From positions 1 to 31,118 of the IMG/VR virus record IMGVR_UViG_3300046007_003204: a stretch of DNA of 31,118 nucleotides. One strand, written 5' to 3'. The translations under genes were made by a program, and so were the position numbers. Shown here piece after piece: positions 1 to 31,118 of the stretch. The stretch is from a virus. Numbering within the stretch: position 1 is the stretch's first letter; each line of letters starts with the position of its first letter. Below the pieces are notes generated by a model. It worked only from the letters and a program-made list of their open reading frames with translations, had not been told where the DNA came from and searched no databases.

Positions 1-437
1 ATGCTAATCTATCAGTTATTACTGACGGTAAATCTGATTTCACTGGTGGGCTTCTTGTCCTCCCGGAGTATCGAACTGCCATTAATCTTAGACCAGGCGA
101 TCTTCTTCTTGTTGCTAATCACAGCATCATTCATGGTAATACTCCAATTGATGGACATCGTATTTCGGTTGTCTGTTACTTCAGAGAAGGTCTGATTGGA
201 ACTGGTAGTAAAGAGTATGAAGATGCTCGATATGAATTCATCGAAATGAGAAAAGCCGATCCTGTATTATGCGCCGGAAGAAACCAATTCAACGGTGTTC
301 TGGCTGGTTGGGAAAACGATCCTGAATGGTTCGAGTTCTGTAAGTCGAAAATCGGTGAAGAAGAGACTTACCGTATGCATCCGAATGCGAAACCCAAAGC
401 GAAGACGCTTTCATTAGAGGATATGTTTGATGACTGA
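1..437 (+). CDS. TET/JBP-family 2-oxoglutarate/Fe(II) dioxygenase, C-terminal part (cut by window start)
   Basis: Reading from base 3 gives 144 residues ending at the TGA at 435-437; the N-terminus lies outside the window. Residues 15-64 match the end of the TET/JBP double-stranded beta-helix: GGLLVLPEY, the turn LRPGDLLLV, the distal iron-binding His in HGNTP (residue 44) and the 2-oxoglutarate-binding Arg in HRISVVCY (residue 53), the same spacing as the HRISLVFY region of animal TETs. Family members oxidise the methyl group of 5-methylcytosine or thymine in DNA; phage versions start base hypermodification. The proximal HxD would be upstream and cannot be checked. The glycosyltransferase and helical transferase-like gene downstream fit this role. 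The substrate (5mC or T) cannot be told from this fragment. Confidence 0.75.
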   Translation, partial: ANLSVITDGKSDFTGGLLVLPEYRTAINLRPGDLLLVANHSIIHGNTPIDGHRISVVCYFREGLIGTGSKEYEDARYEFIEMRKADPVLCAGRNQFNGVLAGWENDPEWFEFCKSKIGEEETYRMHPNAKPKAKTLSLEDMFDD

Positions 438-693
438 GACTACAGATGAAAAGGCTCTTCGATTAGTCGGAGGAGTTCTAGATGGAATTGAGGATATTAT
501 TGCTCGATTTGATTGGGAAGGTGATCGTACAGACAAAGATAAGATGGTCCTGAAAATGGTCGCTGGTCTATCTTTGGCGGCAGTCATCACAAACATGGGT
601 TGGATGGAATTTTTCAAAACAATCATCGGTGCTATAAGGACTAGGAGGGAATTTCCCGACCTACTGATATTCAATGATGACTACGATGCTTGA
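430..693 (+). CDS. Hypothetical protein, 87 aa
   Basis: Begins at an ATG overlapping the end of the dioxygenase gene by eight bases, so it is probably translationally coupled. A TTG at 427 is in frame, but the ATG is preferred. The protein has an acidic N-terminal half and a hydrophobic segment around MVAGLSLAAVITNMGWMEFF that could be one membrane helix or a buried helix. I do not recognise the family. Its place inside the base-modification cluster suggests co-expression but not a function. Confidence 0.6.
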   Translation: MTETTDEKALRLVGGVLDGIEDIIARFDWEGDRTDKDKMVLKMVAGLSLAAVITNMGWMEFFKTIIGAIRTRREFPDLLIFNDDYDA

Positions 694-1174
694 ATTTTTC
701 CGTAAGATTTGCAATCGAGAGCCTGACGTCACGATTGGTTCAAAAGCCAATCCATATCTTCATCGTTGGTGGGTAATTCCTCGTAATCCCATCTTCAACA
801 TCTACCTGCATCATTTTCTGAGATCAGATGACGATAGAGCTTTGCACGACCATCCTTGGATCAACATGAGTCTTCTTCTTGAAGGAGAATATATAGAAGT
901 TACTCCGAAAGGAAGGTTCTGGCGAAGAAAAGGTCATTTCTATTTTAGAATGCCGAAAGCTCTGCATCGTGTAGAACTTCTTAAACTCTATCGCCAAGTC
1001 GGCCCTAATTGTGGAGACACTGTTGAGGAAGAACGGCCAGTATGGACACTATTTATCACAGGCCCACGAGTTCGTGAATGGGGTTTTGCTTGCCCGAAGG
1101 GTTGGGTATCTCATAAGATCTTTGGGTCTACCGATAAAGACGGTTCTCATGTAGTTGGCAAAGGATGCGATTGA
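674..1174 (+). CDS. Cupin-fold protein, 166 aa
   Basis: A single-domain cupin-like protein. The HDHPW motif (His58, His60) followed by a Gly-rich turn (LLLEGEY) and a later HRVEL (His98) are the metal-binding positions expected of a small beta-barrel, and the WTLFITGP strand completes it. Such HDHPW proteins recur in phages of proteobacteria without a known reaction. Several in-frame ATGs (674, 677, 686) are possible starts, and all overlap the preceding gene. Lying between a dioxygenase and a nucleotide-hydrolase-like gene, it may act on a sugar or nucleotide precursor of the modified base, but this is inference only. Confidence 0.6.
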   Translation: MMTTMLEFFRKICNREPDVTIGSKANPYLHRWWVIPRNPIFNIYLHHFLRSDDDRALHDHPWINMSLLLEGEYIEVTPKGRFWRRKGHFYFRMPKALHRVELLKLYRQVGPNCGDTVEEERPVWTLFITGPRVREWGFACPKGWVSHKIFGSTDKDGSHVVGKGCD

Positions 1175-1656
1175 TGAAATACGATGATCAAATGTCAGAT
1201 GTAATGTTCGACGATGAAGCATATCACAGAGGATCTGGCAAGAAAGCTCGAGAATATAAACAGCCTAACGTAGATTTTCTTCTGAGCCAATCTACTGAAG
1301 AAGTATATAATCCTGATACTGTCGTCCTTGCAAAAAAAGTAGTAGCGGACGGAGAAGGATTGAGGTATAACGAAGGCAAGCCTCGGTTCGATCTGATGCC
1401 TCCAGAAGCTCTCATTGCTCTGGCGGACCACTATCGTAAAGGATCTGAGAAGTATGCCGACCGCAATTGGGAACGTGGTATGGATTGGGGCAAGTGCTTC
1501 GCTTCTATGGAGCGTCACGCTTGGGCATGGGCTTCCGGTGAAGATTACGATGCAGAAACCGAATCCCATCATATGATCGCCGTAGCGTGGAATGCTCTTG
1601 CGCTCTATGTATATCATAAGCGAAATATCGGGAAGGATACACGTAGTTCGAAATGA
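1174..1656 (+). CDS. dATP/dGTP pyrophosphohydrolase-like protein (MazG-like all-alpha)
   Basis: Start ATG at 1174 shares its A with the preceding TGA (TGATG). AAAGG at 1160-1164 lies nine bases upstream, a better ribosome site than for the in-frame ATG at 1165. The C-terminal 90 residues carry the pattern RYNEGKPRFDLMPPEAL, then HYRKGSEKY, NWERGMDWG, RHAWAW, a GED.D segment and HHMIAVAWNALAL. I recognise this as the phage dATP/dGTP diphosphohydrolase-type domain (all-alpha NTP pyrophosphatase fold, with acidic and histidine metal ligands). The N-terminal 65 residues are acidic and unassigned. Removing canonical dNTPs would suit a phage with altered DNA; the exact substrate is unknown. Confidence 0.6.
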   Translation: MKYDDQMSDVMFDDEAYHRGSGKKAREYKQPNVDFLLSQSTEEVYNPDTVVLAKKVVADGEGLRYNEGKPRFDLMPPEALIALADHYRKGSEKYADRNWERGMDWGKCFASMERHAWAWASGEDYDAETESHHMIAVAWNALALYVYHKRNIGKDTRSSK

Positions 1657-1886
1657 TTACTCCAGAAGATTGGGAACGCGAAGGACCAGTCACGATCAGA
1701 TTGTTGAATGATCAATTGATAAAGAAATATGGTCATACAATATTCCTCGCGAATGAAAATGTTGGAAATGAGGGATATGCAAATGGAGTCGGACCGTATT
1801 TTTCCATTCCACTGCAAAAGATGTATACTGTCGATCACGGACCTAAATGGAGTAGTCCAGAAAGGGTAACTTGGTATGAAGATTGA
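1653..1886 (+). CDS. Hypothetical protein, 77 aa
   Basis: ATG overlaps the previous stop (ATGA), so translation is probably coupled. The sequence is soluble, Trp/Tyr-rich at the C-terminus, with NDQLIKKYGHTIFLANENVGNEG in the middle. No motif recognised. It lies in the hypermodification operon just before the helical transferase-like gene. Confidence 0.5.
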   Translation: MITPEDWEREGPVTIRLLNDQLIKKYGHTIFLANENVGNEGYANGVGPYFSIPLQKMYTVDHGPKWSSPERVTWYED

Positions 1887-1894
1887 GAGCCTCT

Positions 1895-3112
1895 ATGAGT
1901 CTTGAAGATTTCATAGAAAGAGAAAGACCCAAGGTAGATTGGAGGCTTCCAGAGCATCGGCTGGAAGCCTTTTCGCGTATTTGCCATGTTAGAATGATCG
2001 AGGGTGATCTCGATCATCATCACGTCTCTAACGTGATCTCTGATAGTATGAATCTAGACAACGACAGCAAAGTTCTTTACGCGCTGTTGTTCGGGCAGTC
2101 ATATCGCAATCATTGGGCTATGATTGCCCTTCAACTCTTTCCCGACCTGCTCACGTATGACTCCGGTAAATTTCAGGCGTGGCATGACGACAATTGGCAA
2201 AGACTCAAATTTGCGAAAGACACGAAATGGGGACTGCGTAAAGTTCCAGGATTCGTAGAATCTATTAAAAATCGTGTTGGTTCTGCTGGTCTATTCGAGC
2301 ACTTCGGCAACATAGCCAATTCCGGAACAACCGAACAAAATTACAATCGTCTCAACGAAGAACTGAAATCTCTGTTCGGGATCGGGCGCATGACGGCATG
2401 GCTTGCACAACAGACCCTCTATGAATTATTCGGCTGGGATATTGATCATTGGGATCAACAGCTCTACGATACGTCTGGGACCTGGTCGCAATTTGGTGCG
2501 CTGACTTACGTCTTCAATCGTCCAGACCTTGCTGCGAAGAAGGGTAAACTCGATAAGAGTGATATTCGAGAAATGGAAGATGCGACGCAAGTTCTCATGG
2601 AATATTGCAACGAACATATTCCATTCCATGTGGATATCTACAATGTTGAGTCGTGTGAATGTGAATTTCGTAAGACCGCAGCCAAAGATAATCCGAAAGA
2701 ATTCACGGGATGGACTAGCAACGAACTTGTCGAACAGTATTCGGAACTGAAAGCTCTTTGGAATGATTATGCGACTAAAATCGATTGGAATCCGTACATC
2801 ACAGGATTCATGACCAAAGGTAAGAATATCAGAAATTACGGTTGGTCCAAAGAATATTTCCGCGTATACAAAGATTACGGATACAATCTCAATACGCACT
2901 GGTGGTACAAAGATGAACCAGATGCTCATGAAGTTCTAGAACTTCCTAAGATTGTATCTCCTGGTGTAAAAGAGATGCTGATCGACTGGTCTCAAATTTC
3001 GGATCATACGAAGCTAGAAACCAAATACAATCCCGTCAACTATCTAAGATTCAAATCTAAAGATCATCCGGCATGGTCTAAAGAAGAAGTAGACTATTCG
3101 TACGCGCCATGA
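1895..3112 (+). CDS. Helical DNA-hypermodification enzyme, aGPT-PPlase/AADT-like
   Basis: 405 residues from the ATG at 1895 (an in-frame TTG at 1883 overlaps the previous stop). The middle resembles the all-helical, DNA-glycosylase-like family named alpha-glutamyl/putrescinyl-thymine pyrophosphorylase in comparative genomics, later tied to amino-acid:DNA transfer or base kinases in thymidine-hypermodified phages. Visible hallmarks are an HhH-like turn LFGIGRMTAWLAQQ (about 160-172), FGWDIDHWDQQLY (179-191) and the aromatic-rich LYALLFGQSYRNHW near residue 65. A Cys-bearing segment, VESCECEF, lies further on. The C-terminal 120 residues are rich in Trp and Tyr. The gene overlaps the glycosyltransferase start by ATGA. 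The family call is by eye; the reaction is inferred. Confidence 0.6.
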   Translation: MSLEDFIERERPKVDWRLPEHRLEAFSRICHVRMIEGDLDHHHVSNVISDSMNLDNDSKVLYALLFGQSYRNHWAMIALQLFPDLLTYDSGKFQAWHDDNWQRLKFAKDTKWGLRKVPGFVESIKNRVGSAGLFEHFGNIANSGTTEQNYNRLNEELKSLFGIGRMTAWLAQQTLYELFGWDIDHWDQQLYDTSGTWSQFGALTYVFNRPDLAAKKGKLDKSDIREMEDATQVLMEYCNEHIPFHVDIYNVESCECEFRKTAAKDNPKEFTGWTSNELVEQYSELKALWNDYATKIDWNPYITGFMTKGKNIRNYGWSKEYFRVYKDYGYNLNTHWWYKDEPDAHEVLELPKIVSPGVKEMLIDWSQISDHTKLETKYNPVNYLRFKSKDHPAWSKEEVDYSYAP

Positions 3113-4005
3113 AAATCGTCGTCAGATCATATGATAGACCGAAGCAGCTGTTCGAGAAAACATTCGCAGCTCTACAAATGCAAATGGATCTCTTGTTAGA
3201 TAGAGACCTCATTCTGGTATTGGCTAACAAAGATCAATACGAACTCTATCGTGATAATCTGAAAACCTTTCCGATCAGCGAAGTGATTTACGGTGGAGTT
3301 GGCGGACATAACGCAATCAATGCTGCGATAGATCATATTCCTGAAGGCGAACCGGTAGTCTTCATGGATGATGATATCTCCAACATTAAAATCTGGACTG
3401 ATATTAAAGATTCTGTTTCCAGAATTCCGGTTCTTGATCTAGGACGAACATTCGATTATATTTTTGATGAAATGGCGTCTCATAATCAGGGACAGATATT
3501 CCGGATTCATTCCGGAGAAAATTGGACTTTCAAGACGAACGCACCGTTCTTTGAATTTGCTCCAAAACAAATCGGTGGTATGTGGTGGGGTGGATTCAAT
3601 TCCGATCTGATGAAAACTGAACAATCCCATGAGGACGACAATATCAGAACATCTCGCTATCTTTGTCGAGACCGAGGTTGCTATTCTTTCAATTGGATTT
3701 CAGCATCGAGTTCTATTGGGCTCAGTCATGGCGGAATGCAATCGTCGTTGGATAGAGGAGGTGCTGGCCAGCGTAAAAACTCCACATTAGCCGCATGTCA
3801 GGCTGCTCTTGCAATTCCAGAAGTTGCGAAGATCTATCAATCAGAGCCAGTCTGGAAAGAATCCATGCAATTTTATACGCTCAAGATGAAAAACATTCGC
3901 GACCTCAGAAAAATTCTCGATTCATCAGAATCTCGATGGTCCTCTTTCTTTCAAAAATATCCTGATGAAAAACCGAATATTTCTTCACTGGAGCAATTTT
4001 TCTGA
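3109..4005 (+). CDS. Glycosyltransferase of TET-associated (TAGT) type
   Basis: A GT-A-like fold is suggested by an N-terminal strand with MKIVVRSYDRPKQL, a GGVGGHNAIN turn and the acidic metal-binding triad VVFMDDDI (residues 84-90), the DxD position that binds a nucleotide sugar. The region after it (FFEFAPKQIGGMWWGG, then SHEDDNIRTSRYLC) resembles the acceptor half of the glycosyltransferases encoded next to phage TET dioxygenases. Those enzymes attach sugars to 5-hydroxymethylcytosine in DNA. The start overlaps the previous gene by ATGA, and the gene ends the cluster just before a promoter. Sugar donor and acceptor base cannot be read from sequence. Confidence 0.6.
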   Translation: MKIVVRSYDRPKQLFEKTFAALQMQMDLLLDRDLILVLANKDQYELYRDNLKTFPISEVIYGGVGGHNAINAAIDHIPEGEPVVFMDDDISNIKIWTDIKDSVSRIPVLDLGRTFDYIFDEMASHNQGQIFRIHSGENWTFKTNAPFFEFAPKQIGGMWWGGFNSDLMKTEQSHEDDNIRTSRYLCRDRGCYSFNWISASSSIGLSHGGMQSSLDRGGAGQRKNSTLAACQAALAIPEVAKIYQSEPVWKESMQFYTLKMKNIRDLRKILDSSESRWSSFFQKYPDEKPNISSLEQFF

Positions 4006-4048
4006 TTTACTTCTTCGAGAATACGGGTATAATGATCATATTGGTTAG
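4006..4048 (+). promoter_or_regulatory. Early-type promoter with conserved start region (P1)
   Basis: TTTACT (4006-4011), 16-base spacer, TATAAT (4028-4033), then six bases and ATTGGTTAG (4040-4048), whose first A is the expected transcription start. Nearly the same sequence occurs at 9149. It begins one base before the end of the stop region of the glycosyltransferase and drives the small gene at 4072, which has a strong AGGAGG site. Confidence 0.75.
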
Positions 4049-4071
4049 TTCACTCAAATAGGAGGTTTATC

Positions 4072-4230
4072 ATGCGTCAGAAAAACGAACTTTCGGCTCA
4101 GGAAATCGAGCGCCTCAAGGAAGAATTTCAAGCTCGTGGTGGTAAGGTTCAGGTCGGTAATCCGGTCGGCTTCCCGCGCCATGTCCGTCGTGGTTTCGGC
4201 GCTGTGATTCTGGAAGGTGAGCGCAAGTAA
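4072..4230 (+). CDS. Small basic protein, 52 aa
   Basis: Follows promoter P1 and a strong AGGAGG ribosome site. An N-terminal amphipathic helix (ELSAQEIERLKEEFQARGGK) is followed by a basic, Gly/Pro-containing tail with FPRHVRRGFG. No family recognised. The strong promoter, strong ribosome site and C-ending codons suggest high early expression, as for small host-takeover proteins, but no function can be assigned. Confidence 0.7.
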   Translation: MRQKNELSAQEIERLKEEFQARGGKVQVGNPVGFPRHVRRGFGAVILEGERK

Positions 4231-4231
4231 T

Positions 4232-4525
4232 ATGGATAATATTCCGGTAATTACAGACGAGGATCTGGCGACGGCGGAGGAGGCGCATCGGATTAGCCGT
4301 TTGTTCGCCCCTGGCCATTCGCCCGGCCCCAGCGCCATCGCCGCCGCCCTGGTCCGCACCGGGCGGAAGCCGGTTGATCCTGACCTGATCTTGGCCCGGA
4401 AAGTCTGCGCGGAGCTCGACCCGAATAACAAGATTCGGTTTCTGTCGGGCGCGTTGGACGGATGGTTTGTGGTACTCACCGCCATCGCCGCCATCAAAGC
4501 TGCTCGGGCGGAGCATAAAGGATGA
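4232..4525 (+). CDS. Hypothetical GC-rich protein, 97 aa
   Basis: ATG at 4232 follows the previous stop by one base; GGAAGGTG lies about 11 bases upstream. An in-frame GTG at 4217 has poor spacing. The protein has an acidic start (TDEDLATAEEAHRISRLF), a Pro/Ala/Gly linker and two predicted helices, the last being hydrophobic (WFVVLTAIAAIKAARAEH). The DNA is clearly richer in G+C, with GCC/GGC/CGG codons, than the genes on either side, which suggests recent acquisition. Function unknown. Confidence 0.65.
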   Translation: MDNIPVITDEDLATAEEAHRISRLFAPGHSPGPSAIAAALVRTGRKPVDPDLILARKVCAELDPNNKIRFLSGALDGWFVVLTAIAAIKAARAEHKG

Positions 4526-4731
4526 GCCTGACCGGAAGAATCAGATATCGCGTCGGGCGATCAGGATTTCGTAGAGTTCTGATTCTTCAGGTCGAGGAGT
4601 CTTCACGAGACTCATCGTTTTACGGCGCATTTGTGGAATACAACAATGTGCTCAAATGGCGCGATGCAACTGTAGAAGATCTATCTGAGCAAGCTGACGG
4701 ATTAAAGGAAGAGGTGAAACCCAATGGCTAA
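4522..4731 (+). CDS. Hypothetical protein, 69 aa
   Basis: Coupled to the previous gene by ATGA. A basic, strand-rich first half (GRIRYRVGRSGFRRVLILQVEE) is followed by an acidic helix. Base composition returns to the AT-richer phage norm here, unlike the gene before it. No family recognised. Confidence 0.55.
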   Translation: MSLTGRIRYRVGRSGFRRVLILQVEESSRDSSFYGAFVEYNNVLKWRDATVEDLSEQADGLKEEVKPNG

Positions 4732-5074
4732 ATTCACTCAACGATTTCAGATTGAGCTAGGAGTGAATTGGCGTCTTTTTCCTTCGGGAGGTATTACTTG
4801 GTCTAAGTGGGCCTGGGATCCGTATGGAGACGTAATTTGGCCGGGTAAGGAAATCCAGCTCAAGGATATGCTGGAAGGTACTCTTGGTCCTGGTTGGACG
4901 CGCATGGTTGACGAAGAGGAAAGAGACCCTGCCACCAATCTGCGCCGAACTCATTGGTTTGCTCGATATTATCGAATCGGACTGGCTCTACAAATCCTTG
5001 GTATTGATCTTGGGTTCGGATTCCTGTATCGTCCAAGAAATGAAATTGACGAACAAGCGGAGAAAGCTGTATGA
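4724..5074 (+). CDS. Hypothetical Trp-rich protein, 116 aa
   Basis: Starts inside the end of the previous gene, preceded by AGGAAGAGG. The sequence is Trp/Gly-rich (NWRLFPSGGITWSKWAWDPYGD) with a middle EGTLGPGWTRMVDEEERD and a hydrophobic C-terminal stretch (YYRIGLALQILGIDLGFGFLY) that may be one membrane segment. No family recognised. Confidence 0.55.
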   Translation: MAKFTQRFQIELGVNWRLFPSGGITWSKWAWDPYGDVIWPGKEIQLKDMLEGTLGPGWTRMVDEEERDPATNLRRTHWFARYYRIGLALQILGIDLGFGFLYRPRNEIDEQAEKAV

Positions 5075-5160
5075 GTGAAGACGACCTTAGAACAATATGT
5101 ACCACTCTCATCATAGTAGTGCTTATGCTGTGTGTGACTAGCTGCATGATTTTCGCATGA
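5071..5160 (+). CDS. 29-aa single-helix membrane peptide
   Basis: A very short ORF coupled by ATGA at both ends. Residues 9-28 form one hydrophobic helix with a VTSC segment that is only weakly lipobox-like. The chain of exact overlaps with both neighbours is the main reason to accept it. Function unknown; small membrane peptides of this kind occur in phage lysis and takeover, but nothing decides between these. Confidence 0.5.
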   Translation: MSEDDLRTICTTLIIVVLMLCVTSCMIFA

Positions 5161-5330
5161 AATATATCGAGAGATTTATTGGAGCTGTCATGATGGCAGC
5201 ATTAGTCGGTTGGCCAACTTATGTATTTGCTCAAATTGACATAAATCTAGCTGTGATGATGGCTATGTTCGCTGGTGCTATAGGCGGTTGGCTCGCTGTG
5301 ACTGGTGATCAAATAAGAGGAAGAAATTAA
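5157..5330 (+). CDS. 57-aa two-helix membrane protein
   Basis: ATG overlaps the previous stop and its TAA overlaps the next ATG (TAATG). Two hydrophobic segments (FIGAVMMAALVGWPTYVFA and LAVMMAMFAGAIGGWLAV), separated by a short acidic turn and ending in a basic tail (DQIRGRN), suggest a helical hairpin in the inner membrane. Size and topology would allow a holin-like role, but no lysis gene is seen next to it, so no function is assigned. Confidence 0.6.
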   Translation: MKYIERFIGAVMMAALVGWPTYVFAQIDINLAVMMAMFAGAIGGWLAVTGDQIRGRN

Positions 5331-5665
5331 TGTATAAAGCTGCAAACACTCCTACGCAAGAAGAATTGAAAAGAGATCAAAAAAGTCGCGCTCTGAAACA
5401 TACGCCAACTCCAGAAACATATTGGTTGCGCCTCGGCCCTGCTAGGATTGGTGAAAGATCACAAGACTGGCAAGACAAACCGTATCGACTCGTATATGAT
5501 GCATGTTCTATCATCGAAGATCTTCAGAATCAAATTAACGAATTCGAGGATCAGAAGAAATGCTTCGATGCCGTCGCCACTCTTGGTATGTATTGGCGCG
5601 AGCGAGCTGAAGCTGCCGAAAAAGCGATGAATGCGCTGAATATACAGCTGGCCAAGAAATCATGA
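5330..5665 (+). CDS. Phage protein, 111 aa, helical C-terminus
   Basis: Coupled by TAATG. The N-terminal 30 residues are polar. The second half is a long helix (IIEDLQNQINEFEDQKKCFDAVATLGMYWRERAEAAEKA in overlapping short segments) with coiled-coil character. Proteins with this type of tail are common in phages and usually unannotated. Function unknown. Confidence 0.6.
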   Translation: MYKAANTPTQEELKRDQKSRALKHTPTPETYWLRLGPARIGERSQDWQDKPYRLVYDACSIIEDLQNQINEFEDQKKCFDAVATLGMYWRERAEAAEKAMNALNIQLAKKS

Positions 5666-6063
5666 TTGACAAAGGACCAGCTAAGATTCTAGGAGGTCTG
5701 CCCGTTTGGATCGAGATCAAGTCGGGATTCGATGAATACAATAACGAGAGCTGGAGCGAAGTCATCTCTATTTCTTGGTTGAAGAGGAATGGAAAGCCTG
5801 GGAAACCATTACCCCAACATGTGATAGATCGTGCGTATGAATACGATTATGGATTAGATAATACCGTTATCCGATTCTTCGAGGATATTGATGCCAAAGA
5901 ATACGAGCAGCGTCAACGACAAGAACGATTGAAATTGATTGATACTTTCCTTTGGCGGTGTTCGGCCATCGCCCGAGATGGCGTCACTGTTCCATCGAAA
6001 GAAGAACTCGGCGCGATTGAAGATTTGGTGAATGATTTCCGAATCGAATTAGGTCTCATCTAG
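5662..6063 (+). CDS. Hypothetical protein, 133 aa
   Basis: Coupled by ATGA. It has a strand-rich first third with WIEIKSGFDEYNNESWSEV, then acidic and helical segments (DIDAKEYEQRQRQERLKLID). No motif recognised. It is the last gene of the run that starts at 4072; a promoter follows directly after its stop. Confidence 0.55.
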   Translation: MIDKGPAKILGGLPVWIEIKSGFDEYNNESWSEVISISWLKRNGKPGKPLPQHVIDRAYEYDYGLDNTVIRFFEDIDAKEYEQRQRQERLKLIDTFLWRCSAIARDGVTVPSKEELGAIEDLVNDFRIELGLI

Positions 6064-6064
6064 C

Positions 6065-6093
6065 TTTACTTTTAGATCAGACTAAGTTATACT
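6065..6093 (+). promoter_or_regulatory. Sigma70-like promoter for the inositol-synthase-like operon (P2)
   Basis: TTTACT (6065-6070), 17-base spacer, TATACT (6088-6093). It has the same -35 as the other early promoters here but lacks the ATTGGTTAG start region. The transcript would carry a leader of about 90 bases before the ATG at 6191. Confidence 0.65.
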
Positions 6094-6102
6094 ATAGAAC
6101 GA

Positions 6103-6142
6103 ATTCAGTCCTACTCCGCTTGAACCCGGCCAATGACTGAAT
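6103..6142 (+). promoter_or_regulatory. Inverted repeat in the mRNA leader of the inositol-synthase-like gene
   Basis: ATTCAGTC (6103-6110) and GACTGAAT (6135-6142) are perfect complements around a 24-base C/G-rich loop, starting almost at the predicted transcript 5' end. A second, alternative pairing of GAATT with AATTC (6146-6150) is possible. The element could stabilise the mRNA or be a regulatory fold; no known riboswitch is recognised. The ribosome site (ACGAGGAC) lies outside it. Confidence 0.45.
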
Positions 6143-6190
6143 GGCAATTCCGCCGAACAAAAACTGAAATAAACGAGGACTAACAAATCA

Positions 6191-7468
6191 ATGACTATCA
6201 ATGTAGCTATCGCAGGATTGGGATCCTGTGCAAGTGCTTTAATTCAAGGAATACAATGGTACAAAAGTAATCCTAATGAGACTGTGGGAATTTGTCAACC
6301 AGATATTGGAGGATATTCGGTTACAGATGTTAAATTTGTCGCGGCTTTCGATATCGATGCTAGAAAAGTTCGGAAGGTAATTCGCGACGCTCTATTCGAA
6401 CTCCCGAACTGTAATATGCGACATGTTGATTCGGTTGAATCCGTTCTAGCTCCTGGATGGGTTTATCGCGGCCCGACATTAGATGGCTTTCCCCGGCATC
6501 TGTTAAATTATCCCGAATCCGTTCGTATAGTAGAATCTTCTGCGCTTGCTCTAACAGCAGACCAATATATGGCGATTCTCAAAGACAATTCTGTTGACGT
6601 TCTATTGAATTATATGCCAGTTGGTTCGGATGAAGCTTCGAAATTTTATATTGAAAATGCCATTCGAGCTGGTGTTCATGTGATCAACTGTATGCCATCT
6701 TATATTTCAACCGATGAAGCGATGGTATTAGAACAAATGGCTATAGATCATGGTGTGACTATAGTTGGTTCTGATATGAGATCTTCTTGTGGAGCTTCCA
6801 GAATGTCGGAAGTCATCGAAGGTATGATGTTAGACGCTGGCCTACTTGTCACACAACATATTCAAACTAATATGGCAGCTGGATCATCGCAAGGTCAAGA
6901 GAATATTAGGACAGGCCGAACGGCGAATCAAGATTTTCTAGTCATGGCCGAGCAGGCAAGATTGAAAAATAAACATATCTCTAAAGAAAATGTTCTCGCA
7001 GGACAATCGGTAGTTCGCGGTGTATCGACCGCTGGGCAAACGAAATTCGCAGGGCCATCACTTACGGTAATTCAAAGGCCAGGCGGAACATATATCGGAA
7101 CTGACAACAAGATCGCAAATTTCGATATCATCGCGTATGGTTGGGCCGGAGCTCGTTACGAATTCACCGGCAGATTAAGTGTTCAAGATAGTCCAAATTC
7201 CGGAGCTATCGTTATAGACGCAATTCGATATTGTAAAGTGGCTGCTGAACTTGGTGTTGTCGGTTATCTTCGGGGAGCGTCGGCATACTCACAAAAGACT
7301 CCGCCAGTACAAATGAAGACTGAAGACGCTAAATTCGAATGTGACGCTCTAGCTCGAAGAATTCTGACACCAATGGTAGAAGCCCAATTGAAAATCAATA
7401 ATCCTTCCGCTAAAGACCTAGCATATACTTTTCAAGATTCCAAAACTGCATATGATTGTCAGGTTTAA
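6191..7468 (+). CDS. Myo-inositol-1-phosphate synthase-like enzyme
   Basis: 425 residues. A Rossmann NAD-binding start (VAIAGLGSCASALIQGI) is followed by family landmarks: NYMPVGSDEASKFY (140-153), VINCMPSY, IVGSDMRSSCGAS (191-203), NQDFLVM (246-252), KNKHISKENV (259-268) and YSQKTPPVQ (366-374). Family enzymes convert glucose-6-phosphate to inositol-1(3)-phosphate in a NAD-dependent oxidation, aldol closure and reduction. Two oddities are seen: the usual Lys of the GDDIKSQ segment is Arg here (GSDMRSS), and an insert GSSQGQENIRTGRT sits before NQDF. Other active-site lysines (SK at 264-265, QK before TPP) appear kept. The next gene encodes a phosphatase, suggesting the pair makes a free cyclitol. 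The product may differ from inositol. Confidence 0.8.
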   Translation: MTINVAIAGLGSCASALIQGIQWYKSNPNETVGICQPDIGGYSVTDVKFVAAFDIDARKVRKVIRDALFELPNCNMRHVDSVESVLAPGWVYRGPTLDGFPRHLLNYPESVRIVESSALALTADQYMAILKDNSVDVLLNYMPVGSDEASKFYIENAIRAGVHVINCMPSYISTDEAMVLEQMAIDHGVTIVGSDMRSSCGASRMSEVIEGMMLDAGLLVTQHIQTNMAAGSSQGQENIRTGRTANQDFLVMAEQARLKNKHISKENVLAGQSVVRGVSTAGQTKFAGPSLTVIQRPGGTYIGTDNKIANFDIIAYGWAGARYEFTGRLSVQDSPNSGAIVIDAIRYCKVAAELGVVGYLRGASAYSQKTPPVQMKTEDAKFECDALARRILTPMVEAQLKINNPSAKDLAYTFQDSKTAYDCQV

Positions 7469-7471
7469 GAA

Positions 7472-7930
7472 ATGACGGTAACAGTAACGCCAACTTGGCA
7501 ACCTTCAAGCTTCTTGGAAACTACGGAAGAAATATATTCCAAACGAATCAATACGTTTGATCTAGACGGAGTTATCTATCTTCCTCAGCCATACAGAGGA
7601 ATCAAACCGGAGATCAACGATATCATCGTGACCGGTCGGTCATTCGAGGAAGCTGATGAAACCTACGAGTTTCTAAGATCGCGCGGAATCTACAATGAAG
7701 TACGATTCAATCCTCTGCCATTCGATGAGAAGACTCGAGAATCTTCGGCGATGCATAAGGTCCGTGAAATTTGGGCTTTACAAGCTTCAGGGTATGAGGT
7801 ATTAATTCACTGGGAGGATGATCCTGTTCAGGCAGATATCATCCGCGCATATATGGGTGACCGTGTGCAGGTGATTCGCATCGAACACTCGGGTCTGATT
7901 AATTACGAAAACGTAAGGAGACTTCATTGA
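7472..7930 (+). CDS. HAD-superfamily phosphatase
   Basis: 152 residues with HAD landmarks: motif I in NTFDLDGVIYLP (Asp30 and Asp32), motif II in IIVTGRSFEE (Thr54), a Lys near residue 96 and an acidic motif in IHWEDDPVQ (115-117). These are the nucleophile, phosphate-binding and magnesium positions of small HAD phosphatases. The gene starts three bases after the inositol-synthase-like gene and so shares its mRNA. The simplest reading is dephosphorylation of the synthase product to a free cyclitol. A nucleotidase role is the main alternative. Confidence 0.7.
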   Translation: MTVTVTPTWQPSSFLETTEEIYSKRINTFDLDGVIYLPQPYRGIKPEINDIIVTGRSFEEADETYEFLRSRGIYNEVRFNPLPFDEKTRESSAMHKVREIWALQASGYEVLIHWEDDPVQADIIRAYMGDRVQVIRIEHSGLINYENVRRLH

Positions 7931-8259
7931 ACATTCTAGATACCGAAGAAGGTGATACATTCGATATTGCCGTCAAAACTGGCAAGAAAACGAATACCAC
8001 GATTTATCTAGAAGTTCAGAGCAAGAATATTCCAGATATTCATCTAGACTCGTTGAGTATTGAAATTCCGGTGCAGCTTGGAAAGTTTATAACTCCGATG
8101 AATTATCAAAAACGAGAGCTTCGAGTTGGTGATCAAACTCAGTATGGTGCAATTCTAGCGATTGAAGGCGATTATGCTTGGGTGAAACTACGAAATTCAG
8201 ATTATAGGGAGGCACCATGTTGCACTTACAGCCTAGATATATTGGAGAGGGTATCATGA
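7927..8259 (+). CDS. Hypothetical 110-aa protein, tandem paralogue A
   Basis: Starts at TTG (7927), overlapping the phosphatase stop; AAGGAG lies eight bases upstream and there is no nearer ATG. It has two visible parts: GDTFDIAVKTG near the N-terminus and a C-terminal block RVGDQTQYGAILAIEGDYAWVKLR, probably a small beta-barrel. Both parts recur in the next gene, and both proteins are 110 residues. Unlike its partner, it carries a Cys pair (APCCTY) near the end. Function unknown. Confidence 0.6.
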   Translation: MNILDTEEGDTFDIAVKTGKKTNTTIYLEVQSKNIPDIHLDSLSIEIPVQLGKFITPMNYQKRELRVGDQTQYGAILAIEGDYAWVKLRNSDYREAPCCTYSLDILERVS

Positions 8260-8588
8260 ATTACAAATTCAACCATGGTGATAAATTCGACGTTCCTATT
8301 ACAGTTGTATTGAATAATAGAGGAAAAATAGATTTGATGGTCGGAGATCCAGCAGAAAATATGAGGATGAGCGAATATTTTATGCTGGCGTATGACATGG
8401 CTCCCCTTCTTGATGCGTTTCAGAATCTTCCGATCAAAAACTATGTCCCAGCGCCCGCACCATTAAAGGTTGGTGACGAAACACATTCAGGCTTAATTAT
8501 CGCTATCTATAATGAGAAGGCTTGGGTTGTACAAAAGGAAACAGGGAAACCTCTCACTTTCAATCTAAGATCATTAACGAGGGTATAA
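8256..8588 (+). CDS. Hypothetical 110-aa protein, tandem paralogue B
   Basis: ATG at 8256 overlaps the previous stop (ATGA) and follows GGAGAGGG. An upstream in-frame ATG at 8217 lies well inside the preceding gene and has no better ribosome site. GDKFDVPITVV at the N-terminus and KVGDETHSGLIIAIYNEKAWVV at the C-terminus match the two blocks of the preceding protein, so the two probably arose by tandem duplication. Function unknown. Confidence 0.65.
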   Translation: MNYKFNHGDKFDVPITVVLNNRGKIDLMVGDPAENMRMSEYFMLAYDMAPLLDAFQNLPIKNYVPAPAPLKVGDETHSGLIIAIYNEKAWVVQKETGKPLTFNLRSLTRV

Positions 8589-8592
8589 ATTC

Positions 8593-9138
8593 ATGAAAAT
8601 CGTAGGACTTATTGGAGTTCCTGGAACGGGTAAGACGACGCTTACGCGCGCTTGGATGAAACAGCACGCATCCGATTGGCAACGTGCTGAACCACGTAAA
8701 CTCGTGACTTGTGAGTATTCGCCGTCACGAAACACTTATATCCTGGGAAAATACGACGAAGGTGAAGTCTTCGCTGGAACAGACAAGCTCTCGATGAGCG
8801 TCATGCCAGAAGCTAAGATCTTCCTGAAAGAATGTGATAAATCCACGAATATCTTCTTCGAAGGCGATCGGCTCGGATCAGCATCCTTCTTCGAATATAT
8901 CATGGATCTACCCAAGGTGGAACTGCATATTCTGAAACTTCAGGCAGATTCCAGAACACTCAGCATTCGTTATTCTGAGCGCGGATCTAATCAGTCAGAA
9001 CAATTTCTGTCTGGTCGAGAAACCAAGATTTCCAACATCTGCAATAATTTCAATCTCATGGATTGTATCGAAACCCTGTATCACGAAACTCCAGAAGATA
9101 CAGCAAAAGCTGTCGAATGGATTGAATCTAAATTCTGA
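8593..9138 (+). CDS. P-loop kinase, possibly a DNA-base kinase
   Basis: 181 residues. The Walker A motif GVPGTGKTT is at residues 8-16. The segments LGKYDEGEVFAGTDKLSMSV and FFEGDRLGSASFF resemble the substrate and Walker B regions of small P-loop kinases in phages with hypermodified thymine, where 5-hydroxymethyl-dU in DNA is phosphorylated before further decoration. The link is by memory of the family pattern, not alignment. The gene ends the inositol-synthase operon; a nucleotide or cyclitol kinase is an alternative. It is followed directly by an early promoter. Confidence 0.6.
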   Translation: MKIVGLIGVPGTGKTTLTRAWMKQHASDWQRAEPRKLVTCEYSPSRNTYILGKYDEGEVFAGTDKLSMSVMPEAKIFLKECDKSTNIFFEGDRLGSASFFEYIMDLPKVELHILKLQADSRTLSIRYSERGSNQSEQFLSGRETKISNICNNFNLMDCIETLYHETPEDTAKAVEWIESKF

Positions 9139-9148
9139 TCAAAGAGGG

Positions 9149-9191
9149 TTTACTTTTTTCAGAATACCGGTATAATGATTATATTGTTTTG
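9149..9191 (+). promoter_or_regulatory. Early-type promoter (P3)
   Basis: TTTACT (9149-9154), 16-base spacer, TATAAT (9171-9176). It is nearly identical to the promoter at 4006 from -35 to +1 (both share AGAATAC-GGTATAATGAT with single changes). Six bases after the -10, the start region is ATTGTTTTG, a partial match to ATTGGTTAG. It drives the small membrane protein at 9211. Confidence 0.75.
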
Positions 9192-9210
9192 TGAGAAGGA
9201 GGAATATTAA

Positions 9211-9381
9211 ATGCTTGAGATTCTGTTTCTGTTTTGGTACTGCTTCGACGATCGCCTCGCGGCAGCGTTTCAGTATCCTGCTCTAGGCAATTTCCCTGCC
9301 GAAATTTGGTGGGCTGTATTTGCCATCTGGATCATCATCATTCTGTTCAAGGTAATGATCGATCAGGCGTCGAAGAGGTAA
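9211..9381 (+). CDS. 56-aa small membrane protein
   Basis: Follows a strong promoter and an AAGGAGG ribosome site. It is aromatic and hydrophobic at the N-terminus (LEILFLFWYCFDD), then has one clear membrane helix (IWWAVFAIWIIIILFKVMI) and a basic tail (DQASKR). It may be an early membrane-acting protein, for example in superinfection immunity or host takeover, but no family is recognised. Its stop abuts the stop of the convergent gene on the other strand. Confidence 0.7.
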   Translation: MLEILFLFWYCFDDRLAAAFQYPALGNFPAEIWWAVFAIWIIIILFKVMIDQASKR

Positions 9382-9996
9382 TCAGATCAGTTTGTATCGC
9401 TCGTCTCCGGTTCCAGATTCTTTGATCTGAGTTTCGGAGGCGACGATCATTCTTGGTTCGATGATTCGAATCTTGTTCGCATCGTATGCGATGTAGACGT
9501 TATGCTTCTGAGCAGTGATACCCATCGCTCCACCATTATATCGTAGAGCATCGTATCCCAATTTCTTGAGCTTCTCTCGAGCTTGAGCAGTTTTGTTCAT
9601 GCCTTGAGAAAGACCTTTGAAAACTTGATCTCCAGTCAGAACCATACGACCGCTTTCAAGTTCGTCGAGCACTTTATATTTGTCAGAACCTAATGATAGT
9701 AATCCTGCGCCGCGCGCAAACTCTTCTGATGATTTCTTATCGATGAACGCCATCAAGTCTTTTCCGCTGAATTTTTGATCAACATCAAACAGTTTCATGA
9801 TGTTCAGAACAACTTGATAGATCAGTTTGTCCCCACCAGATTTCTTTTGCATCGATGAGGCGTAGCCTTTTGCGATATCCAGATTGTCTGTGAAGTATGC
9901 AACTCCGCCGCCGTAGTAATCGTTCGCAATTCGTGCTTTCGACTGTTCAAATTTAACGAAGCGTTGATTCGTCCCGTGATATAAATTCAACTGCAT
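9382..9996 (-). CDS. ADP-ribosyltransferase-like protein
   Basis: 204 residues, alone on the minus strand among early genes. The N-terminus LYHGTNQRFVKFEQSKA and the segment YYGGGVAYFTDNLDIAKGYA (His7, Tyr34) match the first two positions of the H-Y-[EDQ] ADP-ribosyltransferase signature, in the style of the versions found in phage polyvalent proteins. The C-terminal strand NVYIAYDANKIRIIEP is where the family often carries a catalytic Glu; none is obvious here, so the third residue is uncertain. Phage ADP-ribosyltransferases such as T4 Alt modify host RNA polymerase and other proteins. The orientation, shared with virion genes, allows a late, packaged protein, but this is inference. Confidence 0.55.
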   Translation of the reverse strand: MQLNLYHGTNQRFVKFEQSKARIANDYYGGGVAYFTDNLDIAKGYASSMQKKSGGDKLIYQVVLNIMKLFDVDQKFSGKDLMAFIDKKSSEEFARGAGLLSLGSDKYKVLDELESGRMVLTGDQVFKGLSQGMNKTAQAREKLKKLGYDALRYNGGAMGITAQKHNVYIAYDANKIRIIEPRMIVASETQIKESGTGDERYKLI

Positions 9997-9998
9997 GC

Positions 9999-10027
9999 TT
10001 TACTTTCTGTTGCGGATGAAGTATCAT
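9999..10027 (+). promoter_or_regulatory. Sigma70-like promoter (P4)
   Basis: TTTACT (9999-10004), 17-base spacer, TATCAT (10022-10027), in the gap between the divergent ADP-ribosyltransferase-like gene and the nucleotidyltransferase gene. The -10 is weaker than in the other promoters, and the ATTGGTTAG start region is absent. Confidence 0.5.
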
Positions 10028-10059
10028 TATGATAATTAACAATGTTCAGGAGTTGCCTA

Positions 10060-11028
10060 ATGCCTAGCGAAGTCATTCGTATGAAGTATGGATCACATTT
10101 GTATGGAACAAATGTCGAAACATCAGATCTAGATATCAAGGCAATTCATATTCCTGATCCTGCTGAAATCCTTCTAGGACGATCCCCAAAGTCTAAACAG
10201 ACTCCAAGCCTGTATTCAGAACCTGTCGATCCGGATTGTGATTTTGAATCTATGAGCCTGGCGCATTTTGGTAGGCTGCTTTCTGATCAGCAACCGATCG
10301 CGATTGAAATGCTGTTCGCACCTTCGTGGGCATTCATTCATTGGACTCACAAATGGGAAAGATTCCGTACTCGTCGGGATCTGTTTCTTTCTAAGAACGT
10401 CGGCAAATTCGTTTCGTATGCTCGCAGCCAAGCGACTAAATTTGTCGTGAAGGGTGACCGGATCAACGCAGTCTCAGAAGTTCTGAAAGATCTTAACCAG
10501 CGAAAAGCTGTATACGGCCATCTAGCTCCACTAGGAACCGTTTCAGCATATATCGTAGAACGAAATCCTCTGATTGAATGTGTCGACATTACGCTCGATA
10601 CTGGTAAAGTAATCCCACATCTTTCGGTATGCGGTCGTAAAGTTCCGTTCACCATTTCTATTGGGAACGCGATTGATGTCTATCAGAAGCTCATGGATCA
10701 ATATGGTAAGCGAACTCTCGAGGCTCAGACAAAAGAAGGTATCGACTGGAAGGGTATGATGCACGCTGTGCGACTTACTCAGGAATGTATCGAGCTTCTT
10801 CAGACGCGAGAAATCATATTCCCCAGACCCAATGCGGACTATCTTCTGAATATTCGTAAAGGTCTCGTAGATCAGTTCGAGATTATGGAAGAAATTGAAC
10901 TTGCGGTTGAGGAAATTGAACTCTATACAACGAGGACGACTCTTCCGGAGGTTCCGAACATTGATCTCATCGAGGCTTTGGTCATGGAAGAATACTACGA
11001 AGAGATCAAAGACTACATGGAATCCTAA
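10060..11028 (+). CDS. RlaP-type predicted nucleotidyltransferase
   Basis: 322 residues from the ATG at 10060, which has AGGAG at 10048-10052 with good spacing; the ATG at 10042 lacks a site. The polymerase-beta-type signature KYGSHLYGTNVETSDLDIKAI (GS at 11-12, catalytic Asp pair 24 and 26) and the downstream IEMLFAP and helical C-terminal half match the RNA-repair-associated nucleotidyltransferase family (RlaP). Members add nucleotides to RNA ends or act with RNA ligases in repair of cleaved tRNA. The next feature is the tmRNA gene, and tRNAs lie in the same region, so a role in repairing cleaved stable RNA is plausible. No RNA ligase is visible in the window. Confidence 0.65.
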   Translation: MPSEVIRMKYGSHLYGTNVETSDLDIKAIHIPDPAEILLGRSPKSKQTPSLYSEPVDPDCDFESMSLAHFGRLLSDQQPIAIEMLFAPSWAFIHWTHKWERFRTRRDLFLSKNVGKFVSYARSQATKFVVKGDRINAVSEVLKDLNQRKAVYGHLAPLGTVSAYIVERNPLIECVDITLDTGKVIPHLSVCGRKVPFTISIGNAIDVYQKLMDQYGKRTLEAQTKEGIDWKGMMHAVRLTQECIELLQTREIIFPRPNADYLLNIRKGLVDQFEIMEEIELAVEEIELYTTRTTLPEVPNIDLIEALVMEEYYEEIKDYMES

Positions 11029-11039
11029 TTATGTTCAAT

Positions 11040-11284
11040 GGTCGTAAAGACTACTACTGAAATCTGCAAACACTGGGGTTCGAATCCCCACAGCTCCACC
11101 AATTTCCGAACCATTTCGGGGCTGAACTGGTATCGACTTGTAGCGCATAGGTAGATGTTCGACTTCGGTGACTGAGCAGTCAAAGCGTTAAATGCTAACG
11201 ATAACAGCATGGAATTAGCTCTAGCAGCATAATTTCTGAGGTTCTGGGGACGACCTTATCATCCAAGAGGTCCCCAATTTTTTT
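11040..11284 (+). ncRNA. ssrA: Circularly permuted (two-piece) tmRNA
   Basis: The acceptor piece comes first: T-arm TGGGG-TTCGAAT-CCCCA (11074-11090), acceptor strand CAGCTCC, discriminator A and CCA (11091-11101). A 16-base spacer (11102-11117) follows, then the 5' half GGGGCTGAACTGGTATCGACT (11118 on). GGGGCTG pairs with CAGCTCC over seven pairs, including the third-position G-U that marks alanine identity. The tag reading frame at 11194-11232 encodes ANDNSMELALAA and a stop, a typical ssrA degradation tag. Part of CTACTACTG (11051-11059) can pair with GGTAG near 11150, as in helix P2. The 5' end of the precursor is approximate. Phage tmRNA would rescue ribosomes and tag proteins during infection. 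Confidence 0.9.
11245..11284 (+). terminator. Rho-independent terminator of the tmRNA gene
   Basis: TGGGGAC (11245-11251) pairs with GTCCCCA (11270-11276), with ACCTT/AAGAGGT partly extending the stem, followed by AT and seven Ts (11278-11284). The stem may also be the 3' hairpin of the tmRNA coding piece. Confidence 0.75.
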
Positions 11285-11306
11285 AGAATTGTAAGGATAC
11301 AATACA

Positions 11307-11528
11307 ATGAAATCGTTTCGGCAAATCCTGGATAAACCTACGTCGACTCCAGAGCAACTCGCAGTCAAACATAAGGTAAGTCTAGAAACTATCATGGCTG
11401 CGCTCCGCACCGGGATTAAAGTCGAAGCTGAACATACTTCCAATAAAGCAGTTGCTAGAGAGATTGCTTTAGATCATTTGGGTGAAGATCCGAAATACTA
11501 CGAGAAGTTGAAAAAGGCTGAAGGATGA
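11307..11528 (+). CDS. DUF5661-like protein, 73 aa
   Basis: A small helical protein with the pattern PEQLAVKHKVSLETIMAALRTGIKVEAEHT, then AREIALDHLGEDPKYYEKLKK. This pattern recurs in many phage and bacterial proteins of unknown function that I know as DUF5661. The N-terminal helix pair looks like a small helix-turn-helix, but no DNA-binding role is established. The end overlaps the nuclease start by ATGA. Confidence 0.65.
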   Translation: MKSFRQILDKPTSTPEQLAVKHKVSLETIMAALRTGIKVEAEHTSNKAVAREIALDHLGEDPKYYEKLKKAEG

Positions 11529-12265
11529 GTCTTCGAGATAAGTTAAATGCTCAGAAGAATGCGAGTCTGGTTAGAGGAAAGACGTTCGGTCGTATCGGAA
11601 TTCCTTTCAATGGTGTTCCGGTCAAAGAAGATCGCGAAACAGGCCGAGTCTACATCACGCCCGAAGGAAAAATATATCCGTCGGCGACGACCATTCTAGG
11701 CGCAGTTGGTGATAAAAGCTGGCTCGATGAATGGCGAGATCGTATTGGAGAAAAAGAAGCCAATAAGATCACAGGCCAGTCGGCTCGAAGAGGTACCGAG
11801 TTACACAAGATCCTAGAGAAATATCTTCAGAATGATGAGTCGTATACGGAAATAGTCAGTCCACTCTATAGAGATTTCTTTCTTCAAGTCAAGCCAATCG
11901 TAGATGCTAGAATATCCTATGTTGTGAATATCGAAGCTCCGCTCTATTCCGACAAATTGAAGATTGCTGGGACTGTTGATCTGGTCGCATATGTCGATGG
12001 AGCCATTTCTATTGTAGACTGGAAGAACGCACGTAGGTTCAAGACTAAAGAAGATATTGAAGGATACTTCATTCAGACTTGGATGTATGCGAAAATGTTC
12101 CAAGAAAGAACTAATATGCCCATCGATCAATTATGTATTATTATGGCCGTAGAAGGTAATACGGGTAAAGAAGGTTTGATTTTCAAAGAATCGACTGCCG
12201 ACTGGGACAAAAGAGGAAAGAGTGTCATCGATGAATACTATCGGATTGCAAATTCTAAAAATTAA
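11525..12265 (+). CDS. PD-(D/E)XK (RecB/Cas4-like) exonuclease
   Basis: 246 residues. The start contains YITPEGKIYPSATTILGAVG, followed by RRGTELHKILEKYL (motif I with His), then a core AGTVDLVAYVDGAISIVDWKNAR, which holds the metal-binding Asp and the Asp-x-Lys pair, and a Q-rich motif near YFIQTWMYAKMFQE. This is the layout of single-domain RecB-family phage exonucleases related to Cas4 and MGME1. It probably processes DNA ends in replication, recombination or host DNA breakdown. Coupled to the preceding gene by ATGA. Confidence 0.75.
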   Translation: MSLRDKLNAQKNASLVRGKTFGRIGIPFNGVPVKEDRETGRVYITPEGKIYPSATTILGAVGDKSWLDEWRDRIGEKEANKITGQSARRGTELHKILEKYLQNDESYTEIVSPLYRDFFLQVKPIVDARISYVVNIEAPLYSDKLKIAGTVDLVAYVDGAISIVDWKNARRFKTKEDIEGYFIQTWMYAKMFQERTNMPIDQLCIIMAVEGNTGKEGLIFKESTADWDKRGKSVIDEYYRIANSKN

Positions 12266-12473
12266 GAAGTATTTGATCGTCCAGTGGTCTTTCCTTTGGA
12301 TCTTCTGGATGTCTTGCCTACTGGCCAAATATCGCGGTTCGGGATTCTTTGAACAATGGAATCAAGCCAAAGCGTATTGGGTTTTCTGGAATAGTCCGTA
12401 TCACGCATCGATAAGATTTACACCTCTCGAGTGTTATGCAATGATCGTCAACGAAGAGTTTGGCATCGAGTAA
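12222..12473 (+). CDS. Hypothetical membrane-associated protein, 83 aa
   Basis: GTG at 12222 follows AGAGGAA with short spacing; ATG at 12231 is the alternative. The gene overlaps the end of the nuclease gene by 44 bases. One hydrophobic, Trp-rich segment (YLIVQWSFLWIFWMSCLLA) is followed by a soluble tail with YHASIRFTPLECYAMIVNEEFG. No family recognised. Confidence 0.5.
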   Translation: MSSMNTIGLQILKIKKYLIVQWSFLWIFWMSCLLAKYRGSGFFEQWNQAKAYWVFWNSPYHASIRFTPLECYAMIVNEEFGIE

Positions 12474-12481
12474 TCTAAATA
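12474..12481 (+). promoter_or_regulatory. Late-promoter-like element TCTAAATA
   Basis: TCTAAATA followed by TTC, 48 bases upstream of the GTG at 12530. The same octamer (or CCTAAATA) stands upstream of the capsid, scaffold and core genes on the other strand. It resembles the T4 late promoter TATAAATA read by the phage sliding-clamp and sigma system. Confidence 0.5.
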
Positions 12482-12529
12482 TTCACGAGTCGGTTGAAAT
12501 ATCGGCTTAGTATTGTGATAGGAGTATAA

Positions 12530-12781
12530 GTGCCAAGATATACATTTCTGAACTCTGAGACTCAAGAAGAATTTGACGTCGACGTGAAAATGGCAGATTA
12601 TGACGAGTATGTCAAAGCCAATCCGAATTTCAGTAGAGTCTATTCTTCGGCTGCCCACATTGGAGACCCAGTTCTTCAAGGTGTAACCAAAACTCCAGAT
12701 TCATGGAAATCTCTTCTCAAACACGTCAACCGCCAGCATCGTAATTTGTTCTCTGGTGGGACTAAAGTCGAGATTCGATGA
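12530..12781 (+). CDS. Conserved T4-like phage protein, 83 aa
   Basis: Starts at GTG after TAGGAG. The opening PRYTFLNSETQEEFDVDVKM, a central YDEYVKANPNFSRVYSS and the tail SWKSLLKHVNRQHR match a small protein common in T4-like and cyanophage genomes, often labelled FmdB-like although the zinc cysteines are missing. A late-type promoter motif upstream suggests late expression and perhaps a virion or assembly role. Function not established. Confidence 0.6.
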   Translation: MPRYTFLNSETQEEFDVDVKMADYDEYVKANPNFSRVYSSAAHIGDPVLQGVTKTPDSWKSLLKHVNRQHRNLFSGGTKVEIR

Positions 12782-12826
12782 TCCTTAACAATAAGAAAAC
12801 TACAACCAAGTTCGGAGTTGATACGT

Positions 12827-13564
12827 ATGCCGAGAGCAACGAAAAAGACACGCGCAGCCAATGGTGCAAATTCACATCTGAATTCATCATCAAATAATAC
12901 ACCAGCTTCTCCACCAAAACCTTTCGTTCTCAAGCATATTGTTCCAATAACTCAAACCCAATCCGAATTCTTCAAGGCGTATGAAGATGGCAAACAGATA
13001 TTCATGAATGGATATGCTGGAACAGGTAAGACGTATATTGCGCTTGCTCGGGCTCTTCGAGACGTTGAATCTGAAAATTCAAAATTCAAGAAAGTGGCAA
13101 TTGTTCGTAGCGCTGTGGAAGTTCGGTCGATTGGAGCATTACCAGGAACCGAAGAAGATAAGCTCGGGCCATTTGAATTGCCTTATGTGGCGATCTGTGA
13201 AGAACTGTATGGATGCAGAAATGCTTACGATCGTCTGAAGCGAGAAGGAACTATTGAATTCATCCCGACTTCGTTCATTCGTGGCCGCACTCTGAATGAT
13301 ATGATCGTCATCGTGGACGAATCAAGCAACCTGTCGATGCATGAGCTAGATTCAGTCATCACGCGTCTGGGAAAGAATTCCAGAATCATTTTCTGCGGCG
13401 ATCATCGTCAATCCGATCTCACGAAAGATTCAGAACGCCAAGGCTACGTGAAATTCGAGAAGATCATCGAGCGCATGCAATCGTTTGTGTTCCTGGAATT
13501 TACAGCATCAGACATCGTGCGCGGACCATTGGTCAAAGAATATCTTATCGCATCAAACCAATAA
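12827..13564 (+). CDS. phoH: PhoH-like ATPase
   Basis: 245 residues from the ATG at 12827 (CGGAG nine bases upstream; an in-frame TTG lies at 12818). A low-complexity Ala/Ser/Asn/Pro tail of about 35 residues precedes the ATPase core: Q motif-like TQTQSEFF, Walker A GYAGTGKT (62-69), Walker B IVIVDESSN and the sensor CGDHRQSDL. PhoH proteins are helicase-like ATPases frequent in large phages; an RNA-related role is proposed but not settled. The structured RNA element at 13565 begins directly after its stop codon. Confidence 0.85.
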   Translation: MPRATKKTRAANGANSHLNSSSNNTPASPPKPFVLKHIVPITQTQSEFFKAYEDGKQIFMNGYAGTGKTYIALARALRDVESENSKFKKVAIVRSAVEVRSIGALPGTEEDKLGPFELPYVAICEELYGCRNAYDRLKREGTIEFIPTSFIRGRTLNDMIVIVDESSNLSMHELDSVITRLGKNSRIIFCGDHRQSDLTKDSERQGYVKFEKIIERMQSFVFLEFTASDIVRGPLVKEYLIASNQ

Positions 13565-13623
13565 TTTCGCTTTACCTCTGAACGAAAAGGAGGTAAGGTG
13601 AATTTGTTGTTCACTTAGCGAAA
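13565..13623 (+). promoter_or_regulatory. Three-way-junction RNA leader with six-codon ORF
   Basis: P1: TTTCGCT (13565-13571) with AGCGAAA (13617-13623). P2: TTACCTC (13572-13578) with GAGGTAA (13590-13596). P3: GTGAA (13598-13602) with TTCAC (13610-13614), extendable by G-U pairs at 13597/13615 and 13603/13609. The helices abut with almost no unpaired junction bases. The P2 loop (AAC at 13581-13583) can pair with GTT in the P3 loop (13606-13608). A perfect AAGGAGG (13587-13593) lies in P2, four bases before GTG (13598), opening a six-codon ORF M-N-L-L-F-T that stops at 13616-13618. The AAAGG site of the next gene overlaps P1, so folding could control it. Confidence 0.5.
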
Positions 13624-13631
13624 GGTTCGTG

Positions 13632-13862
13632 ATGGCTAGGACCACCAAAGAGCAAGATCAGGAATTTTTCGCGAATATGCGAAAGAACTCTGAACCGGCT
13701 GTTCTCGATTTCTTTCGAGGAATGCGATTTATTCGCGGCTGGAATGCTGCTGAAACAGCGCGGAAGCGTCAGATTCTTTCAACCGAAGCTGGCCGACTTG
13801 AAATGATTCGACAGCGCGAACTCAATGATAAACTCCCACCGGAAGGGCCGATGACAGCATGA
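13632..13862 (+). CDS. Hypothetical helical protein, 76 aa
   Basis: ATG at 13632, six bases after AAAGG; a GTG at 13629 is the alternative. The protein is highly charged and helical (TKEQDQEFFANMRKN, then AAETARKRQIL and RLEMIRQREL). No family recognised. Its ribosome site overlaps the 3' strand of the three-way-junction element, and its end overlaps the DNA ligase start by ATGA. Confidence 0.6.
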   Translation: MARTTKEQDQEFFANMRKNSEPAVLDFFRGMRFIRGWNAAETARKRQILSTEAGRLEMIRQRELNDKLPPEGPMTA

Positions 13863-14971
13863 TTGAAACCTATCCCACTCTCTACAAGAGAGACTCAAAC
13901 GGTAATATTCGCGAATGGCGTCTAGAACGTCAAGGTGCTGAATATCGCACTGTTTCGGGCGTTCAGAATGGTCAAGCTGTGACTTCTGAATGGAAGTCTG
14001 CTGAGGCTAAGGGTATTGGCAAGGCTCATCGAGACGCCGAAACTCAGGCTCAGATGGAAATTTCTTCCATCTATAAGAAGCGGCTTGAGAACGACTATCA
14101 CGAGTCGATTAATACTATAGATCAACCCATTCGGTTCAATCCCATGCTGGCTGCGAAATATGAAGGATGGGTCGGTCCCTGCTATTCTCAGCCGAAACTC
14201 GACGGCATCCGCTGCATCGCGAATTCTCGCGGACTCTGGAGCAGGAACGGTAAACTGATTCGGGGAGCTCCTCATATTTACGACGCTCTGGTGGAATTCT
14301 TTCAAGAGTATCCGGACGCGATTCTGGACGGCGAGCTGTATAATCATCAGCTCAAGGACAATTTCAATCAGATCGTATCCTGTGTGAAAAAGCAGAAGCC
14401 TACTCCGGAAGATCTGAAGCTGTCGGCTTCTCTGGTTCAATATCATGTCTACGATTTAGCATCTTCCGAAGATGATTCATTCAGAGATAGATGGGATTGG
14501 TTGTTCCACGAACTAGAATACCGCAATGAACTTTTTGCGTATGTTCATACTGTTAGAACCGCATTTCACGAAACTGAATCTGATCTAGACGAAACCTACA
14601 CGTTGTTCCTTCAAGATGGTTACGAAGGTCAAATGGTTCGTCTGGACGTTCCGTATGAAAACAAGCGAACCAAAGCTCTTCTGAAGCGCAAGGAATTCAT
14701 CGACGAAGAGTTCCCGCTTGTATCAATCAACGAGGGTATCGGGAATTGGGGTGGAGTTGCAAAGTCTGTGACTTGTTCGCTACCGAACGGTGATACTTTC
14801 AATGCGGGTATCAAAGGAAACTGGGAAGCTGGAAAAGAGCTCCTTGGTAAAGATGCCGAATTTAGTAAGGTAACTGTCCGTTATCAAAATCTGACGCCCG
14901 ATGGCATTCCTCGGTTTGGTATTGCTGTCAAATTCTGGGATAAAGAGGCTGCTGCACTTGACCGAGCTTGA
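13859..14971 (+). CDS. ATP-dependent DNA ligase
   Basis: 370 residues. Nucleotidyltransferase motifs in order are I at SQPKLDGIR (adenylated Lys113), Ia/III around WSRNGKLI and ILDGELY (157-161), IV in DGYEGQMVR, and V in ALLKRKEF. A C-terminal OB-like region ends with VRYQNLTPDGIPRFG. The first 90 residues (REWRLERQGAEYRTVSG, then EWKSAEAKGIGKAHRDAETQA) look like a WGR-type nucleic-acid-binding domain, an arrangement found in other phage ligases. The enzyme seals nicks in replication and repair. Coupled to the gene before it by ATGA. Confidence 0.85.
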   Translation: MIETYPTLYKRDSNGNIREWRLERQGAEYRTVSGVQNGQAVTSEWKSAEAKGIGKAHRDAETQAQMEISSIYKKRLENDYHESINTIDQPIRFNPMLAAKYEGWVGPCYSQPKLDGIRCIANSRGLWSRNGKLIRGAPHIYDALVEFFQEYPDAILDGELYNHQLKDNFNQIVSCVKKQKPTPEDLKLSASLVQYHVYDLASSEDDSFRDRWDWLFHELEYRNELFAYVHTVRTAFHETESDLDETYTLFLQDGYEGQMVRLDVPYENKRTKALLKRKEFIDEEFPLVSINEGIGNWGGVAKSVTCSLPNGDTFNAGIKGNWEAGKELLGKDAEFSKVTVRYQNLTPDGIPRFGIAVKFWDKEAAALDRA

Positions 14972-15149
14972 AGAAAGATTCCCGAACGTTCGCGATTGGT
15001 ATGAGAATGGTCTCGATCAAGAAGCATTCGAGGTGCTGTTCGATTACTACTGTTTTGAACTTCACGAGATGCCGTATGGGACGGCGAAAGCGAGGACTGG
15101 TGATCCCTACAACTGGATCGCTGATCGTTTAGAAGAGGAGTTAGGATAA
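14958..15149 (+). CDS. Hypothetical acidic protein, 63 aa
   Basis: TTG at 14958 with GAGG nine bases upstream is the best start, overlapping the ligase end by 14 bases. Longer versions run far into the ligase frame. The protein is acidic (DWYENGLDQEAFEVLFDYYCFELHEMP in short pieces) and ends with NWIADRLEEELG. No family recognised. Confidence 0.55.
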   Translation: MTELEERFPNVRDWYENGLDQEAFEVLFDYYCFELHEMPYGTAKARTGDPYNWIADRLEEELG

Positions 15150-15433
15150 TGCCATACGCGCTGAGACGAACCCGAGACGATATGGGTGACTCCGGAACAA
15201 TGTCTTTGGCTTTATGGCCAGGCCCTGGTGATCAAGTTGATCATGAACATGATGCCTATCCGAGAGTTGGTGTCGCGATGAGAGTCGGCAGTCTGTATTC
15301 TCGATCATATTCTAATCAAGACTGGTGGCAGACAACGTTAATCACTGAAATTTTAGAAGAACGCGAAACCGAAAATGGTCGCTATGTCCGGTTCAAAACT
15401 GGAAATTCGGAATATGAATGGGAAAAATTCTGA
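15149..15433 (+). CDS. Hypothetical protein, 94 aa
   Basis: Coupled by TAATG. A Gly/Pro-rich first half (LALWPGPGDQVDHEHD) is followed by a strand-rich second half with VGVAMRVGSLYSRSY and DWWQTTLITEIL, and an ending TGNSEYEWEKF. It looks like a small beta-barrel of the type seen in several short phage proteins. Function unknown. Confidence 0.6.
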   Translation: MPYALRRTRDDMGDSGTMSLALWPGPGDQVDHEHDAYPRVGVAMRVGSLYSRSYSNQDWWQTTLITEILEERETENGRYVRFKTGNSEYEWEKF

Positions 15434-15434
15434 A

Positions 15435-15641
15435 ATGGTAATCTGGAAATGGGATAAAGCTGCTGTTCACGAAACAGTCTCGGGATTCGAAGAGTCCGAT
15501 GATCTGAAATTGCTTGCAGCCTGGAAGAATAATTCGGATGAAGAAATCAAACAACGATACTTTTCTAGATGGAGTGAAATAGATAAAGACGTGTTCCCTA
15601 GACTAATCAAACTCAGAAACATTCAAATTGGAGAAAACTAA
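15435..15641 (+). CDS. Hypothetical protein, 68 aa
   Basis: The ATG at 15435 follows the previous stop by one base; an in-frame ATG at 15414 is possible. The protein is helical and charged (SDDLKLLAAWKNNSDEEIKQRYF, then SEIDKDVFPRLIKL). Its TAA overlaps the next ATG (TAATG). No family recognised. Confidence 0.5.
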   Translation: MVIWKWDKAAVHETVSGFEESDDLKLLAAWKNNSDEEIKQRYFSRWSEIDKDVFPRLIKLRNIQIGEN

Positions 15642-15802
15642 TGAATCAAAAATACCAAAATGCTCGTGGATACACTGCAGTTATCATCGCCGAAAACGCA
15701 GAACGAGTTCTCTATCGTTCGTTCGAAGAGAAACTAATGCTTCAAGAATGGGGTTCGGTTTCTCCGAAATTCTTCTTTGATAACTGGTCGCCAGCCACAT
15801 GA
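15641..15802 (+). CDS. Hypothetical protein, 53 aa
   Basis: Accepted because both ends overlap neighbours exactly (TAATG before, ATGA after) and TTGGAGAAAAC gives a ribosome site. It has a short strand-helix pattern GYTAVIIAENAERVLYRSFEEK and a Trp/Phe-rich tail. Function unknown. Confidence 0.55.
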   Translation: MNQKYQNARGYTAVIIAENAERVLYRSFEEKLMLQEWGSVSPKFFFDNWSPAT

Positions 15803-16095
15803 AATCCGTCGATAAGGATCTTTTGCGGATTAGTCTTCAAGACCTTTATGAAGGTGTGAAGGTCTACGTCGACGACGGATTTGAATGTATGATGGAAGGT
15901 ATCCATGAAGTTCATTATGACGCACCGTTTAATGATTTTTATGTGGAATGTGAGGAAGGTCATCATTATCTCTCGGGTCAAGTTTGCGAAGATACCGGTG
16001 ATCTAATTGGGGTTTACTTTTTGCTCGATGAGGCGTATGATGATCATCAGCCAACGGAAATGGACGAGTGGTTAGATTTCGACCCTGATTGCTAA
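15799..16095 (+). CDS. Hypothetical acidic protein, 98 aa
   Basis: Coupled by ATGA. It is strongly acidic (EMDEWLDFDPDC at the end) with a basic N-terminal helix. The middle GFECMMEGIHEVHYDAPFNDFYVE suggests a small beta-sheet. No family recognised. A promoter-like element for the following peptidase gene lies inside it. Confidence 0.55.
   Translation: MKSVDKDLLRISLQDLYEGVKVYVDDGFECMMEGIHEVHYDAPFNDFYVECEEGHHYLSGQVCEDTGDLIGVYFLLDEAYDDHQPTEMDEWLDFDPDC
16013..16041 (+). promoter_or_regulatory. Possible internal promoter (P5)
   Basis: TTTACT (16013-16018), 17-base spacer, TATGAT (16036-16041), within the coding sequence just upstream of the metallopeptidase gene. The -35 and spacer equal those of the other early promoters. 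With no start-region match, it may be a chance hit. Confidence 0.35.
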
Positions 16096-16106
16096 AGGAG
16101 GATTTC

Positions 16107-16526
16107 TTGCGTATTTATGGTGAAGTGAATATAGAAATTCTGGAAGCTGCAAAATTCTTCGCTGAGAAAATGCTGACTCCAGAAGAACGGGAATATCTCG
16201 ATCTGGAAATAAATTGGGCATACGATCCGAATGATGCCGCAGAATGCGTTCTTGAAGATGATGATCTAGCACCGCGCTGTTTCGCAATCAATCTGCATCC
16301 CGCCAATACTGAGCATCATCCCATTCAAGCGCTCGCTCACGAAATGGTTCACGTCCGACAGTATGTCACTGGACAATTGCGTCAGGTCGATGGAACTATG
16401 TATTGGAATGATATGGTCATCGATATGGATACGGTTTCGTACTTTGATCTGCCTTGGGAGATCGAAGCTCATCAATTAGAAGAGGGTCTGTTCGAGGACT
16501 TTCTTTCAGAGGAGGTTATTGTATGA
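16107..16526 (+). CDS. HExxH zinc metallopeptidase-like protein
   Basis: Starts at TTG (16107), five bases after a very strong AAAGGAGG; the upstream in-frame TTG at 16089 precedes that site. 139 residues. The zinc-binding helix is ALAHEMVHVRQY (His78, Glu79, His82), and a later PWEIEAHQLEEG (about 116-127) offers the third ligand. Proteins like this occur in many phages and resemble SprT or gluzincin-type peptidases, but substrates are unknown. The gene end overlaps the next start by ATGA. Confidence 0.65.
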   Translation: MRIYGEVNIEILEAAKFFAEKMLTPEEREYLDLEINWAYDPNDAAECVLEDDDLAPRCFAINLHPANTEHHPIQALAHEMVHVRQYVTGQLRQVDGTMYWNDMVIDMDTVSYFDLPWEIEAHQLEEGLFEDFLSEEVIV

Positions 16527-16819
16527 CTGAAGACGAGGCGAAGACGAAGTGGTGCCCGCATGTGCGAGCAGGCCAGACCTACGAGAACTTCAGCGCTAAT
16601 CGCGACCGCGATGGCACGCTACTCGACTACAAACATACATGCATCGCCTCCGCTTGCATGGCTTGGCGGTGGACTGCCAAACCAGTCGAAGGAAAAGAAA
16701 GTTATCAGAAAGTCGTATACGATAATGAATCAAAATTGCATCGGGGTGTGATAGTTCCCGCTGTGGAAGAAGTTATCGGCGAGGGATATTGCGGCCTAGC
16801 AGGAATTCCAAATGACTAA
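16523..16819 (+). CDS. Cys-rich phage protein, 98 aa
   Basis: ATG after AGAGGAGG, coupled by ATGA. Conserved-looking cysteines lie in KWCPHVR, HTCIASACMAWRW and GYCGLAG, a set that recurs in unannotated phage proteins and may bind zinc. No function known. Confidence 0.65.
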   Translation: MTEDEAKTKWCPHVRAGQTYENFSANRDRDGTLLDYKHTCIASACMAWRWTAKPVEGKESYQKVVYDNESKLHRGVIVPAVEEVIGEGYCGLAGIPND

Positions 16820-16976
16820 GAAATTTCAGGAATCTTTTCAAAAAGAAGATTATCACGATTCAGACGAAATCATTCTTTACGATGGCGATCCAGATTGTGA
16901 TCACGAAATTTACGACAATTTCTATGGGGGTGGCGGAATTAAATGTAAGAAATGTCGTGGGTGGTTTTGTTATTGA
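16812..16976 (+). CDS. Small zinc-ribbon-like protein, 54 aa
   Basis: Overlaps the previous gene by eight bases. After an acidic start come CDHEIYDNFYGGGGIKCKKC and RGWFCY. The Cys/His set (C, H, then CxxC and a final C) is a common small phage zinc-ribbon signature. Function unknown. Two tRNA genes follow within seven bases. Confidence 0.65.
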   Translation: MTKKFQESFQKEDYHDSDEIILYDGDPDCDHEIYDNFYGGGGIKCKKCRGWFCY

Positions 16977-16982
16977 TTAATA

Positions 16983-17057
16983 GCCAGTTAAGCATTTACG
17001 GTGATGCGCTTGCCTTGTAAGCATGAAAATCGGGTTCAAGTCCTGAATCTGGCACCA
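16983..17057 (+). tRNA. tRNA-Thr (anticodon TGT), CCA encoded
   Basis: Acceptor GCCAGTT with ATCTGGC (one T-T mismatch), D-arm GCAT/ATGC with GG in the loop, anticodon stem CTTGC/GCATG with loop CTTGTAA, T-arm TCGGG-TTCAAGT-CCTGA, discriminator A and encoded CCA. It reads ACA threonine codons. Confidence 0.8.
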
Positions 17058-17067
17058 ATTATTTCGC

Positions 17068-17145
17068 GGCCACGTATCCCAATCCGGTAGAGGAAGCGGT
17101 CTTAAAAATCGTTCAGTATGGGTTCGAGTCCCATCGTGGCTACCA
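17068..17145 (+). tRNA. tRNA with anticodon TAA (Leu) but short variable loop, CCA encoded
   Basis: Acceptor GGCCACG with CGTGGCT, weak D-arm (TCC..GGA), anticodon stem AGCGGT/ATCGTT with loop CTTAAAA, five-base variable loop TCAGT, T-arm ATGGG-TTCGAGT-CCCAT, discriminator A, CCA. The anticodon reads UUA leucine. Bacterial leucine tRNAs normally have a long variable arm, so its charging is uncertain. Confidence 0.7.
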
Positions 17146-17164
17146 ATTGAAAGGAATTAACATT

Positions 17165-17344
17165 ATGACTGATGAAGACAAAGAAGTCACTTGGGCTGTT
17201 TATAAAAACTCTTCTGGGACATATTCTATGTTGACTATAGACGATGTCTGTCCGCTGCAGGAAGAAGAAGAGGCGGTCTATTTCGGTCCATTCAAGCAGG
17301 CGCAAGACCTTAAGATTCGCTTGAATTCTTTGCTACGATCCTAG
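17165..17344 (+). CDS. Hypothetical protein, 59 aa
   Basis: The ATG at 17165 follows AAAGGAATTAAC; an in-frame TTG at 17147 touches the tRNA 3' end and is less likely. It is an acidic protein with TWAVYKNSSGTYSMLTIDD, a run of five Glu and a helical tail (FKQAQDLKIRLNSLL). The end overlaps the convergent tail gene by four bases. Function unknown. Confidence 0.55.
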   Translation: MTDEDKEVTWAVYKNSSGTYSMLTIDDVCPLQEEEEAVYFGPFKQAQDLKIRLNSLLRS

Positions 17345-18840
17345 TAGTTCTGTAGATCGAGTGAGCCTCTAGATCCTTTGATCGGAGATATGTTCGGGCT
17401 GAGATTGACCTGCTGATTCGATACGCTACTGTTCGTCGTCGGCGCTGAAATCATAGTTGGTTGTTGAGAGCTCAATGATGTTTGTGTATCAGCGATTTTC
17501 TTCAATCGACGTTTTTCTAACTCTATCACGTCTTTAGTCTGAGCCATTGTTTCGCTTGACATTTTCGGAGTCAGATATTGATTCGCCTTGTCGGCTAACC
17601 ATCCTCCGACATCAGAACCTACAACAGCACCACCAACTCCACCGATAATTCCGCCGCCAATTGCTCCAGCAGCAGTTCCGGCCGGACCCAGTAATGAACC
17701 AAGACCACCGCCGATAAGAGCTCCGCCTTTAGCGCCAACTAATCCGCCAGCAAGACCTCCCGCGACGCCTCCGGCAGTTCCAATTCCTGCGTCCTTTTGA
17801 GATTGACCTTCGTCTCGACGCTGAGAATAATCCATCGCAGCAAGTACCGGAACGGCAGCAACTCCTGCGAATCTTCCTGCTCCGCGCAATAGTCCGGCCG
17901 ATGCTGCACCTGCAGATTTCATCGCTCCACCAAGTCTTCCCAACATAGACGGCGCGGGAGCAGCTGGTGCTCTTTTAATAAATCGACCATCAGGTCCACG
18001 AGGCTGAGGACCTTTCGTTTTTGGTCCTTTAGTGTTGATCGGTTTAGGAGCTTTCTTCCCGAATGGATTTATGATTGGCGGGATTAGCCCACCAGAATCT
18101 TGATTGGCATTCTGTTTCAGAGAGTTCTCGAGTTTCTCGAATGCTTTATCGAAGATTCCTGCTAGCTGTTCGAGAGCTTTGGAACCAAATTCATCGAGGG
18201 TATTGGTTTTGGTTTCTTTTTCATTCTGGTCGTATGCAGAGGTAGGACTCTCACCCGACCCAGAAGCTACGAAATCTTGATCACCAGTTGGCTTGATAAC
18301 TTTAGGATCTTTAAGATTCGATGAAAATGCGTATTGAACAGAAGTTGCATACGATGCAGCAGCAGATTTTCCGGTATCGGCAGATATGCCAGGATTATCA
18401 GTGACATCCGCCGATTTTGATGTTTCTGGAGTGGGCTGCGGTTGTTTTACAATGTTCAGAATTTGCGAGATATCAGTACGAATATCTCCCATGATACTCA
18501 CGAGCCTATTCAGAGGACTCGCAATTTTCTCGGTATTTTCTAAAGACCGAACTCCACCATCATTACTGTTCGGAACATCACGATCTCCTCCGGAAGATCC
18601 TCCGCCTCCTGAACCTTCTTTTTCTTGAATGTAAGATTCTTGATCTCCTAGAGCCCGAACAGCCGAGGAGAAAGCGTATTTCCCCGCAAAATCGGCGAGC
18701 TTTTTACCCAACGTCTTTGGTCGTGCGGGATCTTTACCGTCAGTGGCTTTTTGCAATGGCCCCGCGCTTTGGATCGCTCTTCCGAGTTTTTCTTTGCTTT
18801 CGGAAGAACTATCCTCTCCTCCGAAAAATTTAGGTAACAC
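17341..18840 (-). CDS. Glycine-zipper virion protein, tape-measure-like
   Basis: 499 residues from GTG at 18840, overlapping the previous TAG. Low-complexity linkers (SGGGGSSGG, Pro/Lys-rich PKPINTKGPKTKGPQPRGPDG) surround helical segments (RLVSIMGDIRTDISQILNIV at about 112-131, and KALEQLAGIFDKAFEKLENSL). Residues 353-413 form a long glycine zipper (GGLAGGLVGAKGGALIGGGL type), then WLADKANQYL and a polar tail. This layout is typical of tail tape-measure or membrane-puncturing tail proteins, and the gene follows gp26-type and gp51-position genes in one operon. In T4 the tape measure (gp29) lies downstream of gene 51, which supports but does not prove the call. Confidence 0.45.
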   Translation of the reverse strand: MLPKFFGGEDSSSESKEKLGRAIQSAGPLQKATDGKDPARPKTLGKKLADFAGKYAFSSAVRALGDQESYIQEKEGSGGGGSSGGDRDVPNSNDGGVRSLENTEKIASPLNRLVSIMGDIRTDISQILNIVKQPQPTPETSKSADVTDNPGISADTGKSAAASYATSVQYAFSSNLKDPKVIKPTGDQDFVASGSGESPTSAYDQNEKETKTNTLDEFGSKALEQLAGIFDKAFEKLENSLKQNANQDSGGLIPPIINPFGKKAPKPINTKGPKTKGPQPRGPDGRFIKRAPAAPAPSMLGRLGGAMKSAGAASAGLLRGAGRFAGVAAVPVLAAMDYSQRRDEGQSQKDAGIGTAGGVAGGLAGGLVGAKGGALIGGGLGSLLGPAGTAAGAIGGGIIGGVGGAVVGSDVGGWLADKANQYLTPKMSSETMAQTKDVIELEKRRLKKIADTQTSLSSQQPTMISAPTTNSSVSNQQVNLSPNISPIKGSRGSLDLQNY

Positions 18841-19148
18841 TATTCTTCCCGACCAATGAGAGTTTGATTATTGTTATTATTCGGCACCGGATTCATCGGA
18901 TCATCACCAGCCATACGATTCGCTAAGAATGATCCTATTGATCCGACCTGCAGATTCTCGACTGCGATTCCGCCTAGTCCACCGATAGCAGCGTACGCGA
19001 TAGTTGTGAAAATGAATTCCTTGACATGAATTCCAAAGAATGTGTCTACGATCGCGAGGACGAACATTAGAACAGCACAAAGAATGACGAACAGCCGTTT
19101 GCTTGAAAAGCTACCGCCGTGACCTTGAAGAAACTCCTGCAATCTCAT
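18840..19148 (-). CDS. Two-helix membrane protein in the tail operon, 102 aa
   Basis: ATG follows the previous stop directly. The N-terminus RLQEFLQGHGGSFSSKRLF precedes two membrane helices (VILCAVLMFVLAIVDTFFG and IFTTIAYAAIGGLGGIAV), and the C-terminus is polar and Asn-rich (NPVPNNNNNQT). The topology would fit a holin or a membrane-bound assembly factor. Small proteins with the GSFSSKRL start are seen in other phages without a known role. The position between tail genes suggests late expression. Confidence 0.6.
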   Translation of the reverse strand: MRLQEFLQGHGGSFSSKRLFVILCAVLMFVLAIVDTFFGIHVKEFIFTTIAYAAIGGLGGIAVENLQVGSIGSFLANRMAGDDPMNPVPNNNNNQTLIGREE

Positions 19149-19313
19149 TTACTCCCTAAGCTCCGATTCAACGTACCTTCTTTGGAGTCCAACGTAGATG
19201 TCTCTTTCGAACGGCAACATATTTTCAATTTCAGTTACTGAATATTTAGACTGAATTGCTGACAAATGGAAAATGAGTTGGTAGTAATTGCCCAGCGTAT
19301 TATGACTGAGCAT
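19149..19313 (-). CDS. Small baseplate-hub assembly protein (gp51 position), 54 aa
   Basis: ATG overlaps the gp26-type stop (TGATG). The protein NYYQLIFHLSAIQSKYSVTEI, then ENMLPFERDIYVGLQRRYVES, has the LPFERDIY block I associate with the short gene after gene 26 in T4-like phages, annotated there as baseplate-hub assembly (gp51-like). It may act with the upstream protein as a tail-assembly chaperone pair. The TAA is followed at once by the next ATG. Confidence 0.6.
   Translation of the reverse strand: MLSHNTLGNYYQLIFHLSAIQSKYSVTEIENMLPFERDIYVGLQRRYVESELRE
19243..19250 (-). promoter_or_regulatory. Late-promoter-like element TCTAAATA inside the gp51-position gene
   Basis: The minus strand reads TCTAAATATTC, matching the octamer upstream of head genes. 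It lies within codons for QSKYS and about 95 bases before the membrane-protein start, farther than at other sites, so it could be chance. Confidence 0.3.
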
Positions 19314-20023
19314 CACAGAAAAAAACTTCGGAGTCCTTCTAGAACAATTTCTCGATTGTCGGCTTTGGAGTTTTTGTATTGAATCGTATGAGAGAGTTTC
19401 GGCATGGTACTCCAGAAATTCTCGACAGCCGTCATGGCTTTGGTATCAAAGGAATCAATCCAGTCGATCAATTCTTGTTGAGAATAATTCTGAAGGCTCC
19501 ACATATCATCGGTTTCCGTATTATAGACTGCCTTGATATAACGCGCGACCATTTCAGAAATCTGAACAGGATCGTTTGGATCGAATTTTAGAATGTATTC
19601 TAGATCGTTGATGGTCGGATACGACATTTCCAGGATGAGTTCTTTTGAGATAACGATTTTGTTTGAATGGTTTTCGGGATACTTGACTTTCACATCACCG
19701 ATGTCGAGTTCTAGCTCATAGGTTTTACCGTCTTCCGAATCTTGAATTACGAATTCTACGATGTTTCCGATGGATTTTGAACGGAGTTGTAGGAACAGAT
19801 ATTCCAGATCGAAGATAGTCAGGCTGTTGATATCAGTTTCGTCGGTGATACAGTTTCCTATGATTTGTTTGATCGCTAGAACCAAATCGGCAATATCCTC
19901 ACTCATTTCAGCGATAAGAAGGATCTTTTCTTCCTTGACTGTGAATGGTCTGAAGTGAACAGTTTCGTTATTGGATGGTAGCACAGTCGTGAAAATCGGA
20001 TAAGAAATTTTCGGAAGATTCAT
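19313..20023 (-). CDS. 26: Baseplate hub subunit, T4 gp26-type
   Basis: 236 residues. The N-terminus LPKISYPIFTTVLPSNNETV followed by HFRPFTVKEEKILLIAEMSE is the hallmark of the T4 baseplate-protein family that includes gp26. Downstream ITDETDINSLTIFDLEYLFLQLRSKSIG (in pieces) also fits. The protein takes part in assembling the central hub of the baseplate. T4 gp26 is of similar length (about 208 residues). It heads the minus-strand tail operon; no TCTAAATA motif was seen directly upstream. The start is 74 bases from the divergent gene at 20097. Confidence 0.85.
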   Translation of the reverse strand: MNLPKISYPIFTTVLPSNNETVHFRPFTVKEEKILLIAEMSEDIADLVLAIKQIIGNCITDETDINSLTIFDLEYLFLQLRSKSIGNIVEFVIQDSEDGKTYELELDIGDVKVKYPENHSNKIVISKELILEMSYPTINDLEYILKFDPNDPVQISEMVARYIKAVYNTETDDMWSLQNYSQQELIDWIDSFDTKAMTAVENFWSTMPKLSHTIQYKNSKADNREIVLEGLRSFFL

Positions 20024-20031
20024 ATTTTACC

Positions 20032-20060
20032 TTTTCAATTGAAAGAAAATAACGTATATA
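20032..20060 (+). promoter_or_regulatory. Promoter with palindromic -35 region (P6)
   Basis: TTTTCA (20032-20037), 17-base spacer, TATATA (20055-20060). The -35 lies in a perfect 12-base palindrome TTTCAATTGAAA (20033-20044), in the gap between divergent late (minus) and early (plus) operons, so a dimeric regulator could bind here. An AGGAGG site and the gene at 20097 follow. Confidence 0.45.
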
Positions 20061-20096
20061 TGAACTTAGGAAATAGCTCTTAGGAGGTTTCATCAA

Positions 20097-20390
20097 ATGT
20101 CATATTTCGTAAATATGGATCCTGCGACCGTTAAGATGATCGTCGAACTCACTGCGGACGCTTATTCTTTCGATCGGTATGGTCTTCACAATTGGGCAAA
20201 GACTGCAGAAACTCTCCTGCTTCTCGGCTTTGATATGCATGAAACTATGGACCTTCTGCGCTCGAAGTATATGCGTTGGGCCGCTGATCATTGCCCGAAT
20301 GATCAAAATCTCGATACCGCTTTGGCTCGTTATATCATCGAAAACAAGCTCACGGTTTGGGGTCTCAAGCACGAAATCGCTTCTTGGTAA
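20097..20390 (+). CDS. Hypothetical helical protein, 97 aa
   Basis: ATG after TTAGGAGG. It is mostly helical (DPATVKMIVELTADAY, TAETLLLLGFDMHETMDLLRSK, LDTALARYIIENKL). No family recognised. The strong ribosome site, upstream promoter and C-ending codons suggest high expression early in infection. Confidence 0.65.
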   Translation: MSYFVNMDPATVKMIVELTADAYSFDRYGLHNWAKTAETLLLLGFDMHETMDLLRSKYMRWAADHCPNDQNLDTALARYIIENKLTVWGLKHEIASW

Positions 20391-20402
20391 TCAGAAGGAG
20401 AT

Positions 20403-20630
20403 ATGAAAATGATTCTCATGGAATGTGAAACCACGGTCACTCGCGCGAAGCGGGCGCTGCGCCAATTTCGGGACGTTTATTCGCTCCTCGGTCGATATCA
20501 AATTCAGGCCGATGATCGAGTGAAGCTGTCTATGTTTGTTCCACCCAAGATGGATATCGACCGTGCGAAGGAAGTTCTAATCCGAGCGACCGGCTCGCCG
20601 AATATTAACATCAGCATGAGGAGCGCGTAA
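20403..20630 (+). CDS. Hypothetical protein, 75 aa
   Basis: ATG after AGAAGGAG. A basic helix (VTRAKRALRQFRDVYSLLGRY) is followed by a strand-helix part (KLSMFVPPKMDIDRAKEVLIRATG). It resembles a small ACT- or ferredoxin-like half-fold, but no family is recognised. Confidence 0.6.
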   Translation: MKMILMECETTVTRAKRALRQFRDVYSLLGRYQIQADDRVKLSMFVPPKMDIDRAKEVLIRATGSPNINISMRSA

Positions 20631-20632
20631 TT

Positions 20633-21073
20633 ATGAACGGTATTAAATTTCCGGCAGGAACCTATTACGTCGGCGATCTTTGCTACGTGATGAATCACCG
20701 TTGGAATGAAATTTGTAAACTGACGATCATTGGTAATGACTGTTATGATGGATCGTTTAATTTGCCAAATGGAACTCGGTTTGCGATGTTTGCAACCAAG
20801 TACGGCGATGGTTCGTACCCGGATACAATTTCCGGTCAGAAAGTTGCCGTCGACAGCGGCACCGTAGGAATCGTTGCGGTCAAAGATACGACTTGGATAG
20901 AGCGTGTTGTCGAGGATCAAAAGCTCGGCATGATCGTAACCTTCGATGAACCTTTCTGGATCAGCTTCGAAGATTACTTCTTCAAGGTCGGCGATAAGAT
21001 CGAGATCGACACTTCCGGCGAGGATCGAGATTCTTATTGGGATGACGATTTTAATTGGCGTGAATCCGATTAA
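20633..21073 (+). CDS. Conserved phage protein of unknown function, 146 aa
   Basis: Follows the previous gene by two bases, with GAGGAG upstream. The pattern FPAGTYYVGDLCYVMNHRW, then LPNGTRFAMFATKYGDGSYPD and VDSGTVGIVAV, recurs in many phage proteins that I know only as hypothetical. It is a beta-rich domain with a conserved GDLCYV and KYGDGxY. The C-terminus is strongly acidic (SGEDRDSYWDDDFNW). No reaction is known. Confidence 0.65.
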   Translation: MNGIKFPAGTYYVGDLCYVMNHRWNEICKLTIIGNDCYDGSFNLPNGTRFAMFATKYGDGSYPDTISGQKVAVDSGTVGIVAVKDTTWIERVVEDQKLGMIVTFDEPFWISFEDYFFKVGDKIEIDTSGEDRDSYWDDDFNWRESD

Positions 21074-21079
21074 AATTAG

Positions 21080-21123
21080 TTTACTTTCACGATAGAATGA
21101 CGTATAATCATTTTATTGGTTAG
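21080..21123 (+). promoter_or_regulatory. Early-type promoter with conserved start region (P7)
   Basis: TTTACT (21080-21085), 17-base spacer, TATAAT (21103-21108), six bases, then ATTGGTTAG (21115-21123) at the predicted transcript start. It shares ATAGAATGA before the -10 with the promoter at 21528. Confidence 0.75.
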
Positions 21124-21143
21124 GCTATTCAGGAGGCTCTCTT

Positions 21144-21341
21144 ATGTTTTCCGCGACTGACTATAATATCAAGCGCGCTTATAATAATGGCCTCCTGTAT
21201 ATCCGTCCGTTCTTTTCAGAACGGTTTCAAGAATATTCGTTTATGATTGAAGACGATTGTCACATCATCGAATGTCATCTGACTCGTGAAGATGCTGTGA
21301 ACCGAATCAAGGAGGTCTGTGGTGCCGACGCCGAAGTTTAA
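21144..21341 (+). CDS. Hypothetical protein, 65 aa
   Basis: ATG after AGGAGG, directly behind an early promoter. It is a small alpha-beta protein: NIKRAYNNGLLYIRPFFSER, FMIEDDCHIIECHLT, then a helix REDAVNRIKEVCG. No family recognised. Confidence 0.65.
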   Translation: MFSATDYNIKRAYNNGLLYIRPFFSERFQEYSFMIEDDCHIIECHLTREDAVNRIKEVCGADAEV

Positions 21342-21540
21342 GTGGTTCATCCGCCATTTGCTGGAAGAGGGTGATGTTGGTTTCGTTGGTAAGGACCAGA
21401 CACCAGCCGTAGTTGCGGAAACCGCTCCGTTCAAAGAATGGATTTTTGTCTACCTGAACGGCGAGAAGATCATTCGACACTCTATCCATTTCAGTGAATT
21501 TTCTTTCGAGAAAAAGGATAAATTCACTTTTCAAGAGTAA
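21322..21540 (+). CDS. Hypothetical protein, 72 aa
   Basis: Starts at GTG (21322, or 21319) six bases after AAGGAGG, inside the end of the previous gene. The sequence shows PKFKWFIRHLLEEGDVGFVG, PFKEWIFVYLNGEKI and a charged tail with FSFEKKDKFTF. No family recognised. The next promoter overlaps its last codons. Confidence 0.6.
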   Translation: MPTPKFKWFIRHLLEEGDVGFVGKDQTPAVVAETAPFKEWIFVYLNGEKIIRHSIHFSEFSFEKKDKFTFQE

Positions 21541-21571
21541 TAGAATGAGGTATAGTTTCTTTATTGGTTAG
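21528..21571 (+). promoter_or_regulatory. Early-type promoter with conserved start region (P8)
   Basis: TTTTCA (21528-21533), 17-base spacer containing ATAGAATGA, TATAGT (21551-21556), six bases, then ATTGGTTAG (21563-21571). It drives the AT-hook protein gene, which has a strong AAAAGGAG site. Confidence 0.7.
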
Positions 21572-21599
21572 TCATTCAATTTGCGAAAAGGAGATTAAA

Positions 21600-22043
21600 A
21601 TGGTTTCTATGGATACTCTTTCGAATTCGGTCATGACCGGGATTTATAACCAAATCACCGGCGCGAATCTCACCAAGTTCCGCGATCATGCGACTGCTGT
21701 TCGTCGTCTGGACGAAGTTCTGGAACGCGAAGGGATGATTCTGATCTCGACGCCGACCGGCGTGGAAGCTGTTCAGCCTGCTACCGAGCCTCAGGACGTT
21801 CCTGTCGCGAAGCGTGGCCGTGGTCGTCCTCGTGCGGTTGAACTCTCTGGCGTCATCACGGTGCTCGCTTCGGGCGCCAATCGTCGTCGCTGGGGTTCCA
21901 CTCAGAAGCTGTTCGATCTTCATACGACCGGCCTGAATGTCAGTGAATATGTCGAGCTGGCTGTGAGCGTTGGTTTCAAGGCTGGTCAGGCGTATTCGGC
22001 TGTTCGTCGGGACCTGGCTCGCGGCGATATCGAAGTCGGCTGA
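21600..22043 (+). CDS. AT-hook DNA-binding protein, 147 aa
   Basis: Start ATG at 21600 after AAAAGGAGA. The N-terminal domain has TGIYNQITGANLTKFRDHATAVRRLDEVL (short pieces), a pattern also seen in other phage small proteins. A Pro-rich linker leads to an AT-hook KRGRGRPR at residues 71-78, followed by a helical C-terminal domain (STQKLFDLHTTG, SVGFKAGQAYSAVRRDLARG) that may be a winged-helix-like unit. AT-hooks bind the minor groove of AT-rich DNA. Its own strong early promoter and host-like codon choice suggest an abundant early regulator or nucleoid-acting protein. Confidence 0.65.
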   Translation: MVSMDTLSNSVMTGIYNQITGANLTKFRDHATAVRRLDEVLEREGMILISTPTGVEAVQPATEPQDVPVAKRGRGRPRAVELSGVITVLASGANRRRWGSTQKLFDLHTTGLNVSEYVELAVSVGFKAGQAYSAVRRDLARGDIEVG

Positions 22044-22056
22044 GGCTCTACCGTTT

Positions 22057-22148
22057 GCACCTGTAGCTTAATGGTAGAGCGAGGAGCTTATACCTCCTGA
22101 TCAGCGGACGGCTGAACGATCTCGGTTCGACTCCGGGCAGGTGTACCA
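22057..22148 (+). tRNA. tRNA with anticodon TAT (Ile) and long variable arm, CCA encoded
   Basis: Acceptor GCACCTG with CAGGTGT, D-arm GCTT/GAGC, anticodon stem AGGAG/CTCCT with loop CTTATAC, T-arm CTCGG-TTCGACT-CCGGG, discriminator A, CCA. Between anticodon and T stems is a long arm TCAGC-GGACG-GCTGA flanked by GATC repeats. It reads AUA, but a long variable arm is not expected for isoleucine tRNA. Confidence 0.75.
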
Positions 22149-22166
22149 AATTTAGAGGAGAATACG

Positions 22167-22505
22167 ATGCGCGAAATTATGATTCTCAGAGAGGTCAGCT
22201 CATACGACTCCGAATGGTTTACTAGAGAAACGGACGGTTGGTGGGAAGTTTCCGAAGAAGAGTTCCAATTTCTGCATAAGAATATCAAAAGATACGATTG
22301 GACTCTTTCGATTGTAGAAAGAATTCCCAGGGTTGATAAAGAAGTCTTCATTGCACAGGTCTCTGCTGAAGTCGCTAGACTTGAAAAAGAACGAGTTGCT
22401 CGAGAAGCAGCAGCTGCAAAACATCGCGCGAGTCAAGCCGCGAAGACTGAAGATCGAAAGAGGAAGCAGCTCGAGAAACTCAAGAAAGAACTTGGCGAAG
22501 TTTAA
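22167..22505 (+). CDS. Hypothetical coiled-coil protein, 112 aa
   Basis: ATG after TTAGAGGAG. The N-terminal 60 residues (YDSEWFTRETDGWWEVSEEE, then IKRYDWTLSIVERIP) form a small domain of unknown type. The last 50 are a charged, Ala/Lys/Glu-rich coiled coil (EVARLEKERVAREAAAAKHR and on). Function unknown. Confidence 0.6.
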   Translation: MREIMILREVSSYDSEWFTRETDGWWEVSEEEFQFLHKNIKRYDWTLSIVERIPRVDKEVFIAQVSAEVARLEKERVAREAAAAKHRASQAAKTEDRKRKQLEKLKKELGEV

Positions 22506-22525
22506 CAGGAAAGGATAATACTGCA

Positions 22526-22771
22526 ATGGAACGTAATACCTACGAAGATATGAAAGAATTCACCGCTCAATACGAACTGGTGATGAAGGAAATCGCAACT
22601 CTCAATATGCTCGCTGAGAAGCTCGGCGTGCCGCAGTATGCGCTGAGTCAAAATTCCGCGCCAATTGTCACACCTCAACCAGTAGCTAAGCCCAGGCCGC
22701 ACTGGAGTGATTCTAGTTGCTATGGTGGTGATTATGCCGATGACTGGGATAGCAGTTCGGCCAATTGCTGA
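22526..22771 (+). CDS. Hypothetical protein, 81 aa
   Basis: ATG after AGGAAAGGA. An N-terminal helical pair (YEDMKEFTAQYELVMKEIAT, LNMLAEKLGVPQYAL) is followed by a disordered Pro/Ser/Asp-rich tail that ends in Cys. No family recognised. The next gene starts 15 bases after it. Confidence 0.55.
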   Translation: MERNTYEDMKEFTAQYELVMKEIATLNMLAEKLGVPQYALSQNSAPIVTPQPVAKPRPHWSDSSCYGGDYADDWDSSSANC

Positions 22772-22785
22772 TAGGAGATTTCTCA

Positions 22786-23715
22786 ATGCGTATTGGTATC
22801 ATCGGTTCTGTCGCTTGTGCTACAATTCTGGAAAGAACTCCGAACGATATCGATCTAGTCGGGACATACGAAGACCTTCTGGAATATTTCCGTGGTACTA
22901 ATATCAAGGAAATGGTTCCGATGGACGGTGGTAAGAAGCTGAAAGTCGTTATAAACGTTGGTTATGGTCAACACGATATCTTTGATTGTGAAATCGCCTG
23001 GCCCGGATCGAATTCAGAAGAACTGTTGAATATCATTTTCGACGATAAATATTGGCATAAGTCGAGACCTGGGTCGGGTTCTGCTAGTGTGCGATATGCT
23101 ACTCCCGATATCTGCTACCTACTAAAAATGTCTCATAGATTCAAGAAGAATTCACCACACTTCTTGAAGACTAGGGCCGATATTCTTAAGATGCGGTGGC
23201 ACGGCTGCCGCATCCCGAAGGAATACAAAACATTTTTCAAGCGGCGCGAAAAGGAAGCTCTATCCTACGCTCATCCGAAACTGAATTCATCGAAGAAGGC
23301 GTTTTTCACTGACAATGTTCCATATGTCTACGATCACGATTCTATTCACGAAGCGATCGCTCTTTATGACGAACCGGCGTATAAGAAGTATCAAGTGGAT
23401 GGTGAAGAAGTCCTGACTTCGAAGAATAAGTTCTTCGCGTGTCATCATGGGGTTCGGCTGGCAGGTGTTTACGAGGAGGCCTGTGTTCTTGCGATTGAGC
23501 GCGCACTAGTTCCTCATCCCGATAAAAATACACCGGAGACAGCGTTCCTCAAGGCTTTGGAGAAGGTTTGTACATCTATCACTTCAGGTTGGTTTAGAGA
23601 ATTTGCCTGGGAACGCTACGATGAAGTCGTGAGAATGTACCACACTTATCCCTGTTATTGGAAACGATTCAACGAAGCTGTTAAAGAAGGAAAGGTGAAG
23701 AATCATGAGCAGTAG
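22786..23715 (+). CDS. Nucleotidyltransferase-fold protein, 309 aa
   Basis: ATG after AGGAGA. The start IGIIGSVACATILERTPNDIDLVGTYEDL resembles the GS...DxD signature of the polymerase-beta-type nucleotidyltransferase fold (Gly7-Ser8, Asp21 and Asp23). The following VRYATPDICYLLKMSHRFK and a long helical half with HEAIALYDEPAYKKY are phage-specific. It is distinct from the RlaP-type protein at 10060. The third catalytic acid may be in DIFDCEIAW. Substrate unknown; tRNA or protein nucleotidylation are both possible. Confidence 0.55.
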   Translation: MRIGIIGSVACATILERTPNDIDLVGTYEDLLEYFRGTNIKEMVPMDGGKKLKVVINVGYGQHDIFDCEIAWPGSNSEELLNIIFDDKYWHKSRPGSGSASVRYATPDICYLLKMSHRFKKNSPHFLKTRADILKMRWHGCRIPKEYKTFFKRREKEALSYAHPKLNSSKKAFFTDNVPYVYDHDSIHEAIALYDEPAYKKYQVDGEEVLTSKNKFFACHHGVRLAGVYEEACVLAIERALVPHPDKNTPETAFLKALEKVCTSITSGWFREFAWERYDEVVRMYHTYPCYWKRFNEAVKEGKVKNHEQ

Positions 23716-23893
23716 ACCTCCATCAGGAGATATGTGTTATTGGAGATTCAAAGGCACAGGTCCGTATAAATTCGGATATTGCACATATCTATCAGGCGGC
23801 TTGATTCGCCTTGGATCATATAATGGCGACACTATGGGTGGATCCATTGTAGATCCGTGGGAGATTGAATGGAAGCGTTATAGCAGATATTGA
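23705..23893 (+). CDS. Hypothetical protein, 62 aa
   Basis: Overlaps the previous gene by 11 bases; GAAGGAAAGG lies upstream. It is Gly/Tyr/Trp-rich, with CYWRFKGTGPYKFGYCTYLSG and VDPWEIEWKRY. Probably a small beta-barrel. No family recognised. Confidence 0.55.
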   Translation: MSSRPPSGDMCYWRFKGTGPYKFGYCTYLSGGLIRLGSYNGDTMGGSIVDPWEIEWKRYSRY

Positions 23894-23903
23894 GGAGAAT
23901 AGC

Positions 23904-24305
23904 ATGAAGAAAATCAAGAGTCTTGATACCTACGCTGCCGAAATGGAAGAAGCCTCTCGCGATGGTTTTCCATTCAAACCGGATGATATTATGGGTGTAT
24001 CATCGAAACAGTATCCTCCACCGAAAGGTCTAAATTCGGATGCGAAAGAACAGCATTTTCTAGTCTGGATTATCTATCAGGATTGGACTGAAAGAACTCA
24101 ACGAATCACTTTTTCTGATGAAGTAAATCCCGCCGAAGCTATTAACATGATGGTTGAACGGTTGATGAATGCTCCAAAAGTGCGACAGTTTAACATTGCG
24201 GAAATGTTATTCTATGGTCGTAAATCATTCGGTGTGGATTACGATCCAGATATTGCTTTCAAAAACTTAGGAGATATTCTACCAAATGCCGATGTTCAAA
24301 ACTGA
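23904..24305 (+). CDS. Hypothetical protein, 133 aa
   Basis: ATG at 23904 after TTGAGGAGAA. An N-terminal helix (LDTYAAEMEEASRDG), a strand-rich core (HFLVWIIYQDWTERTQRITF), a helix (PAEAINMMVERLMNAPK) and an acidic end. No family recognised. Overlaps the next start by 20 bases. Confidence 0.6.
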   Translation: MKKIKSLDTYAAEMEEASRDGFPFKPDDIMGVSSKQYPPPKGLNSDAKEQHFLVWIIYQDWTERTQRITFSDEVNPAEAINMMVERLMNAPKVRQFNIAEMLFYGRKSFGVDYDPDIAFKNLGDILPNADVQN

Positions 24306-24552
24306 TACATCCATTTTCAATTGTAAACCAGGTGGTCAAGTTCGTTTCATAAATGCGAATGGATATCCTGGTCAACTAGAATCTGCTCAACGTATTTTCT
24401 ACGAGGGAGAGATTCTTACCATCAAATCTGTAGAAATCAATGCTTGGAATTCATTATACGAATTTGAGGAATATGCTGGGCACTGGAATACTGTGATGTT
24501 TGAACCACATCCAGAACCTGAATGGGCGACTATCGAGCTCGGGTATAACTGA
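24286..24552 (+). CDS. Hypothetical protein, 88 aa
   Basis: ATG at 24286 (24292 also possible), with GGAG about 12 bases upstream. A beta-rich core (GGQVRFINANGYPGQLE, EGEILTIKSVEIN) ends with a Trp/Glu-rich tail. It looks like a small barrel. It is the last plus-strand gene before the head block. Confidence 0.55.
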   Translation: MPMFKTDTSIFNCKPGGQVRFINANGYPGQLESAQRIFYEGEILTIKSVEINAWNSLYEFEEYAGHWNTVMFEPHPEPEWATIELGYN

Positions 24553-24560
24553 TCAAGAAA

Positions 24561-24580
24561 AAGGGAGCCGAAGCTCCCTT
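24561..24580 (-). terminator. Rho-independent terminator after the major capsid gene
   Basis: On the minus strand AAGGGAGC-TTCG-GCTCCCTT is an eight-pair stem with a stable TTCG loop followed by TTTC, 28 bases after the capsid stop. It may also slow plus-strand transcripts, though these lack a T tract. Confidence 0.8.
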
Positions 24581-24607
24581 GAATTTCCTGAACTGAAGTT
24601 CTAACGA

Positions 24608-25933
24608 CTAGAAGAGGTTTGAAACCAGGCTTCTGCGATAGAAGACGTTCGAGTCGGCGGCGATAGAACCGTTAGAGTTAGTTGCACCAGCGGAGAGCGG
24701 GTTGGCAACGATGCCGTAACGGGTCTTGAAGCCTAGAGCTGGTTGGAACGAATCCGGACGAACGGCGCGAACCATTTGAAGCGGAACGTATGGGCAGTAG
24801 AAGATACCAGCGTCGTAGTTAGTCGCGCCCTTATAACCAACGACGAAGAAGTCGCCACCAGCGTAAGGATCGATATAGACCTTCATACGACCGTTTAGAA
24901 CACCAACGAAGGTATTTCCAGTATCGTCGGGATTTAGTCCGTTATTCGCATTAAGCGCAGGAGCATAATCCAGAACTCCAGCCATCATTAGAGCAGAAGC
25001 GACGTTCGAAGAACAGATAAGAATATTACCCTTCCCTCTACGAGTGGCTTTCGCTACAGCGTTGGCTTCGAGTTCAATCTGCATGAGCAGACCCTTGAAC
25101 TTCTCAACCGACCAACGACCGTTGGCGTCAACGTCTAGGTCGAAGGTTCCGGCGACAGTCGTACCAAGCGATCCACCCTTAGCGGAGATATAGATGGTAC
25201 GAGTAAACTCGCGGTTGATTTCGGCTAGAAGTTCAGCTGAAAGAATCGTGGAAAGCTCGGTTTCAGCATCGAGACCGTGAATGGCCTTGAGGTCTTGAGC
25301 AAGCTCGATTGAGTACTCAGCCTTTAGAGCGCGCGAACGAGCAGTTACCGAGACCTTTTCAATGCTGAATGCCATTTCGGCGAAATCAGTATTTGAAGCA
25401 GATCCAAGAGCTTCTGCCTGAGCAGTGCTCATTCCACCAGCGAAGTTATAAAGCTGGGTGTTTGAGCTTGGCTGGAAGGTAGTGTTTCCACCACCAGTGT
25501 GGGATTCGCCAATGGTATTCGAACCATCGCGAACAGTTGAATGACCTGTATTAGGTTCGTTATACCAAGCAATCGTTCCTGACTGGTTTGAGTAACGAGG
25601 CGTAATAGCGAAGATCAGGCCGGTAGGACCAGTCATCGGCTGAACACCACCAATGTCGTAAACCATAAGGTTCGGCATCGAACGGCGGATCAGCGAAATT
25701 AGGACCGGGTCATAATTCTGAACTCCACCAGTGACGTTAGTCGGAACTGGACCAGAAGCTTCCGAAAGGAACATGTGAGACATGTTAACATTTTCGCGGT
25801 CGGAGGCGATTGCTTCTTGAGTATTCTCAAGAAGTCGAGCCATGATCCCTACTTTATTTCGGGGTAGCTCTGGGAGATCTTCGTGGAATAGAATGTCATT
25901 CCATTTTTCTCTTACATCCAGATTAGCGTTCAT
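24608..25933 (-). CDS. 23: Major capsid protein, T4 gp23-like
   Basis: 441 residues, shorter than T4 gp23 (521). RLLENTQEAIASDRENVN, then DPVLISLIRRSMPNLMVYDIGGVQPMTGPTGLIFAI in consecutive short blocks, and EMAFSIEKVSVTARSRALKAEYS with a matching C-terminus, are the classic gp23 signature of the HK97-type T4 capsid shell. A probable prohead-protease cleavage site follows FLSE at residues 55-58, removing an N-terminal acidic peptide as in T4. A TCTAAATA late motif lies 35 bases upstream, AGGAGAA precedes the ATG and a terminator follows the stop, so the gene can be transcribed as a strong single unit. Confidence 0.95.
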   Translation of the reverse strand: MNANLDVREKWNDILFHEDLPELPRNKVGIMARLLENTQEAIASDRENVNMSHMFLSEASGPVPTNVTGGVQNYDPVLISLIRRSMPNLMVYDIGGVQPMTGPTGLIFAITPRYSNQSGTIAWYNEPNTGHSTVRDGSNTIGESHTGGGNTTFQPSSNTQLYNFAGGMSTAQAEALGSASNTDFAEMAFSIEKVSVTARSRALKAEYSIELAQDLKAIHGLDAETELSTILSAELLAEINREFTRTIYISAKGGSLGTTVAGTFDLDVDANGRWSVEKFKGLLMQIELEANAVAKATRRGKGNILICSSNVASALMMAGVLDYAPALNANNGLNPDDTGNTFVGVLNGRMKVYIDPYAGGDFFVVGYKGATNYDAGIFYCPYVPLQMVRAVRPDSFQPALGFKTRYGIVANPLSAGATNSNGSIAADSNVFYRRSLVSNLF

Positions 25934-25967
25934 TACTCAAATTCTCCTAATTGAAGCTCGTTAAATT

Positions 25968-25975
25968 TATTTAGA
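25968..25975 (-). promoter_or_regulatory. Late-type promoter for the major capsid gene
   Basis: The minus strand reads TTTCTAAATAAA; the TCTAAATA core is 35 bases before the capsid ATG, the expected distance for a T4-type late promoter (TATAAATA) with a short leader. Confidence 0.65.
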
Positions 25976-25987
25976 AAAAAATATCCC

Positions 25988-27040
25988 TTAAGAGATGATT
26001 TTTGCTTGACGTGAAATAGCTGATGCATATCCGCGGACTGTATCAGTTACTGGTGAGGTTTCCTTGAAATTCGACTTATCGCCGTCGACTTCACCAAGGA
26101 ATTGTTCGGAAAGAATATCTGAATCAGACTTCTCACGCTTTTCGGTTCCTAGAGCAACTTCCTGAATCGTTTGGAATTTACTCACGAACTCGTCGACGTC
26201 AGAATACTCGATATTCTCTGCAAGAGCGCTGAGTTTTTCGATGACTGAAAGCGGAAGACCTTCCACCATATCAGCAAAAGCCTCGGCGATTTGAAGCTGA
26301 ACAATTTCTTCATTCTGCTCTTTAATCTGAGCTAGAGCATCGGCGAGTTTCCTATTGCTTTCGTCTAGCTTAGAAGTAAGATCGTCTACAACGTCAACCT
26401 TCTCGGGAAGAACAATCTGATGCTCGGCAAGAACACCCGAAAGAGTCTCGATTAGATTTTCAGCGATTTGAACCTTTAGATTGGACTCGACGGCGACTTC
26501 GTTCGCGGCCATCCACTCTTCAGCGACATGAGTCAGATAAGTATCGACATCTTCTGAAAGCTCGGCACGAATTTCTTCGACTGCTTCCAAGAGCTCGGTT
26601 TCTTTTTCTTCTTCCAGACGGGCAACTTCAGTCGTGAGCTTGATATTTACCGCAGCTTCGAATAGATCGAACATACGATTAATTGCATCTTCCGAAAGCT
26701 CTAGGTCGGCAAACACATCGGCAATATCTTCACGCTGAACAGCGTAAGGCTTTACTGTGGTCGGCGCAACTACACCAGGAAGTTCGCCAGACTGATCGGC
26801 TGAACGCTTGTTCTTATCCTTGGAAAGGTTCGCAACGTAGTCGTCTATTTCTTTCGTAGAAAATTGAGCAAGAGCAGAAACTGCATTCGAGATCGCTTGA
26901 ACCTTCGTAGGAGAATCTTTCCCAGGAAGTTCACCACCTTGATCGGCACCGCGAGCAGGAGCTTTACCACCTACTGGTTCGGGAACAAACGATTGCTTGT
27001 CATCCGATTTGAATTCATTTAACTGTTTTCTAGTAGCCAT
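25988..27040 (-). CDS. 22: Prohead scaffold/core protein, gp22-like
   Basis: 350 residues, acidic and mostly coiled coil (SKLDESNRKLADALAQIKEQNEEIVQLQ in the middle, in register), lying between the protease and the major capsid gene as gp22 does in T4. The T4 scaffold is degraded by the protease during maturation. The first 100 residues carry two copies of a motif (A)DQ-G-ELPG at about 31-40 and 80-89, each followed by a basic/Pro segment and a helix. A CCTAAATA late motif lies 28 bases upstream, and the ATG follows AAGGAG. Confidence 0.85.
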   Translation of the reverse strand: MATRKQLNEFKSDDKQSFVPEPVGGKAPARGADQGGELPGKDSPTKVQAISNAVSALAQFSTKEIDDYVANLSKDKNKRSADQSGELPGVVAPTTVKPYAVQREDIADVFADLELSEDAINRMFDLFEAAVNIKLTTEVARLEEEKETELLEAVEEIRAELSEDVDTYLTHVAEEWMAANEVAVESNLKVQIAENLIETLSGVLAEHQIVLPEKVDVVDDLTSKLDESNRKLADALAQIKEQNEEIVQLQIAEAFADMVEGLPLSVIEKLSALAENIEYSDVDEFVSKFQTIQEVALGTEKREKSDSDILSEQFLGEVDGDKSNFKETSPVTDTVRGYASAISRQAKIIS

Positions 27041-27067
27041 TCGGAATGAATCTCCTTAATTCATAGA

Positions 27068-27075
27068 TATTTAGG
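27068..27075 (-). promoter_or_regulatory. Late-type promoter for the scaffold gene
   Basis: The minus strand reads ATCCTAAATATC; CCTAAATA is 28 bases before the scaffold ATG, in the short gap after the protease gene. Confidence 0.6.
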
Positions 27076-27082
27076 ATATTTG

Positions 27083-27763
27083 TTATTTTGAAACGTCCGT
27101 GAGCTTTTCAAGGAAACGATTCCAGGCTTTGAGCGCTGCGGTTTCATTGAGCTCGTTTTTGTTCAATTGCTTCAGATGCTTTTGTTCGTGGTCAATGTGT
27201 TCGGCCATCACCCAATTACCAGAGGCAATATCGTATACCCATTCAGCACCTTCCATGATACCTTTCACGTATGCAGAGGGAGCAGAAGGATCAGAAACGA
27301 TGTCGCCAGCAACCATAAGTCGGAAGTCGTCTTGAACTTCCATGATACCCATCGAGTTCTTCTTGAGCGATCCAAGACCACGCGAAGAAGTTCCGAGCTG
27401 CCCGCCAGATTCAATCAACTGTCGAGCAATCATGCCCATTGGAGTATCTACGATACGAGCCTTACCGACCCAGTTATCACCTTCTTTACGAAGAGATACA
27501 CAGCGGTGAGAGACTCGGTCTAGATTGATCGTCGGAGTTGGCGGATGATTGAGCTCTCCCCAAGCACGATTTTCATTGATATGAGAAGTCGTGTAATTGG
27601 TTACTTCGCGTTCCATGACTGAAGTCGGATAGATACGGCCATTGCGATTCTTGATGTTCGCTTGAAGGAAGATGCCTTCAATGAATAGAGCCTTCTTACC
27701 ATCGACTTCTTCGTAGAGGGTTTCTAGCTTTTGTTCGAAAACTTCGGTGATTAGTGTGCTCAT
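27083..27763 (-). CDS. 21: Prohead maturation protease, gp21-like
   Basis: 226 residues. GIFLQANIKNRNGRIYP, then AWGELNHPPTPTINLDRVSH (His73 and a second His at 86) and GQLGTSSRGLGSL (Ser126 or Ser127) are the T4 gp21 core, a serine protease with a herpesvirus-assemblin-like fold. It cleaves scaffold and capsid proteins after Glu during head maturation. The ATG overlaps the stop of the large core gene (ATGA), so synthesis is coupled. Confidence 0.9.
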   Translation of the reverse strand: MSTLITEVFEQKLETLYEEVDGKKALFIEGIFLQANIKNRNGRIYPTSVMEREVTNYTTSHINENRAWGELNHPPTPTINLDRVSHRCVSLRKEGDNWVGKARIVDTPMGMIARQLIESGGQLGTSSRGLGSLKKNSMGIMEVQDDFRLMVAGDIVSDPSAPSAYVKGIMEGAEWVYDIASGNWVMAEHIDHEQKHLKQLNKNELNETAALKAWNRFLEKLTDVSK

Positions 27764-29583
27764 GATGCTTTTCTTTTATCTGCGATTCTAGAACCTTTGA
27801 CCCTTCGGTCATATTTCGCGTAATCATTCGGATGAACTGAAAACTCCGGAGCTTTCTGAAAATCGTCCATAAACTTATTCGATTTCTTCAAATACCTACC
27901 AACAAGCTCCTTAGAAATCTCGTTGATTTCTATAGATTCTTTCAGAGTCTTTTCGTGCGTCCGGATGATGTGTTGAACAGCGGATTCGTGAGCAGAACCG
28001 GAAATTCTATCCTGGTTGAAACTCTTCTTCGCCCTGGTTCCGTAATGGAGTGCGACGTGAGTCGGATATCCTAGAGCAATCGCACCGATTTGCTTGTCCT
28101 TATGATTGACAAAAGTCATCGGGCCAGCAGGTGTTTTCTGAGTGTGAATCATGTAATCACCACGACGGTCTTCTTGTTCGTAGATGATCGATTCTTTCTG
28201 GAAGTTCTTCTGATTGTCAGGATTACCGCCTTCTAGATCTTGCGGATTTTTCGGCTGAGCATCATCCTTCTTCTTTTCAGGATTTTTGTCGGTCGAGTCT
28301 TTGTTCGCATTCAGAATCTTCGATGCGATCAGACCGATTGCTTCAGTTGCAGATTCGATCGCATCCTTGATTTCTGAGTCAAACGCTCCCGTCTCATCGA
28401 TCTCCGCAAAGACTTCTGCAGCTTGAAGCGCAATGGTCTCGAGTTGCGGCTTGATTTCGGATCCAGAGATTCCAGAATCGACATTCTGCTGATCAGAATC
28501 ATCCTCTTGATCATCTTCATCTTTTTCCTCGGTGTCATCATTTTCATCCTGATCTTCGGGTTGTTCATCTTGATTTTCAGTATCGTCCTGATCTTCGTTC
28601 TCGTCGTCTTCTTCCGGTTCTTCCTTGGGCTCTTTTTTCTTTGGCGGGAAGGCTTCGTTTAGAGATTCAATCAGCTCGGCAAGAGATTGGACGAATTCTT
28701 CATTTTTGGGATTATCTCTGGTATAATCATGGTGAACCTGATCGACGTAATCCGAAAAACTTTTTGCACCGAGATGCTTCTTCGCGGCGGCATTCATATG
28801 ATCAATCGCGTCATACTCGTGAATACCATGATGCTTTTTTAGTCTATGAACGATTGCGTCGTAGCCATCTGAATCGGGATAGTGGTTTCCGACTTCAGCA
28901 GCGATATGATGAGCAACATGTAGATGTAGATTAGCTTGTTTTTCTTTATGAGCAGCTTTCATTTTAGCAGCGGTATTTTTCACCCAGGCTTTATCTGCTT
29001 CTCGTTTGGCTTTAGCTTTGGCTCTATTTTCCGCAGCCATCTTCGCGAACACAGAAGATTCATCCAGAACATCCTCACGAAGTCCAGTGAAGGCTTTCTT
29101 GATTGTGTTCATATAGGCCGGAAGCTCGACCATTCCGATTACTGCGAGAGGGTTGTTATCCGGCTTTGCGTCTTGGTCGGCTGATCTCGATTTGTCTTTC
29201 TGAGTCTTTCCAGAAAACTGATCGTCAGGAATACCGGCTTGCGTGTACTTCTTGATCTTGTGTTGCATCCAGAAGGCTTTTTCAGCAGGAGCTTTTGGCT
29301 CGTAATACTTCTTGGTTTCGTCTTCGACTGCTTCGTTAACAGTTTCAAAATCGTCGTGTTTATGCGTACCATGACCAGCAAGATAAACAATATGGGTGCT
29401 TGAACCGTGCTTCGGATGGTTCACACCAACTTTCCAAGTTCCCTTAACATGAGGATCCGGGATTGCCTTCTGGATATGTTCGGCTTTGTGAATCGACATA
29501 TCGGCTAGAGCCTTTTTTGCACCCTCCGCCGAGTCTTCGTATTTCGTAGTTCCGTGAATAGGATGGTTTTTGTAATTCGCCAT
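27760..29583 (-). CDS. Large multidomain prohead-core/internal head protein at the gp68 position
   Basis: 607 residues, lying between the gp67-position gene and the protease, where T4 has the 141-residue core protein gp68. Visible parts are an N-terminal His/Lys-rich domain (KVGVNHPKHGSSTHIVYLAG), an Ala/Lys-rich helix (AAENRAKAKAKREADKAW), a His-rich helical domain (about 205-295), a very acidic stretch (about 320-368, mostly Asp/Glu/Gln), a helical segment, a second folded part (GDYMIHTQKTPAGPMTFVNH) and a C-terminal NEISKELVGRYLKKSNKF...RIADKRK motif seen in other phage virion proteins. It may be processed into pieces by gp21 and packed inside the head. Confidence 0.6.
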   Translation of the reverse strand: MANYKNHPIHGTTKYEDSAEGAKKALADMSIHKAEHIQKAIPDPHVKGTWKVGVNHPKHGSSTHIVYLAGHGTHKHDDFETVNEAVEDETKKYYEPKAPAEKAFWMQHKIKKYTQAGIPDDQFSGKTQKDKSRSADQDAKPDNNPLAVIGMVELPAYMNTIKKAFTGLREDVLDESSVFAKMAAENRAKAKAKREADKAWVKNTAAKMKAAHKEKQANLHLHVAHHIAAEVGNHYPDSDGYDAIVHRLKKHHGIHEYDAIDHMNAAAKKHLGAKSFSDYVDQVHHDYTRDNPKNEEFVQSLAELIESLNEAFPPKKKEPKEEPEEDDENEDQDDTENQDEQPEDQDENDDTEEKDEDDQEDDSDQQNVDSGISGSEIKPQLETIALQAAEVFAEIDETGAFDSEIKDAIESATEAIGLIASKILNANKDSTDKNPEKKKDDAQPKNPQDLEGGNPDNQKNFQKESIIYEQEDRRGDYMIHTQKTPAGPMTFVNHKDKQIGAIALGYPTHVALHYGTRAKKSFNQDRISGSAHESAVQHIIRTHEKTLKESIEINEISKELVGRYLKKSNKFMDDFQKAPEFSVHPNDYAKYDRRVKGSRIADKRKAS

Positions 29584-29744
29584 TAGTCCTCATTCCCAGA
29601 AGAATACACAGCAGCGATTTCTTGTTCTTTATTTGCGACTAGATAGTTGGTTCTGATAGTCATCAGCTCGTCAAATACTGCTGCTAGATTTTCTAGATCC
29701 TTAGAAGCTGCGGTATCTACGATATCAGTGAGTTCTGCTGGCAT
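29583..29744 (-). CDS. 67: Small prohead core protein at the gp67 position, 53 aa
   Basis: ATG at 29744; the TAA overlaps the next ATG (TAATG). The sequence runs PAELTDIVDTAASKDLENLA and then FDELMTIRTNYLVANKEQEI, an acidic amphipathic helix of about the size and place of T4 gp67 (80 residues), which lies between portal and core genes. A late motif stands 25 bases upstream. Identity rests mainly on position. Confidence 0.6.
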   Translation of the reverse strand: MPAELTDIVDTAASKDLENLAAVFDELMTIRTNYLVANKEQEIAAVYSSGNED

Positions 29745-29767
29745 TTCAATAAAAATCCTTTTACTAT

Positions 29768-31118
29768 CTATTTAGAATATTCAGGCGGCACAATCTTATC
29801 AGGTAATTCCTGCTGATCCGGTGGAACTTCTGGATTGTTCAGATCAGTAGGATCTGGAGTTTCACCAGTATCGAAGTCTTGATAGGTCGGATTTTCATCA
29901 GACAGTTCTTTCTCTGCCTTGATCTCAGCCATCATTCTAGAGATTTCTTCTTTGTTCATTTTCAGAACATTCTCTTGCAACCAGACTTTCGAGAAGTATT
30001 TACCTTCGTATGAATCTAGCTGAGTAAGAAGTTCAGCACGTTCGGCCCAAAGTTCGGAGTTCTTGAATTCAGCATAGTAGTTATCCCGAACAAACTCGAA
30101 CCAAATCTTATCTTTGTAATCGTTCTCCCAATCTTCCTTGGTTAGAACACCCTTCAGAATGAGTTGAGTTCCTAGAATATCTACAAACAATCCGCAGAAA
30201 CGAACACGAATACGGTCGATGAATTTCTGGAAATCTAGCTCGTCGCGGGTAATCTCTGATCCCCGACCGACGTTGAATGGAGTTGAAGAATCATTCAGAC
30301 GCGATCCAGGAATGTTGAGAGATTCGTAGAGCTTACCTTTGAAATAGTTAACATCCGAAAGCTCGCCGAGGTTTTGACCAGCAGGAAGAGTCTCGATAGT
30401 CGTACCCTGATTTCCACGTTTCGGGAACCAGAAGTCTTCGTACATGGTTTGGAATTTACGATCGTCGCGAATCTCTCCGGTTTTTGCATCGTAGACTAGA
30501 CGATTCTTTTGCTTAGTCATCATGTCCTGAACATACTGTTCAGCTTTTTGTTTTGGTAGCTGACCTACTTCGACGTTGAAGATACGACGTTCAGCTGCTC
30601 TCGATACACGGTAAATGACGGTCGCATCTTCCAACATGTTGAGCATGTTCAGAGGCTTGATGGCCTTATGCAACCAGCCGATAGTCAATTGTCCAGTAGA
30701 ATCTAGTAGTCCAGATGTGACTTGAGCGATAGTTTCGGGTGCAACCTTGATACCAGAATTTGTGTTTCCGATTCCGGTCGTGTTAGTCTTTTGATTCCCG
30801 AAACCTTTTTCATTGAAGATATAGAAGGTATCGCCTGGTTCTTGAACGACTAGGCGTCCTGATCTAACAGGCTTGTAGGTTCTGACTTTACGAAGTTTAC
30901 GAGGATCTACATATCGAAGTTCTTTGAGTCCGGCTTTAGGATCATTCGCATCAATGACTTTCTGGTAGTTCAATCTTCCGTCGACATAGAATCTTTGGAA
31001 AATATCATAGCCATACTGATTGAGTTTCAGAAGATCAGAGACGGTTCTCCATTCTCTCTTGATCGCATCCTGAATTTTAGAAGAGGCGTTCAGCGCATCG
31101 AGTTGAATCTCGCAATCT
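29768..31118 (-). CDS. 20: Portal protein, gp20-like (5' end cut by window edge)
   Basis: The frame is open to the window end, giving 449 C-terminal residues; the TTG at 30973 is internal. VSDLLKLNQYGYDIFQRFYVDGRLNYQKVID (in short blocks), then GLKELRYVDPRKLRKVR, VYRVSRAAERRIFNVEVGQLPKQKAEQYV and FPKRGNQGTTIETLPAGQNLGEL in short blocks are the gp20 hallmarks. T4 gp20 has 524 residues, so about 75 are missing. It forms the dodecameric DNA gate of the head. The C-terminal tail contains PPDQQELPDKIVPPEYS, related to the scaffold ELPG motifs. Confidence 0.93.
   Translation of the reverse strand, partial: DCEIQLDALNASSKIQDAIKREWRTVSDLLKLNQYGYDIFQRFYVDGRLNYQKVIDANDPKAGLKELRYVDPRKLRKVRTYKPVRSGRLVVQEPGDTFYIFNEKGFGNQKTNTTGIGNTNSGIKVAPETIAQVTSGLLDSTGQLTIGWLHKAIKPLNMLNMLEDATVIYRVSRAAERRIFNVEVGQLPKQKAEQYVQDMMTKQKNRLVYDAKTGEIRDDRKFQTMYEDFWFPKRGNQGTTIETLPAGQNLGELSDVNYFKGKLYESLNIPGSRLNDSSTPFNVGRGSEITRDELDFQKFIDRIRVRFCGLFVDILGTQLILKGVLTKEDWENDYKDKIWFEFVRDNYYAEFKNSELWAERAELLTQLDSYEGKYFSKVWLQENVLKMNKEEISRMMAEIKAEKELSDENPTYQDFDTGETPDPTDLNNPEVPPDQQELPDKIVPPEYSK
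29769..29776 (-). promoter_or_regulatory. Late-type promoter overlapping the portal stop codon
   Basis: The minus strand reads TATTCTAAATAGATAG; TCTAAATA overlaps the last portal codons and its TAG stop, 25 bases before the ATG of the gp67-position gene. Confidence 0.55.

Follow-up and report, generated by a model that had tools for sequence, protein, structure and literature searches.

Myo-inositol-phosphate-synthase-like genes in phage hypermodification cassettes as a predicted source of cyclitols for DNA bases

Hypermodification of DNA is a main defence of phages against restriction and CRISPR nucleases, and the decorations known so far are sugars, amino acids, polyamines and deazapurine side groups. 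Thymine hypermodification of the type described for phages PaMx11, M6 and ViI combines a 5-hydroxymethyldeoxyuridine (5-hmdU) kinase with a base transferase of the ADDT/PUGT type. To our knowledge, the nucleophiles used by the relatives of ADDT are amino acids or amines, and for PUGT, the 5-phosphomethyl-dU glycinyltransferase of a Pseudomonas phage, the PDB title names glycine. Other phages pair a TET/JBP dioxygenase with a TET-associated glycosyltransferase (TAGT), and a further group carries 7-deazaguanine genes; we know of no deazaguanine phage system with a cyclitol-forming gene. The myo-inositol-phosphate synthase gene of Menderavirus phages has been described as a bacteria-like acquisition (PMC9025141). 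We found no paper in the literature that ties such a phage gene to DNA modification, and an earlier passing mention is possible.

A synthase and phosphatase pair within a T4-like phage cassette

The window analysed here is the whole stretch of a virus record (31,118 nucleotides), assigned to a T4-like myophage by its homologues of gp20, gp21, gp22 and gp23. In the 5' to 3' direction it carries the end of a TET/JBP gene, a cupin, a pyrophosphohydrolase, ADDT, a TAGT-like gene, a myo-inositol-1-phosphate-synthase-like gene (MIPS), a HAD phosphatase and the kinase Ploopntkinase3 (Table 1), and the order of the cassette genes in the Caulobacter phage Cr30 is identical. The original prediction, made from the window alone, had placed a base-hypermodification cluster near the MIPS-HAD pair and a kinase in the same operon. 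Both hold, as the TET/JBP end, ADDT, the TAGT-like gene and the kinase surround the pair and the kinase scores above its Pfam cut-off. The promoter and structured leader that it had also assigned to the operon fared less well: the promoter match is at chance level, the hairpin is weak and the leader region has no match in Rfam.

Table 1. Features of the window discussed in the text
Feature	Position	Strand	Evidence
TET/JBP 2-oxoglutarate dioxygenase, C-terminal part, cut by the left window edge	3-437	+	home-made HMM of phage Tet_JBP proteins, E 6.5e-56
Cupin / cysteine-dioxygenase-like protein; also in Cr30	674-1174	+	PHROG 4786 E 4e-54; Cr30 synteny
dNTP pyrophosphohydrolase-like protein; also in Cr30	1165-1656	+	PHROG 801 E 9e-43
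ADDT-type base transferase	1883-3112	+	Pfam PF18724 E 2.4e-11; AlphaFold fold match
TAGT-like (TET-associated) glycosyltransferase	3109-4005	+	Pfam PF20691 E 1e-4, below cut-off
Sigma-70-like promoter match TTTACT-17-TATACT, not significant	6065-6093	+	10 sites found vs 8.6 expected in region
Possible leader hairpin, weak	6103-6142	+	z -2.1; 8/200 shuffles fold equally well or better
MIPS, myo-inositol-1-phosphate-synthase-like cyclitol-phosphate synthase	6191-7468	+	425 aa; Pfam, PHROG, PDB matches, invariant residues
Compact HAD phosphatase paired with MIPS	7472-7930	+	152 aa; PHROG, motifs, AlphaFold fold matches
Small protein, same gene run, no family match	7927-8259	+	
Small protein, similar by eye to the preceding gene, no family match	8217-8588	+	
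P-loop kinase (Ploopntkinase3), proposed 5-hydroxymethyl-base kinase	8593-9138	+	Pfam PF18751 E 8.8e-7, above cut-off
Polyvalent-protein-type ADP-ribosyltransferase	9382-9996	-	PF18760
Phage tmRNA gene, permuted alphaproteobacterial type	11009-11323	+	Rfam RF04321, 99 bits
tRNA genes Thr (tgt), Leu (taa), Ile (tat anticodon)	16983-17145 and 22057-22148		

The two tandem small proteins of the MIPS operon share by eye a VGDxTxxG motif, and the ADP-ribosyltransferase sits directly past the cassette on the opposite strand. The type of the tmRNA, whose tag is given by ARAGORN as ANDNSMELALAA, hints at an alphaproteobacterial host.

As predicted, the MIPS gene is a real, full-length open reading frame. 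It passes the Pfam cut-off for PF01658 marginally (27.5 bits against 27), matches PHROG 33138 (E 1e-99) and aligns over its full length with its best solved relative, Ino1 of M. tuberculosis (1gr0; sequence E 1e-50, profile E 8.5e-88). The second-best solved relative is Ari2 (6k96; sequence E 3e-27). Against TIGR03450, the equivalog model of the mycothiol enzyme Ino1, the protein scores 203.6 bits, under the cut-off of 638, and judged by its sequence it is a distant member of the family, not the mycothiol enzyme. All 273 phage homologues keep residues K261, K265, K307 and K369, and likewise N246, D248, D305 and D333, without variation; the four lysines align with counterparts in 1gr0, and we take them to correspond to the lysines with which yeast MIPS carries out catalysis. 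Relatives occur in 18 of 50,697 phage records, all of them Menderavirus phages or Cr30, while scans of viral contigs matched 129 stretches in one case and at least 508 in a second.

The HAD gene begins three bases past the MIPS stop codon, so that the predicted pairing of two real reading frames stands, and all four HAD motifs are present (D30xD32, T54-G-R56, K96 and D116-D117, kept in 79-82 of 82 relatives). The window protein has no match in Pfam, where its relatives give weak ones; in PHROG it matches family 415, polynucleotide kinase (E 5e-11). Its AlphaFold model (pLDDT 89) comes nearest in fold to Nir2/lipin, Pnkp1 and T4 Pnkp, with probabilities of 0.97-1.0 at weak E-values of about 0.003-0.04, and HAD phosphatases make up 12 of the top 14 fold matches (E 0.003 to 0.04). 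In 82 of the first 83 loci MIPS is followed downstream by the HAD gene, and the one remaining locus stops at a contig end.

A contig that is 99.99% identical to the window over 9.1 kb (L243) carries the complete TET/JBP gene (434-aa frame), and membership of this family in PF12851 is shown for the member in L075. The ADDT protein scores 44.2 bits against PF18724 (cut-off 26.2; Cr30 orthologue E 2.4e-54), and its AlphaFold model (pLDDT 91) has PUGT (8z2n) as the best PDB fold (probability 1.00, E 0.011), followed by the DNA glycosylase AGOG. Profiles of the HAD, ADDT, HMUDK-helical and SGNH-like families (the last two are introduced below) gave nothing meaningful against the sequences of solved structures, which leaves the likeness of ADDT to PUGT without sequence-level support. 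The TAGT-like gene adjoins ADDT in Cr30 and in contig L070 too. The kinase has a GxPGTGKT loop. Counting the TET gene as completed in L243, the window cassette unites a 5-hydroxymethyl source, a kinase and a transferase in one cluster.

Three mutually exclusive cassettes around MIPS

Genes neighbouring MIPS were identified with Pfam and traced with home-made HMMs. The 163 loci fetched with MIPS queries only form 51 clusters at 85% identity, 38 of which have flanks of 4 kb or more to the left and to the right; since the loci are the best 80 per scan, the frequencies describe the closer relatives, and many of the IMG/VR records are fragments. Within this sample of the best 80 loci per scan, each of the 38 full-flank clusters belongs to one, and only one, of three base-hypermodification cassettes that exclude each other. 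The neighbourhood search suggested along with the original prediction thus finds MIPS beside DNA-modification genes throughout, the reverse of the outcome that the prediction had listed as counting against it. The clusters that have no class assignment all have short flanks. An initial count of 46 of 46 included loci fetched by ADDT or HMUDK queries; sampling bias of this kind was rejected as an explanation, as the MIPS-fetched loci alone give the 38 of 38.

Class A, to which the window belongs, is the TET-ADDT-kinase cassette (9 clusters with ADDT, TET in 8 and the kinase in 8), and Ploopntkinase3 recurs in this class only. Class B contains an HMUDK-helical protein (20 clusters) together with a thymidylate-synthase-like (TS-like) hydroxymethylase in 14, and with TET and the kinase in none. 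Class C consists of 7-deazaguanine genes (9 clusters with QueC), accompanied by GCH1 and QueE and often by a TGT-like gene, and includes the Menderavirus phages; in most of these loci QueC lies directly 3' of HAD. QueC and GCH1 are confirmed by Pfam in several class C loci; TGT and QueE of phage Moby are assigned from the annotation of its record. The source of the 5-hydroxymethyl group is swapped along with the class: ADDT is accompanied by TET, the HMUDK-helical protein by the TS-like enzyme. HHalign gave a probability of 0.4% for a relation between ADDT and the HMUDK-helical protein, and their common descent was therefore rejected as the cause of the shared linkage. Class B cassettes (L022:12702-13682 and relatives) also encode a conserved SGNH-hydrolase-like protein of 330-370 aa with invariant GDSH and GNID blocks. 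This protein, class B cluster 3, was considered as a relative of the T4 beta-glucosyltransferase (E 0.04), a candidate dropped in view of these blocks and of weak GDSL/SGNH matches.

HAD accompanies 33 of the 38 full-flank clusters and is missing near 5, so it is either not strictly needed or replaceable. One of the five exceptions is a class C locus (L127:9691-10893) in which a HAD-like LNS2 segment is fused N-terminally to QueC in a single protein.

INDEPENDENCE and controls comprised the MIPS tree, reverse searches from ADDT and HMUDK, UvsX loci and cellular MIPS loci. The tree was built quickly, has a number of long branches and is weakly supported at several forks; on it the class label changes at least 15 times in the MIPS-fetched set and 23 times in the larger set; the well-supported branches alone give at least 7 (B), 6 (A) and 5 (C) changes. 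Common descent alone is therefore insufficient to account for the linkage, which arose repeatedly. In the reverse direction, 57 of 62 ADDT loci have MIPS no more than 6 kb away; of the five exceptions, three are truncated and the two genuine ones are near-identical contigs. MIPS likewise accompanies 60 of 64 HMUDK-helical loci. Two jumbo phage contigs (L264 and L265) contain TET/JBP and ADDT with no MIPS within 6 kb, and offer a natural comparison for the substrate of the transferase when the cyclitol gene is not near.

Loci chosen by a different gene give the complementary picture. Among 23 T4-like loci selected by UvsX, MIPS and the HMUDK-helical gene occur together in 4 and neither occurs in 19. 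The TS-like enzyme or a C5-methylase is found there without MIPS, which argues that MIPS tracks the transferase-type genes and not base modification generally. Of the 80 best MIPS loci from bacterial and archaeal genomes, 79 are free of HAD, ADDT, HMUDK, TET and the kinase, and the sole positive one has a phage layout. This locus (L396), binned as a Planctomycetaceae MAG, holds a complete class B cassette with UvsX and DnaB and is probably of phage origin and misbinned. QueC/QueE genes near MIPS in two Sphingomonas genomes were set aside as chance, lying on the opposite strand, 4-5 kb off and beside lipid-type genes.

A possible route from glucose-6-phosphate to a decorated base

We consider it highly probable that the product of MIPS-HAD feeds the modification of DNA bases, and with good confidence we read the pair as a cyclitol-supply module for this hypermodification, a role predicted from sequence. 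The decoration of DNA had been a guess in the original prediction; it gains support from the complete linkage, the three exclusive cassette types and the repeated switching between them. The product itself is likely to be myo-inositol or its phosphate.

From sequence, gene linkage and predicted structures we infer a product, a substrate of the phosphatase, a linkage to DNA and an order of steps for the window cassette. TET/JBP would act on a DNA pyrimidine, probably thymine, and hydroxylate its 5-methyl group, which yields 5hmU; the P-loop kinase would phosphorylate the 5-hydroxymethyl group and so activate it. Thymine is the likely substrate because no C5-cytosine methylase scored above cut-off in nine records, of which seven belong to class A (Cr30 and six others); Cr30 carries an enzyme of the thymidylate synthase family (E 4e-113). 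MIPS would convert glucose-6-phosphate to a cyclitol phosphate, most likely 1D-myo-inositol 3-phosphate, from which HAD would remove the phosphate, either on the free cyclitol phosphate or once it is on DNA. A hydroxyl of the cyclitol could then displace the leaving group through the ADDT-type transferase, yielding a cyclitol ether on the base that the TAGT-like glycosyltransferase may extend.

Since inositol lacks an anomeric carbon, it cannot be donated by an ordinary glycosyltransferase; displacement on an activated base in the manner of ADDT would avoid this problem. ViI-type enzymes use the hydroxyl of serine, a precedent for an oxygen nucleophile, and by analogy an ADDT-type enzyme could use a cyclitol hydroxyl. 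That ADDT forms the bond between cyclitol and base directly is a tentative proposal to which we give slightly less than even chances. Against the overall reading count the amino acids or amines that the known relatives of ADDT use as nucleophiles, and the fold match to PUGT, which has an E of about 0.01 and no backing at the sequence level. Moreover, the bond-forming proteins differ between classes, ADDT being unrelated to the HMUDK-helical protein by HHalign, so the same chemistry need not apply to every class. Because glucosyl-hmdU and an inositol ether of hmdU are isomers, mass alone cannot tell them apart.

Among the other readings, the one that keeps the phosphate deserves most attention, doubtful as we find it. 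Here the cyclitol would stay phosphorylated on DNA, as a phosphodiester or ester, and HAD would edit or mature the DNA-bound phosphate. The compact, capless HAD enzyme, whose nearest relatives are polynucleotide phosphatases and lipins that act on large substrates, is consistent with such a role, as are the MIPS genes with no HAD beside them and the CTP-transferase-like gene, a potential activator of cyclitol phosphate, near a few cassettes. Yet this gene accompanies only 2 of 69 clusters, and the position of HAD less than 150 nt from MIPS in 39 of the 57 clusters that carry it fits use of the MIPS product. It is less likely still that a different cyclitol, for instance a five-membered cyclitol phosphate, is made by the enzyme and afterwards attached to DNA. 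The rank of Ari2, a five-membered-cyclitol-phosphate synthase, as second-best solved relative points that way, and so does a 15-residue insert near the catalytic loop in the clade of the window; but Ino1 is far closer than Ari2, and most class A members and every class C member show the same linkage and lack the insert.

Readings in which DNA is not the target are harder to reconcile with the cassettes. We see only a small chance that the pair decorates something else, such as tRNA or a virion protein. QueC and TGT of class C do have tRNA-modifying relatives, and the Menderavirus genes have been interpreted as tRNA queuosine genes (PMC9025141); on the other hand, relatives of QueC and TGT modify phage DNA as well (PMC6884629), and TET/JBP, ADDT, the HMUDK-helical protein and the hydroxymethylase act on DNA bases or their precursors in the members described. 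A smaller chance yet falls to a service to host metabolism, through membrane lipid or osmolyte, with MIPS-HAD merely travelling alongside DNA-modification genes in a variable region. Metabolic gene clusters do occur in phages, and in some cellular loci MIPS stands by CDP-alcohol-phosphatidyltransferase-like genes. Against this stand the invariable cassette linkage with its many class changes, the almost constant presence of MIPS near ADDT and HMUDK genes in the reverse searches, and the outcome for CDP-alcohol phosphatidyltransferase, found in 0 of 12 phage records tested and in 14 of 14 control genomes; no inositol-lipid module was found, nor did any member of the inositol monophosphatase family score above cut-off in these 12 records. 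The lipid or osmolyte role was rejected on these two results, and the rerouting of host inositol or membrane lipids, which the original prediction had offered as alternatives, finds no support in them or in the cellular MIPS loci, with their lack of cassette genes.

Significance and comparison with described systems

Returning to cyclitol supply for DNA, the wider reading is that one interchangeable MIPS-HAD module feeds three unrelated base chemistries (TET-derived pyrimidines, hydroxymethylase-derived pyrimidines and 7-deazaguanine) and that cyclitol nucleobases are a widespread, unrecognised natural DNA modification; we hold this joint statement at somewhat better than even. Each part belongs to a known family, and it is the substituent predicted on DNA that is new. 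The pattern, which spans hundreds of related viral sequences, suggests that the DNA of these viruses bears a cyclic polyol, a decoration so far not described for DNA. If true, cyclitols would form a new class of DNA substituent which, having no anomeric carbon, should resist glycosidases and need a different attachment chemistry. Because inositol and hexose adducts are equal in mass, cyclitol bases could pass for glucosylated ones. The module is common, as the larger scan of viral contigs indicates. Some of its carriers are in culture, namely Cr30 of Caulobacter and Moby of Stenotrophomonas with its relatives, which makes the prediction testable. The plug-in pattern across three base chemistries would also provide a rule for predicting modification from sequence.

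Compared with its enzymatic relatives, the window MIPS shares full-length homology, catalytic lysines and the NAD-binding region with actinobacterial Ino1 (1gr0; TIGR03450), but falls under the equivalog cut-off, belongs to the clade with the insert and is paired with HAD and base-modification genes, whereas Ino1 is found with mycothiol or lipid genes. Ari2 is of the same superfamily with a weaker sequence match, and is an antibiotic-pathway enzyme with no known link to DNA. As for the modification systems, the QueC/QueE/GCH1/TGT-like genes of phage 7-deazaguanine modification recur in class C, there beside MIPS-HAD. The phage TET/JBP and TAGT systems share these two genes with the window cassette, to which ADDT, MIPS and HAD are added and in which TET/JBP probably acts on thymine and not on 5mC. 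The thymine hypermodification of PaMx11, M6 and ViI has the same combination of hydroxymethyl source, kinase and ADDT-type transferase; in the window, the MIPS-HAD pair lies between the transferase and the kinase.
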